Source of the DNA: Muribaculaceae bacterium
GTDB taxonomy: Bacteria; Bacteroidota; Bacteroidia; Bacteroidales; Muribaculaceae
Reading direction: 5' to 3'
Length of the DNA: 62,590 nt
NCBI GenBank assembly: GCA_023662835.1
Contig: JAMPII010000006.1
Coordinates: 1-62,590, forward strand
Under the pieces are notes generated by a model. It ran no database searches. It was not told where the DNA came from and saw only the letters and a program-made list of their open reading frames with translations. Below, one piece after another: positions 1 through 62,590 of the stretch. The position numbers were made by a program, and so were the translations under genes. Each line of letters starts with the position of its first letter. Position 1 is the stretch's first letter.

Positions 1-411
1 GGGGAAAAGGATTAAATTCGCAGTCAGAACGAACTCGGATACGTGGGTAAGAGAATCCTCGGAACACGAAGCGGGAAATACCGTTACCAACTCGTTACAC
101 AAGAAAATAGCGTCACTATAACAGATTGATACTGCGATATTTATATTGTTGGGAACAAGTCCCTCCAGCTCCACTTGTTAAAAGTCCGGAAACCGGACTA
201 AAGAAGACAAACCTCAGACTGACTGGAAAAGGCAAGTATCCCTTGAACAGACAATGGCTCTCATTCTCGAACTGCTGAAGGCAGAGGAGAGAAAGAAGAA
301 AGAGATGCAGGAGGCCTCAATCATTGGCCCATCAATCACATCACAGGAAATACTACTGAAATTGGTCTTGTTCCCAGATTAAAGCACAACCTGCATTAGC
401 GCTATTGCACA
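1..411. other. Left-edge region without a recognisable gene
   Basis: About 410 bases upstream of the aldo/keto reductase remnant. Apart from one short reading frame (254-382, listed separately) I see no conserved domain, RNA gene or clear promoter. Several short frames interrupted by stops suggest decayed coding DNA, in keeping with the broken genes that follow. The window edge cuts whatever lay further left. Confidence 0.4.
254..382 (+). CDS. Possible 42-aa peptide or gene remnant, unknown
   Basis: A short open frame beginning MALILELLKAEERKKKEMQE and ending in VLFPD. The frame stays open upstream to about 182 without a better start, so it may be the 3' tail of a decayed longer gene. It is lysine- and glutamate-rich and probably helical. 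I do not recognise the family. It lies in a decaying region, so expression is doubtful. Confidence 0.2.
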   Translation: MALILELLKAEERKKKEMQEASIIGPSITSQEILLKLVLFPD

Positions 412-450
412 ATGCTAATAGAGGTTGACTTTAAAATTTTGAAAGCAACT

Positions 451-997
451 CTATGCTTTCAAGTTGATGAGGCCTCTGACGAATGTAGGGTCGCCAAAAT
501 CATAGCTGCCGGCGTCGTGCTGGTTCATCCCGGCGATTTTATTCATGTCCTCATCGGAGAGGGCGAAGTCGAAGATGTCGAGGTTCTGAACCATTCGCTC
601 CTTGTGGGTTGACTTGGGTATAGCCACTATGCCTCGCTGAATGAGCCAGCGGAGTGCCACCTGCGATGCGGTTTTTTCCATATTGCTGTCCGATAGCTTC
701 AAGGACAGGACTTTCGCGGATTCCTCCATTCTCATGGCCGCCGAGAGGTCCCCATGCCATCATCTTGGTGCCTAACTCGTTGAGGTATTGCTGTATGCCG
801 TTCTGCTGGACAAAAGGGTTGCACTGCAACTGGTTCATCATCGGCTTCAAGTCAACGTGCAGGCAGAAGTCGAGGAAACGTCCGGCTTGAAAATTGGATA
901 CACCTATTGCACGTGCTTTGCCGTCGGCGAGTTCTTTCTCCATGTGCCGAACACATCTCCGAACGGCTGATGTATGAGCAGAAGTTCAACATCACGT
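451..997 (-). pseudogene. Aldo/keto reductase, C-terminal remnant with frameshifts
   Basis: Read on the minus strand from about 997 to the stop at 451-453, the three frames together give the second half of an aldo/keto reductase: ELLLIHQPFGDVFGTW, then GKARAIGVSNF, GPLGG, ESPVLEAIGQQYGK, ALRWLIQRGIVAIPKS and a C-terminal tail. One break lies near 930-940. A second is at the T6 run 672-677, where an extra base in an A6 coding run shifts the frame between YGK and TASQVALRWL. The first third of the enzyme (roughly 100 residues, with the catalytic Asp/Tyr) is missing: homology stops at about 997, exactly where an AraC-type frame begins on the other strand. A non-functional relic; single-base errors could account for the frameshifts but not for the missing N-terminus. 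Confidence 0.85.
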
Positions 998-1495
998 TTT
1001 CAGTGACCTGCGCAATGTGCGCGACAGGATAGAGGACAAGAGCCATCCATTCTACAACGAGATGATAGGCGGGTTGCTTCAGACGATGATCTACGACCTC
1101 TTTGCATTCCATTCGGCAACCAACGAGAATGTGCTTTCGACAGACCGCGTGGGATACATCACCCGCCAGTTTTTCACGCTGATAGAAGCGGACGGCCAAA
1201 GACTGAACGTGAGGTGTCATACTACGCCGCCCAACTTAACGTGACGCCGAAGTATCTTTTCGGCAAAATAAAGCGGATAACCGGCATCAGTGTCTCGACC
1301 CACATCAACCGTGCCGCAACTGCCATAATCATCAGCTATCGGAAAGAAAGCAACCTTTCAATCAGCCAGATTGCTGAAGAAATGAAATTCACCTCGCTCA
1401 GCTATTTCAGCCGTTACTGCCAGAAGAATCTTGGCAAATCTCCCCGCGAATACCGCCTGTCGATTTCTGTGAAGGCACGCGACATCAAAGACTGA
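998..1495 (+). pseudogene. AraC-family transcriptional regulator, N-terminally truncated and frameshifted
   Basis: The plus strand encodes the later part of an AraC/XylS regulator. It opens at about 998 with FSDLRNVRDRIEDKSHPF and continues through GLLQTMIYDLFAFHS; the frame then changes near 1195-1200. The helix-turn-helix half follows: REVSYYAAQLNVTPKYLFGK, then SISQIAEEMKFTSLSYFSRY and LGKSPREYR, the two recognition-helix regions of the family. The sensor half (about 110 residues) is missing. The normal layout of a regulator divergent from a reductase gene, with both 5' ends gone, suggests one deletion removed the shared promoter and both N-termini. Confidence 0.85.
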
Positions 1496-1594
1496 CACTT
1501 TTGCCATCGACTTTACCAAATTTACGACACAGAAAAAGCATCCGACAATTGATCGTATCTATCATCAGATGCCTTTATTTTTTTGGGAAAGGGA

Positions 1595-3454
1595 TTATAA
1601 ACTTACCTTAAAGCCGCCCATGGCAGTAAAGCCGGGCATGTCGTAGCCACGGTTTATGACGTAATGGGCGTCGGTTATGTTTTCAAGCCTTGTGAATATA
1701 GCCACATAACGGCAAATTTCGTAGTTGAGCTTCAGATTCAGAAGAGCGTAATTCTGATTCTTTATTCCTTCGGCCACATACAATCCGCCTACGCCTTTGA
1801 GGTCGGCGGCGATATTGAGTTTTTTCCAAAGCGTTAGTTCCGCGCCGAGGTAATATTGGTTTTTGGGCGCGCCCACAAGGTCGTCGAGCGATGTATGTAG
1901 GTAACTGAATGAAGCATAGAGCCGCAGATTGTCGAGAGGATGGCTATTGGCGGAAACTTCGATACCCTTGTTGATGAACTTCCCGGTGTTGACATTCTTC
2001 TGGTCAACGACCTGTATCATATCGGTGCCACGACTGTAGTAGGCGGTCAGATCCACCGAGAAAAAGCGGGAGAAGTGTTTGCCGACCGATAGCTCATAGT
2101 TCATCATCTTCTCCGGATTCAAATCGGGATTGGCCATGCGGCAGAGATATAACTCGCGAAACGACGGGTTGCGGTAGCCCATAGCAATATTGCCCTTGAT
2201 GTTGAGACCGAGTCCCGGATTGACGGCTAAACCGAACTGCGGCACCCACTGGGTGTCGAATTTGTCACTGTTGGCCATTCGCAGTCCGGCATTTAGATTG
2301 AGAATGTCTCCGACCAACGACTGGGAAAGGGCGATATAGGGAGAGTATTCCACAATCTTCTTCCGTGTGATAGCGCCCAAGTTGGTTTCCGAAACCGGGC
2401 GGCCGCCGGAAATAGGTATCTCACCGGAATAGACATCGAAATCAAAACCGACAGTGGCCGATGCGCCTCTCCACGGCGAGAAGTTTTCATAAAGCATCAC
2501 GCCGAGACGGTCGTCGGTGCTGTGAAAATGATTAGGGTCATCAATAAAATGGTTGCCGTAGCTGTAATACACACGTGCCAAACCCGATACTGAACCATAA
2601 TTGTTGGTGGCGCTGACCGATGCCTCCCCGCGTACTACATTCTGATGATAAATGTAGGATGATTCCGGATCGTAAAACGTAGGGTAAATCGGGTCATTAC
2701 CACGGAAGTTCATGAAGGTAAAATCCGCATTGGCTTTCCAATTCTCAGAAAAGTCGTAGCCAATTTTGGCGTATGCGTCAACCTGATTGAAGTCGAAATT
2801 GTCCACGTTGCCGTCGGTGCGGTTGTAGGATGCCGACACCAAGGAGGAGAATTTGCCGTAACGGGCGGTGTTGGTCAGCGATGACAGCCACGTGTTGTAA
2901 GAACCGTATTGCGAGGATATGGTGGTCTTCACGCCATCCTTCTGCGGATTCTTGGTGATGACATTAATGGTGCCGGCCATAGCATTTGACCCATACAGCA
3001 CCGAGCCCGGACCGCGAAGCACCTCCACCCGCTCAACATATTCCTTATCGTAGAAATCAGAAATCTGGTGAGAATACAGCCCTGCAAACTGAGGTTGCCC
3101 GTCAACCATCATAAGAACTGCGCTCGCCCGGTCGCCTCCGACACCGCGCAACTTGATATGTCCGGCTCCGCCGTTGCTCACACCGAATCCGAATATGCTG
3201 CGCTCCGTTACGAACAAACTCGGCACCATGCCTGAAATAGCTGACAAAACCTGTGTCGCGCCGATTGATTCCAGACGGTCTTGCCCTACTACCGACACCG
3301 TGTAAGGCAAAAGATTCTTCTTAACCGGAGAGTTTGTCCCGGTCACAACAACTTCGTGGAGGCTTAAAATGCTATCTGCAGTCTCCTGACCATGAATAGA
3401 GGTCATAGAAACTACTGAGGCGATTATCGTGAGAATGATTGGTTTGGTATTCAT
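1595..3454 (-). CDS. TonB-dependent outer-membrane receptor
   Basis: 619 aa with an N-terminal signal peptide (about residues 1-22, ending HGQ). The plug domain spans roughly 30-150, with the family motifs LHEVVVTGT, DRLESIGATQVLSAISG, IKLRGVG and VERVEVLRGPGSVLYGSNAMAGTINVITK. A 22-strand type barrel follows, ending GGFKVSL. There is no carboxypeptidase-like N-terminal extension, so it is a plain siderophore/cobalamin-type receptor rather than a SusC protein. Its substrate cannot be read from sequence. Its start overlaps the stop of the upstream cupin gene by one base (TAATG), implying translational coupling and one transcript. No FecR/sigma pair or SusD is present. Confidence 0.93.
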   Translation of the reverse strand: MNTKPIILTIIASVVSMTSIHGQETADSILSLHEVVVTGTNSPVKKNLLPYTVSVVGQDRLESIGATQVLSAISGMVPSLFVTERSIFGFGVSNGGAGHIKLRGVGGDRASAVLMMVDGQPQFAGLYSHQISDFYDKEYVERVEVLRGPGSVLYGSNAMAGTINVITKNPQKDGVKTTISSQYGSYNTWLSSLTNTARYGKFSSLVSASYNRTDGNVDNFDFNQVDAYAKIGYDFSENWKANADFTFMNFRGNDPIYPTFYDPESSYIYHQNVVRGEASVSATNNYGSVSGLARVYYSYGNHFIDDPNHFHSTDDRLGVMLYENFSPWRGASATVGFDFDVYSGEIPISGGRPVSETNLGAITRKKIVEYSPYIALSQSLVGDILNLNAGLRMANSDKFDTQWVPQFGLAVNPGLGLNIKGNIAMGYRNPSFRELYLCRMANPDLNPEKMMNYELSVGKHFSRFFSVDLTAYYSRGTDMIQVVDQKNVNTGKFINKGIEVSANSHPLDNLRLYASFSYLHTSLDDLVGAPKNQYYLGAELTLWKKLNIAADLKGVGGLYVAEGIKNQNYALLNLKLNYEICRYVAIFTRLENITDAHYVINRGYDMPGFTAMGGFKVSL

Positions 3455-4251
3455 TACTTTAGCTTATTGTATTCTTCATCGCTTACCGGCTCGAGCCATT
3501 CGTTTGAGGTGTTCTCTCCCTCAATCTCGAAGGCAAGGTGTGAGAACCAGCTGTCGGCGGTTGCGCCGTGCCAGTGCTTCACGTTGGCTGGAATATGGAT
3601 TACAGTGCCGGGAACAATCTCAACGGCCTGTTTCCCCTCCTCCTGATACCATCCGCGACCTGCCACCCCGACAAGCATCTGTCCACCGCCCTTTGAGGCA
3701 TGGTGTATATGCCAGTTGTTGCGGCAACGGGGTTCAAATGTCACGTTGAAGAATTTTACCTGGTCGTTTGATACCGGTGCAAGATAGCTGTTGCCGATGA
3801 AATATTGGGCGTAGGCCGTGTTGGGCTCGCCGATGGGGAAAATCATCTCCTGCTCGAATTTCTCTTTTGCATCGGTGGCATCGGTAGAGTCCTTCCATAC
3901 CTCCGTGGCCTGACGAAAAGCGCCCCACGCCTTCGGCCAACCTGCATAGAAAGCCACTTGGGTGAGGATTTCAGCAATTTCTGTGCGTGTCACACCATTT
4001 TTCTTTGCCTCCTGAAGATGATAAGTGAGCGATGAGTCGATAATGCCGCTGCTTACAAGGGCTGTGACAGTCACGATGCTGCGGTCGCGTTTTGAGAGTT
4101 TGTTGGTGCGACTCCACACCTCCTCGAAAAGCACGTCGTTGTTAAGTTCTGCAAACTTCGGAGCGAACTCGCCGAGCTGTGCGCGTCCGGCGGTCTGATT
4201 GGGATTGACCTCAGTTGCGGTCAATTTTGTAGGGTTCTGAGCCTTAACCAT
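3454..4251 (-). CDS. Carboxymuconolactone decarboxylase-cupin fusion protein
   Basis: 265 aa in two domains. Residues about 25-120 are AhpD/carboxymuconolactone-decarboxylase-like (RDRSIVTVTALVSSG, then HLQEAKKNGVTRTEIAEIL and the GWPKAWGAF helix) without a CxxC pair, so peroxidase activity of the AhpD kind is not expected. Residues about 150-255 form a cupin with a HIHHASKGGGQ metal-ligand segment, PGTVIHIPANVKHWHG and a final His-rich strand. Such fusions are common in Bacteroidales next to AraC regulators and aldo/keto reductases, as here. The start was chosen at the ATG preceding KAQNPTKL. No signal peptide is obvious, so it is likely cytoplasmic. The downstream receptor is translationally coupled to it. 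Confidence 0.88.
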   Translation of the reverse strand: MVKAQNPTKLTATEVNPNQTAGRAQLGEFAPKFAELNNDVLFEEVWSRTNKLSKRDRSIVTVTALVSSGIIDSSLTYHLQEAKKNGVTRTEIAEILTQVAFYAGWPKAWGAFRQATEVWKDSTDATDAKEKFEQEMIFPIGEPNTAYAQYFIGNSYLAPVSNDQVKFFNVTFEPRCRNNWHIHHASKGGGQMLVGVAGRGWYQEEGKQAVEIVPGTVIHIPANVKHWHGATADSWFSHLAFEIEGENTSNEWLEPVSDEEYNKLK

Positions 4252-4376
4252 AATTGATATTCCAATTAAAAACGTTGCAATATACTATTTTTCATAATAA
4301 ATCATTTAACCCCCACCGGAATCAGACTATGAACGCCGCCGTTTATAACACTGTGCCGTTTGAGATGTATCTTCAT

Positions 4377-4402
4377 ATCATAAGTTTTATGATGCAAATA
4401 TA
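4377..4402 (-). promoter_or_regulatory. Candidate promoter and operator of the cupin/receptor pair
   Basis: On the minus strand TATATTTG (4402 to 4395) matches the Bacteroidetes -7 element TAnnTTTG. Directly downstream lies a perfect inverted repeat ATCATAA-GTT-TTATGAT (4377-4393), well placed as an operator near the transcription start. No convincing -33 TTTG at the usual spacing was found. The leader to the cupin start is about 125 nt. Confidence 0.45.
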
Positions 4403-4536
4403 GCATATGAACTTTTCAAGCATATAACCCGATTTACTGAAAGCATAACCAAAATTATGATACAACGCCTAAAGAAATAGCCTGTAAATAAAAAAACGTG
4501 TTATTAAAAATTAAAATGCCTCAAACTCGGCTTTTT

Positions 4537-4568
4537 TTTGTTTTGATAATCAACTTTTTTTATGTTTC
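4537..4568 (+). promoter_or_regulatory. Candidate promoter of the M6 protease gene
   Basis: TTTG at 4537-4540 followed, after 20 nt, by TATGTTTC at 4561-4568. This fits the Bacteroidetes pattern except for the last base. It lies about 75 nt upstream of the preferred start codon. Confidence 0.4.
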
Positions 4569-4641
4569 TTTGTGACATAATGCCAAAAAATCACATTAGA
4601 ATCCAGCTATGGACCATAATATTAATTCACTTTTCGGTGCG

Positions 4642-7407
4642 ATGAAAAAATTTCTCTTAGCCGTGTCGATTGCCCTGTTGGCTAACAGTGATGCGCTAGC
4701 CGTAATGGCTACTCCCGACCCCGTGGTATACACAAATCCCGACGGTTCGAAAGTTACAATCAAAATGTTTGGCGACGAACATTTCTCGTTTAACACTACT
4801 ACCGATGGCTACGTCGTTAAAGCTGCCCCCGACGGCACATTATATTATATGGAGTCGGTTAACGGCAAACTCGCTATGTCGGCAGTTGCTGTTTCCGACA
4901 TCGCTTCTCGCTCCGATGCCGAAACATCATTCCTCGCATCTCTCGATAAGGAGGTCGTAATGCAGCAAACGCGCGCAACCATGGCTACCACCCGCGCTGC
5001 CTCAAACTCTGCCATTCAGTACGCCCCCATCAACGAAAAAAAAGGTGGATTCCCAACAATGGGCTCGCCCAAGGTGCTCATAATCATGGCCGAGTATTCC
5101 GACGTAAAATTTCAGTCGGGTGCAAAACAGCAGATTACCAACATGCTGAGCCAAAAAGGCTATAGCGCTAACGGCGGCACAGGTTCCGCTCTCGATTATT
5201 ACACCGATAGTTCGAACGGCCAGTTCACACCGCAGTTCGACGTTTATGGCCCAGTAACCTTGTCAAACACCCGGGCTTACTACGGCGCCGAAACAGAAAC
5301 CGATAACGACGTGCGTGCTCCCGAAATGATTGCTGAAGCGTGTCGCCTGCTTGACGATGAAATAAACTATGCCGACTACGACTGCGACCACGACGGCCAA
5401 ATCGACAATATCTTCCTGTTCTATGCCGGACAAGGACAAGCCGACTCCGGTATAGGCGAAACAATATGGCCCCACGCATGGTACCTCAGCGGACATAGTT
5501 GTCATTTCTACGCCGACGGAATCCTGCTGAACCGTTACGCCACAACTGCCGAGCTGAACACATCCGGAGGCCTGAAGCCAACCGGTATAGGAACATTCGT
5601 CCACGAATTCTCCCACGTAATGGGTCTCCCCGACCTCTACGACACAGCCTACAACGGCAGCAACGACCCCGGTCAATTCTCACTAATGGCATCCGGCAAC
5701 TACCTCAACCGTCAGAATACACCGCCCATGTTCTCAGCCTACGAGCGTGCCGTTATGGGATGGCTCGATCCCTTCGAACTCACTGACCCGCGCAACGTTG
5801 CCCTGGCTCCCTCTACATCAGCCGACGGTTACGAAGATGCGGCCATAATCAAAACGCCCAGCAACAACGAATACTATGTGCTCGAAACCCGTAAAAAAAC
5901 AGGCTGGGATGCTTACATACCCGCCGAAGGCATGCTTATATGGCACATCGACTACAACGCATCCGTATGGTCGCAGAACAGAGTAAACGCAACCCCCTCC
6001 CATCAGCGAATCGATATCGTTGAATCAAACCCAAAAAGCCCCAGCAACGACGGTGTGCCATTCCCCGGCTACACCAACAACCGCAGCTTTGCCGACGACA
6101 CAAACCCCTCAATAACCCCTTGGACCGGCGTAGCCCTTAACAAACGTCTCGATCAAATCACCCGCTTCGACGACGGCACCGTATCGTTCCGCTTCAACGG
6201 CGGAGCAGAAACCCCGTCCAAACTAAAGCTCAACGAACCCTCACAAATCACCCACACAACGGCCACAATCAGCTGGCAACCCGTTCAAGGAGTGAAAACT
6301 TACTATGTATCCCTCTGGAACGACGAAGAGCTGATTCTAAACGAACAAGCTACCGAAAAAACATCCTACTCCTTCGAAGGCCTCACACAATTAACAACCT
6401 ACAGCTATCGCGTAGGCTACTACGACGACCGCTTCATAGCCAACGTTGAAAGCTCCTTCGAAACCGCAATCTCCCCGATCGACACCCGTCGCCCTGTAGC
6501 CAACGAGGCCACAAACATCGGCCCGACTTCGGCACTCCTCTCGTGGGAAGAAATGATCGGCGCTAAAACATACACTGTCAGCGTATTCACCGGAATAGAA
6601 GCCGGACCCAAAACCGAAACTGCAACCTTCGACAATTCATCCCTGCCCGACGACTGGACAACCAACGCCACAGCCTTCGCAACAGCTTCAGGCTACTACG
6701 GCAGCAAAGCTCCGGCCCTACAAATCTACAACAAAGAATTCGTTCAAACCCCGGCTTTCGACAGCAATATCACAAATATCGCTTTCACAGCACGTCGCAT
6801 CGGAACCGCCCAGTCGTCCCTTATAGTAGAAGGTCGCATAACGCCAACTTCACCCTGGAAACAAATCGTTTCGGAAGAAATCCCGCGTAACAAAACCAAA
6901 AAATCATACGACCAAAGCATCATCGCCGACGGCTACACCCAAATCCGGATCCGTCTCGAAGCCGAGGATAACGTATCGGTAACAATCGACGACATCGCTA
7001 TAACCATTGCCGAAAGCTACGCATTAACCCCCTACGAAGGAATGGTTAACCTCGACGCCGACAGCAATCTGCGCTACACAGTTAAAGGTCTCATGCCCGA
7101 AACCGAGTATTACTTCACCGTTGTAGGCCACGACGGCACCCTCGACTCAAAAGAATCGAAACCCGTCAAATTCACTACAATCGAAGGCGCAACATCTGCC
7201 ATCGACGAAGTTGCCCAAGAACGTGAAATCACCCTGCAAGGCCATCAGCTTTCCGTAGCCGCCCCCGCAGGAACCTCAATCGCTGTCATAACCACCGACG
7301 GCCGCATAATTGCACAAGCACAAACCTCGCTCGCCGCCCAGCTCCCGGCTCCCGGCCTATATATAATAAAGGTAGGAGCAACCGCCAGCAAACTAATCTG
7401 CAAATAA
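4642..7407 (+). CDS. Secreted M6-family metalloprotease with FN3 domains and a C-terminal sorting domain
   Basis: 921 aa from the ATG at 4642, chosen over the one at 4609 because MKKFLLAVSIALLANSDALA is then a proper signal peptide. The M6 (immune inhibitor A-like) catalytic domain contains HEFSHVMGLPD, with H321, E322 and H325 as zinc ligands and general base. It is followed by the M6-typical FSLMASG segment. Two or three fibronectin type III modules follow (about 535-610, 615-, and near 790-845). The last 70 residues resemble a type A (T9SS/Por) sorting domain: a VITTDGR strand, then APGLYIIKV and a basic end. It is probably exported across both membranes to degrade proteins at the surface or outside. 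Monocistronic, with its own promoter and a strong terminator at 7437. Confidence 0.9.
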   Translation: MKKFLLAVSIALLANSDALAVMATPDPVVYTNPDGSKVTIKMFGDEHFSFNTTTDGYVVKAAPDGTLYYMESVNGKLAMSAVAVSDIASRSDAETSFLASLDKEVVMQQTRATMATTRAASNSAIQYAPINEKKGGFPTMGSPKVLIIMAEYSDVKFQSGAKQQITNMLSQKGYSANGGTGSALDYYTDSSNGQFTPQFDVYGPVTLSNTRAYYGAETETDNDVRAPEMIAEACRLLDDEINYADYDCDHDGQIDNIFLFYAGQGQADSGIGETIWPHAWYLSGHSCHFYADGILLNRYATTAELNTSGGLKPTGIGTFVHEFSHVMGLPDLYDTAYNGSNDPGQFSLMASGNYLNRQNTPPMFSAYERAVMGWLDPFELTDPRNVALAPSTSADGYEDAAIIKTPSNNEYYVLETRKKTGWDAYIPAEGMLIWHIDYNASVWSQNRVNATPSHQRIDIVESNPKSPSNDGVPFPGYTNNRSFADDTNPSITPWTGVALNKRLDQITRFDDGTVSFRFNGGAETPSKLKLNEPSQITHTTATISWQPVQGVKTYYVSLWNDEELILNEQATEKTSYSFEGLTQLTTYSYRVGYYDDRFIANVESSFETAISPIDTRRPVANEATNIGPTSALLSWEEMIGAKTYTVSVFTGIEAGPKTETATFDNSSLPDDWTTNATAFATASGYYGSKAPALQIYNKEFVQTPAFDSNITNIAFTARRIGTAQSSLIVEGRITPTSPWKQIVSEEIPRNKTKKSYDQSIIADGYTQIRIRLEAEDNVSVTIDDIAITIAESYALTPYEGMVNLDADSNLRYTVKGLMPETEYYFTVVGHDGTLDSKESKPVKFTTIEGATSAIDEVAQEREITLQGHQLSVAAPAGTSIAVITTDGRIIAQAQTSLAAQLPAPGLYIIKVGATASKLICK

Positions 7408-7436
7408 CCATAGGGTAGGGCATCCCCCCTAACCCC

Positions 7437-7478
7437 AAAGCTAAACCCTCAGGTGTCCCAACCTGAGGGTTTAGCTTT
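7437..7478. terminator. Strong hairpin with an 18-bp perfect stem
   Basis: Arms 7437-7454 and 7461-7478 are exact reverse complements around a 6-nt loop (GTCCCA). The right arm ends in TTT and is followed by ATTAA. It lies 30 nt after the protease stop and rules out the longer upstream start for the next gene, which would begin inside the hairpin. Confidence 0.85.
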
Positions 7479-7570
7479 ATTAACCAATCTCCAATTCTCC
7501 GAAAATGTTAATATTATCAAAATCTTCATAAGCATAGTTAGCCAATATAGGAATTCCCGCATTAATGCAC

Positions 7571-7578
7571 TAAATTTG
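7571..7578 (+). promoter_or_regulatory. -7 element of the NlpC/P60 gene
   Basis: TAAATTTG matches the Bacteroidetes -7 consensus and lies 40 nt before the chosen ATG. A -33 element is not evident. Confidence 0.45.
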
Positions 7579-7617
7579 CAACCAAGCGTTTTTAACCTTA
7601 ATCGAACAAGTAAACCA

Positions 7618-8277
7618 ATGACATTCGCAACACGAATTTTCGCGGCAATAGCTCTGACAGTGGCGTCATTCGTCCCTGCCATGGCCGTTTCTCCCTTGAT
7701 GCAGCCGCTGGTTGAACGTCCACTCGCCCCACTGAAAGCATCGTCTGCTACACAGCATCTACTCGCAGGCATTGGTAGCGACGCCGACAACGCCGACAAC
7801 GCCCCGCTCCTCGCCGCCGTAAACATCTGGCGCCCCTCATTACCCGAAATTAAACCCGTCGAAACCATCATCGACGACGAAGCCCCCGAATATATAGCCG
7901 ACCTGCTCGGACATGCATCTACTTTCATCGGAACACGCTATCGCTCAGGAGGCAAAAAACCCGGCGGTTTCGACTGCTCAGGTTTCACATCCTATATATT
8001 CAGCCAATTTGGCATCAGCCTGAATGCATCCTCAGGCAGTCAGTACACCCAAGGCGAACAAGTTGAAAACGAAAGCCTCCGCCCCGGCGACCTCGTTTTC
8101 TTTGCCGGACGCTCAGTATCGCGAAAACGCGTAGGCCATGTCGGCATCGTAACCGAAATTTGCCCTGACGGTACATTCCGCTTCATCCATTCGGCATGCA
8201 AATCTGGCGTGGTAATAAGCCACTCACAAGAGCCCTACTACAAACGCCGCTACATTGGGGCACGACGTGTCGAATAA
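7618..8277 (+). CDS. Secreted NlpC/P60 cysteine peptidase (peptidoglycan hydrolase)
   Basis: 219 aa from the ATG at 7618; the in-frame extension to 7453 starts inside the upstream terminator and is rejected. Residues 1-23 form a signal peptide (TFATRIFAAIALTVASFVPAMA). The C-terminal NlpC/P60 domain carries the catalytic Cys in FDCSGF (C120), His in GHVGIV (H174) and a third polar residue, His191 in FIHSA. Family members cleave the D-Glu to meso-diaminopimelate bond of stem peptides. The roughly 90 residues between signal and catalytic domain are low in recognisable structure. Flanked by terminators on both sides, so a single-gene unit. Confidence 0.9.
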   Translation: MTFATRIFAAIALTVASFVPAMAVSPLMQPLVERPLAPLKASSATQHLLAGIGSDADNADNAPLLAAVNIWRPSLPEIKPVETIIDDEAPEYIADLLGHASTFIGTRYRSGGKKPGGFDCSGFTSYIFSQFGISLNASSGSQYTQGEQVENESLRPGDLVFFAGRSVSRKRVGHVGIVTEICPDGTFRFIHSACKSGVVISHSQEPYYKRRYIGARRVE

Positions 8278-8303
8278 TTCATCGTAAAAAGCAACGCCAA
8301 AGC

Positions 8304-8334
8304 AGTCTCATCCTCGCCAGGACGAGACTTTTTT
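8304..8334 (+). terminator. Rho-independent terminator after the NlpC/P60 gene
   Basis: AGTCTCATCCT (8304-8314) pairs with AGGACGAGACT (8319-8329) with a single mismatch around a 4-nt loop, followed by a T6 tract. Confidence 0.85.
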
Positions 8335-8384
8335 ATCTCCTTTCCACCCCAAAAATACTTAAAAACGCTTTATTGATAAATTCT

Positions 8385-8417
8385 TTTGCTGTTGTAACAG
8401 AAAAAACGCTATATTTG
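8385..8417 (+). promoter_or_regulatory. Promoter of secDF
   Basis: TTTG at 8385-8388, a 21-nt spacer, then TATATTTG at 8410-8417. This is a good Bacteroides-type promoter with a roughly 45-nt leader to the secDF start. Confidence 0.75.
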
Positions 8418-8471
8418 CATCTTGAAAAAAAATCGAAAAAAATTAACAACTAAAAACCATATTACCAACAC

Positions 8472-11360
8472 ATGCAAAGCAAAGGAACTACCGGAAGCGC
8501 AATTTCCGGTGTTATCGCAATCTTTCTGGTGTTAGTGTGCCTCTTCTATCTGTCGTTCTCTTGGGTGACAAGCAAATACGAGAAGAAAGCACAGGAATAC
8601 GCGCTGGTTATCGCAGCCGGCGATGCTAATTCCGACACATACCAGCGTGCTTACAAAAGCTACATCGATTCAATCGGTAAAGAAAAAGTCTACCCCGGAC
8701 TGGGTTATACATTCAATCAGGTTCAGAAAATGGGCGTCGGACTCGGTCTCGACCTAAAAGGAGGTATGAACGTCATTCTTCAGGTTTCTGTCCCCGACAT
8801 ACTCCGCTCTATCGCAAACCCCTCCGATTCTAAAACGTTCGACCGCGTTATTGCCGCTACCGACTCAGCAGTGCGAAAAAACAAAGCTTCCGACTACGTT
8901 GCCGAATTCTTCAAGGAATACAAAAGCATCGATCCTCAAGCCGACATGGCTGTCGTTTTCAAATCAGTTGCCAAACGCGGCGAATCAGCCTCACAGGTCG
9001 AAACAACAGTTAAGCAGGAAGTTAAGGACCGCGTTTCATCGTCAACCAACGTGCTCCGCAACCGTATCGACCAGTTCGGTGTAGTTGCCCCAAACATTCA
9101 GGAACTCGAAAAAGATGGTCAGATTCTTCTGGAACTCCCCGGCGTTAAAGAACACGACCGTGTTCGCGATCTGCTCAAAGCTTCCGCCAACCTCGAGTTC
9201 TACGAAGTGTACTCGCTCGACGAAATCTCCAATCAGCTGATGGCTCTCGAAACCGCCCTCCGCGCCGATTCAACCGGCACGGGACGTACATTCTTCGGAA
9301 GCCTCGACCAGCCAGGCTACGCAGGCTCACCCTACATTGGCATGGCAACACAAGCCCACCGCGATGTTATCGACTCAATCCTAACAACCCCGGCCGCTGC
9401 ACGCATCCTTCCCGCAAACCTCAAACTCCGTTGGGAAGTTAAGCCCCGCGAAGCTTCGTTCAACGACACAGTAACCGGCGCAACACGTCGTGTCGACCTC
9501 TACACCCTCGTTGCCCTGAAAACAAACAACGGTAAGCCCGCCCTCAGCGGCGATGTAGTTGTTAACGCAACCTCCGATTTCGACAACATGCAAGGCAACT
9601 ACGTAAGCATGGACATGAACTCCGACGGCGCAAAACAATGGGCACGCGTAACCAAAAACAACCTCGGCAAACCCGTAGCAATCGTGCTCGATGAAGCAGT
9701 ATACTCAGCACCCAATATCAACTCGATAATCGAAGGCGGGCGCTCGCAAATCACTGGTAACTTCACCGTTGAAGATGCAAAAGACCTTGCCAACGTGCTC
9801 AAATCAGGTAAAATGGCCGCCAAAGTCGAAATCATCTCCGACACAGTTATCGGCCCCTCGCTAGGTAAACAAGCTATTCAGGACGGATTCCTGTCGTTCA
9901 TCATCGCCCTCGTGCTCCTGATGATTTTCATGATGGCCTTCTACGGCGTCATCCCCGGCCTCGTTGCCAACATCGGCCTTGTTTGCAACCTCTTCTTCAC
10001 CTTCGGTATTCTCGCCTCATTCCAGGCCGTACTAACCCTGTCGGGAATCGCCGGTATCGTGCTGGCCCTCGGTATGGCAGTCGACGCCAACGTGCTCATC
10101 TTCGAACGCGCTAAAGAAGAACTACGCGCCGGCAAAAAAATCCAGCAGGCAATCGCCGACGGCTATTCAAACGCATTCTCTGCTATCTTCGACTCCAACC
10201 TCACATCGGTCATCACCGCTGTAATCCTGCTCCTCTACGGTACAGGTCCCATCAAAGGATTCGCAACAACACTTATTATCGGTATCGTTTGCTCATTCTT
10301 CACAGCTGTGTTCCTTACCCGTTTGGTATTCATCGGATTCGGCAAAACCAAACCCTTCCAGAATCTTACATTCACAACTCCGCTATCGAAGAACATGTTC
10401 TACGGTACAAAAATCGACTTCCTCGGCCAGAGCAAAATCTCCTTCTCGGTTCTTGGAATCCTCGTTGCTGTCGTAGTTATCTCGCTCTTCACCCGCGGCA
10501 TGAATCAGGGTATCGACTTCTCCGGCGGTCGCAACTACATCATTCAATTCGACCACCCCGTCAAGACCCACGAACTCCAGGCACAACTCGCCCCGATGTT
10601 CGAAGGCTCTCAGCTGTCAGTCATCACCATCGATAACGACACCAAAGTCCGCGTATCAACCAACTACAAAATCAACGACGAAACCGACGGCATCGACGAA
10701 GAAATCACAAACATACTCTACAACGGTCTGAAGTCAGAACTCGGCGACATGACCCTCAACGACTTCTCGACAACCAACGAAAACATAGGTATACAAAGCT
10801 CACAGAAAGTAGGACCCACAATTGCAGCCGACATGAAAGCCGACGCCTACGTAGCCGTAATCCTGTCGCTCATCGCAATGTTCCTCTACATCCTGCTCCG
10901 ATTCCGCAATGTAGCCTTCTCCGTAGGAGCATTGGCAGCCGTTGCATCAACCGCATTCCTCATCATCGGCTTCTATTCTCTCTTCTGGGGCGTGCTTCCA
11001 TTCTCAATGGAAATCGATCAGACCTTCATAGCAGCCATATTGACAGTTATCGGTTATCAGATTAACGACACCGTGGTTGTCTTCGACCGCGTTCGCGAAA
11101 ATCTACAGCTATATCCCAAGCAGAACTTCTATTCGCTCGTTAATCTATCAGTCAACTCAACCCTCTCACGCACAATCATGACCTCTGGTTCGACACTGCT
11201 CGTGCTACTGTGTATCTTCATCCTCGGCGGTGAATCAATACGCTCGTTCACATTCGCAATGATATTCGGTGTAATCATCGGCACACTCGCAACAATCTAC
11301 GTTGCATCGCCCGTTGCTTACCTCACCGACCGTCGTCGCAGCCAAAGTAAAAAAGCATAA
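8472..11360 (+). CDS. secDF: Protein translocase subunit SecDF (fused)
   Basis: 962 aa. SecD and SecF are fused in one chain, as usual in Bacteroidetes. The SecD half starts with one membrane helix (FLVLVCLFYLSFSWV), then GLGLDLKGGMNVILQV, a periplasmic P1-like region, and five helices including GIVLALGMAVDANVLIFERAKEE. The SecF half repeats the fold from about residue 650: NQGIDFSGGRNYIIQF, a short periplasmic domain, then IGYQINDTVVVFDRVREN. The conserved Asp in VDAN and NDTVVVFD is the proton-relay region of the family. It pulls preproteins through SecYEG using the proton gradient. Own promoter upstream; hairpin downstream. Confidence 0.97.
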   Translation: MQSKGTTGSAISGVIAIFLVLVCLFYLSFSWVTSKYEKKAQEYALVIAAGDANSDTYQRAYKSYIDSIGKEKVYPGLGYTFNQVQKMGVGLGLDLKGGMNVILQVSVPDILRSIANPSDSKTFDRVIAATDSAVRKNKASDYVAEFFKEYKSIDPQADMAVVFKSVAKRGESASQVETTVKQEVKDRVSSSTNVLRNRIDQFGVVAPNIQELEKDGQILLELPGVKEHDRVRDLLKASANLEFYEVYSLDEISNQLMALETALRADSTGTGRTFFGSLDQPGYAGSPYIGMATQAHRDVIDSILTTPAAARILPANLKLRWEVKPREASFNDTVTGATRRVDLYTLVALKTNNGKPALSGDVVVNATSDFDNMQGNYVSMDMNSDGAKQWARVTKNNLGKPVAIVLDEAVYSAPNINSIIEGGRSQITGNFTVEDAKDLANVLKSGKMAAKVEIISDTVIGPSLGKQAIQDGFLSFIIALVLLMIFMMAFYGVIPGLVANIGLVCNLFFTFGILASFQAVLTLSGIAGIVLALGMAVDANVLIFERAKEELRAGKKIQQAIADGYSNAFSAIFDSNLTSVITAVILLLYGTGPIKGFATTLIIGIVCSFFTAVFLTRLVFIGFGKTKPFQNLTFTTPLSKNMFYGTKIDFLGQSKISFSVLGILVAVVVISLFTRGMNQGIDFSGGRNYIIQFDHPVKTHELQAQLAPMFEGSQLSVITIDNDTKVRVSTNYKINDETDGIDEEITNILYNGLKSELGDMTLNDFSTTNENIGIQSSQKVGPTIAADMKADAYVAVILSLIAMFLYILLRFRNVAFSVGALAAVASTAFLIIGFYSLFWGVLPFSMEIDQTFIAAILTVIGYQINDTVVVFDRVRENLQLYPKQNFYSLVNLSVNSTLSRTIMTSGSTLLVLLCIFILGGESIRSFTFAMIFGVIIGTLATIYVASPVAYLTDRRRSQSKKA

Positions 11361-11399
11361 TCATAGTCAAATACACATTCCCCTTTATTCATCCCTGTT

Positions 11400-11429
11400 G
11401 AGGTAGGAACGCGTGAGCGCTTCTACCTC
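11400..11429 (+). terminator. Hairpin after secDF
   Basis: GAGGTAGGAACGC (11400-11412) pairs with GCGCTTCTACCTC (11417-11429) with one wobble and one mismatch; ATTTCTTT follows. Probable terminator 40 nt beyond the secDF stop. Confidence 0.65.
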
Positions 11430-11599
11430 ATTTCTTTACATGAATCCGCAACAACTCAGCCCCGCCTGGCACCCGATTCATTAAAAATGATTATTTTCGC
11501 GAACAAATGCCCCTCGCCACAAGTTACAAAGCTAACAAACGATGGCTCCCTAATCAGCAACTACTTATATCAAATTCACTACAAACTACTAACATCAAA

Positions 11600-12292
11600 A
11601 TGGAAACATCCAAAAAGAAACTCGTCATATCAACCGGAGCCGGCATGAGTGCCGAGTCCGGAATCCGAACCTTTCGCGATGCCGGAGGCTTGTGGGAAAA
11701 CTATCCCGTCATGCAGGTGGCCTCAGCCGATGGCTTCGAGGCCAATCCCGCCCTTGTCCACGAATTTTACAACAAGCGACGGGCTGAATTGATAAACGCG
11801 CAGCCCAACGCAGGCCACACAGCTCTTTCCAAGCTTGAGGATCGCTTCGACACCTATATCATAACCCAAAACGTCGACAACCTCCATGAACGCGCCGGCT
11901 CAACCAAAGTGCTCCACCTCCACGGCGAACTCATGAAAGTGCGAGCCCTCGACGACGACAGCAAAGTATACGAACTTAAGCCCGGACATCTCGAAACAAC
12001 GCCAGACACAATAATCGACGGCCACCACGTACGCCCCCACATTGTATTCTTCCAGGAGGCAGTGCCCAACTTCGAGCCTGCTGTCCGAATCGTCGAACAG
12101 GCCGATATATTTGTCGTTATCGGAACCTCCCTCAATGTCTATCCGGCTGCTTCGCTGCTGCATTACGTAAAACCCGGTGTGCCAATCTACTACATCGATC
12201 CCAACCCGGCTGCTGTTCCGCCCGGCGTAAATGTCATACCCCTTCCCGCAACCAAAGGCGTCGAAGTGCTAACTCAACTAATCTGCCCATAA
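11600..12292 (+). CDS. Sir2-family NAD-dependent protein deacylase lacking the zinc cysteines
   Basis: 230 aa from the ATG of METSKKKL, preferred to an in-frame start 31 codons upstream that lacks Sir2 similarity. The NAD-binding motifs are present: STGAGMSAESGIRTFRD, TQNVDNLHERAG, the catalytic LHGEL (H108) and VIGTSLNVYPAASLL. The Y57-x-x-R60 pair (FYNKRR) matches the class III feature linked to desuccinylation/demalonylation in CobB and SIRT5. The four cysteines of the structural zinc ribbon are absent; the only Cys is in the C-terminal LICP. Zinc-less CobB-like sirtuins do occur in Bacteroidetes. Cytoplasmic. It stands alone between secDF and the cell-wall cluster. Confidence 0.9.
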   Translation: METSKKKLVISTGAGMSAESGIRTFRDAGGLWENYPVMQVASADGFEANPALVHEFYNKRRAELINAQPNAGHTALSKLEDRFDTYIITQNVDNLHERAGSTKVLHLHGELMKVRALDDDSKVYELKPGHLETTPDTIIDGHHVRPHIVFFQEAVPNFEPAVRIVEQADIFVVIGTSLNVYPAASLLHYVKPGVPIYYIDPNPAAVPPGVNVIPLPATKGVEVLTQLICP

Positions 12293-12331
12293 CACAACAT
12301 ATATTATTGGACAGGCTCTAAATCTTATAGT

Positions 12332-12369
12332 AAGGCTGTGAAGTTTGCAAATGCAAATTCCACAGCCTT
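12332..12369. terminator. Imperfect inverted repeat between the sirtuin gene and rsmH
   Basis: AAGGCTGTGAAGTTTGC (12332-12348) and GCAAATTCCACAGCCTT (12353-12369) pair over 17 positions with one mismatch and one wobble. There is no long T run, so it may be a weak terminator or RNA structure. The rest of the 254-bp gap holds only a poor -7-like TAACTTTA (12517-12524); no mraZ gene is present. Confidence 0.45.
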
Positions 12370-12546
12370 GCTATATCCTGCATTTTGCAACACAAATTTG
12401 CCAAAAATATGAATTTATAAGGTGGCAATCAGCGAAAAATCATTTATTTGCCCGAATGTAGATAACTTTCTCTGCTAAAACAAAAATTTCTGTATGCAAA
12501 TTCAAGGGATTTATAGTAACTTTACTGCCTAAACTGCGCGTAAACT

Positions 12547-13455
12547 ATGGCTACGGAAACATATCACATTCCCGCACTCCTCGACCAAACCATCAAAGGC
12601 TTGAATATCAAGCCTGACGGAGTGTATGCCGACGTCACTTTCGGTGGCGGCGGCCATTCCCGCGCCATAATCGCAAATCTAGCCGAAAATGGCCATCTCT
12701 ACGGCTTCGACCAGGATCTCGACGCCCGGGCTAACACTATCAACGATCCCAGGTTTACATTTGTATACTCCAACTTCCGCTTCCTGCGCAATTTCATGCT
12801 CTACTATGGAGTTGACGGCCTCGACGGAATCCTTGCCGACCTCGGAGTGTCATTCCACCATTTCGACGACGCATCCCGCGGATTTTCATTCCGCGCCGAC
12901 GGCCCACTCGACATGCGAATGAACCGCTCAGCCTCATTAACCGCTGCAAAAATTGTTGAAGAATACACAGTCGACCAGCTCACACAGCTGATGCGCCTCT
13001 ACGGCGAACTGCGCCAGGCCAGGCAAATAGCTCTGGCTATCGACAAAGCCCGCAAGCAAGCCCCCCTCGCCACAACAGCATCCCTGCTCCAGGCAATAAA
13101 GCCATACATCGACCCAAAACACGAAAAAAAAGAACTCGCACAGGTGTTCCAGGCGCTGCGCATCGAAGTAAACGACGAAATGGAAGTGCTACGGCAATTC
13201 CTCTCACAAGCCCTCCGCACACTACGCCCCGGAGGACGGCTCTGCATAATCACATACCACTCCCTTGAGGACAGGCTCGTCAAAAACTTCATGCGAGCCG
13301 GAAACTTCGAAGGCAAAGTCGAAACCGATTTCTACGGCCGATCAACAGCGCCTATGAAACTCCTCACAGCAAAACCTATCGTCCCCGACGAAAAAGAAAT
13401 AGAAGCAAACCCACGCTCACGCAGCGCAAAACTACGAATCGCACAACGACTTTAA
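12547..13455 (+). CDS. rsmH: 16S rRNA (cytosine1402-N4)-methyltransferase RsmH
   Basis: 302 aa, the usual length. The SAM-binding Rossmann motif is VTFGGGGHSRAI with an acidic loop at GFDQDLDA. The helical insert carries LMRLYGELRQARQIA, and RLCIITYHSLEDRLVK is the family signature near the C-terminus. It methylates C1402 of 16S rRNA in the decoding centre. It opens the division/cell-wall cluster, 13 nt ahead of ftsL. The mraZ gene that usually precedes it is absent here. Confidence 0.97.
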   Translation: MATETYHIPALLDQTIKGLNIKPDGVYADVTFGGGGHSRAIIANLAENGHLYGFDQDLDARANTINDPRFTFVYSNFRFLRNFMLYYGVDGLDGILADLGVSFHHFDDASRGFSFRADGPLDMRMNRSASLTAAKIVEEYTVDQLTQLMRLYGELRQARQIALAIDKARKQAPLATTASLLQAIKPYIDPKHEKKELAQVFQALRIEVNDEMEVLRQFLSQALRTLRPGGRLCIITYHSLEDRLVKNFMRAGNFEGKVETDFYGRSTAPMKLLTAKPIVPDEKEIEANPRSRSAKLRIAQRL

Positions 13456-13468
13456 TACCCCTCCGAAA

Positions 13469-13810
13469 ATGGCAAAAAAAGCAAAAAAGAAAGCCGACAA
13501 CTTGCTCCGACGCACACTCCAGGGCCGTATACTGTCGTCCGACTTCTTCCTAAACCACTGGAAATCAATAATCCTGGCCTTGTTCATGGTGCTAATATAC
13601 ATAAACAACCGCTACCAATGCGCAACACGCATGGAGCAGATTCGCCGGCTCGAACAACGACTCGAAATTGTCGAAACCGAGCGCATACGCGAACGTTCGC
13701 AGTACATGAGTCGCATACGCGAATCATCAATGCAACAAATGGTCGAGAAAATGAACCTCCAGCTCGCCGTTCAGGATCAGCCACCCTACCGTATCAAAAA
13801 CAACAAATAA
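13469..13810 (+). CDS. ftsL: FtsL-like division protein
   Basis: 113 aa. A basic cytoplasmic N-terminus (AKKAKKKADNLLRR) precedes one membrane helix (SIILALFMVLIYI, about residues 30-46) and a heptad-rich periplasmic coiled coil (MEQIRRLEQRLEIVETERIRER). The topology and place between rsmH and ftsI match FtsL, which with FtsB and FtsQ activates FtsWI. The sequence itself is too divergent for a firm family match; the call rests on topology and synteny. Confidence 0.85.
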   Translation: MAKKAKKKADNLLRRTLQGRILSSDFFLNHWKSIILALFMVLIYINNRYQCATRMEQIRRLEQRLEIVETERIRERSQYMSRIRESSMQQMVEKMNLQLAVQDQPPYRIKNNK

Positions 13811-13853
13811 TCATCTCCTGCCCCGCAACTAACTCCTCAACCAACCCAAAATA

Positions 13854-15941
13854 ATGAAAAAAGAAAACCGTACACATATCCTCCTACGCTACCTGTGGGT
13901 AATAGCCGGAATCATGTTGATTGTGGTGGCCGTTGTGTACAAGGCTCTCGACAACACTATAATACACGCCGACGATTGGAACCGCAAAGCCCTCGATGAA
14001 CTGTCAAAAGTACAGGTGATAAAGCCCGAACGAGGCAACATCCTGGCCTCAAACGGCTCAATCCTCGCTACCAACCTCACTTTCTACAACGTCCGAATCG
14101 ACTTCCGCTCCGAACGATTCCTCGAAGGACAGTACCTGCTCGCAATCGACTCCCTTGCCGACTCAATGGCACGCTACTTCCCAATCCGCGACGCAGCCGG
14201 ATGGAAAAAACGACTCAGCCAACCCCTCGAAAAACCCAAATCACGCCGTCCGCGAGCATTCAAACTAATCGGCAACGTCTCCTACGCTCAGTACGAGCAC
14301 CTGCGCACATTCCCATTCCTCAAAATTAAAAATCCTAATAAAAACGGCCTTACACGCGAAGCCGTCATGCGACGTGTCAACCCCTATGGCGCAATGGCAC
14401 GCCGTTCGGTAGGTGGAGTCGGAATCGACTCCGTCAACGGCGAAACTCACGGAATATCCGGGCTCGAACGCGCCCTCGACACCCTCCTGTACGGAACCCC
14501 GGGCCTCGCCAAAAAAATCCCCCTCACAAAAGATATTGTAAACTGGACCGACATCCCCCCTCAACCCGGCTACAACATCACAACAACCATCGACATCAAC
14601 ATGCAGGACATTGTTGAAAACGAACTCAACAACATCCTAACCTACTGCGATGCCGACTGGGGAGTAGCCGTCCTAATGGAAGTAGAAACCGGCAACATAC
14701 GAGCCATCTCAAACCTCGAAAAAAGCCCCTCCGGACGCCCCGGCGACTACATCGAGGGCATGAACCGCGCAGTGCTCGGATTCGAACCCGGTTCCGTAGT
14801 TAAAACCCTCTCAATGATGATTGCTCTCGACGACGGAATTGTCTCGAACGTAAACGAAGTCATCACTACCGGACGTGCGTTCCCATACGCCGGAGGCCGC
14901 CCGATAACCGACTCCCACGCCTGCACATCAATGCCCGTCAAAGAAGTGATCGAACGCTCCTCAAACATCGGTATGGCCAAAATAATCACACGCCGCTACG
15001 GCGACCACCCCGGACAGTTCTACTCACGCATAAAAAAACTCGGATTCCTCGACCCAATGAAAACCGGCATAGCCGGCGAGCGGCCGCCCCGCTTCGATTC
15101 CGTGCCCGACAATCGCGGCGGACGAATCGCACTGTCGCGCATGAGCTACGGCTACACAACCGAAATCCCGCCACTCTACACATTATCAATCTACAACGCA
15201 ATTGCAAACAACGGAAAATATGTGCGCCCCCGACTCGTATCGCGAATGACTTCCGAAACAACCGACACAATCCTCCCAATAACATATATCGGCTCCGGAC
15301 GAGCTTGTTCCGAAAAAACCGCCGAGCTGATGCGAATGATGCTCACAAACGTTGTTTGGGGCGACCACGGAACCGGTAAACTGCTCCGTAACGACAAAGT
15401 GCGCATTGCCGGAAAAACCGGAACATGCTACATGATCGAGAACAAAGGCTACAACACCAGCAAAAAACGCCTCGCATTCTGCGGATTCTTCCCCGCCGAA
15501 AACCCAAAATACTCATGCATTGTCCTAACGTGCCGGCCCCGTCAAAACGCATTCGGCGCCGCCTCAACCTCAGGCACAGTGCTAAAGAACATAGCCCTGA
15601 AAATGTATTCCCGCGGAATGCTCGACAACAATTCCGACTTCCATGACATCGCTCCCTCCCAGCCTTCGTCGCCCGTTATGCTGGCCTCCTCCAAAAGCCG
15701 CGCCAACTATCTGCGCGAATGCTTCGACATGGGTCACGTGCGCCATTTCACAGCCCCCGCCCCCCGCCAAGGCGCAGTCCCTTCCCTGCTAGGCTGCTCA
15801 TTGCGCGACGCAATTGCACGCATGGAATCCATAGGCCTCAACGTAACATTCTCCGGCTCAGGCTATGTAACAGCCCAGTCAATTGCCCCCGGAAGCACTA
15901 CAACACCCGGCCAGAGCATCCACCTCACACTCCATCAATAA
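13854..15941 (+). CDS. ftsI: Division-specific transpeptidase FtsI (PBP3) with a PASTA domain
   Basis: 695 aa. One N-terminal membrane helix (about 12-30) is followed by the PBP dimerisation module and the penicillin-binding transpeptidase domain. The active-site motifs are S314-VV-K317 (GSVVK), S369-S-N and K521-T-G-T. The C-terminal about 65 residues (PSLLGCSLRDAIARMESIGL) form a PASTA domain, as in many Bacteroidetes and Gram-positive homologues. It cross-links septal peptidoglycan in partnership with FtsW. It lies 43 nt after ftsL. Confidence 0.96.
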   Translation: MKKENRTHILLRYLWVIAGIMLIVVAVVYKALDNTIIHADDWNRKALDELSKVQVIKPERGNILASNGSILATNLTFYNVRIDFRSERFLEGQYLLAIDSLADSMARYFPIRDAAGWKKRLSQPLEKPKSRRPRAFKLIGNVSYAQYEHLRTFPFLKIKNPNKNGLTREAVMRRVNPYGAMARRSVGGVGIDSVNGETHGISGLERALDTLLYGTPGLAKKIPLTKDIVNWTDIPPQPGYNITTTIDINMQDIVENELNNILTYCDADWGVAVLMEVETGNIRAISNLEKSPSGRPGDYIEGMNRAVLGFEPGSVVKTLSMMIALDDGIVSNVNEVITTGRAFPYAGGRPITDSHACTSMPVKEVIERSSNIGMAKIITRRYGDHPGQFYSRIKKLGFLDPMKTGIAGERPPRFDSVPDNRGGRIALSRMSYGYTTEIPPLYTLSIYNAIANNGKYVRPRLVSRMTSETTDTILPITYIGSGRACSEKTAELMRMMLTNVVWGDHGTGKLLRNDKVRIAGKTGTCYMIENKGYNTSKKRLAFCGFFPAENPKYSCIVLTCRPRQNAFGAASTSGTVLKNIALKMYSRGMLDNNSDFHDIAPSQPSSPVMLASSKSRANYLRECFDMGHVRHFTAPAPRQGAVPSLLGCSLRDAIARMESIGLNVTFSGSGYVTAQSIAPGSTTTPGQSIHLTLHQ

Positions 15942-15959
15942 ACTTAATCCCAACCATAT

Positions 15960-17414
15960 ATGAAATCGCTAAAACAACTCCTTCAGGCAATCTCACCAAT
16001 TGAAATAATCGGTTCGGAAAAGAAAAACATCACCGACTTGGTCAGCGACTCACGACGCGTCAGCAAAGGCGCCCTTTTCGTCGCCGTGCGCGGATGCACA
16101 GTCGACGGCCACTCATTCATCCCACTGCTCCAGTACAGCGGAGTAGGTGCTATTGTTTGCGAAGAGTTCCCCGAAATTATCGAATCGTCGATTACATATA
16201 TCAAAGTTGCCGACTCTGCAATAGCCCTGGGTCTCCTGGCATCCCAATGGTACGACAACCCGTCACGCAAACTCAAACTCGTCGGTGTCACCGGAACAAA
16301 CGGCAAAACAACAACAGCAACCCTAATCTACGAAATGGCCCGCCTACAGGGCTACAAAGCCGGCCTGCTCTCAACCGTCTGCAACTACATCGAGTCCGAA
16401 GCAATCCCAACAAACCAAACAACCCCCGACCCGCTAACAATAAATCAGCTACTGGCGCGGATGGTTGATGCCGGTTGCCAATACGCCGCAATGGAAGTAA
16501 GCTCCCACGCCGCCCATCAGCACCGCATTGCCGGACTAACATTCGCCGGAGGCATATTCACCAACCTCACACGCGACCACATGGACTATCACAAAACAGT
16601 CCAGGCCTACCTCCAAGCAAAAAAATCATTCTTCGACTCCCTCCCTCAACAAGCTTTCGCCCTGACAAACGCCGACGACAAAAACGGCGCCGTAATGCTG
16701 CAAAACACAGCCGCCGAACGCTACACCTACTCCCTGCGAACAATGGCCAACTTCCATTGTCGCGTTGTCGAAAGCCGCCTCGACGGTATGCTCCTGTCGC
16801 TAAACGGTAACGAAGTGGAAGTCCTCTTCACAGGCCGCTTCAACGCCTACAACCTGACCGCCGTCTACGGAGCCTCAATTCTCCTGGGCTGGGAAAACGA
16901 AAAAGTAATGACCGCAATGAGCCGCCTCGTCCCCGTGGCCGGCCGATTCCAGGCTTTCCATTCACCAAAAGGCTGCACAGCTATCGTCGACTACGCCCAC
17001 ACCCCCGATGCCGTTGTAAACGTACTCCAGGCAATCCGCGAAATTGCCGGAGCCGACGCAAACATCATAACCGTTGTCGGTGCCGGCGGCGACCGCGACC
17101 GCGGAAAACGTCCCATAATGGCCCGCGAAGCTGCTGCCCGCTCCAATCGCTTGATTCTCACATCCGACAACCCCCGAACCGAGGACCCCGAACAAATCAT
17201 ACGCGAAATGGAAACCGGCCTCGACCTAGAAGCCCGCTCGCGAACCCTCTCTATTGCCGACCGCCGTCAGGCTATACGCACTGCCGCCGCCCTGGCTCAA
17301 AAAGGCGACGTCATTCTCATCGCCGGCAAAGGCCACGAGGACTATCAGGAAATAAACCACATCAAACATCATTTCGACGACCGCGAAGAAATCTGCAACG
17401 CCTTCAAGGCTTAG
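15960..17414 (+). CDS. murE: UDP-MurNAc-L-Ala-D-Glu:meso-diaminopimelate ligase MurE
   Basis: 484 aa, three Mur-ligase domains. The ATP-binding loop is G112-TNGKTT. The C-terminal domain has the D403-NPR406 motif (SDNPRTEDP) diagnostic for meso-diaminopimelate as the amino acid added, rather than lysine. The cell wall is therefore predicted to be of the DAP type. The start is the ATG of MKSLKQLLQ, 18 nt after the ftsI stop. Confidence 0.96.
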
Positions 17415-17440
17415 AATATGTATAAAAACAAATCTATATA

Positions 17441-18763
17441 ATGTTATATCACCTATTCCAAAGCCTCTCCTCCTACACCGACTTGCCCGGTATGCGTCTG
17501 ATGGACTATATCACCTTCCGCTCAGGCGCAGCTCTGGTATTATCGCTATTCATAGCTATCGTGTTCGGACGCAAAATAATCGACCGCCTGCAATTGATGC
17601 AGGTCGGCGAAATCGTGCGCGACCTCGGGCTAGAAGGTCAAATGAAGAAAACCGGCACCCCAACAATGGGCGGCATAATAATCATACTCGCCATTCTAAT
17701 CCCTTGTCTGCTGGTAGGAAACCTGACCAACGTCTACATGCTCCTGATGATCGTAGCAACCCTGTGGCTCGGCATCCTCGGATTCCTCGACGACTACATA
17801 AAAGTACACCGCCACGACAAGGACGGCCTAAAAGGAAAATTCAAAATCGTAGGCCAAGTAGGTCTCGGACTCATTGTCGGACTAACAATGATGCTATCCC
17901 CTTCGATAACCAGCCGCGAGTCATCGGCTGTCGACCATATGCAAGTCGACAACGTCGGCACCACCGCAATCACCAATCCCGATTCCCCCAATCCCGATTC
18001 CCCCTCGCTGTCGCCCGATGTAAAAGCGCCCGTAACAACAATACCTTTCGTCAAAAGCCACAACTTCAACTACACCTCCCTCACCCGCTTCCTCGGCTCC
18101 GCAGCGCCCCTCGGCGGCTGGATTTTATTCATCGCTGTAGTTATATTCCTCGTCACGGCAACCTCCAACGGCGCAAACCTCACCGATGGCCTCGACGGCC
18201 TCGCTACAGGCACATCCGCAATAATCGGAACCTCACTTGCCATCATGGCATATCTGGGAGGCAACATAATCTACTCCAGCTATCTGAACATCATGTACTT
18301 GCCCGGAAGCGAAGAGCTCGTCGTGTTCATGTCCGCATTCATAGGTGCTCTGGTCGGTTTCCTCTGGTACAATGCCTACCCGGCTCAGGTATTCATGGGC
18401 GACACCGGTAGCCTCACCCTCGGAGGCATAATCGCCGTCTTCGCCGTCCTAATCCGCAAAGAGCTACTTCTGCCCGTGCTCTGCGCCATATTCTATTTCG
18501 AGGACCTCTCGGTAGTGCTCCAAGTAGCCTACTTCAAATACACAAAACGCCGCTACGGCCAAGGCCGACGCATATTCAAGATGACACCTCTCCATCATCA
18601 TTTCCAACGGGAAACATCACCACTCGGCCCCGACGGAAACCCTTGCCCGACTTTATTCAGCCGCCCGGCTCATGCCATTCCCGAATCGAAAATCGTTGTT
18701 CGCTTCTGGATTGTTGGTATAATTCTGGCCGTCACGGCATTTGTAACTCTAAAAATCCGTTAA
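17441..18763 (+). CDS. mraY: Phospho-MurNAc-pentapeptide transferase MraY with loop insertions
   Basis: 440 aa, about 80 longer than E. coli MraY. Ten-helix integral membrane enzyme making lipid I. The catalytic landmarks GFLDDYIKV, TDGLDGLA, FMGDTGSL and the LHHHFQ histidine cluster are present. Extra length comes from two hydrophilic insertions. One of about 55 residues follows GLTMML and contains a doubled NPDSP peptide encoded by two exact 15-bp repeats (17975-18004). The other, of about 20 residues, lies between HHHFQ and ESKIVVRFW, where most MraY proteins have only about seven. A comparable first insertion is known in Bacteroidetes; the second I do not recall. Confidence 0.95.
   Translation: MLYHLFQSLSSYTDLPGMRLMDYITFRSGAALVLSLFIAIVFGRKIIDRLQLMQVGEIVRDLGLEGQMKKTGTPTMGGIIIILAILIPCLLVGNLTNVYMLLMIVATLWLGILGFLDDYIKVHRHDKDGLKGKFKIVGQVGLGLIVGLTMMLSPSITSRESSAVDHMQVDNVGTTAITNPDSPNPDSPSLSPDVKAPVTTIPFVKSHNFNYTSLTRFLGSAAPLGGWILFIAVVIFLVTATSNGANLTDGLDGLATGTSAIIGTSLAIMAYLGGNIIYSSYLNIMYLPGSEELVVFMSAFIGALVGFLWYNAYPAQVFMGDTGSLTLGGIIAVFAVLIRKELLLPVLCAIFYFEDLSVVLQVAYFKYTKRRYGQGRRIFKMTPLHHHFQRETSPLGPDGNPCPTLFSRPAHAIPESKIVVRFWIVGIILAVTAFVTLKIR
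17975..18004 (+). repeat. Two exact 15-bp tandem repeats inside mraY
   Basis: The unit AATCCCGATTCCCCC occurs twice back to back and encodes a doubled NPDSP. The unit is a multiple of three, so gain or loss would keep the frame. Confidence 0.9.
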
Positions 18764-18764
18764 T

Positions 18765-20147
18765 ATGCAACCTGATAGCTTCGATAAATCAACCCGTCTG
18801 GTGGTGCTCGGCGGGGGCGAAAGCGGCGTCGGAGCCGCTATATTGGCAAAAGACCTTGGAATGGACGTTTTCCTTTCCGACTTCGGTAAAATCCCTCAAA
18901 AATACGAACGAATTCTCCTCGACGAAAAAATACCCTTCGAGCAGGGCGGACACTCCGAAAGCCTCATCCTCAACGCAACAGAGATAGTCAAATCGCCCGG
19001 AATCCCACCAACGGCCCCAATCATAAAAGCAGCCATTGAGCGCAGAATCCCGATTATCTCCGAAATAGAATTCGCCGGACGCTTCACCAACGCTAAAATG
19101 GTATGCATCACAGGCTCGAACGGAAAAACAACAACAACCCTGCTAACATATCACATCCTGAGCCAGGCCGGCATCGACGTAGGCCTCGCCGGAAACGTAG
19201 GCCGATCGCTTGCCCTGCAAGTAGCCCGCGCCCCCCACAACGTATATGTCATCGAGCTCTCAAGCTTCCAGCTCGAAAACATGTACCACTTCAAAGCGAA
19301 CATCGCCGTAATCCTCAACATCACCCCCGACCATCTCGACCGCTATGACTATAAAATGCAGAACTACGTTAACGCAAAGTTCCGCATTCTCCAAAACCAA
19401 ACCCCCACCGACGCCTTCATCTACTGGAAAGACGACCCCGTAATAGCCGAGCAACTGCGCCATATAACAACAACAGCCCGTGCGCTCCCCTTCACCGACA
19501 CCAACTTCGAACCAATGCCCGGTTTTGAAGGAGCCTACCTCGACCCCGAGCGCCGCATTGTTCTCCGCACTCCCGGCCGCGAACTCAAAATACCCGCTTC
19601 CGACCTCTCCCTAAAAGGACGACATAACATCTACAACTCAATGGCAGCCGGATTGTCGGCATGCCTGCTCCAGATCGAAAGCGACGACATTCGCCACGCG
19701 CTCGAAAACTTCGAAGGTGTCGAACACCGGCTTGAATTCACAGCCATCAAAAATGGCGTCGTATATATAAACGACTCAAAAGCTACAAACGTCAACTCCT
19801 GCTGGTATGCCCTCGAAAGCATGCCCGCTACAAAAACAACAATCCTAATCCTCGGCGGGAAAGACAAAGGCAACGACTATTCCGAAATCGACTCCCTCGT
19901 CGCCGAAAAAGTTCGCGCCATCGTCTGCATGGGAAAAGACAACCAAAAGTTGCTCGACTATTTCTCTGCAAAAGTGCCCGCCATTTACGATACCCACTCG
20001 CTCCGCGAAGCCGTCGATACATGCGCCGCCATTGCCCGTCAAGGCGACACCGTACTCCTTTCGCCCTGTTGCGCCAGCTTCGACCTTTTCAAAAGTTACG
20101 AAGATAGAGGCGAACAATTCAAAAACGCCGTTAACGCTCTAAAATAA
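18765..20147 (+). CDS. murD: UDP-MurNAc-L-alanine:D-glutamate ligase MurD
   Basis: 460 aa. The N-terminal UDP-binding domain opens with RLVVLGGGESGVGAA. The ATP loop GSNGKTTTT and the middle-domain ELSSFQLE and NITPDHLDRY motifs are those of MurD. The C-terminal NDSKATN and LSPCCASFD(L/M)F segments are also diagnostic. It adds D-Glu to UDP-MurNAc-L-Ala in the cytoplasm. It starts one base after the mraY stop, so it is tightly coupled. Confidence 0.96.
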   Translation: MQPDSFDKSTRLVVLGGGESGVGAAILAKDLGMDVFLSDFGKIPQKYERILLDEKIPFEQGGHSESLILNATEIVKSPGIPPTAPIIKAAIERRIPIISEIEFAGRFTNAKMVCITGSNGKTTTTLLTYHILSQAGIDVGLAGNVGRSLALQVARAPHNVYVIELSSFQLENMYHFKANIAVILNITPDHLDRYDYKMQNYVNAKFRILQNQTPTDAFIYWKDDPVIAEQLRHITTTARALPFTDTNFEPMPGFEGAYLDPERRIVLRTPGRELKIPASDLSLKGRHNIYNSMAAGLSACLLQIESDDIRHALENFEGVEHRLEFTAIKNGVVYINDSKATNVNSCWYALESMPATKTTILILGGKDKGNDYSEIDSLVAEKVRAIVCMGKDNQKLLDYFSAKVPAIYDTHSLREAVDTCAAIARQGDTVLLSPCCASFDLFKSYEDRGEQFKNAVNALK

Positions 20148-20177
20148 GAGGCCTGAACCCTTACCAATCACTCTCTC

Positions 20178-21512
20178 ATGTCAACGCAATCAACATCAAT
20201 CTTCCCCAACGCCGACCTCCAACCGGACCAATCCACAACCCCTAATCCCAAAGCCACAGCAACCGACTTCCCGCGCCACGGCGACAAATCGATTTGGGGA
20301 ATATTCCTCTTCCTCTGCTTCATCTCGATTGTGGAACTCTACAGCGCATCATCGCGCGAGGTTGCCGCCGCCGGTGTATATGGCCCCATTATGCGCCACT
20401 GCTTTTTCCTTGTCCTCGCTTTCGGCATCGTCTGGGGCCTGGAAAAAATCCACTACAAATGGTTCTTCGCCGGAGCCTACGTATTCGCCGGTATATCACT
20501 TATTATGATGATTTACACATCAATAGCCGGCGATATCATTAACGGTGCGCGACGAAGCTTCCACCTCGGCCCTATGTCGATACAACCCTCCGAATTCATA
20601 AAAATATCGGCAGTCTTCGTAATCGCTAAAGTAATGGCAACCTCCCAGAAAGCTCGCGAAGTAGGCGTGCACAACCGCGCTATCGTCATCGGAGCGCTCG
20701 TCGTAGTCGTATTTGGCCTCTTGCTTTACCCTCAGGGTCTTACCAATACCGGACTGCTGCTGGTAATATGGCTGTCGATGATGACCATCGGCGGAACCGA
20801 ATTCAAAAAACTAATTCTAATCCTGGCCGTAATTATATCGCTGGGGTGGGGCGCCCACAAAATACAGAAAATGCAGCTCGAAAAAGCCCATGTCGAAGCC
20901 GTTGCCGCTGCCGCCGACTCTGGTACCGACATAAACCGAGCCGGATTGCGCGAAGGCCGACTGGCCCGCTACAACCCCTTTGCCGCAAAGTATAACGACT
21001 CAATCACAGCCGACAACCGTCAAGAAATGTATGCCTACATGGCTCAAGCCAACGGAGGCATTATCGGCGTATTCCCCGGCAACTCGCGCGAAACCGCCCG
21101 CCTCCCTCTCGCTTTTTCCGACTATATATTCGCCATCGTGCTCGAGGACATCGGTTTTGTCGGAGGCATGTTCCTACTCTTCCTCTACCTTGCCCTACTG
21201 GCACGAGCCGGATTCATTGCCGGAAAATGCCACCGCGCCTTCCCCGCGTTGCTCGTTATGGGAATGGCAATCATGATTGTACTGCAGGCCCTTTTCCACA
21301 TGGGAATAACTACCGGTGCAATGCCCGTCTCAGGCCAGCCTTTGCCTCTGATTTCAAAAGGAGGCACATCCATCCTAATCACAGCAATAGCCATTGGTGC
21401 AATGCTCTCCGTCAGCCGCACTGCCGTGCAGAACGGCTCGCGTCAGGAAGTAAAAGACGAACTTAACCAATTGCCTCAGGAGCTGCACGCCAGCAACCCA
21501 ACTCAATTATAA
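20178..21512 (+). CDS. ftsW: Septal peptidoglycan glycosyltransferase FtsW
   Basis: 444 aa, SEDS family. About 30 hydrophilic N-terminal residues precede roughly ten membrane helices. SEDS motifs: NGARRSFHLGPMSIQPSEFIK with the family's conserved region, the large extracytoplasmic loop (about 225-300) and PLISKGGTSILITAIAIG near the end. It polymerises lipid II at the septum with FtsI. It lies between murD and murG, the usual position. Confidence 0.95.
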   Translation: MSTQSTSIFPNADLQPDQSTTPNPKATATDFPRHGDKSIWGIFLFLCFISIVELYSASSREVAAAGVYGPIMRHCFFLVLAFGIVWGLEKIHYKWFFAGAYVFAGISLIMMIYTSIAGDIINGARRSFHLGPMSIQPSEFIKISAVFVIAKVMATSQKAREVGVHNRAIVIGALVVVVFGLLLYPQGLTNTGLLLVIWLSMMTIGGTEFKKLILILAVIISLGWGAHKIQKMQLEKAHVEAVAAAADSGTDINRAGLREGRLARYNPFAAKYNDSITADNRQEMYAYMAQANGGIIGVFPGNSRETARLPLAFSDYIFAIVLEDIGFVGGMFLLFLYLALLARAGFIAGKCHRAFPALLVMGMAIMIVLQALFHMGITTGAMPVSGQPLPLISKGGTSILITAIAIGAMLSVSRTAVQNGSRQEVKDELNQLPQELHASNPTQL

Positions 21513-21523
21513 ATACGCCACAA

Positions 21524-22633
21524 ATGAAGCAACTCAAATTCCTCATAAGCGGTGGTGGAACCGGTGGCCACATATTCCCCGCCTTAGCCATTGCCGGAGC
21601 CTTGCGCCGTCGCCACCCCGACTGTCAAATCCTTTTCGTCGGCGCCGAAAACCGCATGGAAATGCAACGTGTACCCGCCGCAGGCTATGAAATAATCGGT
21701 TTACCCGTAGCCGGTTTCAATCGAAAGAACCCACTGGCCAACATACCTGTGCTCTGGAAGTTGGCAAAAAGCTTGCTCAAAGCCCGGAAAATACTCTCAA
21801 CCTTCCGTCCCGACATCGCAATCGGAGTAGGGGGCTACGCCTCCGGACCCATGCTGAAAGAAGCCCAAAAAAGAGGAATCCCGACCCTGCTCCAAGAACA
21901 GAATTCATATGCCGGCGTAACAAACAAACTGCTCGCCAAAAAAGCTTCAGCTATCTGCACAGCCTACCCCTCGATGGAGCGCTTCTTCCCGGCCGACAAA
22001 ATCACCCTCACCGGCAACCCCGTGCGACAGGCTTTGCTCGATTGTTCAGCCACACGCGACCAAGCCCGCCGCCAGTTGGGATTGCCCCTCGACAAACCCG
22101 TTGTGCTCGTGGTTGGAGGCTCGCTGGGAGCCCGCACAATAAACGAAAGTGTCGAGGCCGCACTTCCCCTGTGGAAACAGAACAATATTTTCACCCTCTG
22201 GCAAACCGGCAAACTATACGCCGACCAATGCCATAAAGTCGCTGAAAAGTACAGCGATAACGTTATTGCCCTCCCCTTTGTCGACCGTATGGATCTAGCC
22301 TACCGCGCTGCCGATTTAGTTGTTGCCCGCGCCGGAGCTGGAACAATTTCCGAGATTCAATTGTTAGGTAAACCATCGGTGCTTGTGCCCTCACCAAACG
22401 TAGCCGAGGATCACCAGCGCCACAACGCCGAGTCCCTCACCGCCCGTGGCGCAGCCGTGATGCTGCTCGATGCCGAAGCCCACGACAAACTCGGCCCGCT
22501 CGTATCATCCCTCATTCTCGATCAACAAAAGCTGGCCGACTATGGCAAAGCCGCAGCCAAAATGGCTCTCCCTGAATCTGACGAAAAAATAGCCGATATC
22601 ATCGACAATATACTTGCTCCTAATGGAATCTAA
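21524..22633 (+). CDS. murG: UDP-GlcNAc:lipid I N-acetylglucosaminyltransferase MurG
   Basis: 369 aa, GT28, GT-B fold. Starts MKQLKFLISGGGTGGHIFPALAIA, whose glycine loop binds the lipid carrier side. The second half has VVVGGSLGARTINE and the UDP-GlcNAc site around AGAGTISEIQLLGKPSVLVPSPN. It forms lipid II on the inner membrane face. Its 3' end overlaps the start of murC by 11 nt. Confidence 0.96.
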   Translation: MKQLKFLISGGGTGGHIFPALAIAGALRRRHPDCQILFVGAENRMEMQRVPAAGYEIIGLPVAGFNRKNPLANIPVLWKLAKSLLKARKILSTFRPDIAIGVGGYASGPMLKEAQKRGIPTLLQEQNSYAGVTNKLLAKKASAICTAYPSMERFFPADKITLTGNPVRQALLDCSATRDQARRQLGLPLDKPVVLVVGGSLGARTINESVEAALPLWKQNNIFTLWQTGKLYADQCHKVAEKYSDNVIALPFVDRMDLAYRAADLVVARAGAGTISEIQLLGKPSVLVPSPNVAEDHQRHNAESLTARGAAVMLLDAEAHDKLGPLVSSLILDQQKLADYGKAAAKMALPESDEKIADIIDNILAPNGI

Positions 22634-24017
22634 AAAAATATACTTCGCCGGTGCCGGCGGTATCGGAATGGCCGCTTTGGAACGCTACTTCCTAAGCCAA
22701 GGTTACCGCGTGGCCGGCTACGACCGAACCCAAACCGACCTTACACGCCAGCTACAGACCGAAGGTGTCGAAATCACCTACAGCGACGCCGTCGAAGCAA
22801 TCCCCGCCGACTTCCGCGATTGCCCCGACCAAGCGCTGGTCGTTTTCACTCCCGCACTCCCCACCGACCATCCCCAGCTGCAATATTTCCGCTCTAACGG
22901 CTATCAGGTTGTTAAACGAGCCCAGGTGTTAGGCCAAATCACTAAAGCTACAAAGTCGATTTGCTTCGCCGGAACCCACGGCAAAACAACTACTTCATCA
23001 ATGGCGGCCCATCTGCTCCATTCAACCCCAATCGGCTGCAACGCCTTCCTGGGAGGAATTCTGCGCAACTACAACTCCAATCTGCTACTCTCATCCTCTT
23101 CGCCCTACTCAGTTGTCGAAGCCGACGAGTACGACCGCTCCTTCCATCATCTCCAACCCTACATCGCCGTAATCACAGCTACCGATCCCGACCATCTCGA
23201 CATATACGGCACCGAACAAGCCTATCTGGAAAGCTTCGCCCACTTCACCGAACTGATCCGTCCCGACGGTTGCCTGCTCCTTCACACAGGTCTGAAGCTA
23301 CGGCCCCGCCCAGCAAAAAGCGTGCGCACCTACACATTCGGCCGCACCGAAGGCGACTTCCACGCCGAAAACATACGCTACTCCCAAGGAAACATACTCT
23401 TCGATTTAGTCACCCCCTCACGCACAATAACCGACCTGACCCCCGGAGTGCCCGTCGACATAAACATCGAAAACGCCATCGCCGCAATCGCGGCCTGCAT
23501 GCTGACCGGCGAACAGTTGTCCGACAGCCAGATACGCAACGCAATGGCATCCTTCATGGGCCCAAAACGCCGCTTCGAATTCTGGATGAAACAAATCCGT
23601 CCCGACCAGCGCCCTAAGGTGATAATCGACGACTACGCCCACCACCCCGATGAAATAAAAGCATCAATCCGGTCCGTCCGCGCCCTATATCCCGACGCCC
23701 GCCTGACAGCCGTATTCCAACCCCACCTCTACAGCCGCACACGCGATTTCGCCCCACAGTTCGCCCAAGCCCTATCACAAGCCGATGCCGTCATTATGAT
23801 TCCAATCTACCCCGCCCGCGAACTCCCAATCGAAGGCATTTCATCGGCCACAATTCTCAATCAAGTAACCTGCGCCGACAAACAGCTGGTTAACAAAGAG
23901 AATTTGATTGAAACAATAAAAAATAGTAACTTTGAAGTACTCTTGACCCTCGGCGCCGGCGACATGTGCGACATGCTGCCGCAAATTTGCGATGCGGTAG
24001 CCGAAAACAACTTATAA
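22623..24017 (+). CDS. murC: UDP-MurNAc:L-alanine ligase MurC
   Basis: 464 aa from the ATG at 22623 (MESKKIYFAGAGGIGMAALE); an upstream in-frame TTG at 22614 adds only three residues and is less likely. UDP-binding GAGGIGM loop, ATP loop GTHGKTTTSSM and the DDYAHHPDEIK segment of the C-terminal domain identify MurC. First ligase of the cytoplasmic stem-peptide pathway. The 11-nt overlap with murG suggests translational coupling. Confidence 0.96.
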   Translation: MESKKIYFAGAGGIGMAALERYFLSQGYRVAGYDRTQTDLTRQLQTEGVEITYSDAVEAIPADFRDCPDQALVVFTPALPTDHPQLQYFRSNGYQVVKRAQVLGQITKATKSICFAGTHGKTTTSSMAAHLLHSTPIGCNAFLGGILRNYNSNLLLSSSSPYSVVEADEYDRSFHHLQPYIAVITATDPDHLDIYGTEQAYLESFAHFTELIRPDGCLLLHTGLKLRPRPAKSVRTYTFGRTEGDFHAENIRYSQGNILFDLVTPSRTITDLTPGVPVDINIENAIAAIAACMLTGEQLSDSQIRNAMASFMGPKRRFEFWMKQIRPDQRPKVIIDDYAHHPDEIKASIRSVRALYPDARLTAVFQPHLYSRTRDFAPQFAQALSQADAVIMIPIYPARELPIEGISSATILNQVTCADKQLVNKENLIETIKNSNFEVLLTLGAGDMCDMLPQICDAVAENNL

Positions 24018-24021
24018 CAAC

Positions 24022-24879
24022 GTGATTAAGACGGTTCTAAAAATATTGCTTATCCTGACGCTGATTGCCTATGCGGCAACAGCCCTGCTCTGGTCGCGCG
24101 CTCGCGCCAGCGAAAAGCGATGTACATCCGCATCCGTTGTTGTAAGCGACTCTGCCGGCCTGCGCTTCGTAACTCCCGGCGAAGTTGCCCGCGATTTAGG
24201 AAAACTATATTCCTCAGCCCCCGGAAAACCACTTGCCAACCTCAAAGCCTACGACATCATTAGCCGTCTCAACCAAATCGACAAAATCGAGAACGCAACA
24301 GCTGTGGTCTACACCGACGGCTCCCTCGAAATCAACGTAACCCCCATGCGCCCCGTTGCGCGTATATTCACCGACTCCGAGCCATCCTTCTACATAAACC
24401 GTCAAGGAAAACGCATCCTGGCAAACCCACGCTATCACGTCGATGTTCCCGTCATTTCGATGAGCCAATCAGCCGCAATCAACCCCGAAAGGCTCCTCCC
24501 CCTCATCTCATTCCTCTCCGAAAACCCCAAATGGGACTCACTGGTAACCCACATAAAAGTAGTCTCGCCAAACAACGTCCTGCTCGTGCCAATGATCCAC
24601 GGCCACGTGATAAACCTCGGCTCGCCCGACAACCTACCCTCCAAATTCAACCGCATCGAGCTGGCCTACCGCCGCATCCTTCCCGTAAAAGGATGGGATT
24701 TCTACGACACAATTTCCGTTAAATGGAAAGGGCAGATTGTAGCTACACGGCGAATAAAAAAACTAAACCCCATAATTAATCCCGCCGGCTACGAAGCCGA
24801 ACGCGAGGAACCCGATTTAGGCACAATGATGACTGAAGATACTATCCCCCAACTCAATAAAACCGATAAACACCCATAA
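24022..24879 (+). CDS. ftsQ: Cell division protein FtsQ
   Basis: 285 aa with a GTG start at 24022, four bases after the murC stop. A short cytoplasmic N-terminus, one membrane helix (VLKILLILTLIAYAATALLW) and a periplasmic POTRA/beta domain (GEVARDLGK, then INVTPMRPVARIF and INRQGKRI) fit FtsQ/DivIB. Bacteroidetes FtsQ is divergent, so position directly ahead of ftsA-ftsZ is important support. Confidence 0.88.
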   Translation: MIKTVLKILLILTLIAYAATALLWSRARASEKRCTSASVVVSDSAGLRFVTPGEVARDLGKLYSSAPGKPLANLKAYDIISRLNQIDKIENATAVVYTDGSLEINVTPMRPVARIFTDSEPSFYINRQGKRILANPRYHVDVPVISMSQSAAINPERLLPLISFLSENPKWDSLVTHIKVVSPNNVLLVPMIHGHVINLGSPDNLPSKFNRIELAYRRILPVKGWDFYDTISVKWKGQIVATRRIKKLNPIINPAGYEAEREEPDLGTMMTEDTIPQLNKTDKHP

Positions 24880-24881
24880 TT

Positions 24882-26231
24882 ATGGAGCCGACATATATAG
24901 CAGCCCTCGAAATTGGAAGTTCCCACATCAGGGGAGCCGTTGCAACTGTGGATCCCGAAGGAACAATAACCTTGCTGGCTACCGAAGAAGAATACGTAGC
25001 CGACGCAATCCGCTACGGCTGGATACAAAACGTCGACGATGTCAGCAACCGCATTAACCGCCTCGTCCGCAAACTCGAAAACTACAAAACAGTATCGCCG
25101 CGAAAAATCAAAGCCGTCTACACCGGTATCGGCGGCCGCTCAATGGCCGCTAACACAACCGTGGTCGAGCGCCACTTCGACGACGAAACAAAAATCACCG
25201 GCAGTATAATGGCCCAGCTCAAGGACGAAGCGCGCCATCAGCTACTGTCCGATTCAATCATAGTCGACGTAATCCCCCGCCGGATAATTATCGACGGACG
25301 CGACACCCTAAAACCCATCGGAACATTCGGCTCCGACATCTCTGTTGAATTCGCCGTAATTTCCTGCCGCCAACACGGCCAGCGAAACCTCGACCGTGCC
25401 GTTACCGAACGCCAGGCCCTGGCCATAAAAGGAACATTCGTCCGCCAGACTGCCCTGGCCAACCTCGTGCTCACAAACGACGAAAAAAATCTCGGATGCA
25501 TGCTCGTCGACTTTGGTGCCGAAACAATCGGCATATCAATCTACAAAAACGACGCCCTGCATTACATGGTCACTCTCCCTATCGGTTCACGCTGCATCAC
25601 ACGCGACATCATGAGCCTTAACTACACCGAAGAGCGGGCCGAAGGAATCAAAAAACTAATTGGCGACGCCGTCAATGCCGACCCCGGCTACAAACGCAAC
25701 GACTTCGAAGGCGATCCTAAACTAGTCAACTCCTACGTCCGTGCCCGAGCCGGCGAATTGGCAATAAACATCATCGAACAAGCTAAATATGCCGGATTGA
25801 ACTTTACTGCCGACATACCCTGCGGGATAGTGCTCGCCGGAGCCGGAGCCAAACTACGCGGTTTCGCCGAGCTGCTCCGACAACAAAGCGGCGCAAAAGT
25901 GCGCATAGCGTCAGCTCCGTCATCAATACGCATTTCCGACACCCGCATGCAAACCTACGACCTGCTCGACGTTATAGCAATCCTCAACGCCGCCGCAACC
26001 AACCAACCTCAGGAATGCACCGAAGCCCCGCATGTTGCCATCGTTAACACTGAAACAGGCAACATTGCAACCGCCGACACCGATACCGACATCGATGAAA
26101 CCGACGGCCCCGGACCCCAGCCAAAACGACAAAAAAAACAGCGCAAAAGCATTTTCACAGGAATCTCCAACTATCTGTCAACTATTTTCGACGAACCTGA
26201 AGATTCCGAGGAAGAAGATAAAAAAAATTGA
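24882..26231 (+). CDS. ftsA: Cell division protein FtsA
   Basis: 449 aa, actin-like ATPase. Phosphate-binding ALEIGSSHIRGAV, the SHS2/1C subdomain, phosphate-2 loop VDFGAETIGISIY and adenosine motif GIVLAGAGAKLRGF are all visible. The C-terminal segment FTGISNYLSTIF is the amphipathic membrane-targeting helix, set after a linker rich in Asp/Thr and then Lys/Gln. It anchors FtsZ to the membrane. Two bases separate it from ftsQ. Confidence 0.96.
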   Translation: MEPTYIAALEIGSSHIRGAVATVDPEGTITLLATEEEYVADAIRYGWIQNVDDVSNRINRLVRKLENYKTVSPRKIKAVYTGIGGRSMAANTTVVERHFDDETKITGSIMAQLKDEARHQLLSDSIIVDVIPRRIIIDGRDTLKPIGTFGSDISVEFAVISCRQHGQRNLDRAVTERQALAIKGTFVRQTALANLVLTNDEKNLGCMLVDFGAETIGISIYKNDALHYMVTLPIGSRCITRDIMSLNYTEERAEGIKKLIGDAVNADPGYKRNDFEGDPKLVNSYVRARAGELAINIIEQAKYAGLNFTADIPCGIVLAGAGAKLRGFAELLRQQSGAKVRIASAPSSIRISDTRMQTYDLLDVIAILNAAATNQPQECTEAPHVAIVNTETGNIATADTDTDIDETDGPGPQPKRQKKQRKSIFTGISNYLSTIFDEPEDSEEEDKKN

Positions 26232-26258
26232 TTCATAACATAATATACCCCTCATATT

Positions 26259-27599
26259 ATGGCTCCAGAAGATATACCAAATCCCCAGGACGTTGGCTTC
26301 ACAACAGGCGATCCTGAAGAAGTTATTATAAAAGTGCTCGGCGTAGGCGGCGGCGGCAACAACGCCGTATCCCACATGTACCGCCAAAACATCAAAAACG
26401 TGTCGTTCGTTGTGCTAAACACCGACCGCAAGGCATTGAACCTCTCACCCGTGCCCACCAAGGTGCAGATAGGCACCGGACTAGGCGCCGGAAATATCCC
26501 TGAAGTGGCCCGCCAGGCCGCCGAGGATGCAAAAGATCGCATTGCCGAGCTGTTCAACGACTCAACAAAAATGGTATTCATCACGGCCGGTATGGGCGGC
26601 GGAACCGGCACAGGCGCCGCGCCCGTCGTGGCTCGGATCGCACGCGAAAAAGGCCTCCTAACAATCGGAATCGTAACAATCCCGTTCCTCTTCGAAGGCG
26701 AGAGAAAAATTTTCAAGGCTCTCAAAGGTGCCGATGAAATGAGCAAATATGTCGACGCGATGTTGGTAATAAACAACCAGCGCCTCAACGAAATATACGC
26801 CGACCTGAGCCTCATGAACGCATTCGCCAAAGCCGACGACACACTAACAACCGCTGCCCGCTCAATCTCCGAGCTAATCAACTCCGAGGATCCACGTATG
26901 AACCTCGACTTCAACGACGTCGACACAACACTGCGCGACGGCGGAGCCGCAATCATATCAACCGGCTACGGCGAAGGCCCCAACCGCGTAACAAAAGCCA
27001 TCAACGACGCCCTCAACTCCCCCTTGCTCAAAAACCGCGACATTCTAACCTCCAAGCGACTGCTGTTCAACATATTCTTCGCCCCAGAGGCCGAAAATCC
27101 ACTCCGCACCGACGAAACCGAGGAGCTCACATCATTCATCTCCAGCATCGACCGCGATGTCGACGTCATATGGGGTATGGCCCACGACAACAACCTAGGC
27201 GACACCGTTAAAATAACAATTCTCGCATCCGGATTCTCCGTCTCGTTCGACGACAACCACTCCCGCGAAACCGGCTCCGGCTCCCGTGTGGTTGAATTCA
27301 AAAAAACAGAACCCGAAGTAACCGAGATCGAAAACGAAATCCGTCTCCGTCAAGAGTATGGCGACGAGTCCGTCACACGAATCCTGGGCGAAAAAGCAAA
27401 AGCGCGCTACATCGTCCTAAACCCCAACCAGTTCGACGATGACCGCTTTATCGACGCCTTCGAGAAAAGCCCAACATTCAACCGCGAAAAGAAAATGGCC
27501 GACGAAATAAAAGCAATGGGTTCAACCCCCAACGCCCAACCCTCAACGCCCAACCCCCAACGCCCATCGTCAACAACCGACACAACCATAAAATTCTAA
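26259..27599 (+). CDS. ftsZ: Cell division GTPase FtsZ
   Basis: 446 aa. Tubulin signature G113-GGTGTG, N-terminal VLGVGGGGNNAVSHM and the T7 loop region NLDFNDV with the catalytic acidic residues are conserved. Beyond the globular part (about residue 330) a charged linker leads to a short low-complexity tail rich in Pro, Thr and Asn ending DTTIKF. I cannot see the usual C-terminal partner-binding motif of the (D/E)xPxF(L/M) kind. The tail is encoded by three 14-bp tandem repeats (27524-27565). Confidence 0.96.
   Translation: MAPEDIPNPQDVGFTTGDPEEVIIKVLGVGGGGNNAVSHMYRQNIKNVSFVVLNTDRKALNLSPVPTKVQIGTGLGAGNIPEVARQAAEDAKDRIAELFNDSTKMVFITAGMGGGTGTGAAPVVARIAREKGLLTIGIVTIPFLFEGERKIFKALKGADEMSKYVDAMLVINNQRLNEIYADLSLMNAFAKADDTLTTAARSISELINSEDPRMNLDFNDVDTTLRDGGAAIISTGYGEGPNRVTKAINDALNSPLLKNRDILTSKRLLFNIFFAPEAENPLRTDETEELTSFISSIDRDVDVIWGMAHDNNLGDTVKITILASGFSVSFDDNHSRETGSGSRVVEFKKTEPEVTEIENEIRLRQEYGDESVTRILGEKAKARYIVLNPNQFDDDRFIDAFEKSPTFNREKKMADEIKAMGSTPNAQPSTPNPQRPSSTTDTTIKF
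27524..27565 (+). repeat. Three 14-bp tandem repeats in the ftsZ tail
   Basis: The unit AACCCCCAACGCCC occurs three times in a row (middle copy with one C-to-T change). Because 14 is not a multiple of three, adding or losing one unit would shift the frame of the last 11-25 codons of ftsZ. Confidence 0.9.
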
Positions 27600-27603
27600 C
27601 AAC

Positions 27604-28323
27604 GTGAGTAACAACGCGCCAACCCCAACAATCTATCTTATCCCGGTGCCGCTTGCCAACACCGGCGTTGACCGCGTTCTGCCACAATACAACCGCGACA
27701 TAATTCTCCCCCTGCGCCACTACATCGTGGAAAATCTTCGCTCAGCACGCCGCTTCCTCAAAAGTGTCGATCGCGATATCGACATCGATACCCTATCATT
27801 CAGCGAGTTGAACGTACACACCCCCCCCGAGCAAATCGAACAGCTCCTCGAACCAGCCTCCCGAGGCTTCGACATGGGTATAATTTCCGAAGCAGGTTGC
27901 CCCGCCGTTGCCGACCCCGGCGCTGATGCCGTGCGAATAGCCCAGAAAAAAGGCTATAACGTATGCCCCCTTGTAGGGCCTTCCAGCATCATCATGGGGC
28001 TTATGGGTTCCGGATTCAACGGTCAAAGCTTCGCCTTCTGCGGCTATCTGCCTATCGACCCCTCACAACGAACCGAGCGAATCCGGCAGTTGCAAACCCT
28101 TATAAACCGCCACAACCAAACCCAGATTTTCATCGAAACACCCTACCGCAACAACAAGCTAATCGCCGAGCTGTGTCGCACACTCCCCGGCAACATGCTC
28201 CTTTGCGTAGCATCCGACATAACCGGCCCGCGCCAAAACATAAAAACAATGCCCTTGGCCAAGTGGGCAACAACAAATTATAATTACGACAAAATCCCCT
28301 CAATCTTCCTCCTATTTAAGTAA
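27604..28323 (+). CDS. SAM-dependent methyltransferase, tetrapyrrole methylase family (RsmI-related)
   Basis: 239 aa with a GTG start four bases after ftsZ. Starts TIYLIPVPLAN and has DMGIISEAGCPAVADPGADAV, LVGPSSIIMGLMGSGFNGQSFAFCGYLP and FIETPYRN. These are the sheet-and-glycine motifs of the RsmI/CobA-like methylase fold. It is shorter than RsmI (about 280) and the classical GTP(G)SP start of RsmI is changed to PVPLAN, so the rRNA target C1402 is possible but not assured. If correct, it would modify the same nucleotide as RsmH at the head of the cluster. Confidence 0.85.
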   Translation: MSNNAPTPTIYLIPVPLANTGVDRVLPQYNRDIILPLRHYIVENLRSARRFLKSVDRDIDIDTLSFSELNVHTPPEQIEQLLEPASRGFDMGIISEAGCPAVADPGADAVRIAQKKGYNVCPLVGPSSIIMGLMGSGFNGQSFAFCGYLPIDPSQRTERIRQLQTLINRHNQTQIFIETPYRNNKLIAELCRTLPGNMLLCVASDITGPRQNIKTMPLAKWATTNYNYDKIPSIFLLFK

Positions 28324-28344
28324 TACCCGAAAACAAAGCAAATA

Positions 28345-29367
28345 ATGGCAAAAAAAATCAGCATCGATTCTCTCCGCCAGCCCTCCCTCTTCGACGATCT
28401 CGACCTGTTCAAGACCGAACAACCGGCTCCCGAGCCGATACACCCCGATATTGAGCGGATGGCACGCAAACACGCTGCTGATTCGCCCTCATCCCCATTC
28501 GGCCCGGTCGTAGTCAGCCCCGTACCAAACAAGTTCATGTTCATGTCGATGGGAAGCGGCTCCTCGGGCAACTGCTCCTATATCGGCGATGCTCGCTCCG
28601 GATTCCTTATCGATGCCGGCGTCGACGCCGCAACCGTAACCCAAACCCTGAAATCGCACGGCATACCCATGACACACGTGAAAGGAATATGCATCACCCA
28701 TGATCATTCCGACCACATGCGCTACGTATACACCCTCCTGCGTACAAACCGCCACATGAAGCTCTACTGCACCCCGCGCGCACTCCAGGGAATGCTACGA
28801 CGCCACAACATTTCGCGCCGCCTGAAAGACTATCAGGTAAATATCTACAAAGAAATACCATTCGAAATCGACAACTTCAAAATCACAGCCTTCGAAGTCA
28901 TGCACGACGGCACCGACAACGCCGGCTTCTATATCCAGCACGACGACCGCGCTATAACCGTGGCAACCGACCTCGGGTGCATCTCCCCGCGGGTTGACTA
29001 TTATATGCGCCTCTCCGACTACCTCGTAATCGAAAGCAACTACGACCTCAACATGCTCCGCTTCGGCCCGTATCCCGAATATCTTAAGGCCAGAATACGT
29101 GCTTGCAACGGACATATGGACAACGCCGAAACAGCCCGCTATCTTGCCGAAATACACACCCCAAGGCTCCGCTACGTTTTCCTCTGCCACCTCAGTCAGG
29201 ATAACAACGCTCCCGAAGTGGCCGTAAAAGAATCGCGAACAGCCCTTGAAGCAAAAGGTCTCAAAATTGGCAACGGCGCCGGCACACCCTCCGACATGCA
29301 AGCCGACCTGCAGCTGATTGCCCTCCCCCGCTTCGAAGCCTCGCCGCTCTACATTTTCCGCCCCTGA
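28345..29367 (+). CDS. MBL-fold metallo-hydrolase, YycJ/WalJ-like
   Basis: 340 aa. After about 60 poorly conserved N-terminal residues, the metallo-beta-lactamase fold begins with SMGSGSSGNCSYIG. The metal site THDHSDHMRYV is intact, with further ligands in EVMHDGTDN, ATDLGCIS and FLCHLSQDNN. The SGSSGN opening and the CHLS ending are typical of YycJ/WalJ. Homologues are reported to act in DNA repair or in coordinating wall synthesis and division. The extra N-terminal stretch might mean a later start, but no good alternative ATG lies before the fold. It is placed directly after the cell-wall cluster. Confidence 0.88.
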   Translation: MAKKISIDSLRQPSLFDDLDLFKTEQPAPEPIHPDIERMARKHAADSPSSPFGPVVVSPVPNKFMFMSMGSGSSGNCSYIGDARSGFLIDAGVDAATVTQTLKSHGIPMTHVKGICITHDHSDHMRYVYTLLRTNRHMKLYCTPRALQGMLRRHNISRRLKDYQVNIYKEIPFEIDNFKITAFEVMHDGTDNAGFYIQHDDRAITVATDLGCISPRVDYYMRLSDYLVIESNYDLNMLRFGPYPEYLKARIRACNGHMDNAETARYLAEIHTPRLRYVFLCHLSQDNNAPEVAVKESRTALEAKGLKIGNGAGTPSDMQADLQLIALPRFEASPLYIFRP

Positions 29368-29422
29368 TTGCAACCTTTCCGAGTCTCTGTCGCATCTAAT
29401 CGGAAAAGCAATAACTACAAAC

Positions 29423-30319
29423 ATGAAAAAGATTCTCTTCATGGCCTTATGCGCCATTCTCCTTTGCTCAACAGCCTGCTACGCTGCCGATAACGATGTC
29501 GATACAATCACCCGCCAGCTAACCTTCAAACAACAATTCTCAAAAATCAGGGCATACTCAGGCGTCAGAGTAAAATACTCCGTTCTGCCCGACGGCCAAA
29601 CCCCTACAGCCAAACTTGTTGTGAACAAACAGGTGGCGGACTCGTTCACCCTTACCGTAAAGGACGGAACGCTCCTTTTTGGATACGAACATCTGGAGGT
29701 ATACAACAACAGCATAAACTCGCTCAGCGACATCTGGAAATTAATCCGCGGCAAACTCAGCGACGAAAAACTTGATAAATTTTTTGCCGTGCTATATCTT
29801 TCCGCCCCCGCTGTCGAATCAATCTCAGCATCGTCGAGCGCCGTTGTGAAAGTTCTGAACGAGTTCACTACCACCGCAAACCTGACGCTCAGCAGCTCCT
29901 CCGGTGCCGAAATCAAATTGCCTGCAGTTGAGTGCTGCAATTTAACCGCAAAAACATCATCCGGGGCCGAGCTATCCATCGAAGCCCTAAAAGCCGAAAG
30001 CGTTTCTATTGCCTCATCGTCAGGATCCGATGCAGAAATCGACAATATAATCGGTGCAAAAAACGTAGCCGCAAAAGCATCCTCCGGTGCCGAAATCAAA
30101 CTCCGGGGCACAGCCACCAACGCCGAACTCTCAGCATCATCAGGCGCCGATGTAGCAGCCCGCAAACTCCGCGTAAAACACGCCAAGCTAAAAGCCAGCT
30201 CCGGAGGCACCGCAACAATTTACGCCGACACCATTTCGCAACACCAATCCTCCGCCGGCACCACCAAAAACTACAAAAATAGCAACCCAAAATCTCTCCA
30301 ATCAACCAATTGCTTTTAA
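29423..30319 (+). CDS. Secreted GIN-domain protein (DUF2807)
   Basis: 298 aa from the ATG at 29423, which gives a clean signal peptide (KKILFMALCAILLCSTACYA). The mature part is a repetitive beta-helix with many S-S-G-A-E-I motifs (SSGAEIKLPAV, SSGAELSIEAL, SSGSDAEIDNI, SSGAEIKLRG), typical of head-GIN/DUF2807 proteins. Such proteins are abundant in Bacteroidetes envelopes and proposed to be adhesins; the function is not established. A cysteine at the signal-peptide end (STAC) could make it a lipoprotein. A separate promoter for the next gene overlaps its stop. Confidence 0.88.
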   Translation: MKKILFMALCAILLCSTACYAADNDVDTITRQLTFKQQFSKIRAYSGVRVKYSVLPDGQTPTAKLVVNKQVADSFTLTVKDGTLLFGYEHLEVYNNSINSLSDIWKLIRGKLSDEKLDKFFAVLYLSAPAVESISASSSAVVKVLNEFTTTANLTLSSSSGAEIKLPAVECCNLTAKTSSGAELSIEALKAESVSIASSSGSDAEIDNIIGAKNVAAKASSGAEIKLRGTATNAELSASSGADVAARKLRVKHAKLKASSGGTATIYADTISQHQSSAGTTKNYKNSNPKSLQSTNCF

Positions 30320-30340
30320 CACAAAAAGGTATTAAATTTG
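30310..30340 (+). promoter_or_regulatory. Promoter of the Fe-S protein/aldo-keto reductase pair
   Basis: TTG at 30310-30312, 20-nt spacer, TAAATTTG at 30333-30340. A good Bacteroides-type promoter overlapping the 3' end of the GIN-domain gene and 24 nt ahead of the next ATG. Confidence 0.7.
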
Positions 30341-30364
30341 CAAGTATCTATCATTACCTAAATT

Positions 30365-31849
30365 ATGTTACGTATAACGCGTATAGTACTTGCAATCGTA
30401 AGTTTTTTGCTCGTAACCCTGTTGTTCCTCGACTTCACCGGATGGACGCAAGCCCATTTCGGCTTCATGGCCAAAATACAGCTCGTTCCGGCAATCTTGG
30501 CTGCTAACCTACTGGTAGTCGTTGCCATACTTGCGGCTACGCTGCTGCTGGGACGAGTCTATTGTTCGGTGATTTGCCCTCTGGGAATCATGCAGGACAT
30601 CGTCAATCGGCTCCGGCTCGCAACCGGCAAGAAAGCCCGCAACCGCTTCAATTTCTCTCCGGCCCTGACTGCCCTGCGATGGACCTTCCTCGTCCTGTTC
30701 GTAGTTTGTCTGCTGGCTCAACTCAGCTGGATAGCCTCGCTCATAGCTCCTTACAGCGCCTATGGACGAATGGTCAACACCCTGTTGGCGCCGGCCTACG
30801 ATTGGGCAAACAACCTCCTGGCCGGTCAGGCCGCTCAGCGCGGAAGCTACCTGTTCTGGCATCACGCCACAGCCCCGCGAACTTTTATCGCACTCGCCAT
30901 AGCCATCGCCACATTCTTGACGGTCACCATTCTGGCTTGGATGGGCGGACGCACCTGGTGCAACACCGTATGCCCCGTAGGAACGTTACTCGGAACGCTG
31001 TCGCGCTATTCACTGCTGGCACCGGTCATCAACACCGACAAATGCAAAAACTGCTCGCTCTGCGCCCGTCGCTGCAAAGCATCATGCATCGACTATAAAA
31101 ACCACAAAATCGACTATTCGCGATGCGTTGCTTGCTTCGACTGTATTGATAACTGCTCCCATAACGCCATTGAATACACCCGTCGCCGTCAGCCTTCGCC
31201 CAAACCCGCCGACCCAACAAACTGTTCGCGCCGCAGCTTCCTGGCGGCAGGCGCAATGGTAGCTTCAGCCGCTGCCATCAACGCTGCTGACAAACTGGTC
31301 GACGGCGGCATGACCCAGGTGAAAGCGAAGAAAGCCCCGCAGCGTAAACGTCCTGTGCTTCCCCCCGGAGCCAAAAGCATAAGCCATTTCACATCCCGAT
31401 GCACTGCATGTCAGCTTTGCGTAACTGCTTGTCCTACACAGGTTCTTCGCCCTTCAATCGATCTCGATCGGCTCATGAAACCCCAATCCGGATTCGAGAT
31501 CGGCTACTGTCGCCCCGAATGCACACGTTGCGCAAACGTATGTCCCACCGGCGCCATTCTCCCCCTTTCGGTCGAAGAAAAATCGTCGCTCCAAACAGGA
31601 CATGCCGTATGGATAAAGGATTTGTGCGTACCCATTTCTAACGGCGACAGCTGCGGCAACTGCGCCCGCCATTGTCCCACAGGCGCGATCACTATGGTCT
31701 ATTACACTACATCCGACGGACGCACGGTTAAAGTGCCTGCTGTCGACACGGAACGCTGTATCGGTTGCGGAGCGTGCGAAAACCTCTGCCCATCACGTCC
31801 CTATAGTGCAATATATGTTGAAGGTAACGAAGTTCAAAAATTGATATGA
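30365..31849 (+). CDS. Membrane polyferredoxin fused to an exported-type ferredoxin domain (NapH/NapG-like)
   Basis: 494 aa. The N-terminal half has four or five membrane helices with the NapH/NosR cysteine motif YCSVICPLGIMQD and its later repeat WCNTVCPVGTLLG. Two 4Fe-4S clusters follow (CKNCSLCARRC and CVACFDCIDNC). At residues 288-293 there is an internal twin-arginine-like motif, S-R289-R290-SFL, with a hydrophobic stretch. After it come four more ferredoxin motifs (CTACQLCVTACP, CTRCANVCP, CGNCARHCP, CIGCGACENLCP). It reads as a NapH-like membrane part joined to a NapG-like exported ferredoxin. It probably moves electrons from the quinone pool or cytoplasm to a periplasmic partner. The stop overlaps the next start (ATGA). 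Confidence 0.88.
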   Translation: MLRITRIVLAIVSFLLVTLLFLDFTGWTQAHFGFMAKIQLVPAILAANLLVVVAILAATLLLGRVYCSVICPLGIMQDIVNRLRLATGKKARNRFNFSPALTALRWTFLVLFVVCLLAQLSWIASLIAPYSAYGRMVNTLLAPAYDWANNLLAGQAAQRGSYLFWHHATAPRTFIALAIAIATFLTVTILAWMGGRTWCNTVCPVGTLLGTLSRYSLLAPVINTDKCKNCSLCARRCKASCIDYKNHKIDYSRCVACFDCIDNCSHNAIEYTRRRQPSPKPADPTNCSRRSFLAAGAMVASAAAINAADKLVDGGMTQVKAKKAPQRKRPVLPPGAKSISHFTSRCTACQLCVTACPTQVLRPSIDLDRLMKPQSGFEIGYCRPECTRCANVCPTGAILPLSVEEKSSLQTGHAVWIKDLCVPISNGDSCGNCARHCPTGAITMVYYTTSDGRTVKVPAVDTERCIGCGACENLCPSRPYSAIYVEGNEVQKLI

Positions 31850-33240
31850 ACAACATAAACGCCGCTGGTCGTTCACGCCGCGGATTCCTCAAAAAATTAA
31901 GCCTTGGAATCGTCGGAGCCACCGGCGCTTCCCAACTGCTCAACTCATGCGGCAAAACCAAACCCGAAGCCGAGGTTGTCAGCCCCGGCGAAGGCAAAAT
32001 GACCATGCGTACAACACCCTCAACCGGCGATTCCGTCTCGCTGCTCGGCTACGGATGCATGCGCTGGCCTACTATAAAAGATAACGAAGGCAACGAAGTT
32101 ATCGACCAAGAGATGGTGAACCGCCTGGTCGACAAAGCCCTGGAAAATGGCGTCAACTATTTCGACACCAGTCCCGCCTACTGTCGCGGCAAGTCGGAAC
32201 AAGCAACCGGAATAGCCCTGAGCCGTCATCCACGCAACAGTTATTTCATAGCTACAAAACTCTCCAATTTCGCCCCGCAAACATGGGGTAGAAAAGAATC
32301 GATCGAAATGTACCATAACTCCCTGCGCGAGTTGCAAACCAACTATATCGACTATATGCTCCTCCACGGAATTGGCATGGGCGGAATGGAGGCTCTCCAT
32401 GGCCGCTACCTCGACAACGGAATGCTCGATTTCTTGCTCGAAGAGCGTAAGCAGGGCCGAATTCGCAATCTGGGCTTCTCCTACCACGGCGACATCGAGG
32501 TGTTCGACTATCTGCTCGCCAACAACGACAAATATCACTGGGACTTCGTTCAGATTCAGCTCAACTACATCGACTGGAAACACGCCAAAGAGATCAATTC
32601 CCGCAACACCGATGCCCAGTATCTCTACGCCGAGCTCGAAAAACGAGCAATTCCCGCCGTGATTATGGAGCCGCTCCTCGGAGGCCGTCTAGCAAAGATG
32701 CCCGACCATATCGTTGCCCGGCTAAAAAGCCGCGACCCAGAACGAAGTGTCGCTTCATGGGCCTTTCGCTATGCCGGTACGCATCCAGGCGTGCTCACAG
32801 TTCTGTCTGGAATGACCCAAATGGAGCATCTCGAAGAGAATCTGCAAACCTACTCCCCGCTGCAGCCGCTGACCCCCGACGACAATCAGTTCCTCTACGA
32901 CACAGCCGACCTTATGATGCAACATCCTGCAATTCCCTGCAACGACTGCAAATACTGCATGCCATGCCCCTGGGGTATCGACATACCCGGCGTCCTGTTG
33001 CACTACAATAAAATGCTCAACGAGGATAATATACCTCAATCGAAGATGGATCATAAATATGCCGCAGCCCGCCGTGCTTTCCTGGTAAATTACGACCGCA
33101 GTGTGGAAGCCGTTCGACAAGCCGACCACTGTATCGCATGTGGCCGCTGCGCCCCTCATTGCCCCCAAGGAATAGATATCCCCGCCGAGCTTCAGCGCAT
33201 TAACGACTACACAGAGCGACTCCGCCGCAACACACTCTAA
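31846..33240 (+). CDS. Tat-signal aldo/keto reductase with C-terminal 4Fe-4S motifs
   Basis: 464 aa. A twin-arginine signal (SRRGFLKKLSLGIVGATGAS) is followed by a Cys (LLNSC) that could be lipidated. The aldo/keto reductase barrel is recognisable from SLLGYGCMRWP, YFDTSPAYCRGKSE, RNSYFIATKLSN and NLGFSYHGD. The C-terminal third has PCNDCKYCMPCPWGIDIPG and CIACGRCAPHCPQGIDIP, ligands for Fe-S clusters. It is translationally coupled to the polyferredoxin gene (4-nt overlap), so the two very likely form one redox system at the cytoplasmic membrane or outside it. The substrate is unknown. The TAA stop directly abuts the dispersed repeat at 33241. Confidence 0.9.
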   Translation: MNNINAAGRSRRGFLKKLSLGIVGATGASQLLNSCGKTKPEAEVVSPGEGKMTMRTTPSTGDSVSLLGYGCMRWPTIKDNEGNEVIDQEMVNRLVDKALENGVNYFDTSPAYCRGKSEQATGIALSRHPRNSYFIATKLSNFAPQTWGRKESIEMYHNSLRELQTNYIDYMLLHGIGMGGMEALHGRYLDNGMLDFLLEERKQGRIRNLGFSYHGDIEVFDYLLANNDKYHWDFVQIQLNYIDWKHAKEINSRNTDAQYLYAELEKRAIPAVIMEPLLGGRLAKMPDHIVARLKSRDPERSVASWAFRYAGTHPGVLTVLSGMTQMEHLEENLQTYSPLQPLTPDDNQFLYDTADLMMQHPAIPCNDCKYCMPCPWGIDIPGVLLHYNKMLNEDNIPQSKMDHKYAAARRAFLVNYDRSVEAVRQADHCIACGRCAPHCPQGIDIPAELQRINDYTERLRRNTL

Positions 33241-33266
33241 GGGCCCTGAAATTTTATGATATGGGC
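33241..33266 (+). repeat. Dispersed palindromic element, copy A
   Basis: GGGCCC, a 16-bp core (TGAAATTTTATGATAT, then) and GGGCCT-type end: the ends GGGCCC are inverted repeats and the core reads TGAAATTTTATGATAT. The same core and ends occur reversed at 51834 and 62537. It fills the space between two convergent genes: the plus-strand stop (TAA) ends at 33240 and the minus-strand stop (TAG) is at 33268-33270, inside the flanking CCCTAA. Confidence 0.9.
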
Positions 33267-33267
33267 C

Positions 33268-33687
33268 CTAAATCGCCGACGGGCTTATCCGTAGCTTTGC
33301 CCCTGCCGCCATAGCAGCCGGAAGTCCGGCCGTCAGCGTCTCAACTGTTGCGCTGTAGCAGGCCGACAGATCCGGGTTGACCCGTGCGAAAATCTCTCTC
33401 AGAACAACAGCCTCAGCGATACGTCCGATAGCCTTATGCAATCCCGCCCCCTGGATCCCAACTTCAATTATCGATTCGTCGTCGGTTTGCTCTAACGACA
33501 CCGCCAATGCTCCCATCATCGTGGTAGTCTGCGCAATTGCCTGAATAATAACTCGCTTCAATGCCGATCCATCGGCCGTCAGCAACGGAGGAACACAACT
33601 ATCCCTGTCCATTAATGTTTGCAAGGCTACAGCCGCGTGGATATCCTTCTCCAAAGCCGCGTGAGAAATGTGTAAGTGCGTGTTCAT
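33268..33687 (-). CDS. Protein of unknown function, second gene of an orphan pair
   Basis: 139 aa, predicted mostly helical and Ala-rich in the second half (AVVLREIFARV, LPAAMAAGAKL). No signal peptide or membrane helix. I do not recognise the family. Its start overlaps the stop of the gene at 33687 by one base (TAATG), so the two are made together. Its stop codon is supplied by the dispersed palindromic repeat. It lies on the minus strand inside a long plus-strand block. Size and make-up would fit a small phage-type structural or completion protein, but that is only a guess. Confidence 0.7.
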   Translation of the reverse strand: MNTHLHISHAALEKDIHAAVALQTLMDRDSCVPPLLTADGSALKRVIIQAIAQTTTMMGALAVSLEQTDDESIIEVGIQGAGLHKAIGRIAEAVVLREIFARVNPDLSACYSATVETLTAGLPAAMAAGAKLRISPSAI

Positions 33688-34112
33688 TAGTCTGTTTCAT
33701 TAAAAGTTGTATTGTAAATGTAATTGTAGATACGGCTCTCCGACATAAAAAACGACGAAGCCGTTTGCGTGGCCAGCACATATGCAACCGAGTCGAACAG
33801 CGTCTCATCGCTATAATCCCAGCGACGACGCGTAACGTATCCCGCCAGCTCCTCCCATTTGTCCGCAACCGGCCCTTTACCGGGCAACCCCCTCCCGGCA
33901 AAATAGGCCGACAATACATTGTAGGCATAAATCTGATCCACATAAAATTGAGGTGCTTGCATCTTTGCAACCTCACGCGCAAGGCGTTTCATCGAATGGC
34001 GATTCCTTTTTGCCAGTGCCATCGGCCGCTTGCTGTAACTGTAAATTTTGGATGCAGCATCCCTACAAGCATTGCGAAGATGCTCTTCGCGAACGGTGTG
34101 TGATTTAAACAT
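33687..34112 (-). CDS. Protein of unknown function, first gene of an orphan pair
   Basis: 141 aa, strongly basic in the first 50 residues (RPMALAKRNRHSMKRLAREV) and rich in Tyr and Phe later (FYVDQIYAYNVLSAYF, SESRIYNYIYN). No signal peptide. Not recognised. Possible nucleic-acid or virion-type protein from composition alone. A minus-strand -7-like TAATTTTG (34189 to 34182) lies about 70 nt upstream. Coupled to the downstream gene by a one-base overlap. Confidence 0.7.
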   Translation of the reverse strand: MFKSHTVREEHLRNACRDAASKIYSYSKRPMALAKRNRHSMKRLAREVAKMQAPQFYVDQIYAYNVLSAYFAGRGLPGKGPVADKWEELAGYVTRRRWDYSDETLFDSVAYVLATQTASSFFMSESRIYNYIYNTTFNETD

Positions 34113-34181
34113 AGTAATAGAAATTTTAACGATTAACGATTTTTTTTACTTAATAAATATGCTTTATGTTCAATTGCATTG

Positions 34182-34189
34182 CAAAATTA
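34182..34189 (-). promoter_or_regulatory. Possible -7 element of the orphan pair
   Basis: TAATTTTG on the minus strand fits TAnnTTTG. No -33 TTTG at good spacing, so the call is tentative. Confidence 0.35.
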
Positions 34190-34251
34190 CATACTACCAT
34201 GTAACGATTTTCGGCACATCAATGTTAATGAATCTTAACAGCCTCGCCTTC

Positions 34252-34282
34252 TTTGACTATACCTAAAAAATACGTAAATTTG
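34252..34282 (+). promoter_or_regulatory. Promoter of argS
   Basis: TTTG at 34252-34255, exactly 19 nt, then TAAATTTG at 34275-34282: the best Bacteroides-type promoter of the window. It sets the argS start at the ATG 25 nt downstream and excludes the longer upstream frame. Confidence 0.85.
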
Positions 34283-34306
34283 CACTCCAATAAACCTATA
34301 TTTACG

Positions 34307-36094
34307 ATGTCACTCGAATCAACCATACAGAAATCTGTGTCTGAGGCCGTTAAAGCGCTTTACGGTGTCGACACCCCGGCAGATTCCATAATGCTGCAAA
34401 CAACAAAAAAAGAATTTGAAGGTAACCTGACAGTTGTCGTTTTTCCATGGGTGAAAGCCGCAAGAAAAGCTCCCGAAGCCGTTGGCGCTGAAATAGGTGC
34501 GTGGCTAAAGGAAAATTGTCCAGCCGTTGCCGACTACAACGTCATCAAAGGCTTCCTCAACCTGGTTGTCGACCCGGCCTGCTTCACAGCAACTCTGGCC
34601 GAAATCGACGCCCACGATAACTACGGTTTCACCGAAGCCGGACCCGACTCCCCGCTGGTAATGGTGGAATACTCCTCGCCAAACACAAACAAGCCGCTCC
34701 ACCTTGGCCACGTGCGAAACAACCTTCTCGGTTTCAGCCTTTCGCGAATACTCGCCGCCTGTGGCAACAAGGTCGTAAAAACCAACATCGTCAACGACCG
34801 CGGCATCCACATCTGCAAATCGATGCTGGCCTGGAAAAAGTGGGGCGAAGGAATCACCCCCGAAAAAGCCGGAAAAAAAGGCGACCATCTTATCGGCGAT
34901 TTCTATGTGCTCTTCGACAAACACTACAAGGCTGAGATAAAGCAAATTGCCGAAGAAAAAAACATAACCCCCGAAGAGGCTGAGAAACTGTCGCCCCTGA
35001 TGCAGGAAGCACGCGAAATGCTGCGCCTGTGGGAGAACAAAGATCCGCAAGTGCGCGCCCTGTGGGAAATGATGAACTCATGGGTTTACGCCGGTTTCGA
35101 CGAAACCTACCGCCGCATGGGTGTCGACTTCGACAAAATTTATTACGAAAGCAACACCTATCTGGAAGGTCGCGACAAAGTGCTCGAAGGCCTCGAAAAA
35201 GGCATCATGTACCGCCGCGACGACGGCTCCGTATGGGCCGACCTGACCGATGCCGGCCTCGACCACAAGCTACTGCTCCGCAGCGACGGAACGTCGGTCT
35301 ACATGACCCAGGACATCGGAACTGCCAAACTACGCTATCAGGACTATCCTATCGACAAAATGATTTACGTTGTCGGCAACGAACAAAACTACCACTTCCA
35401 GGTGCTTTCGCTCCTGCTCGACCGCCTCGGCTTCAAATGGGGTAAGGACCTTGTCCACTTCTCCTACGGCATGGTTGAACTACCCGAAGGCAAGATGAAA
35501 AGCCGCGAAGGAACCGTTGTCGACGCCGACGACCTTATGGACGAAATGATTCAAGGCGCCCTCGACGTAGCCCGCGAGCGCGGCAAAGCCGCCGAAAATC
35601 CCGACGAAGCTGCCGAAATTGCACGAATCGTCGGCTTAGGTGCGCTCAAGTACTTCCTACTAAAGGTGGACCCCCGCAAGAACATGACCTTCAACCCAAA
35701 AGAGTCGATCGACTTCAACGGCAACACAGGCCCATTCATCCAGTACACATACGCCCGAATCCGCTCAGTGCTCCGCAAAGCCGAAACAGCCGGCTATCTG
35801 GCCGACAGCTACCAAGGAGCCACACCAAACGAAAAAGAAACCTCTATCATACAGCAACTTAGCCAGTTCCCTGCAACCGTCCAGGAAGCCGGACGAACCT
35901 ATTCGCCCGCTCTGATTGCCAACTACGTCTACGAACTCGTCAAGGAGTACAACCAGTTCTACCACGACTACGCTATCCTATCCGAGAGCGACCCCGCCGT
36001 CCGCGCCCTCCGTCTGGCAATCAGCCGCGCCGTGGCCCATGTGGTCCGCAACGGCATGTGGCTCTTGGGAATAGAAGTGCCCCAACGCATGTAA
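34307..36094 (+). CDS. argS: Arginyl-tRNA synthetase
   Basis: 595 aa from the ATG at 34307; an in-frame extension to 34253 starts inside the promoter and is rejected. The N-terminal Add-1 domain (about 1-110) is followed by the class I catalytic domain with the HIGH-type HLGHVRN motif after SSPNTNKPLHLGH. The KMSKS equivalent is GKMKSREGT, as in many bacterial ArgRS. The C-terminal DALR anticodon-binding domain (from about 480) ends GIEVPQRM. Charges tRNA-Arg. Confidence 0.97.
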   Translation: MSLESTIQKSVSEAVKALYGVDTPADSIMLQTTKKEFEGNLTVVVFPWVKAARKAPEAVGAEIGAWLKENCPAVADYNVIKGFLNLVVDPACFTATLAEIDAHDNYGFTEAGPDSPLVMVEYSSPNTNKPLHLGHVRNNLLGFSLSRILAACGNKVVKTNIVNDRGIHICKSMLAWKKWGEGITPEKAGKKGDHLIGDFYVLFDKHYKAEIKQIAEEKNITPEEAEKLSPLMQEAREMLRLWENKDPQVRALWEMMNSWVYAGFDETYRRMGVDFDKIYYESNTYLEGRDKVLEGLEKGIMYRRDDGSVWADLTDAGLDHKLLLRSDGTSVYMTQDIGTAKLRYQDYPIDKMIYVVGNEQNYHFQVLSLLLDRLGFKWGKDLVHFSYGMVELPEGKMKSREGTVVDADDLMDEMIQGALDVARERGKAAENPDEAAEIARIVGLGALKYFLLKVDPRKNMTFNPKESIDFNGNTGPFIQYTYARIRSVLRKAETAGYLADSYQGATPNEKETSIIQQLSQFPATVQEAGRTYSPALIANYVYELVKEYNQFYHDYAILSESDPAVRALRLAISRAVAHVVRNGMWLLGIEVPQRM

Positions 36095-36146
36095 CACAAC
36101 ATTTTGCCCAATCAAACGTTAGTTAATTAAACAATTAAACAAATAT

Positions 36147-36839
36147 ATGCAAAACTACATTTATCAAGACAATCAATCGCTCGACAGCCGCGTTTCAGCC
36201 GTCATGCGTTCCGTATACCTGAAAATGTTCGTGGCCCTGCTGATTACAACAGTGTCATCATTCATCATCTGCATGATTCCCAATCTAACCTACTATCTGG
36301 CTTCACATGTAGGCCTATATTGGGGCTTGCTCATCGTAGAGCTGATAATGGTGTTCGCAATATCAGGCGGTATCAAAAGCATATCGTCAACAACAGCATC
36401 AATCCTGTTCTATCTCTACGCAATTCTCAACGGCGTAGTATTCGCCCTGATATTCTGCGCCTACAGCTTCGACTCAATATTCAAAACATTCCTCATTACA
36501 GCAGGCACATTCGGCGCAATGTCGGCCTACGGGTATTTCACAAAATGCGACCTGGCCCGCCTGGGATCCTTCCTCCGTATGGCTCTCATCGGTCTTATCA
36601 TAATGATTGTCGTAAACATTTTCTGGGCCAACAGCACCCTCGACTGGATCATCTCGTTCGTCGGATTGGCAATATTCATCGGATTGTCTGCAGCTGACAC
36701 ACAAAAAATAAAAGGTTGGATTGCAAGCGGCCAAAGCGACCTGTCGCGCGTAAAAACCGTAGGTGCCCTAACCCTCTATCTCGACTTCATCAACCTATTC
36801 CTCTATCTGCTACGATTTTTCGGTAACTCACGCGACTGA
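36147..36839 (+). CDS. Bax inhibitor-1/YccA family membrane protein
   Basis: 230 aa with seven predicted membrane helices, matching the BI-1/YccA family in length and in the paired acidic residues near the C-terminus (GLSAADTQKIKGW). The N-terminus (QNYIYQDNQSLDSRVSAVMRSVYLKMF) lies in the cytoplasm. Family members are Ca2+-leak or protease-regulating proteins; the exact role in Bacteroidetes is unknown. Two bases separate it from the acyltransferase gene. Confidence 0.9.
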   Translation: MQNYIYQDNQSLDSRVSAVMRSVYLKMFVALLITTVSSFIICMIPNLTYYLASHVGLYWGLLIVELIMVFAISGGIKSISSTTASILFYLYAILNGVVFALIFCAYSFDSIFKTFLITAGTFGAMSAYGYFTKCDLARLGSFLRMALIGLIIMIVVNIFWANSTLDWIISFVGLAIFIGLSAADTQKIKGWIASGQSDLSRVKTVGALTLYLDFINLFLYLLRFFGNSRD

Positions 36840-36841
36840 TT

Positions 36842-37684
36842 TTGGAAAACAACAATACTGAATATATTAAGCCAACCGTACTCGACTATAACGACATCGT
36901 TGAACTGTTGCCAAAAGCCAAAGGTCACAAGAAGCTAGTAAATAAAATACTCCATTGGCTTTCGGTCGACAAGGTCAACGATGTCCATTCTCGCTACTGC
37001 TACGACCCCGGTCCCGCATTTCCCAAAAATCTGCTCAAAGATTTCGACATAACCCTACGTGTCGACAACGAGCAGATTTTGCAGCAATATGCCTCCGTGC
37101 CCTTCATAACCGTCAGCAACCACCCCTTCGGAGCCCTCGACGGAATTTCGTTAATAGCCTTGGTAACAAAATATTGCCCAACCTATAAAGTCATGGTCAA
37201 TATGGTGCTCAACAAAATTGGAGCAATGCGCCCCAACTTCATAGCCGTCGATGCGCTCCAAAGCGACGACCCCGAAAAAAAACGCGTATCCATGAACGGC
37301 ATGCGGCAGGCTATCAAGCAGGTACGTGGCGGAAATCCGATAGGTTTCTTTCCCGCCGGTGCCGTCAGCAAATGGAACCGGCGCTTCCAAATTGTCGACC
37401 GCCCCTGGCAACCCTCGATAATCCGGCTTATCCGACAGCTCGATGTACCAGTGATTCCAATCTTTTTTCATGGCTCAAATTCTGTGTGGTTCAATATATT
37501 GGGTTTAATTAGCTGGCAGTTGCGCACCCTCCGCCTCCCCGCCGAGGTTTGGAAAAAATGCCATTCAACAATCCGCATTTCCATCGGACAGCCCATCACC
37601 CCCGAAAAAATTGCCTCATTCGGCTCCGACGATGTTGCTCTGGGCCGCTACCTCAAGCAACAAACCTACGCCCTAAAAAACTAG
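36842..37684 (+). CDS. Lysophospholipid acyltransferase family protein
   Basis: 280 aa with a probable TTG start three bases after the BI-1 stop. The PlsC-type motifs are SNHPFGALDGISL (the HX4D catalytic pair), NFIAVDAL, GFFPAGAVSKW (in place of FPEGTRS) and VIPIFFHGSN. It probably transfers an acyl chain in phospholipid or ornithine-lipid synthesis; the FPAG variant is common in the OlsA/hemolysin-like subgroup. Cytoplasmic membrane-associated. Confidence 0.87.
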   Translation: MENNNTEYIKPTVLDYNDIVELLPKAKGHKKLVNKILHWLSVDKVNDVHSRYCYDPGPAFPKNLLKDFDITLRVDNEQILQQYASVPFITVSNHPFGALDGISLIALVTKYCPTYKVMVNMVLNKIGAMRPNFIAVDALQSDDPEKKRVSMNGMRQAIKQVRGGNPIGFFPAGAVSKWNRRFQIVDRPWQPSIIRLIRQLDVPVIPIFFHGSNSVWFNILGLISWQLRTLRLPAEVWKKCHSTIRISIGQPITPEKIASFGSDDVALGRYLKQQTYALKN

Positions 37685-37688
37685 CGTA

Positions 37689-38342
37689 ATGAAAGACTCC
37701 CTTCTAGTATTGTCGGGCGGAATGGATTCCGTCACAATGCTCTACAAATACATCGATCGCATAGCCCTGGCCGTAACATTCAACTATGGTTCAAACCACA
37801 ATCAGCGCGAAACAGCCTGCGCCGCAAATGTTTGTGCCATGCTCGGAGTCGAACATATCATCATACCGCTCGACTTCATGAGCCGCTACTACAAGTCGGC
37901 TCTCCTTTCGGGAGCCAACGCAATTCCCGACGGCCACTACGCCCCCGAGAACCTTAAGCAAACAGTTGTCCCATTCCGCAACGGCGTAATGCTCGCAATA
38001 GCCTGCGGGCTAGCCGAAAGCCGTTCACTCAAACATGTAATGATTGCCAACCACGGCGGCGACCACACAATTTATCCCGACTGCCGCCCGCAATTTATCA
38101 ACGCCATGTCGGACGCAATGAGCGCCGGAACAGACACAAACGTCGACATAATCGCACCCTTTACCAATATCACCAAGGCCCGCATAGCGGCCATAGGCAA
38201 GGACCTCGGGCTCGACTACTCCCTCACATACTCCTGCTACCGCGGCGGACAGCGTCACTGCGGCCGTTGCGCCACCTGTATTGAACGGCGCGAAGCAATG
38301 GCTGCAGCCGGAATCGACGACCCAACTCTTTACGAACAATGA
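37689..38342 (+). CDS. queC: 7-cyano-7-deazaguanine synthase QueC
   Basis: 217 aa. The ATP-pyrophosphatase P-loop SGGMDSV is at residues 9-15. The zinc-binding cysteines occur in the C-terminal CYRGGQRHCGRCATCIERREA segment, as four Cys. Makes preQ0, precursor of queuosine. The stop overlaps the ribF start (ATGA). The next pathway enzyme, queF, lies 12 kb away on the other strand. Confidence 0.95.
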   Translation: MKDSLLVLSGGMDSVTMLYKYIDRIALAVTFNYGSNHNQRETACAANVCAMLGVEHIIIPLDFMSRYYKSALLSGANAIPDGHYAPENLKQTVVPFRNGVMLAIACGLAESRSLKHVMIANHGGDHTIYPDCRPQFINAMSDAMSAGTDTNVDIIAPFTNITKARIAAIGKDLGLDYSLTYSCYRGGQRHCGRCATCIERREAMAAAGIDDPTLYEQ

Positions 38343-39229
38343 CCCCCGCTGTCGCAACAATCGGAAACTTCGACGGTATGCACATCGGCCATCAATTCCT
38401 GGCCCATAAACTGGTTGAGGAAGCACAGGCCAGCAACGCCCGACCGCTGGTATTCACCTTCGGCAACCACCCCCGTCAAGCCCCGCTGCTGATGCCCGTT
38501 GCCGAACGCGTAGCCCAGCTGGAACGTATGGGCATAGGCGTTTCCCTGCTCGAGTTCACACCCGAAATAAAAAGCCTGTCGGCCGATGAGTTTATGCAGC
38601 GCCTCAGCAGCGAATTCCGCGTCACAACGCTTCTCATGGGCTTCAACAACCATTTTGGCCACACCCATCCCGCCTCAATCGAGGGCTACGTCGAACTCGG
38701 CGCACGAATCGGCATCAATGTCAAAGCCGTAGGCGAAGTGTCGCTGCCTGGAATTGTCACAGCCGTAAGCTCCTCAGCCATACGCAGTTTGCTTGAACAC
38801 TGCCGCCCCGACGATGCCGCCACAATGCTCGGACGCCCATATCAAATCAAAGGAATTGTAAGTCACGGCCGCGAACTAGGCCGCACGTTAGGCTTCCCAA
38901 CGGCAAATGTAGAGCCACTATGCACGCAACAACTAATTCCCGGGCGAGGCGTGTACGCCGCCCGCATAACACTCTACGCCGACACCATAGCCACCTATCC
39001 AGCAATGCTAAACGTTGGCCACCGGCCCACAGTTGATACCCCCGGCGCCCCCGTAACTATCGAAGCCCACATACTCGGCGGCTTCAACCGTCAAATCTAC
39101 GGAATGGACGTAGCAGTTGAATTCATCAGTTACCTCCGTCCCGAGCGCCGCTTCAACTCGCTCCAAGCCTTGCAGCAGCAGTTACAAGACGACGCAAATG
39201 CCGTATCCCTCATCTGCTCACAAAAATAA
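38339..39229 (+). CDS. ribF: Bifunctional riboflavin kinase/FMN adenylyltransferase
   Basis: 296 aa. The N-terminal nucleotidyltransferase domain has TIGNFDGMHIGHQ and the C-terminal riboflavin kinase domain has GRELGRTLGFPTANV and GVYAARI. Converts riboflavin to FMN and FAD. Its start overlaps the queC stop by four bases, so translation is coupled. Its last codon and stop lie in the hairpin at 39225 shared with a probable antisense small RNA. Confidence 0.96.
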   Translation: MTPAVATIGNFDGMHIGHQFLAHKLVEEAQASNARPLVFTFGNHPRQAPLLMPVAERVAQLERMGIGVSLLEFTPEIKSLSADEFMQRLSSEFRVTTLLMGFNNHFGHTHPASIEGYVELGARIGINVKAVGEVSLPGIVTAVSSSAIRSLLEHCRPDDAATMLGRPYQIKGIVSHGRELGRTLGFPTANVEPLCTQQLIPGRGVYAARITLYADTIATYPAMLNVGHRPTVDTPGAPVTIEAHILGGFNRQIYGMDVAVEFISYLRPERRFNSLQALQQQLQDDANAVSLICSQK

Positions 39230-39291
39230 CGAAGAGCCAGTCTCGCGACTCGCCCTTCGTTATTAACCTTAAATCTAATACCATGAAAAAC
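39221..39291 (-). ncRNA. Probable small RNA antisense to the ribF 3' end
   Basis: A minus-strand -7 element TATATTTG (39305 to 39298) predicts a start near 39291. The transcript would begin GTGTTTTTCATGGTATTAG, run through ATTTAAGGTTAATAACGAAG and end in the hairpin with a TTTT tail near 39221, about 70 nt. I recall the CATGGTATTAGATTTAAGGTTA block followed by a CTTCG hairpin as recurrent in Bacteroidales intergenic regions, but cannot verify this here. No coding potential on this strand. The opposite-strand MKNTVQI mini-frame is taken as chance. Confidence 0.55.
39225..39264. terminator. Bidirectional hairpin at the ribF end
   Basis: AATAACGAAG (39225-39234) pairs perfectly with CTTCGTTATT (39255-39264); a smaller stem AGTC/GACT sits in the loop. 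The T run is better on the minus strand (TTATTTTTG) than on plus, so it probably serves chiefly a minus-strand transcript. The ribF stop codon is inside the stem. Confidence 0.75.
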
Positions 39292-39421
39292 ACAGTGCAA
39301 ATATAGTAATTATGCCTTTTAAACACTCCCCCCACAAAATGGTTCACAATATCGGCAAATTTAACTTTGGTTAACATTTTACAGGCCAATTCTAACGCTA
39401 AATCTAACTAAATTTGTGATG

Positions 39422-39451
39422 TTGAGAAAGTAACATAATGCTATATATTTA
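39422..39451 (+). promoter_or_regulatory. Candidate promoter of the two-component system
   Basis: TTG (39422-39424), 19 nt, TATATTTA (39444-39451), ending 10 nt before the response-regulator ATG. A second -7-like TAAATTTG is at 39409-39416 without a -33 partner. Confidence 0.5.
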
Positions 39452-39461
39452 AAATTACAGT

Positions 39462-40172
39462 ATGAGAATAAAAATACTAGTAGTTGACGATGAGGAATCA
39501 ATCTGCGACATCCTGAAATACAATCTAGAACTGGATGGTTATGAAGTTGATTATGCACTTTCAGCCGAGGAAGCCCTTACAATGGACTTGCCAAGCTACT
39601 CCCTTTTCATCCTCGATATAATGATGGATAGGTTGAGTGGCTTCGATCTGGCTAAAAAATTGAAAAATAACACGTCAACCGAAAATACCCCCGTGATTTT
39701 CTGCTCGGCTCTCTCCGGCGAGGACGACACTGTGATGGGCCTAAACCTAGGCGGCGACGACTATATCACAAAACCCTTCATCATCAAGGAAGTGCTCGCT
39801 CGCGTACGCGCCGTTCTGCGCCGCTCAACAGCCAGTCAGCAAATGGCCTACAATGTCTCACGCGGATTGCGCGAACCCGACATCGTATTCAAAACCATGC
39901 GCATCGACCGCAACGAAAAAGTTTGCTATCTCGAAGGAAAACCTGTACAGCTGACAAAAACCGAGTTCGAAATCCTGCTATTCTTCCTCTCCCACCGCAA
40001 CCGCATTTACTCCCGCGAAGAAATCATTCGCGAGGTATGGCCCGACGACGTCGTAGTCTCAAACCGTACCATCGATACAAACATTACGCGCCTGCGCAAA
40101 AAAATCGACCCCTACGGCAACAATATAGTAACCCGATTGGGATTTGGTTATGGCTTTAAAGAGGTCAATTAG
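39462..40172 (+). CDS. OmpR/PhoB-type response regulator
   Basis: 236 aa. The receiver domain has the acidic pocket D9-D10, phospho-acceptor D52 (FILDIMMD), and the switch Lys in ITKPF. The C-terminal winged-helix DNA-binding domain (about 135-236) has VQLTKTEFEILLFFLSHRN, SREEIIREVWPDD and NITRLRKKI. A transcription factor controlled by the kinase gene that overlaps its 3' end by 23 nt. Targets cannot be deduced. Confidence 0.95.
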   Translation: MRIKILVVDDEESICDILKYNLELDGYEVDYALSAEEALTMDLPSYSLFILDIMMDRLSGFDLAKKLKNNTSTENTPVIFCSALSGEDDTVMGLNLGGDDYITKPFIIKEVLARVRAVLRRSTASQQMAYNVSRGLREPDIVFKTMRIDRNEKVCYLEGKPVQLTKTEFEILLFFLSHRNRIYSREEIIREVWPDDVVVSNRTIDTNITRLRKKIDPYGNNIVTRLGFGYGFKEVN

Positions 40173-41679
40173 TTATCAATGGCGGATATTCTTCCCGCTC
40201 GTAGCGCTGCTATGGGCGGTTATTATCGTGCAGGCTGTTATCCAGTACCAGCGCGAGTCGCAATACCGCGAAAACCGTCTTAACGACGACCTGAATCTCG
40301 TTAACTCACGCATTATCGATGCCTACGAAGAGGATATCGATATATTCCCTTACCTGAGGTTCATCTCAAAGTACTATGAAAATTCCGAACTAAACGGCAT
40401 CCGCATAACTATCTACGACGACAAAGGCGAGATGCTTTACTGTCTCGGACAGCCCCTGAAAAGATACTACGACGAAAACCTCTCGCCCGAACTTTCCGAA
40501 GCAATCGACAAAGGCAAAGGATACGCCGTGCGCCGAACGTCCGAGACTACCGATCAGCAACTGCAGGCACCGTATTATTACTACGGAGTCCATCACAGCG
40601 CCGATGGTAAACTCTTCGTCCACACAGCAATGCCCTTCACTGCAACCCTTTACCGCTCAACCGACGTCGACTCCAGCCTCTGGATAATAATAATTACCCT
40701 ATCGCTGCTGGCAACATTCTTCGCCTGGGCAACAACCCGCTATCTCAGCCAGAACGTGAAACTGCTCCATCAGTTCGCCCGCGACATCGCAGGCGGAAAT
40801 GCCGAGAACCAAAATTACGAATTCGCAAATGATGAACTCGGCGAAGTTTCAAAGCAAATTTTCAAACTCTACAGAGAAAAAACCAAGGCCAACGAGCGAG
40901 TCGAGCGCGAACATGCCCTCGCTATAAAAGCAACCGAGGACAAAATTAAGAGCAATCGCCAGATGTCCGACAACATCAACCACGAGCTCAAAACGCCCGT
41001 CAGCGTAATAAAAGGCTACCTCGACACCATCACCGAGAACCCCGACATGCCTTCCGAAATGCGACAGCGATTCCTCGGAAAAGCTAAAGAACACATGGAA
41101 CGCCTCTGCGACCTGCTCAACGACCTCTCCGCAATTACACGACTCGAAAACGGCGCATGCGGAATCATACGCGAAAAAATCTCGCTCAACGACATGCTCA
41201 TAGCCATCAGTTCCGAACTGGAAACGGCCAAATTTATCCACAACAACATATCATTCTCCTTCGATATACCGCTCGACTGCTACATTATAGGCAACTACAA
41301 CCTTATATACGCCATGTTCATCAACCTCATCCGCAACGCCGACCTCCACTCCCATGGCACCGAATGCGGCGTAAAATACATCGGCGAGGACGACGAACAT
41401 TTCAAATTCTCATTCTACGACAACGGAACCGGCATCGACCAAGAACACCTGCCCCACCTGTTCGAACGCTTCTACCGAGTCGACAAAGGTCGCTCACGCA
41501 AAGCCGGCGGAACCGGCCTCGGTTTGCCGATCGTGAAAAACACAGTTGTAGCTATGGGCGGAACAATGTCGGTACAAAACCGACAGGAAGGCGGTCTGGA
41601 GTTCATCTTCACCCTCACTAAATGGCGCGATCAACTCCCCGAGTCAACCGATTCCGACACCAACCCCGAAAACGAATAA
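40150..41679 (+). CDS. Sensor histidine kinase
   Basis: 509 aa from the ATG at 40150 (MALKRSISYQWR), inside the regulator gene; an in-frame TTG at 40144 is possible. Membrane helix about 12-32, a periplasmic sensor of about 140 residues, a second helix (IIIITLSLLATFFAWATT), a HAMP segment and coiled coil. H278 lies in NINHELKTPVSV (H box). The ATPase domain has N box NLIRNADLHS, G1 DNGTGID and G2 GGTGLGLPIV. A PhoR/ResE-like bifunctional kinase by architecture. Signal unknown. Confidence 0.95.
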   Translation: MALKRSISYQWRIFFPLVALLWAVIIVQAVIQYQRESQYRENRLNDDLNLVNSRIIDAYEEDIDIFPYLRFISKYYENSELNGIRITIYDDKGEMLYCLGQPLKRYYDENLSPELSEAIDKGKGYAVRRTSETTDQQLQAPYYYYGVHHSADGKLFVHTAMPFTATLYRSTDVDSSLWIIIITLSLLATFFAWATTRYLSQNVKLLHQFARDIAGGNAENQNYEFANDELGEVSKQIFKLYREKTKANERVEREHALAIKATEDKIKSNRQMSDNINHELKTPVSVIKGYLDTITENPDMPSEMRQRFLGKAKEHMERLCDLLNDLSAITRLENGACGIIREKISLNDMLIAISSELETAKFIHNNISFSFDIPLDCYIIGNYNLIYAMFINLIRNADLHSHGTECGVKYIGEDDEHFKFSFYDNGTGIDQEHLPHLFERFYRVDKGRSRKAGGTGLGLPIVKNTVVAMGGTMSVQNRQEGGLEFIFTLTKWRDQLPESTDSDTNPENE

Positions 41680-41708
41680 ATCGAACAAGTAATCAAATAT
41701 CAGCAACC

Positions 41709-42848
41709 ATGAAACATCATGTAACAGCCCTCATGGCAGCGGCTACAATCATGCTTGGCGCCGTTTCCTGCTCGCAGAACAAAAGCCAGCTCACAAAATC
41801 GGGTCTCGACCCCAAAAATTTCATCGACACAATCGCCGGCAAACCCGTAGCCCTCTACACCCTCACAAACTCCGAAGGGCTCGAAGCCTGCATCACAAAC
41901 TTCGGCGGCCGCATCGTTTCACTCATGGTGCCCGACCGCAACAATGTGCTAACCGATGTTGTTCTTGGCCACGACTCCCTGGCCGACTATGTGAACATCG
42001 ACGGAAACTTCGGAGCCCTCATCGGCCGCTACGGCAACCGAATCAACCACGGCCAAATAACTATCGACTCCGTGAGCTATCAGCTCCCCATCAACGACAA
42101 CGGCCATAGCCTTCACGGAGGCCCAATGGGCTACCACAATCAAGTCTGGGACGCCGAGCAGCCATCCGACTCAGTGCTCGTCCTGAAACTATTGTCGCCC
42201 GACGGCGATGCCGGCTATCCAGGCAACCTCGCCATAACTGTGGTTTACACTCTCGGCGCCGACCGCTCGCTAAACATCGCCTACGAAGCCGAAACCGACA
42301 AACCAACAATTGTCAACCTCACCAACCACGCCTACTTCAACCTCTCGGGCAACATGGCCGGCGACATCCTGCGCGAAAACCTCTGGATCGACGCCGACGC
42401 ATACACCCCAATCGACTCCTCGTTCATGACCACAGGCGAAATCGCAAGCGTCGACAACACTCCATTCGATTTCCGCAACACAAAAGCTATCGGTGCCGAC
42501 CTCGTTTTGCCTGATACACAACTTCAAAACGGCAAAGGCTACGACCACAACTTCGTGCTCAACCAGCCCCTCCACACCGACACCCCGGCCGCAATTCTAT
42601 CCGACCCCGACACCGGTATCAAAATGGAAGTCCTAACCGACCAGCCTGGCCTGCAGCTCTACATCGGCAACTTCCTCGACGGCACCGTAGTTGGTAAACA
42701 AGGAATTGCCTACCCATTGCGCTCCGCCGTTTGTCTGGAAACGCAGCACTATCCCGACACCCCCAACAAACCCGAGTGGCCTTCCGTTCGCCTAAACCCC
42801 GGCCAGCGCTACATGACTCAGACAACCTACCGATTCTCTAACGAATGA
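41709..42848 (+). CDS. Aldose 1-epimerase (galactose mutarotase) lipoprotein
   Basis: 379 aa from the ATG at 41709; upstream in-frame codons overlap the kinase gene. The signal peptide ends in a lipobox, MLGAVSC. Mutarotase motifs: GLEACITNFGGRIVSLMVP, IGRYGNRI, SLHGGPMGY, the catalytic His in NLTNHAYFNLSG and catalytic Glu in CLETQHYPDTPN. Interconverts sugar anomers in the periplasm. Its stop overlaps the next start (ATGA). Confidence 0.93.
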   Translation: MKHHVTALMAAATIMLGAVSCSQNKSQLTKSGLDPKNFIDTIAGKPVALYTLTNSEGLEACITNFGGRIVSLMVPDRNNVLTDVVLGHDSLADYVNIDGNFGALIGRYGNRINHGQITIDSVSYQLPINDNGHSLHGGPMGYHNQVWDAEQPSDSVLVLKLLSPDGDAGYPGNLAITVVYTLGADRSLNIAYEAETDKPTIVNLTNHAYFNLSGNMAGDILRENLWIDADAYTPIDSSFMTTGEIASVDNTPFDFRNTKAIGADLVLPDTQLQNGKGYDHNFVLNQPLHTDTPAAILSDPDTGIKMEVLTDQPGLQLYIGNFLDGTVVGKQGIAYPLRSAVCLETQHYPDTPNKPEWPSVRLNPGQRYMTQTTYRFSNE

Positions 42849-43864
42849 CAGAAAACAAAAACGTACTTATAGTTGGTGCCGGAGGGTTCATTGGCGGGTT
42901 CATCGCCAACGAATCGCTCCGGCGCGGCTTTAACACCTGGTGCGCCTTGCGTCAGTCAACATCTCGCCGTTTCCTAACCGACCCGGCCCTTAACTTTGTT
43001 GTGCTCGACTATGAGTCGCCCCAAGCAATTGCCAACCAGCTATCAACAATAGGCCTGCGCTGGGACTGGATTATATATAACCTAGGCGCAACAAAAGTAA
43101 CCAACTATCTCGACTTCAATCGAATAAATTGCGACTACCTGCGCAATTTCCTACAGGCATTGCAAATCGCCAACCTTATGCCCGAACGCTTCATCTACAT
43201 GAGCTCGCTCAGCGCACTTGGCCCGGCCGACGAACAAAACTACACCCCCTACACCGACGCGATGATTCCATTTCCCAACACACGCTACGGCGTGTCGAAG
43301 CTGAAAGCCGAGACAATCATCGAATCAACGCCCGGCTTAAACTGGATAATACTCCGCCCAACAGGTGTTTACGGCCCCCACGACCACGACTATCGAATGA
43401 TGGTGCAATGCATCGACCGCCATCTCGACTTCGGAATCGGCTTCCGGCGCCAGATGCTAACATTCATCTACGTCGAGGACCTCGCACGCGCAATCTTCGA
43501 CGCCCTGGCCAACTCGCAGCCGCAGAAAAAATATCTCATCAGCGAGGATCGCAGCTATACGTCGGCCCAAGTCACCAAAATCATTGCCGCAGCGCTAGGT
43601 CGCAAATTCGTAATGCCGGTGAAGCTCCCGATTGCCCTGGCAAAAATTGTATGCACCGTTGCCGAAAAGTTAGGGCAGTGGACCATGAAACCATCAACAC
43701 TCAATTCCGACAAATTCCGTATCATGGCTCAGCGCAACTGGAACGTCAACATCGAACCGGCCCGTAAAGGCTTCGGATTCAACCCGCAGGTATCCCTGGC
43801 CGAAGGCATGAAACACACCGTTGCCGACTATCGCATTTGGAAACAGCAAAACAAACACCAATGA
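42845..43864 (+). CDS. NAD-dependent epimerase/dehydratase (extended SDR)
   Basis: 339 aa. N-terminal Rossmann loop VGAGGFIGGFIANE, catalytic YGVSKLKAE (YxxxK) and the substrate-side RPTGVYGPHDHDY. Likely a nucleotide-sugar or related epimerase; substrate unknown. Coupled by 4-nt overlaps to both the mutarotase upstream and the small membrane gene downstream. Confidence 0.9.
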   Translation: MTENKNVLIVGAGGFIGGFIANESLRRGFNTWCALRQSTSRRFLTDPALNFVVLDYESPQAIANQLSTIGLRWDWIIYNLGATKVTNYLDFNRINCDYLRNFLQALQIANLMPERFIYMSSLSALGPADEQNYTPYTDAMIPFPNTRYGVSKLKAETIIESTPGLNWIILRPTGVYGPHDHDYRMMVQCIDRHLDFGIGFRRQMLTFIYVEDLARAIFDALANSQPQKKYLISEDRSYTSAQVTKIIAAALGRKFVMPVKLPIALAKIVCTVAEKLGQWTMKPSTLNSDKFRIMAQRNWNVNIEPARKGFGFNPQVSLAEGMKHTVADYRIWKQQNKHQ

Positions 43865-44124
43865 ACAACAGCCGTCTTCGACCCCCACAGTGGTTTATCA
43901 TAATCCTCATAGCCGCAGCATTACCCCTGTTGGCCTGGCCATCGGTAATGGCGGCAGTGCCCTCGAGCGACATTGCCGGCACCCTCGCCATGCTCTTCCC
44001 GATCTATGCCATAGTGTCGCTCTATCTGGCCTATCGCGTATTCCCCCGCCGTCCCGATTTGTCATGGATTCTGATTGCCATATTGCTGCTCAGTTATGGC
44101 GCAATGGCATGGCTCGTCTGGTGA
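43861..44124 (+). CDS. Small two-helix membrane protein, unknown
   Basis: 87 aa from the ATG at 43861, overlapping the previous stop (ATGA), which makes it preferable to an in-frame start 24 nt upstream. Two or three hydrophobic helices (FIIILIAAALPLLAWPSVMA, LAMLFPIYAIVSLYLAY, SWILIAILLLSYGAMAWLV). No known family recognised. The coupling suggests a role linked to the epimerase or the following envelope genes. Confidence 0.75.
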   Translation: MNNSRLRPPQWFIIILIAAALPLLAWPSVMAAVPSSDIAGTLAMLFPIYAIVSLYLAYRVFPRRPDLSWILIAILLLSYGAMAWLVW

Positions 44125-44169
44125 ACTTCGCTTCCCCAAAAAGTGTTCAACTAAAAACGAGGGAAAAAT

Positions 44170-45336
44170 ATGAATTTACGGGCTAAAATACAACAATTGG
44201 CGCTATCGGCACTTCTGTTGTCGACTCCCTCGCTTTGTTGCGGCCAATCGGCGCAAACCGATTCCGTAACCCCGCTGCAAAAACGCTCTGTCGTTCAGCG
44301 ATTCATCGACTATTTCGCCCATGCCAACAACGATCGACCCGATAAAAAATTCGACTTCTCAATCCTTGGCGGACCCCACTATTCGTCCGACGTCGGGCTA
44401 GGTATCGGTTTGGTCGCCGCCGGAATTTACCGCACCGCTCCTACCGACAGCCTAACACCCAAATCGAACGTATCGCTCTACGGCGACGTAGCCACTTCCG
44501 GATTCTTCATGGTAGGCATCGGAGGAAACCACATAACCCGCCGCGACCGTCACCGTATCGATTACGACTTCTATTTCTCATCCTTTCCCACAAAATACTG
44601 GGGCGTAGGCTACAAAAACGGCCGCAACAAAGCCAACCGCACCGACTATAAGGAGATTTGCATCGACTTCACCGTCAATTTAACATGGCAGGTTGCCCCG
44701 CATCTATTCATCGGCCCGTCGGCTCAAATCAAATACATCGACGCCTCTCAGGTCGACAACCTCGCCACCTGGGGCAACGAACTGCTGCAAACAACAACCC
44801 TCGGCATAGGCGGCATCCTGCGCTACGACACACGCGACAACCTCACAGCCACACAACGCGGCTGGATGCTCGCCGCCGAACAGCGCTTCTGCCCCCGCTT
44901 CCTCGGCAACGGCAACCGTAGCTTCTCCTTCACGCGCCTGACGGCCGCAACATTCATGCCCATATGGCGCGACTGCACCCTCGCCATCCAGGCCAGCGCA
45001 ACCTACAACTATGGTCGCGTGCCCTGGGGCATGATGGCAACCTTCGGCGGCAACTCAACCATGCGCGGCTATTACAAAGGACAGTACCGCGACAAAACCG
45101 AGGCCGACCTGACCGTCGAATTCCGCCAGCATATCTGGCACCGTATCGGAATGGTCATATGGGGTGGGGTGGCCACTGTAGCTCCTTCGCCCGGACAAAT
45201 CCGGTTCAAACAGTTGTTGCCCAACTACGGAATCGGCTATCGCTGGGAATTCAAAAAACAAACCAACGTGCGCGTCGACTACGGTATCGGACGCGGATGC
45301 TCATCTTTCATATTTAGTATTAATGAAGCTTTTTAA
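44170..45336 (+). CDS. Outer-membrane beta-barrel protein, Omp85/BamA-like
   Basis: 388 aa with a signal peptide (about 1-25, ending CCGQ). The body is alternating beta strands with the Omp85-type GNSTMRGYYKGQYRDK segment (the RGY loop motif) and ends NEAF with a C-terminal Phe. No POTRA domains are seen, so it resembles the barrel-only surface-antigen proteins rather than BamA itself. Overlaps the next gene by 14 nt. Confidence 0.82.
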   Translation: MNLRAKIQQLALSALLLSTPSLCCGQSAQTDSVTPLQKRSVVQRFIDYFAHANNDRPDKKFDFSILGGPHYSSDVGLGIGLVAAGIYRTAPTDSLTPKSNVSLYGDVATSGFFMVGIGGNHITRRDRHRIDYDFYFSSFPTKYWGVGYKNGRNKANRTDYKEICIDFTVNLTWQVAPHLFIGPSAQIKYIDASQVDNLATWGNELLQTTTLGIGGILRYDTRDNLTATQRGWMLAAEQRFCPRFLGNGNRSFSFTRLTAATFMPIWRDCTLAIQASATYNYGRVPWGMMATFGGNSTMRGYYKGQYRDKTEADLTVEFRQHIWHRIGMVIWGGVATVAPSPGQIRFKQLLPNYGIGYRWEFKKQTNVRVDYGIGRGCSSFIFSINEAF

Positions 45337-47017
45337 AAGTCTGTCATCTAACGAAATAAAGGCAAATCTGCTGTGGTGCTGGGTAATGATGCTGTTGCTG
45401 TTGCCCAATATATGCCTGCTCTTTACCGAAAATGTTCCAGCAGCCCCGTGGGCGGTTATAGCAGCTAAAACGGCGTTCCTACTCGTGCCCGCGGCCGTTT
45501 ACCTGCTGCTCACTACACTTACGCGCAACGTCGGCAAAACTGTCTGTATCGTATTCATTCTTATCTTCCTAAGTGCCTTTCAGATAGTGCTACTCAATCT
45601 ATTCAGCCGTTCTGTAATCGCTGTCGACATGTGGCTCAATCTCGTGACGACTAATGCCGACGAAGCAGGCGAACTGCTTGGTGCAATGGCTTTTGCAATA
45701 GCTTTTGTAGTGATCTTCTATCTCCCGCCGCTAGTGTTGTCGGTTTTCGCTTGGCGTGCCCCATGGCTTCTGCCACGCGCTGTGGTACGGACCTCACGTT
45801 TGGTAGCTCTTGTCATCGGAGTCGTCGGATGCCTGCTGCTTGCCGCCGTGCTTATAACCCAACCCCGCGTTAAGCTTCGCAACGACCTCTATCCCGTAAA
45901 CGTTATATATAATGCCTTTCTGGCAAGCGAGCGCGTAGAGCAATCAGCCAATTATCAGTCAACTTCGGCGTCGTTCACTTACAACGCCCGCCACCTCCGC
46001 CCCGACTCAGTTGGCGAAACCTACATCCTGGTAATTGGCGAAACCGCACGTGCCGCCAACTTTCAGCTGTTCGGCTATCCAAAACCTACAACCCCCGACC
46101 TGATCGGACGCCATGGCCTTCATGCTTTCAAAAACGCCATGAGCGAAAGCAACACAACCCATAAGAGCGTGCCTATGCTGTTGAGCCACATCGATTCGCG
46201 CAATTTCGGCGACTCAATCTATCGAGTTAAAGGATTGGCTCAGGCATTCCGCGAAGCCGGATTCCACACCGCATTTTTCTCCAATCAGCAGCGTAACGGT
46301 TCGTTCATCGACTTTTTTGGTCAGCAAGCCGACACATGTGTGTTCCTGCGCGACAACTTCCACGCTTCGGCCGAACAATGCCCCAAGGATAAGGAGCTGC
46401 TCCCGCTTGTGAAAAACGAGCTCGCCACCGACCCGTCACCCAAAAAGCTTATAATTCTCCACACCTATGGCTCCCACTTCCGCTACGACGACCGTTATCC
46501 TCGCCAGCAGGCTCCCTTCCCGGTCGACGGCGAGCTGGATGTGTCGCCCAAATGCCGCGATAGGCTCATAGCCGCCTACGACAACACTATTCATTACACA
46601 GCCTCGCTCCTGTCCGAACTAATGAATATGCTCGAGACCGATACCGGCCATCCCCTGTCGGGATTGATCTACACAAGCGACCACGGCGAGGACATTTACG
46701 ACAACGACGGCTCCCACTTCCTTCATGCCTCGCCCTTACCCTCTATCTATCAGGTGAGTGTGCCAATGATCGTATGGCTCTCCGATGAGTTTGAACGACA
46801 AAATCCCATAATGGCTCAGGCTGCTGAAAACAACGCCTCTGAAGACGTGTCGTCGACACGCGCCGTATTCCACACCCTGCTTCATATGGCCGGTTTGGAC
46901 GCTACCCAACTCGACACTACCCAGTCGCTGCTCAGTCCGGTATATGCCGAGCCTAACCCCCGCCTATATCTCAACGACCACAACCGTCCTGTTGCTCTGG
47001 CCGATTTACTACACTAA
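45323..47017 (+). CDS. Phosphoethanolamine transferase-like sulfatase-fold membrane enzyme
   Basis: 564 aa. Five N-terminal membrane helices (to about 185) and a periplasmic alkaline-phosphatase/sulfatase-fold domain. Motifs of the EptA/MCR type: ILVIGETARAANFQLFGY, the nucleophile region SESNTTHKSVPML, LHTYGSHFRYDDRYP and YTSDHGEDIYDN. Most likely decorates lipid A or another envelope glycan with phosphoethanolamine, which can alter polymyxin binding. The exact acceptor is unknown. The start lies within the upstream barrel gene. Confidence 0.9.
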   Translation: MKLFKSLSSNEIKANLLWCWVMMLLLLPNICLLFTENVPAAPWAVIAAKTAFLLVPAAVYLLLTTLTRNVGKTVCIVFILIFLSAFQIVLLNLFSRSVIAVDMWLNLVTTNADEAGELLGAMAFAIAFVVIFYLPPLVLSVFAWRAPWLLPRAVVRTSRLVALVIGVVGCLLLAAVLITQPRVKLRNDLYPVNVIYNAFLASERVEQSANYQSTSASFTYNARHLRPDSVGETYILVIGETARAANFQLFGYPKPTTPDLIGRHGLHAFKNAMSESNTTHKSVPMLLSHIDSRNFGDSIYRVKGLAQAFREAGFHTAFFSNQQRNGSFIDFFGQQADTCVFLRDNFHASAEQCPKDKELLPLVKNELATDPSPKKLIILHTYGSHFRYDDRYPRQQAPFPVDGELDVSPKCRDRLIAAYDNTIHYTASLLSELMNMLETDTGHPLSGLIYTSDHGEDIYDNDGSHFLHASPLPSIYQVSVPMIVWLSDEFERQNPIMAQAAENNASEDVSSTRAVFHTLLHMAGLDATQLDTTQSLLSPVYAEPNPRLYLNDHNRPVALADLLH

Positions 47018-47018
47018 C

Positions 47019-48566
47019 TCATTTTGAATAAGCACCCCAGGTTGAACGGTCAAGATTGCGGTACGATATTGCCTCGCGGATATGCGATGCTTGAATTTTT
47101 TCGCTCGCCGACAGGTCGGCAATTGTGCGTGCAACCTTCAGAATGCGATCATAGGCGCGGGCGCTCATGCTGAAACGCTCAATAGCGTTGCGCAGCGCCT
47201 TTTTACCATCTTGGTCGAGCTGGCAATGCTGTTCCAGCAGTCTTGGAGTCATTTGCGCGTTACAATAAATCCCCTTTTCGGTCGCAAACCGCTGGTTTTG
47301 AATCTGGCGCGCGGCAACAACGCGTCGACGGATTGTTGCGCTGCTTTCGCCACTTTGTAGCGACGACAGTTCGTCGAAAGGCACAGGCATAATCTCAACT
47401 TGCAGGTCGATACGATCCATCAGCGGACCCGAAATGCGTCCCAGATATTTTTGTATCGTTCCGGGCGCACACGTACATTCCTTGGTAGGGTGGTTATAGT
47501 AGCCGCACGGGCATGGATTCATCGATGCAACGAGCATGAACCCTGCCGGATAGTCGATTGAATAGCGCGCGCGAGATATACTGATTGTGCGATCCTCCAG
47601 CGGTTGTCGCATCACCTCAAGCACCCCGCGCGAAAACTCCGGGAACTCATCCAGAAACAGCACTCCATTATGCGCCAGCGAAATCTCGCCGGGCATCGGG
47701 TTTGTTCCCCCACCAACCAGCGCCACCGGCGATATCGTGTGGTGAGGCGAGCGGAACGGACGTCCGGTCATTAGCGTCTGGCCACGTTTCAATTTTCCCG
47801 CAACCGAGTGTATTTTTGTTGTTTCCAGTGCCTCCTGAAGCGTTAAAGGCGGCATAATCGACGGCAACCGTTTTGCCATCATCGATTTGCCGGCCCCCGG
47901 AGCGCCAACCAGTAATATGTTATGCCCCCCGGCACAGGCAACCTCAAAAGCCCGTTTAACATTTTCCTGACCCTTTACATCGGAAAAATCGAAGTCGGTG
48001 CTGAAACCCGCTTGCTGGAACTCACGACGAGTGTCAACAACAGTTGGCTCAATGTTCTCGGTGCCGTTGAAGAATTCAATAACCTGTTTGAGCGAATCGG
48101 CTCCGTAAACCTCCAGGCGGTCAACTATAGCAGCTTCCGTCGCGTTGGCTTTGGGCACTATCATCCCCTTAAACCCCAGCTCACGCGCTTTTATGGCCAT
48201 AGGCAGCGCGCCACGAATCGGAAGCAAACTGCCGTCGAGCGACAACTCGCCCATAATCATGAATCCCTTCAATGCCGATGCGTTAAAACTCTCGGCAGCA
48301 GCTAAAACACCCAGAGCTATGGGAAGGTCGTAGGCCGCTCCCTCCTTGCGCACATCGGCAGGCGACATATTCACCACCACGGCACGCCGTGGATAATCAT
48401 AGCCCGACTGGCGAACAGCAGTCAGCGTTCGCTGATAGCTCTCCTTCACAGCCGTGTCGGGCAAGCCTACCATAGTGAACCCCACGCCTGTCTCAACCGA
48501 AACCTCGATTGTCACAACAATAGCGTCAATTCCCTGTACGGCTGCTCCGTAGGTTTTAATCAACAT
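47019..48566 (-). CDS. YifB/ComM family Mg-chelatase-like AAA+ ATPase
   Basis: 515 aa, normal length. N-terminal domain with GVGFTMVGLPDTAVKES and NMSPADVRKEGAAYDLPIA, Walker A VGAPGAGKSMMAKRLP, Walker B VLFLDEFPEF and a C-terminal Mg-chelatase domain with CNAQM. ComM homologues act as helicases extending recombination branches during natural transformation. Convergent with the EptA-like gene, one base apart between stops. Overlaps the upstream DUF4369 gene by 11 nt. Confidence 0.94.
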   Translation of the reverse strand: MLIKTYGAAVQGIDAIVVTIEVSVETGVGFTMVGLPDTAVKESYQRTLTAVRQSGYDYPRRAVVVNMSPADVRKEGAAYDLPIALGVLAAAESFNASALKGFMIMGELSLDGSLLPIRGALPMAIKARELGFKGMIVPKANATEAAIVDRLEVYGADSLKQVIEFFNGTENIEPTVVDTRREFQQAGFSTDFDFSDVKGQENVKRAFEVACAGGHNILLVGAPGAGKSMMAKRLPSIMPPLTLQEALETTKIHSVAGKLKRGQTLMTGRPFRSPHHTISPVALVGGGTNPMPGEISLAHNGVLFLDEFPEFSRGVLEVMRQPLEDRTISISRARYSIDYPAGFMLVASMNPCPCGYYNHPTKECTCAPGTIQKYLGRISGPLMDRIDLQVEIMPVPFDELSSLQSGESSATIRRRVVAARQIQNQRFATEKGIYCNAQMTPRLLEQHCQLDQDGKKALRNAIERFSMSARAYDRILKVARTIADLSASEKIQASHIREAISYRNLDRSTWGAYSK

Positions 48567-49599
48567 ATTTTTTCACTTTGATAAATTCCATTGTCTTGGC
48601 CGAGGCCTCCGTCGCCGAAGGGCCGCGGTAAATAGGCCGCCCTATCGAATCGGACACGATATAATAGGGTATGTAGGGCAGCTGCAGATCGTCGAACGAA
48701 CTATGAGCAGGCAAAGCCGGAGCCCACACCTGAGTCCAGGTTGCCGAATCAGCCGAAATCTCGTTGCGCCATTGCAGCGAATCGGGCGCTGTTGAAATTT
48801 CGATTATGTGGAGTAAATCCTGCTTATATTTGTAGCGCAAGGCTTTTAGCACAGGGCGTATAGTGTCGCGGCGTTCACCCTCGCGGCCGGTGAAGGCCAG
48901 CATCGTGCATTTGTAATGAATAGGGTAGTAACGCTCCATCGAGTCGCCGGCCGAAGCCATAACGAAGGTTTTTACCGATGTGTTCATCTCGGCGGCGTTC
49001 ACCGACGATAGCAAAAACCGGTAGCTGTCGACCAGCGATTCAGGCCGTGCCTCCGGATTAAGCGTACTTATCAGCGAATCGGCCTCAAGCTGGCTAACGC
49101 GCGAGTTGAACGCTGTCAACATAAGCGCCGACGATACGATGTCGCCCTTATGCGAGGTAACATATTGACGGATAATGCGGTTCGTTTCCGAGGGCATTGC
49201 CAGCGAATCGGCTTTCTCGCGCAGGAACGCGGCCCACCTTTCTGTGGGGCCGTTACCCGTTATCTCGTCCTTGTCCGGTTCGGTCAAGTTGAGTTTGCAC
49301 TTGAGCGTTTCGCCATTCTTAACCAGCATGCGCGCCACGATAGTGCGGTTCGATGTCGACAATTCGGCAATCGTGTAATTTTTCGACGTACCGGTAAGCG
49401 AAAATTTACCATCGATAGCCACCATTGTGATCTGGCGCAGGTTGTTGCCGTCAACGTAGGTTAGTGTGATGCTTCTGGTGCCAAGACCCTCAACAGTTCC
49501 TTCAATGCGGAACTGCGAGTCGTCGCCGCAAGCGGCAAGCAGCAGTGATGTCAGCGCGGCCAGCGCTATTTTTATGCGTGATAACATTCTGAAAATCAA
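48556..49599 (-). CDS. DUF4369 lipoprotein with a thioredoxin-like tail
   Basis: 347 aa, or 343 from the second Met. Signal with lipobox [10 protein letters not shown]. An N-terminal DUF4369 beta domain ([22 protein letters not shown]) is followed by a helical middle and a tail resembling TlpA/ResA thioredoxin folds but without CxxC. Envelope protein, role unknown. It overlaps both neighbours (4 nt with queF, 11 nt with yifB), so the three form one operon. Confidence 0.83.
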
Positions 49600-50084
49600 T
49601 ATATTTTATCCGGTATTTGCAATGGCATAGCTGCCGCCATACGCTGACTGGCAAGGTCACGGTGTCGCTCGTCGCCATAGTTGGCAAATGGGTGTATGGC
49701 AATTCCTCCGCGGGGAGTGAATAGCCCTACAACCTCGATATAGCGCGGTTTCATCAGCGCCACCAAATCCTTAAGTATAATGTTAACGCAATCCTCGTGG
49801 AAATCGCCGTGGTTGCGAAAGCTGAACAGGTACAGTTTCAAGCTCTTGCTCTCAACCATACGTTCGTCCGGAATATAATTTATGATAATCTTGGCATAGT
49901 CGGGCTGGCCGGTTTTGGGACACAGCGAGGTAAACTCCGGACATAGCAGTGTGACCATATAGTCGTTTTCCGGATGTTTGTTCGGAAAAGTTTCCAGCAG
50001 CTGCGGGTTGTAGTTGTAGGTATAGTCGGTTTTGCGGCTGCCTAGCTGGCTCAAACCTGATAATTCGCTTTCGTTGCGTGACAT
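49596..50084 (-). CDS. queF: NADPH-dependent 7-cyano-7-deazaguanine reductase QueF
   Basis: 162 aa, the short type I form (B. subtilis-like). The catalytic C55 and D62 fall in [14 protein letters not shown], at the same residue numbers as the B. subtilis enzyme. The [14 protein letters not shown] motif and [10 protein letters not shown] follow. Reduces preQ0 to preQ1 for queuosine. First of an operon with a DUF4369 lipoprotein and yifB. Confidence 0.95.
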
Positions 50085-50085
50085 A

Positions 50086-51726
50086 TCAGTATTTTATTTC
50101 TTTCACTTTCAAACGCTCGCCGGCATCGTTGGCAATCGCGCGGTAGTATTGCTCGGAGTAGCCGCCATATTGAGGCGAAACGCAATGGCCGGTGGCGGTG
50201 CGTTTGAAATCGCCTGGTGCGTTCTCGCGCTTGATGTTGCCGTCGATGTACTTAACCAGCAGGTAATCGCCTAGTTTCTTGAATTCCTTGGTCGAGTGCT
50301 CGGCCCAATGCTGCGAGTGTTTCTGAAGCAAAGCCTTGCGCTCGGCCGGTTTGAGTTTGAGTGCTTGCGCCTCAACCTGAGTTGTGGCAACGGCCATTGA
50401 ATCCTCGAGTGCGTTCTGAACGCGACGTATGTCGGGAATCATCTGCGAGTAGCGGTTGTAGGCTTGATTGGCAACATAGTTGTGAACCCAGAATGCAGCG
50501 TCCCACGACAGTGTGAGCATATCGCCGTTGCCGGGTGCATAGCAGTAGGGAACTTCGGTAACGCAGCAATAAATCGGCACATAAACGCATGTGTTGGTGT
50601 CGTCAACGCCAAACCAGAGCACTCCCTTCATCTCCTGAGGCACGTTGTCGCGCATCTGGGCAACGAATGTGAAACCGGTTTGCTGCGTAGCGATTGCTCG
50701 CTCGTTAGTGTACTCAACCGAATCGACCGTGAATGTCATCGGGCGCCAACGGTAGGGAACCGTAAACGGGCCGGCACCTGCATCCTTGGTCATGTCGAAG
50801 GGGGTGTTTTCAAAATGGTCGCGCATGTCCCATTGCATATCTCTGACCGACAGAGGTTTGTCGGGCTTTATCCACAATGGCATCGGTTCGCCTTCGGCAT
50901 TGTTAATCCACGGCAGCCAGCGGTCCATACCCTGCGCATGATGGTTGAAGAAGCTCCAAACACGTGCGTCACAGCCACGCAATGCGCTGAAATCGGTAAT
51001 GGCATATGCTTTCGAAAAATCAAACAGAGAGTCGGGACCTTCGAAATAGCCCTGCTCGCGCGCAAAGGTGATTACGTCGGGCGAATAAAGGGTTTCAGGA
51101 TCGTTGAGGGGGAACCTGTGGATACGCGCGTGGTTGGCATGACCGCTTATCATTCCGTCGGGAACACGGCGGGCAACCCAAACGGCTCCTTTGCTCTTGC
51201 CCCCTTTGCCAATCATTTCCATAATCCAGGCTTCCTTGCCGTCGGCAATCGAAAACGATTCTCCCTCCGAGGCATACCCGTAATCGCGCACCAGCTGTGT
51301 CATCACGGCTATTGCCTCGCGGGCTGTTTTGGCGCGCTCCAAAGTGATGTAAATCAACGAGCCGTAGTCGACAATACCGGTCGAGTCGTACAGCTCCTCA
51401 CGCCCGCCCCATGTGCTTTCGCTGATAGCCAGACCATGCTCGTTCATATTTCCTACCGTTGCATAAGTATGGGCCGGCTGGGGAATTTCACCCAGATATT
51501 TCCCTGAATCCCAGTCGTAAACCTTACGCATTGCGCCGGGCGCATGGTTGGCCGCAGGGGTTGAATATAGCTCGCCGTAGAGTGTGTGGGAATCGGCAGC
51601 ATATGTGATCAGTGCGCTACCGTCGGTAGTGGCACCGGGCGTAGCTATCAAGCTTGTGCAAGCAATAGCCTCAATAGCAGCCGACACGGCAATAGCCGCC
51701 GCTGCAGCAAGAAATTTATGGTTCAT
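50086..51726 (-). CDS. Secreted C69-family dipeptidase
   Basis: 546 aa from the ATG at 51726, preferred to the one at 51765 because it gives the signal peptide [21 protein letters not shown]. Signal removal would expose C23 ([12 protein letters not shown]), the Ntn-type nucleophile of peptidase family C69. Downstream motifs [34 protein letters not shown] and [16 protein letters not shown] are typical. Cleaves dipeptides with N-terminal preference, probably in the periplasm. The queF start is one base beyond its stop, on the same strand. Confidence 0.92.
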
Positions 51727-51780
51727 AATTGGTTTTCGTTTTGGATTATCCACAAAGATAAGCATTTATTTTTAAATAAT

Positions 51781-51810
51781 TCAAGTTTCTCAATGGCTTG
51801 AGAAACTTGA
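51781..51810. terminator. Perfect 13-bp hairpin between nfo and the C69 gene
   Basis: TCAAGTTTCTCAA (51781-51793) and TTGAGAAACTTGA (51798-51810) around a 4-nt loop. On the minus strand it is followed by ATTATTTAAAAA. Likely terminates nfo transcription. Confidence 0.6.
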
Positions 51811-51833
51811 GGTTTAAAGGGTTATTAGGTTAA

Positions 51834-51861
51834 GGGCCCATATCATAAAATTTCAGGGCCC
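51834..51861 (-). repeat. Dispersed palindromic element, copy B
   Basis: GGGCCC, ATATCATAAAATTTCA, GGGCCC on the plus strand: the exact reverse complement of copy A at 33241. It lies in the gap after nfo, next to the perfect hairpin at 51781. Confidence 0.9.
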
Positions 51862-51919
51862 TAATAGGTTATGGATATCAGGTAATTCTTGAGAAATTAT
51901 GAATATGATAGCACTAACC

Positions 51920-52774
51920 TTAATGAATCATTTTGTAGAGCGACGCTATTTCGGCAGGCCATAACGATTCGTCGGGCGTTTCGAGGATGATAGGAATATT
52001 GTCGGTGCGGGGATCGTTCACGAGCATTTCGAAAAATGGCGTTCCCAGTGTGCCTTGCCCGATGGGTGCATGCCGATCCACTTTCGAACCGCGCCCTTTC
52101 TTGCTGTCGTTCAAATGGATTCCCGACAAATATGATGCGCCTATTGTTTCGTCGAAGTGACGCCAGGTGTCGGCATACCCTTCCGCTGTGGCAAGATCGT
52201 ATCCAGCGGCAAAGGCGTGGCACGTGTCGATACATACTCCAACGCGCGACTTGTCGTCGACCTTGTCGATTATGTGGGCAATCTGTTCGAACGAGTAGCC
52301 CAGGTTGGAACCTTGGCCGGCCGTACACTCAATCACAGCCTTCACTCCCGATGTCTGCTCCAGCGACTTATTTATTGAGTCGGCAATCAGGTTGAGGCAG
52401 TCGTCAACGGCCATTTGCTTCAAGTGCGACCCCGGGTGGAAGTTCAGCATGGTCAGCCCCAACTGCATGCAGCGGCTGATTTCATCGAGGAAAGCTGTGC
52501 GCGACAATTCCAGCTTCTCTTTGTCGGGTGAGCCAAGGTTGATGAGGAAGCTGTCGTGAGGCAGAATCTGTTCCGGCTTAAATCCAAGTTCGGCGCAGCG
52601 CTGTTTGAACAGCTCGGCTTCTTTTTCTGGAATTGGTTTGGCAACCCAGCGCGAGGGGTTGCGAGTAAAAAGCGCGAAGGCTTTCGCCCCTATATTACTT
52701 GCATTAACCGGCGCTGAGGCAACGCCGCCTACCACACCAACATGCGCTCCTATATATTTGTTTTCAATCGACAT
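51920..52774 (-). CDS. nfo: Deoxyribonuclease IV (apurinic/apyrimidinic endonuclease)
   Basis: 284 aa, usual length. Signature segments KYIGAHVGVVGGVASAPVNA, LPHDSFLINLGSP, NFHPGSH (metal ligand), VIECTAGQGSNLG, GVCIDTCHAFAAGYD, SGIHLNDSKKGRGSKVDRHAPIGQG and ILETPDES give the AP endonuclease family 2 fold with its trinuclear zinc ligands. Repairs abasic sites. Divergent from the PepSY-like genes. Confidence 0.96.
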   Translation of the reverse strand: MSIENKYIGAHVGVVGGVASAPVNASNIGAKAFALFTRNPSRWVAKPIPEKEAELFKQRCAELGFKPEQILPHDSFLINLGSPDKEKLELSRTAFLDEISRCMQLGLTMLNFHPGSHLKQMAVDDCLNLIADSINKSLEQTSGVKAVIECTAGQGSNLGYSFEQIAHIIDKVDDKSRVGVCIDTCHAFAAGYDLATAEGYADTWRHFDETIGASYLSGIHLNDSKKGRGSKVDRHAPIGQGTLGTPFFEMLVNDPRTDNIPIILETPDESLWPAEIASLYKMIH

Positions 52775-52927
52775 AATTTACACAATTTGTAACCTTATAA
52801 ACCATAATCGTATAACCATCAACTTTCGCAATTGAGAGTTTAGATTATTTGCAAATTTAGCAATTTCCACCGAAAAACTTTTGTAGCGGTAAAGCGTTAT
52901 ATCTAACAAACGAAATATTATACTATT

Positions 52928-53443
52928 ATGAAAACACTAAAAAATTTTGCGCTGGGTGTGGCTACTATGTTTGTGGCCGGTAGTATGGCTCTCGCCCAAC
53001 AAACTCCACCTAAATATGTAAACTCAAACCCAGGTATTTTCGTAGGAGGCACAGCCTCACAAAAAGTAACGCAACTGCCTCAGAAGGCACAGAAGTTCCT
53101 CGCCGACAATTTCAAATACAAAGAGATTCGTAAATGCAAGAAGGATTATCCTAAAGGTAATTATGAAGTAGAGCTTCGCGACGGAACCGACATCGAGTTC
53201 ACCCCGGCAGGCGAATGGCAGGAGATCGACGCAGCCGACAATACAACGCTTGCCGAAGCGCTGCTGAAAAATATTCTTCACAAAAAGGCTTACAAGGAGT
53301 TGGTGGAACGCGGTTACATAAACATGGTTGAGAGCGTTGAACGGACCGCCGACGGTGGCTATAAAGTTGACGTTGATAAGGTTGTTTACGACGAAATCCT
53401 TTTCGACATTAACGGAACATTAATTGCCGTTTACGACGATTGA
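52928..53443 (+). CDS. Secreted PepSY-like protein (DUF2874), first of two
   Basis: 171 aa with a signal peptide ending SMALAQQ. Contains one PepSY-like/DUF2874 unit with the recurring pattern YPKGNYEVELRDGTDIEFTPAGEWQEI and a partial second one near the end (DGGYKVDVDKVVYDEILFDINGTLIAVYDD). Common in Bacteroidetes envelopes; role unknown, proposed to inhibit proteases or bind ligands. The next gene is a paralogue 62 nt downstream. Confidence 0.88.
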   Translation: MKTLKNFALGVATMFVAGSMALAQQTPPKYVNSNPGIFVGGTASQKVTQLPQKAQKFLADNFKYKEIRKCKKDYPKGNYEVELRDGTDIEFTPAGEWQEIDAADNTTLAEALLKNILHKKAYKELVERGYINMVESVERTADGGYKVDVDKVVYDEILFDINGTLIAVYDD

Positions 53444-53505
53444 ACTTTTTTCTGACCGGCGATGTTTAAATAGGGCAAAACAATTACACAACTAAAATTA
53501 TTACA

Positions 53506-54015
53506 ATGAAATCACAACTGAAATCTCTTATCGCAATATTGATTTTGTTTGCAGGAATGTCAATGGTTTTTATAGCTTGTAACGACGATGACGACCATAT
53601 TGCAGTTCCCGACGAATTCACCACGGCGCTGCGTCAACAATATCCCGACGTTGATAAAGTAAAATGGGAGCGAAAAGGGGAGTATCGTGTTGCCGAATTC
53701 ACCAAGAATGCTGTTGAATACGACGTTTGGTTCGACCGTTCTGCAAAATGCGTGATGACCGAGCTTGACTACGGTAAGAACATGTTCCTTATCCCGGACA
53801 ACGCTGTCAGTGCCGCCTTCCCCAACAGTGAATATGGCGACTGGACAATCGACGGTATCAAGCACTACAAACAGCTTAATAACGAGTTCTACATTTTTGA
53901 GGTTGAAAAACGTGGCCAGCGCGACATGGACGTTTATTTCACCCCCTCAGGCGAACTGATAAAAGCTGTTGTCGACGATTCTACACCCGACATCCGCCCC
54001 GACACGGTTATTTAG
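53506..54015 (+). CDS. PepSY-like lipoprotein (DUF2874), second of two
   Basis: 169 aa with a lipobox-type end to the signal (MVFIACNDDDD). Contains two DUF2874-like units: QQYPDVDKVKWERKGEYRVAEF and YEYGDWTIDGIKHYKQLNNEFYIFEVE-type segments. Followed by a strong terminator shared with the convergent GH123-like gene. Tandem PepSY-like genes like these are common in gut Bacteroidales. Confidence 0.86.
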   Translation: MKSQLKSLIAILILFAGMSMVFIACNDDDDHIAVPDEFTTALRQQYPDVDKVKWERKGEYRVAEFTKNAVEYDVWFDRSAKCVMTELDYGKNMFLIPDNAVSAAFPNSEYGDWTIDGIKHYKQLNNEFYIFEVEKRGQRDMDVYFTPSGELIKAVVDDSTPDIRPDTVI

Positions 54016-54060
54016 AAACTGTAGTATTAAGTGAGTCTATATAAACTATTAAAAACACAC

Positions 54061-54101
54061 AACCAAAGGCTGCACGATGAAGGTGCAGCCTTTGGTTTTT
54101 T
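54061..54101. terminator. Bidirectional terminator with a 15-bp perfect stem
   Basis: AACCAAAGGCTGCAC (54061-54075) pairs with GTGCAGCCTTTGGTT (54083-54097) around a 7-nt loop, with a T run on the plus side. Serves the PepSY-like pair and probably the opposing GH123-like gene. Confidence 0.85.
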
Positions 54102-54112
54102 ATTATGGATAG

Positions 54113-55855
54113 TTAGCGTGAGGCTTGGTTGAGGGCGGCGCGGGCTTGTGAAGTGACTGAGCGCCAGTCGAAGCCGGGGTTGTTGATTTGGCCGTTGAGA
54201 AATACGGGGAGTATGGAATCGATTTCCGACATATCGGCGCCTGAAGCACGGAGCAGTTTCACTTTCTCGGCTGTCTCGATGCCGTCGATGAGGCGTTCGA
54301 AGCGCATCGAGGAGCGGTTGCCGGGGTAAACCATAAAGGTGTCGCCCGAGCTCCACAGGCCAAAGCAGCCGTCGGTTTGGGGGTTGGCCGGCCAGGAATT
54401 GTAGGTCCAGCGGAGCATTCCATCGAAGTCGGCGGCTATGCCATACCATCCGAGCAGTTCAGCCTCGTAGGGGTCGGAGAAGGTGAAGGTGTTGGGGAAC
54501 GACGGCCCGCAGCAAACGTAGAAGGTGGTGTTCAGCCCGTTGGCGCGTCGTTGGGATATGTCGGCCGGATCGGCCGGGTGGTTCATGTTGATGCAAATGT
54601 CGCGCAAGGTAGGGTAGCGGCGGTACGATTTGTGGTCGTCGGCCAGAGCCAGTCCAAGTTCGGGAGCGTAGCGGTTGATAATCTTCACTGTGGCGTCCAT
54701 AGCTTCGGGAGAGCGTTCGTCCATGGCTATGTTGGTTATTCCCTGCCATCCCTTTTGAGCAAGGTGGGCCTTGAAATCGGTGAGAAACGGAGGCCAAATG
54801 CGGTTGAACTCGTCGGAGCCCGGGTCGGCTTTGACGGTGACGGTATGTTGGGCGGCTTCGTCGAAATATTCCAGTTCGCAGTTCCATGGCACCATCGAGT
54901 AGCAGTTTATCATTTTGTCGATGCCCAGCGAGAGCATCAGTTCAACCCAACGGTCGAAAACCTGATAGTTGTAGCTCCAGGTTCCGTCGGCATTGAGTTG
55001 CCATGTTATCATCGGCTCGTAGGCATCGTAGCATTGGTGGTTCCAGGGGTCCTTGTTGAGTGTGGCTGTAATCACTTTTTGTCCGGCATCGGCGAGCCTG
55101 GTCATAAGCGGTTTGAGGGCTTCGAAATGTTCATCGCTCCAAGTAGCCACTCCTTCCGCGCGGGCAACTGCCGCCGGGTGTTGCCACAGATCGAGGTGGT
55201 AGGCCCATTGACGCGCAGGCGGAAGCGTATGGTTTTGAACCTCAAGTGTCAGAGGCAGCGCGATATGGTCGCCATTGGCGGAACTGACGGTTACGGTTGT
55301 TGTATAAATTCCGGCCTGCGCTGTGTCGGGAACCGTAACAGTGAGCCATACCGGACGGGCTGTTCGCCCCTGCATATCAAACACTTTCAGCGAGTCGATC
55401 ATGTCGGGCAGCAACGCTTTACCGGCGCTGTCGGTGGGGAATCCGATTTTGTAGGCCGAGTCGGCTAGTGCGTAGCGAACAAAGCGTGCGGAGGCTATCG
55501 ACGATGGAAGCACTGCGCGTGCGGATTTGAAATCGGCTATATTGCATGTGACCCCGCTGATACTGTCGGCTGACCAAAGCAGAATCTGGGCTGATTCGCG
55601 TTCGCCTTTCCATGCTGTAAGGCGCAGGGTGTCGTATGTTTCGGTTGGCACATTGGCGCGCAGGTAGCGAATGTCGGCGCTCGCCCAGGCTGCGTTCAGC
55701 CCCGTGGGAACCGAGTCCCAGCGTTGCTGTTCGGCGGTGGAAAGCTCGGTTGGTTCGTCGGGCTCGGTGAAAGTGACCACGGCGTTATAAGGCTTTGTGC
55801 AACTGAAAAATAGTGAGGCTGAAGCTACAGCCGCAAGGTATACTCTGAAGTTCAT
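54113..55855 (-). CDS. GH123-like glycoside hydrolase (DUF4091) lipoprotein
   Basis: 580 aa with lipobox SLFFSCTKP. Beta-sandwich domain (about 40-205) then a TIM-barrel-like catalytic domain. D379-E380 (NIAMDERSPEAM) is the vicinal acidic pair of GH123 beta-N-acetylgalactosaminidases, which use substrate-assisted catalysis. The C-terminal DUF4091 segment has MRFERLIDGIETAEK. Activity on N-acetylhexosaminides is probable but not shown. Start overlaps the rhamnosidase stop (ATGA), so the two enzymes are co-translated. Confidence 0.85.
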   Translation of the reverse strand: MNFRVYLAAVASASLFFSCTKPYNAVVTFTEPDEPTELSTAEQQRWDSVPTGLNAAWASADIRYLRANVPTETYDTLRLTAWKGERESAQILLWSADSISGVTCNIADFKSARAVLPSSIASARFVRYALADSAYKIGFPTDSAGKALLPDMIDSLKVFDMQGRTARPVWLTVTVPDTAQAGIYTTTVTVSSANGDHIALPLTLEVQNHTLPPARQWAYHLDLWQHPAAVARAEGVATWSDEHFEALKPLMTRLADAGQKVITATLNKDPWNHQCYDAYEPMITWQLNADGTWSYNYQVFDRWVELMLSLGIDKMINCYSMVPWNCELEYFDEAAQHTVTVKADPGSDEFNRIWPPFLTDFKAHLAQKGWQGITNIAMDERSPEAMDATVKIINRYAPELGLALADDHKSYRRYPTLRDICINMNHPADPADISQRRANGLNTTFYVCCGPSFPNTFTFSDPYEAELLGWYGIAADFDGMLRWTYNSWPANPQTDGCFGLWSSGDTFMVYPGNRSSMRFERLIDGIETAEKVKLLRASGADMSEIDSILPVFLNGQINNPGFDWRSVTSQARAALNQASR

Positions 55856-58680
55856 AGCTTAAATGTGTGAATGCCCGAGGGGAGGGTTAATTTTTCTAAT
55901 GTTGGTAGAGTGACGTTTGCTGTGCAATTGGCAGGGATGGTGATTGTGTAAACAACCTGATTGCCTTCGCGATGCCATTCGCTTTCGATTTTGCCGTAGA
56001 GCGAATCGTAGCTGGCCGATGCATAGTCGAGGGGCTTAACTGCCGACGGGCTGATTTCGATAATCGGATTTCCGTTGTTGTCGTGGCGCATTTTAATGCC
56101 AACGATGTGGCTGTAGAAGTACTCGCTGATGAGGCTGTACTGCATATGGTTGGTGGATGCGCATGCGGCCCAGTCCTCCCACATTGTAGTAGCGCCTTGG
56201 CTAACCATGTAGCCCCATCCGGGATATTCGGGCTGTGTGGCTACGCGCCATGCAGCTTCTGGATCCTGCGCCGGAAGCCATTTCATCAAGGCGCGTGTGC
56301 CGAGGAATCCTGTTTTTGCTTTGTATTGGTTTGCAGCCAGTTGGACTAAGAATTTGTTGTTTACGGCCGTTATGGCCGAGTCAGGAACCAAGCCTTCGTA
56401 AAGCGCTACTACGTTGGGCGCCAATCGATAGCCGGTTGGCTGGTTGCCGTAGTAGGTGGATTCGGTTGCTTTGAAGTATCGGCGGTTGAAATCGTTGCGC
56501 ACACGGCTGGCCCATTGGCTGTAGTAGGGAATGCGGTTGGTGGAATCGATAATGGCCGATATGCGTGCGAGATGACGAAGCACGCTGTAGTAGCTTGAAG
56601 CACCGTAGGTTATCACGCCTTCCGGTGGCGCAAGAATCGACGAACCTTTCAAAGAAGGGAGTATCGAGTCGGCCGGCGACACCCAATCGCCTAACACTTC
56701 GCGCATTAGTCCGGGGTGGCCGGGATATTCATGGCTGCGGGCATGTTCGGCAAATTTTGCCAGCGGGGTGTAAATTTCGCCTAGCACACGCTTGTCGCCG
56801 TAGAATTCGAACAGATTAGTTGGTACGTAGGCTATTGCGGCGGGCCATGTTATGGAAACGCCCGCGTCGTAGCGGGTGCTGGGAGCAATGGTGTTCAGTC
56901 CGCCGTCGTCGGCTTGTGTGCCAACGAGATCGCGCATCCATTTGGTGTAGAACTGAGCCATGTCGTAGTTGTAGATTGCCGCTTCGGTAGTGAGGAATCC
57001 GTCGGCTGTCCAGCCGAGCTTTTCGCGGTGGGGGCAGTCGGTTGGAATGCCCATGAAGTTGTTGAGCAGCGTGATCTGCGACATATGCTGCAGCTGGTTT
57101 GCGACCGGGTCGGAGCATTTGAACGAGCCTACCGGGCGTAGGTCGCTGTGGACCGGTACCCCTTCGAGAGCTACAACTTTCACTCCCGGTTCGGCTGTGA
57201 TGCGGGCATAGCGGAACCCTTTGTAGGAGAAGTGGCATTCGAACTCCTCTTCCCCTTCGCCTTTAAGGATATATGCGTTTTGTTGGCGCACCTCGAGGGT
57301 GGCATCGTGGAAGGCGGCGTAATGCTTGTCGGCCAGCTTGGCGCTCATGGCCAATCGGGCGGGATGTAGATTTTTAACCAGAGTGGTGTCGGAAGGGAGC
57401 TCGCAATACTCAACCAGGACGCGCGAGCCGCGAGGGCCGCTTACTTTCACGCGGGCCCATCCGGCAATGTTCTGTCCGATATCGAACAGGGTGATACGGC
57501 TGTCGCGCTGAATGCGGCGCACGGGTTGGTAGGGTGTGGCGCGGCGCACCGGAGGCAGCATCTGTGCCTGCAGTGTCGACATCGGCCACTGCTCGAGCGA
57601 TGCTTGTTTCCACGAGGAGTCGTTGAAGTCGGGCATATCCCAGCCGGGGAGTTCGCGGCGGGCGTCGTACACCTCGCCAAGGCGGGTGTCGTCGAAAACG
57701 ATAGGACCCTCCGTTACCTTCCAAGTAGGGTCGGTTACTACGGAAACAACGTCGCCTTTGTCGGTTGTGAGGCGCAGGAGGGCCAGCAGTTTTGGCTGCG
57801 AAATCCAGGCGCTTTGGTTCAGTTTCCAGGCATCGTTGCAAATAGGGCTGTACTGTCCGCGGCCGAGCATCACGCCGATGGCGTTGCCTTTGCCTTGACG
57901 GATGAGGTCGGTCACGTCGTAGTGGCTGTAGAGCGAGGTTTGCTCGAAGTTTGTCCATGCGGGATTGAGCACGTCGTTGCCAACGCGGTGGCCGTTGATG
58001 AAGGCTTCGAAATAGCCCAAACCGCATATGAAAAGGTCGGCCCGAGCAAGCTTCGGCGGGGCGTTGAACTCCTTGCGCAGCAGTGGTGCTGCGTCGTAGG
58101 CCGGCTTTATGGAGTCGTAAATTTTCAGCAGGTTCATGTCGGCATAGCTTCGTATGGGCCCGCTGTTTGTCATGGCCGGTTTTTCCTGTTGTTTGTGGGC
58201 ATCCCATTCCGCTTTCCATTGTTTATGGGGCTTTAGGGCAATCCATTTGGCGTTGTTCCAGTCCGTTGAGTCGATAACGCCGCTGAGCCACATTGAAGGT
58301 TTAGCCCAGGCGCTGGATTTTCCGTTTTCGTCCCATAGACGGACGGTCCAGAAGCAGCGCTGGAACGAGCCGAGCTGTTTGCCGGCATATTGGATATGGG
58401 CTGTTGAGGATGAGATAACTTTCCCGCTGTTCCACAGATCGGCTTTCCCTTCCTTGAGTTTGGAGGGGGAGGATGCTACGAGAATCTGATAGGCGGTTTG
58501 TCGGGCTCCGGCGCGGTTGTTGGCATCGGGCACCCAGCTAAGCCGCGGGGGCAGGACGGTTTGTACGCAAGCACCGCTGTCCATGTATTCGCAGCGGAGA
58601 TTTTTCACTTTCAAGGCCTGGGCAGGAATGGCTATAAGGGCGGCAACTGCTGTGGCCAAACATGTTCTGAATAGGGTCAT
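55852..58680 (-). CDS. GH78 alpha-L-rhamnosidase
   Basis: 942 aa with a signal peptide (about 1-22, ending AQA). Bac_rhamnosid_N-like sandwich domains (about 30-430), then the six-hairpin (alpha/alpha)6 barrel with the signature DCPHREKLGWTADGF and the later GATTMWEDW; the Glu residues in each are the general acid and base of the family. C-terminal beta domain from about 850. Releases rhamnose from glycans or plant glycosides. Forms a two-gene unit with the GH123-like gene. No SusC/SusD pair or sensor lies alongside. Confidence 0.93.
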   Translation of the reverse strand: MTLFRTCLATAVAALIAIPAQALKVKNLRCEYMDSGACVQTVLPPRLSWVPDANNRAGARQTAYQILVASSPSKLKEGKADLWNSGKVISSSTAHIQYAGKQLGSFQRCFWTVRLWDENGKSSAWAKPSMWLSGVIDSTDWNNAKWIALKPHKQWKAEWDAHKQQEKPAMTNSGPIRSYADMNLLKIYDSIKPAYDAAPLLRKEFNAPPKLARADLFICGLGYFEAFINGHRVGNDVLNPAWTNFEQTSLYSHYDVTDLIRQGKGNAIGVMLGRGQYSPICNDAWKLNQSAWISQPKLLALLRLTTDKGDVVSVVTDPTWKVTEGPIVFDDTRLGEVYDARRELPGWDMPDFNDSSWKQASLEQWPMSTLQAQMLPPVRRATPYQPVRRIQRDSRITLFDIGQNIAGWARVKVSGPRGSRVLVEYCELPSDTTLVKNLHPARLAMSAKLADKHYAAFHDATLEVRQQNAYILKGEGEEEFECHFSYKGFRYARITAEPGVKVVALEGVPVHSDLRPVGSFKCSDPVANQLQHMSQITLLNNFMGIPTDCPHREKLGWTADGFLTTEAAIYNYDMAQFYTKWMRDLVGTQADDGGLNTIAPSTRYDAGVSITWPAAIAYVPTNLFEFYGDKRVLGEIYTPLAKFAEHARSHEYPGHPGLMREVLGDWVSPADSILPSLKGSSILAPPEGVITYGASSYYSVLRHLARISAIIDSTNRIPYYSQWASRVRNDFNRRYFKATESTYYGNQPTGYRLAPNVVALYEGLVPDSAITAVNNKFLVQLAANQYKAKTGFLGTRALMKWLPAQDPEAAWRVATQPEYPGWGYMVSQGATTMWEDWAACASTNHMQYSLISEYFYSHIVGIKMRHDNNGNPIIEISPSAVKPLDYASASYDSLYGKIESEWHREGNQVVYTITIPANCTANVTLPTLEKLTLPSGIHTFKL

Positions 58681-58734
58681 AGCAAAAAGGCTTTTGATCG
58701 ACGCATTCTGGCGTCGAAAAGAGAGTTATGATTA

Positions 58735-58766
58735 CAAAAGTAGGGATTATTTAGGTGTTATTCAAA
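58735..58766 (-). promoter_or_regulatory. Promoter of the GH78/GH123-like pair, inside the portal gene end
   Basis: On the minus strand TTTG (58766-58763), 20 nt, TACTTTTG (58742-58735). Fits the Bacteroides promoter well. It overlaps the last codons and stop of the portal-like gene, so the pair can be read from its own start or through from the phage-like cassette. Confidence 0.7.
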
Positions 58767-60151
58767 TTTTTGTTGCCCTGTGCCTGTAAGGCGGTGAGTT
58801 TTGTGTCGCGGTCATCGATGAACGAGGCGAATGCTCCAAGCAAGTGGGCCAAGGCAGTAGAGGAGCCTTGTTGCTGACGCGCGTAGAGTTCGGCTCCGGT
58901 TGCTGGAGAAGGCTGCTGTCCGCGCATCGCTGCCGACACTCCGGATATGTCGCTAATCAGCGATAGCTCGGTTTGCAACATTGTTTGCAGTCCGAGATTG
59001 GAAGTGGAGCAAACAATTTGCTGCGGTCCGGGCGAGCCTTGGCGGGAGTTGTAGAGGACAATCCCGTCGGGGGCCGACCAGTTTTCGGCAACTTCGCTGA
59101 GCGGTTGTGAAGCGGATGCCTGATTTTCGGGGAACAGGAGTACACCTTTAGCTGAAGTTGAAAGTATGCGGTCGTTTAGTGTCAGTAGCCGGTTTATGTG
59201 GCGCTGACGTTCGATGAGATCCTCGACGAACGGATGGATTTCGCCGTCGATGAGGGGATGGAATGCGTAGACGTAGGGATGGTTTTCGGCAAAATACTCA
59301 TGAAGCAGTGTTCCTTGTGGGGTAAGGTAGCGGCAATGCCATTTTGGAATCAGGGTCCAAGAGCGCTGCAGAGGCTTCAGCCCTTTTCGACGACGGCGGT
59401 TGTTGCGGCGGTTGAGTGAATCGTCGTCATCGGGGAATTCGGCCAGCTCGCCGGTTTCGGGGTCGAAGCAGTGGGTAATTTCGCCGCATTCCAGAGTCCA
59501 CAGCTCAACAACGCGTATCGTGCCGGGCAACGAAGGGGAGGAGAAGTCGATGTTGTCATAGACAGATTGACCAAGACCGGACATTCCGCCCGACGGGATG
59601 GTTGGCGATACTGCTTCCTTTTCGAAAATTTCGCGTAATTGTGAGGCTCTGCGGCGATTGGAGTGTGAGAATTTGAACAGTAGGGTCATTAACGACATGT
59701 CGTGGAGTTGTCCCAGTAGTTGTGTGTGATGAGGCGAGAGGGTGGCTGTTCGGTCGATGAAGAAGCGTGCGGGTGAGATATTGTCGACCCACGTTCGGTT
59801 TTGTCCGTGACGCAGTTCGGTTGACAGGCGTTGGACGGCGCATCCCGATATAAGGAATTCCTGCAGGAGGGCGCAGTCTTCGGCCAGATTTTCTGACACA
59901 TGGCCATTGTCGGTGGCTGATTGGCGATAGTGGCCTACGATTGCTGTGACGGCAGGCAGAATCATGTTGCAGGTAGTTGGGTGATGACCTGTTCGGCGCA
60001 ACAGTTCCATTTCTGTCATTTTTTCGTTGGTGTTTGTAAGTATGATGTCGCCCCATTGGTCGCCGAATGTGTAGCGTTTATAACGGAGTCGACGCCGGCG
60101 CAACGATTCGCCTCGCTCCCATGCATACAGGGCTTGTTCGATTGGTTTCAT
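58751..60151 (-). CDS. Phage portal protein, P22-like
   Basis: 466 aa, no signal or membrane helix. Reads as a P22-type portal: an N-terminal YTFGDQWGD segment, a 'wing' region, and the later stem/crown portion with HPFVEDLIERQRHINRLLTLND and MRGQQPSPATGAELYARQQQGSSTALAHLLGAF. The (A)TG-x-x-x-x-RQQQGS pattern and the RD end are typical of Bacteroidetes phage portals. It is the last gene of a four-gene minus-strand set, after the capsid gene, the reverse of the common portal-then-capsid order. Intact, so either useful or recently acquired. Confidence 0.82.
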   Translation of the reverse strand: MKPIEQALYAWERGESLRRRRLRYKRYTFGDQWGDIILTNTNEKMTEMELLRRTGHHPTTCNMILPAVTAIVGHYRQSATDNGHVSENLAEDCALLQEFLISGCAVQRLSTELRHGQNRTWVDNISPARFFIDRTATLSPHHTQLLGQLHDMSLMTLLFKFSHSNRRRASQLREIFEKEAVSPTIPSGGMSGLGQSVYDNIDFSSPSLPGTIRVVELWTLECGEITHCFDPETGELAEFPDDDDSLNRRNNRRRRKGLKPLQRSWTLIPKWHCRYLTPQGTLLHEYFAENHPYVYAFHPLIDGEIHPFVEDLIERQRHINRLLTLNDRILSTSAKGVLLFPENQASASQPLSEVAENWSAPDGIVLYNSRQGSPGPQQIVCSTSNLGLQTMLQTELSLISDISGVSAAMRGQQPSPATGAELYARQQQGSSTALAHLLGAFASFIDDRDTKLTALQAQGNKNLNNT

Positions 60152-60153
60152 TG

Positions 60154-60693
60154 TCAGATTGTTATTGGTTGAATGGTGTTAAAGGCGGCTGAGTCGAGAT
60201 TGAACGTTTCGAGGGTGTCGACTACTACGGAAGCTGCCGCCAATTGTGGGGTGGGAACGGCGGGGTAGAGCAACGCTGTTGATGCCCCCGGCGCAAGTAT
60301 GGCCACCGGCTCGTCGGCTGAGGAACGTGTGAAGCAGCTGAGTTGCCTCAGCGCTAATGGCGAGAGGGGATCAGTGACGATAGTGGCAGCTTTCGACCAT
60401 CCTTCGAGCTTAATTTCGAGTAGGCGCACCGTATTTTCCGGCAGCGGCATAGCTACGGCGCCCCATGCAGTAGTGTAAACCGAAATTGATTCGGCGAGAT
60501 CGACCGGGTTGAGCAACTCAGGCGGAGCCGTCAGCAACAGGTTGTGGTACCAGTCGAGCATTGCTGCTTCGAGAAAAGCATCGAGGTCAATGCCGCTGAT
60601 TGCTGTAACGGACTGTCCGCTGTTGGCGGGTTCGGGAAAGGCGCGCAACCGCCATTGTTTGAGCAGTTGCGCGCGGGTGAGGGTGAGTTTCAT
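60154..60693 (-). CDS. Unknown protein between capsid and portal genes
   Basis: 179 aa, no signal peptide or membrane helix. Starts MKLTLTRAQLLKQWRLR and has an Asp/Leu-rich helical part (LDAFLEAAMLDWYHNLLL) followed by beta-rich sequence with many Ala/Pro. Position between a capsid and a portal protein suggests a head-completion or connector type role; I do not recognise the family. Two bases precede the portal start and five follow the capsid stop, so the three are one operon. Confidence 0.65.
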   Translation of the reverse strand: MKLTLTRAQLLKQWRLRAFPEPANSGQSVTAISGIDLDAFLEAAMLDWYHNLLLTAPPELLNPVDLAESISVYTTAWGAVAMPLPENTVRLLEIKLEGWSKAATIVTDPLSPLALRQLSCFTRSSADEPVAILAPGASTALLYPAVPTPQLAAASVVVDTLETFNLDSAAFNTIQPITI

Positions 60694-60698
60694 GGCAA

Positions 60699-61943
60699 TT
60701 AAGCAGGGAGATATTTACGGCATATACGCATATGGGCTTCGGGGTAGCGCAGTACAAGGCAAGATGCCTCGGTGAGGACAATTGCGTCGCAATTGCGCTG
60801 GCCTGAGCTACGCAGATCGAGAGGTTCGGCCTTGAAGGGGATGTGAACGTACTTCTGGATATACTCGGGGTCGATTATCATACCGTCGTCGGGGTGGCCG
60901 CACTGGTCGAACACTTCGGAAAGAATCACGTAGAGACGTCCGAATTTGGTTACAATTTCATGGAAGTCGAGACCCCAGCGCACGGTAGTCTGCGATGCTT
61001 CCAGCACTTTGCTCTGAGGCACTTTCGATATGATTTCGATTAGTCCGGAGCCGCCGATTAGCACTTTTCGCGACGAACCGGCGTTGCCGGTGAAAGCCTG
61101 ACGGGCGATCTCGATTAATGTGTTATGGTTGAAATCGGCTTTTGAATAGTCGAATTGACGGCCTGCCTGCGCCCATATGCCGCCAGTTGTGAACACATCG
61201 CCGCGTTGCGGTCCCTTGTCGAGACGCGATTTGGCGCCGAACAGATATGATTTTTCGATGCCGAGGCGCATGTCCATCAGCGCCATCTCCTCTTGGTCGG
61301 TTAGTGTGATTCCAACCTCCTTTGCTGCAAGACGGTGAAGCACAGATTGTTCCACTTGGGCCTTAAAAATTTGACAATAGTTTTGCTCCTTCTTTGGAAG
61401 AACCTGAGCCTGAGGAGTTTGTACGTCGAGCTCGGCCGCTGCCCGGCCCATTCGGATTATGCGTGTCCCTTCCGGAATGGCGGGGAAAGAGGTTTCATCG
61501 TCGTCGGATGTGGAGATTATTTTCAGAGTTAGAGAGTCGTCGTTTACCTTTTCGACGTAGAAAACGGGGGCCTTTTCTGTGTTTTTTGGGTTGCCGTTTG
61601 CATCTACCATCAGAGCCATAACAGTGTCGGATTCGGCAAAAATTGAGGAGTTCTCAACCGAGATGCCGGCCGATTCGAAGTCGCCTGCCGAACGGGTTGC
61701 CGTGGTTACGGTTTCTCGGGGCAGTGAATCGACGGAATAGTATTCCACTTGCATACTGCTGCACTGGCGGGCACCTCCCTGGCGCGATATCTGATCGACC
61801 GGAGTGGCCATGGGGCGCACTTTCACAAGGCGTGAGTCGATATCGGACATGAGGAGTTCGGAGTTGTCGATGTTGGTTGTTTGAATTGTCAAGGGTGCGC
61901 CAAGAACATGGGTTGCACCTGTTGTACCTGTTGATGTTGACAT
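60699..61943 (-). CDS. Phage major capsid protein, SU10/DUF5309-like
   Basis: 414 aa. Opens with a flexible Ser/Thr/Gly tail, then GAPLTIQTTNIDNSELLMSD and RPMATPVDQISRQG, the N-arm and E-loop region of SU10-type capsids. NYCQIFKAQVEQSVLHRLAAKEVG and YLFGAKSRLD form the spine-helix block; the P-domain/A-domain strands include KVLIGGSGLIEII and FGRLYVILSEVFDQCGHP, ending with LVLRYPEAHMRICRKYLPA. HK97-fold by family. No protease or scaffold is evident apart from the 66-aa gene upstream. Confidence 0.8.
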   Translation of the reverse strand: MSTSTGTTGATHVLGAPLTIQTTNIDNSELLMSDIDSRLVKVRPMATPVDQISRQGGARQCSSMQVEYYSVDSLPRETVTTATRSAGDFESAGISVENSSIFAESDTVMALMVDANGNPKNTEKAPVFYVEKVNDDSLTLKIISTSDDDETSFPAIPEGTRIIRMGRAAAELDVQTPQAQVLPKKEQNYCQIFKAQVEQSVLHRLAAKEVGITLTDQEEMALMDMRLGIEKSYLFGAKSRLDKGPQRGDVFTTGGIWAQAGRQFDYSKADFNHNTLIEIARQAFTGNAGSSRKVLIGGSGLIEIISKVPQSKVLEASQTTVRWGLDFHEIVTKFGRLYVILSEVFDQCGHPDDGMIIDPEYIQKYVHIPFKAEPLDLRSSGQRNCDAIVLTEASCLVLRYPEAHMRICRKYLPA

Positions 61944-61954
61944 AGTTAGGTTGA

Positions 61955-61982
61955 AGTTAAAAGTTAAAAGTTAAAAGTTAAA
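61955..61982. repeat. Four 7-bp tandem repeats in the capsid gene leader
   Basis: AGTTAAA occurs four times in a row, ending 11 nt upstream of the capsid start codon (which is on the minus strand). Reads TTTAACT on the coding strand. Slippage here would alter the distance from any upstream signal to the capsid start. Confidence 0.9.
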
Positions 61983-61988
61983 GGGGGC

Positions 61989-62189
61989 CTAAGGTAGATC
62001 CCAGATACTGACGCGGCGTGGCGATAGCAGGGGTGATGTTCTTACGGGTTCGGAGTCGGGAACTTGGTCCTCGAACATTGCGGGTTGATTTATCAGTGAT
62101 TGGGCAGCTTCGGTTCGGCCGCGTAGATAGCCGCGTTGTTCGGCATCAGCAATGAGTTGCTGCAGTTCGGGTGTGTTTTCAGTTGACAT
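61989..62189 (-). CDS. Small 66-aa protein at the head of the phage-like cassette
   Basis: 66 aa, acidic and Gln-rich (STENTPELQQLIADAEQRGYLRGR, then AQSLINQPAMFED) with Pro and Ser further on. It precedes the capsid gene by 45 nt, on the same strand. Its position and acidic, probably helical start could suit a scaffold-like or regulatory peptide, but there is no sequence evidence for either. Confidence 0.6.
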   Translation of the reverse strand: MSTENTPELQQLIADAEQRGYLRGRTEAAQSLINQPAMFEDQVPDSEPVRTSPLLSPRRVSIWDLP

Positions 62190-62238
62190 ATGGGTTTAAA
62201 ATAATAGGTTAGTAAGGTGTGTTTTCCGGAGAACGATA

Positions 62239-62272
62239 CAAAGGTAAGAGGCGAAGGGAACCTCTGGTTCCC
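62239..62272 (-). promoter_or_regulatory. Candidate promoter and operator of the phage-like cassette
   Basis: Minus-strand TACCTTTG (62246-62239) fits the -7 consensus and lies 50 nt before the first start codon. A perfect palindrome GGGAACC-TCT-GGTTCCC (62256-62272) sits where the -33 region should be, so a bound repressor would block it. No good -33 TTTG is visible. Confidence 0.55.
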
Positions 62273-62536
62273 GATATAACTAAAAAATACAATTGTTAAC
62301 ACCGGTTAACGATTGCGGTTGCATTGGTTGAATGGTTGAATGGTTGCGAGAGCTTTTGCTGCTCTCGATCGGACTTTTTTGAATATCAAACCGATTTACT
62401 GTTCAAAATTTGTTTTTTTTGAACATCAAACTTGTATTAGAGTTCAATCTTTTTGTGATGTCGGCTCGATAGGCATTACAGAATTACCGGTTGTGGAATC
62501 GGATACATTTATAAAGAGATTCATTAATGGGACTTA

Positions 62537-62564
62537 GGGCCCATATCATAAAATTTCAGGGCCG
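62537..62564 (-). repeat. Dispersed palindromic element, copy C
   Basis: Same orientation as copy B: GGGCCC, ATATCATAAAATTTCA, then GGGCCG with the last base of the right end changed. It lies 350 bp upstream of the phage-like cassette, at the window edge. Confidence 0.88.
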
Positions 62565-62590
62565 CTGGGGTCGCTGGCTTGGAGGGATTT

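Follow-up and report, generated by a model that had tools for sequence, protein, structure and literature searches.

Why would a Muribaculaceae genome carry phage capsid and portal genes next to genes for carbohydrate degradation? The question is raised by four minus-strand genes near one end of the window (the whole stretch of DNA analysed, 62,590 nucleotides), which the first-pass annotation had described as intact, tightly packed and encoding an SU10/DUF5309-type major capsid protein (MCP) and a P22-type portal. All four open reading frames are present and uninterrupted, and both assignments hold in profile searches (Pfam families SU10_MCP and P22_portal, respectively), with the refinement that the portal has a short C-terminus. 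The genes of this cassette, and those of a second locus in the window located 25 kb away, are as follows:

61989-62189, minus strand: scaffold-like protein, 66 aa (HMM of 13 cassette members, E = 7e-17)
60699-61943, minus strand: MCP of the SU10/DUF5309 type, 414 aa (PF17236, E = 1.4e-49; phrog_26635, E = 1.1e-76)
60154-60693, minus strand: predicted head-tail adaptor (ring) protein, 179 aa (structure-model matches, individually weak)
58751-60151, minus strand: P22-like portal protein, C-terminally truncated, 466 aa (PF16510, E = 3.8e-19; phrog_156, E = 3.1e-32)
33687-34112, minus strand: F19, small-terminase candidate, 141 aa (HMM of three relatives, E = 7.4e-13; phrog_27246, E = 8.1e-5)
33268-33687, minus strand: F20, protein adjoining F19, 139 aa (HMM, E = 1.3e-4)

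We conclude that the cassette is probably the capsid locus of a vertically inherited, multi-locus gene transfer agent (GTA) that originated from a domesticated short-tailed phage (podophage).

The surroundings of the cassette are of host type. As annotated initially, carbohydrate-degrading genes, encoding an alpha-L-rhamnosidase and a GH123 glycosidase, follow directly, and other annotated neighbours in the window include an aldo-keto reductase and arginyl-tRNA synthetase; on the right, the flank is cut by the contig end, 401 bases past the cassette. The promoter previously placed within the last codons of the portal gene had to be moved: by eye, TACTTTTG, which we take to be promoter-like from its consensus, sits just past the portal stop codon. 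In relatives, the flanking genes vary between genera, the annotated neighbours including ThiF, methyltransferase and ion channel genes. The PHROG matches of ten neighbour genes fall into families (methyltransferase, ThiF-like, ABC transporter) that are too general to be accepted as signs of a phage. A search for a shared operator was negative, in that the palindromes listed for the other loci do not include the one upstream of the scaffold gene in the cassette. The capsid-first, portal-last order noted earlier is real in the source cassette but is lineage-dependent: the portal gene lies upstream of the capsid gene in 31 of the 54 fetched loci, as counted by eye from their table.

The MCP also matches a phage capsid structure in the PDB (VP1, 9in6; E = 9e-11), and its version in the source genome lacks an N-terminal hydrophobic segment. 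The profile of our portal alignment (A8) matches the PDB portal 8jov (E = 3.9e-9), and in the same alignment, the source portal extends only 18 residues past the last shared segment, compared with 117-147 residues in four phage-type portals. This truncation is not universal among the carriers because the portal encoded near the terminase of a family f65 genome (G296) is 709 aa long. The 179-aa protein, similarly shorter at the C-terminus than its phage homologues, is predicted from structure models to be the head-tail adaptor. The 66-aa protein, which like the 179-aa one gave no result in Pfam or NCBIfam, has an RGYLRGR core and an SIWD motif near the C-terminus in common with other cassette members, and was recovered by the HMM listed above even though its sequence was not used in building that model. 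The phage-type F9 profile matches eight other cassette members (E values from 6e-13 to 4e-3), but not the 66-aa protein itself. This protein is a shortened relative of the phage gene preceding the capsid gene, and the putative scaffold role is assigned on the basis of gene order.

The first-pass annotation held that the rest of the phage was missing. This is correct for the vicinity of the cassette, which has neither a terminase nor a tail gene next to it, but not for the genome: a large terminase subunit (TerL) with intact ATPase and nuclease motifs is encoded on another contig, adjoined by an 824-aa protein predicted to be the tail nozzle (Foldseek TM-scores against the PDB are low, with query-normalised values of 0.21-0.33 among the first 13 matches). 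The rest of the phage, then, is dispersed rather than absent; this holds for the terminase and would extend to the nozzle should its predicted fold be correct. F19, in turn, matches the family of phage gp9 (phrog_27246) and abuts or overlaps TerL at three loci (L277, L313, L316), and because of this gene order is a likely candidate for the small terminase subunit. F19 was located beside all 22 F20 matches of one profile search; the first F20 profile (A2) missed F20 of the source genome, which was recovered by a later HMM. Relatives of F19 and F20 gave no result in Pfam, and searches of PDB sequence profiles with the nozzle, adaptor and F19 yielded no meaningful match. Altogether, the genes of the system occupy three separate loci in the source genome, and in another genome, G012, the loci map to positions near 0.18, 2.73 and 2.83 Mb on a single contig. 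Because the loci are so far apart, one particle would be unable to carry the whole gene set, and joint packaging of all loci is implausible. Genes found beside the terminase or nozzle genes in some relatives (ferredoxin, 2-oxoacid oxidoreductase, HipA-like genes and a sulfate transporter) were rejected as host genes. An unsystematic look at the genes encountered, predicted by a script that chose open reading frames greedily by length and missed some small genes, revealed no genes for lysis, tail fibres, receptor binding or regulation.

Capsid matches were detected in 213 of the 225 Muribaculaceae genomes, representing 25 of the 26 genera, with 174 strong matches and 39 weak ones (E above 1e-20), 35 of the latter in genus g51; most genomes contain a single match (both copies per genome and the strong/weak split were counted by eye from tables). 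The capsid gene is split or missing in some cases, as exemplified by G009, and 12 genomes have no capsid match. Terminase matches were also found in 213 of the 225 genomes; these include other lineages because five of the terminases placed in the tree, from four weak-capsid genomes and from G180, fall outside the main clade. Nine genomes have a capsid without a terminase, and nine have a terminase without a capsid. The two loci are usually unlinked in Muribaculaceae. Of 20 carrier terminase loci, 2 also include the capsid gene, compared with 38 of 40 viral loci (all of the latter at least 14 kb long). Beyond Muribaculaceae, capsid and terminase are both present in all 15 terminase-positive genomes from six other families, where the evidence consists mainly of these two genes.

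The capsid, portal and terminase genes are all subject to purifying selection, and the terminase and capsid trees separate the carriers from the phages and broadly follow the host. The gyrB tree omits G438, which lacks a full gyrB. Within Muribaculaceae, the correlation with gyrB is 0.80 for TerL, 0.44 for the capsid and 0.33 for the portal. The capsid signal for co-diversification with the host is weaker: the gyrB-capsid correlation is modest in both analyses (r = 0.44 and 0.34), the capsid clade that excludes the phage-like locus L277 is weakly supported (0.515), and members of family f58 do not form a single clade in the capsid tree.

GTAs have been defined by six features in the relevant section of PMC9662315, and three of these can be recognized here. 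The proteins are derived from Caudoviricetes (SU10 capsid, P22 portal and TerL, together with the predicted folds of the nozzle and adaptor); the genome is endogenized over multiple loci, three in the source genome; and the clades of terminase, capsid and gyrB are consistent with vertical inheritance and co-diversification, with the weaker capsid signal mentioned above. The earlier suggestion of a domesticated capsid-forming locus is supported by family-wide presence, purifying selection and host-congruent trees. The terminase with its intact motifs and the predicted nozzle, both encoded elsewhere in the genome, make a gene-transfer particle the best fit among the options offered for this locus.

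The other options fare less well. Encapsulin-type nanocompartments consist of an HK97-fold shell with a dedicated cargo, without DNA-packaging machinery; such a cargo shell needs no portal, adaptor or terminase. They resemble the present system in that HK97-fold shells are encoded by bacteria (as outlined in PMC8346489), but the carriers retain the portal, adaptor and terminase alongside the capsid gene. A nanocompartment or a decoy leaves the terminase and nozzle unexplained. There is nonetheless a slim chance that the capsid was domesticated against phages, with the short portal, scaffold and capsid co-assembling with phages of the same type and spoiling their heads: related free phages are abundant, with at least 588 terminase relatives in viral_contigs, and a portal and scaffold in truncated form could disrupt head assembly. 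However, this leaves the conserved terminase motifs and the separate nozzle gene unaccounted for, and none of the eight proteins of the system matched a PADLOC family. Ordinary decaying prophage remnants persisting by chance are very improbable. The genes are indeed scattered and truncated, and the capsid gene is in places split or missing, but purifying selection, presence in 25 of the 26 genera, host-congruent trees and intact catalytic motifs fit poorly with decay. A complete prophage would have its genes for head, tail, lysis, replication and integration in one linked block; here, the terminase and nozzle genes lie on another contig, and the annotated neighbours of the cassette, up to the contig end, are of host type. 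A phage satellite, or a mobile capsid element spread by helpers, seems hardly credible: the flanking genes do differ between genera, but such elements would be mobile, sporadic and helper-dependent, whereas here the matches span 25 genera, mostly one per genome, the trees follow the hosts, and the capsid gene rarely shares a stretch with the terminase, in contrast to the viral loci.

An unlikely but closer competitor is a domesticated, DNA-filled particle with bacteriocin-like action, which would kill or lyse cells without transferring genes, in the manner of PBSX of Bacillus subtilis. Its gene content should be the same as that of a GTA, and the present evidence fits both explanations equally; conservation across seven families suggests a broader benefit, and in passing, no toxin or immunity gene caught our attention beside the loci. 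PBSX packages random 13-kb pieces of host DNA but does not transfer them, according to the pertinent part of PMC7667829; it is similarly a domesticated phage particle filled with host DNA, as we infer for Muribaculaceae, but is a single defective prophage with bacteriocin-like action.

Under the GTA interpretation, the short scaffold would help the MCP assemble on the portal ring; TerL, probably paired with the 141-aa protein as small subunit, would pump in host DNA until the head is full; the adaptor and nozzle would close the head and make the short tail; and the particles, either exported or released through lysis, would inject their DNA into related recipient cells. Packaging of host DNA, which the intact TerL motifs render plausible, and its transfer to other cells are inferred. 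The head, predicted short-tail and motor genes appear to have been inherited from the common ancestor of the seven families. On balance, we favour a GTA that predates the split of these Bacteroidales families, the first in Bacteroidota, forming a short-tailed crAss/SU10/P22-like particle from dispersed loci, with the capsid initially membrane-anchored in many lineages, and shuttling host DNA between bacteria that dominate the gut. In the mouse gut, S24-7 (Muribaculaceae) is described as dominant in the corresponding part of PMC6381624. If this scenario is correct, a GTA kept by most Muribaculaceae species would give the host a permanent route, under its own control, by which any gene could move, could explain some of the exchange at present attributed to conjugation or phages, and would add a phylum and a short-tailed particle type to the small list of GTAs. 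The gene list makes the hypothesis directly testable.

By features rather than sequence, the system resembles RcGTA, BaGTA and BhGTA/VSH-1 in having Caudoviricete-derived structural genes fixed in chromosomes, often at several loci, vertically inherited and with the terminase kept; unlike these, it derives from a P22/SU10/crAss-like short-tailed phage and is found in Bacteroidota. Faecalibacterium and its relatives, for which GTA-like packaging has been described (PMC12946183), are likewise gut bacteria, but they belong to another phylum, and their capsid-packaged host DNA is established experimentally, whereas in Muribaculaceae such packaging is predicted. The relevant sections of that paper report lateral transduction by a Bacteroides prophage and do not mention Muribaculaceae, and among openly licensed papers, our search found none joining 'gene transfer agent' with this family. 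The capsids of Bacteroides phages BS-TP4, BF1-TP2 and BKO1-TP3 (the last compared by capsid match only) are homologous to the source capsid, with 34-36% identity. BS-TP4 and BF1-TP2 also share with the carriers the portal, terminase, scaffold-position gene, adaptor and F19, but differ in having one linked head module, a portal of 622-657 aa, a scaffold-position protein of 263-283 aa and an additional gene with a rhomboid annotation. In public collections, loci of the kind described here can end up classified as viruses, as is the case for L320 and L321.

The four intact minus-strand open reading frames (ORFs) claimed in the first-pass annotation are indeed present at 58751-62189. The 414-aa protein, annotated there as an SU10-type major capsid protein, matches PF17236 (E 1.4e-49), with the phage VP1 capsid as the top PDB match (E 9e-11), and the P22-type portal assignment of the 466-aa protein is borne out by matches to PF16510 (E 3.8e-19) and phrog_156 (E 3.1e-32). 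Searches of Pfam and NCBIfam with the 66-aa scaffold-like and 179-aa predicted adaptor proteins yielded no families. The window is one entire contig (C64), ending 401 bases beyond this cassette, of a 2.18-Mb genome (G000; 95.5% complete). The 54 named relatives are labeled mostly as Muribaculaceae, Bacteroidales, or the older Prevotellaceae or Porphyromonadaceae; among the closest are Muribaculum caecicola (79%, partial match) and one Muribaculum MAG (61%).

The cassette is conserved, not isolated: scaffold, capsid, adaptor and portal genes are contiguous in several genera, with differing flanking genes. Among 225 Muribaculaceae genomes with completeness of at least 90%, capsid matches were detected in 213, representing 25 of 26 genera; by-eye counts from the table give a single match in 188 of these and a strong match (E <=1e-60) in 174. 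Only weak matches (E >1e-20) were found in 39 genomes, 35 from genus g51 and four from g4; excluding g51, 164 of 177 are strong. A more distant compact set (loci L313-L317), with a portal of 514-543 aa and a scaffold-position protein of 163-197 aa, occurs in genus g51 and in a handful of further genomes. The capsid-first, portal-last order described for the window holds there, but not as a general rule: of the 54 loci fetched, 31 have the portal upstream of the capsid and four downstream, and in 19 no portal was found on the fetched stretch, so that the order in the window is lineage-specific. The capsid gene is split into two ORFs in G009 (L258 4399-5620, near an A run) and in two named genomes (L108, L109), which may reflect sequencing error, decay or frameshifting.

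In one genome (G021, locus L249), the row scaffold, capsid, adaptor, portal continues with two small genes, F19 and F20. Profile HMMs constructed from two such genes found beside portals or terminases in other genomes detected a second locus in the window:

33268-33687: F20, 139-aa protein adjacent to F19 (HMM match, E 1.3e-4)
33687-34112: F19, 141-aa small-terminase candidate (HMM match, E 7.4e-13)

F19 falls within the family of phage gp9 (phrog_27246, E 8.1e-5) and is represented in 198 of the 225 genomes, by a profile that includes the window's own copy; all 22 F20 matches of one search share a short stretch with F19. The small-terminase gene usually sits directly at the start of the large-terminase gene. 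Because F19 abuts or overlaps the terminase gene start in three loci (L277, L313, L316), we infer that it is a candidate small terminase. In L314 (9017-11542), F19 and terminase form a single 841-aa ORF, possibly a fusion or an assembly frameshift.

The premise that no terminase accompanies the cassette proved wrong. Two cassette loci (L028, L032) also contain a terminase homolog, and a search with it produced one match in G000 itself, on another contig (C11:67974-69815), and matches in 35 of 61 relatives. The G000 protein matches the terminase large subunit family phrog_2 (E 1.6e-20), and the terminase profile matches T4 gp17 in the PDB (E 3.2e-13). All 10 aligned sequences, that of G000 included, share an invariant Walker A-like motif, ATPase glutamate and set of acidic nuclease residues. 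Across the family, a profile search detected terminase matches in 213 of 225 genomes; nine lack a match to the capsid alone, nine to the terminase alone, and three (G122, G152, G153) to both, and some of the single absences may be assembly gaps. The loci are dispersed, at 0.18, 2.73 and 2.83 Mb on a 3.31-Mb contig of G012 and, in G195, at 1.89, 0.94 and 1.82 Mb along 3.34 Mb. In G034, the predicted tail nozzle, terminase, scaffold, capsid, adaptor, portal, F19 and F20 genes all lie within about 11 kb, an arrangement that may be ancestral. In G017 (L150 8756-9415), an adaptor homolog directly adjoins the terminase gene, another arrangement of the same set.

The median pairwise dN/dS is 0.22 for the capsid (51 genes; 862 non-independent pairs, dS 0.05-1.5) and 0.13 for the portal (35 genes; 441 non-independent pairs). 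For the closest available pairs within genus g1, the values are 0.05-0.18 for the terminase (five pairs, one at dS 3.1) and 0.055-0.089 for the capsid (three pairs). Sequences of genus g1 group together in the terminase, capsid and portal trees (12, 10 and 6 sequences; support 0.891, 0.913 and 0.993), and the cassette sequences split from four phage-type ones with support of 0.994, 0.947 and 0.902, respectively. Over 18 genomes of the family, gyrB distances are correlated with those of the terminase at r 0.80 (p 0.0001); the correlation is r 0.44 for the capsid (p 0.0024, 17 genomes) and r 0.33 for the portal (p 0.028, 10 genomes).

Of 247 genomes sampled across the order, 20 matched the terminase profile: four Muribaculaceae, one with a phage-like locus (G055) and 15 from six other families. 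All 15 encode the capsid, which lies on a different contig from the terminase in 10 genomes and at a distance of 13-47 kb in the remaining five; with the capsid of G057 as the query, the other 14 show 60-73% identity. In the gyrB tree, the seven carrier families (34 genomes) group in one clade (0.956), to the exclusion of nine genomes that each represent another family, G055 among them. A clade of the 41 terminases stands apart from five phage-type sequences (support 1.0), and Muribaculaceae are monophyletic for terminase (29 sequences, 0.973), capsid (29, 1.0) and gyrB (20, 0.996). However, the clade of 44 capsids is weakly supported (0.515), family f58 is non-monophyletic in the capsid tree, and the seven-family correlations with gyrB are 0.535 for the terminase and 0.337 for the capsid, so that some recombination or transfer of these genes is likely.

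A scan of viral contigs identified at least 588 terminase relatives among the matches listed, of which the best 80 were kept. When the 41 carrier terminases were placed in a tree with 90 others, they fell into a single split (0.897), joined only by L320 and L321. These two have the short cassette as well, including a portal of 470 aa, on contigs of 9.4 and 6.9 kb, and so are likely the same chromosomal element filed as a virus. Both IMG/VR entries contain cassette and terminase; nozzle and F19 were seen in L320 alone. Capsid and terminase genes share a stretch in 38 of the 40 viral loci that are 14 kb or longer, but in two (G034, G032) of the 20 carrier terminase loci L142-L161; G016, which was found through this linkage, adds another linked example. 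The terminases of four distant-form genomes and of G180 are scattered elsewhere among phages, so that genus g51 probably contains at least one additional, separate set of phage origin; the compact sets L313-L317, whose terminases stay outside the main clade, are perhaps separate domestications. Given these positions outside the main clade, the 213 terminase matches include further lineages. G357 contains both a dispersed terminase and a phage-like module (L277 4099-14475) encoding a nozzle homolog, a 645-aa portal, terminase, F19, a scaffold-position protein, capsid and adaptor; the domesticated genes have in this module a close free relative.

Truncation of the portal, adaptor and scaffold-position proteins is shared within Muribaculaceae. 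In the alignment, 3-20 residues follow the last shared portal segment in 15 cassette portals vs 117-147 in four phage-type ones, and intact viral portals cluster at 646-682 aa. The cassette adaptor lacks a C-terminal part present in phage homologs, and the scaffold-position protein spans 66-181 aa in cassettes vs 246-283 aa in the phage type. Truncation is not general beyond the family: G296 (f65) encodes a 709-aa portal near its own terminase and nozzle, and in G057 (f22) the scaffold-position protein has 251 aa.

Of 104 distinct capsid ORF starts in the fetched loci, among them those of phages and some partial ones, 69 bear a hydrophobic segment at the N-terminus that often resembles a lipobox. 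Three of four phage-type relatives have it as well, and it is missing from the window's own capsid. The head modules of these relatives contain a rhomboid gene (L038 12540-13043, PF01694, E 2e-11; annotated also in the Bacteroides phages BS-TP4 and BF1-TP2; L110 and L111 are listed with L038 for this observation), suggesting a capsid protein that is membrane-anchored and then freed by an intramembrane protease.

Portal, scaffold, capsid, adaptor, predicted nozzle and terminase are the parts required for loading DNA into a head and for closing it with a short tail. With the set spread over the chromosome and host genes as the annotated neighbors of the loci, most of the DNA packaged would be the host's own, and the particle would act as a gene transfer agent (GTA); induction, lysis, receptor binding and delivery would be the putative steps after assembly. 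The review PMC11841831 names GTAs of Alphaproteobacteria, Desulfovibrio, Brachyspira and Methanococcus, and the string 'bacteroid' is absent from the main texts of that article and of PMC9662315. PMC12946183 describes GTA-like packaging in Faecalibacterium and lateral transduction in Bacteroides, with no mention of Muribaculaceae. Three of the six GTA features set out in PMC9662315 are found here, namely, phage-derived proteins, multi-locus endogenization and vertical inheritance; the other three are properties of particles. We therefore classify the system as a probable, not yet proven, GTA, a new lineage of a known kind.

Two sequence elements accompany the loci in the window. The palindrome GGGAACCAGAGGTTCCC (62256-62272), directly upstream of the promoter-like TACCTTTG preceding the scaffold gene, is a possible operator; it is not among the palindromes listed for the other loci compared. 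The hairpin-like 27-base exact repeat GGCCCTGAAATTTTATGATATGGGCCC occurs at 33242-33268, 51834-51860 and 62537-62563 (three copies vs 0 expected from shuffling). One copy directly follows F20 and another lies upstream of the scaffold gene, and stretches resembling the repeat were seen by eye in the carrier locus L142.
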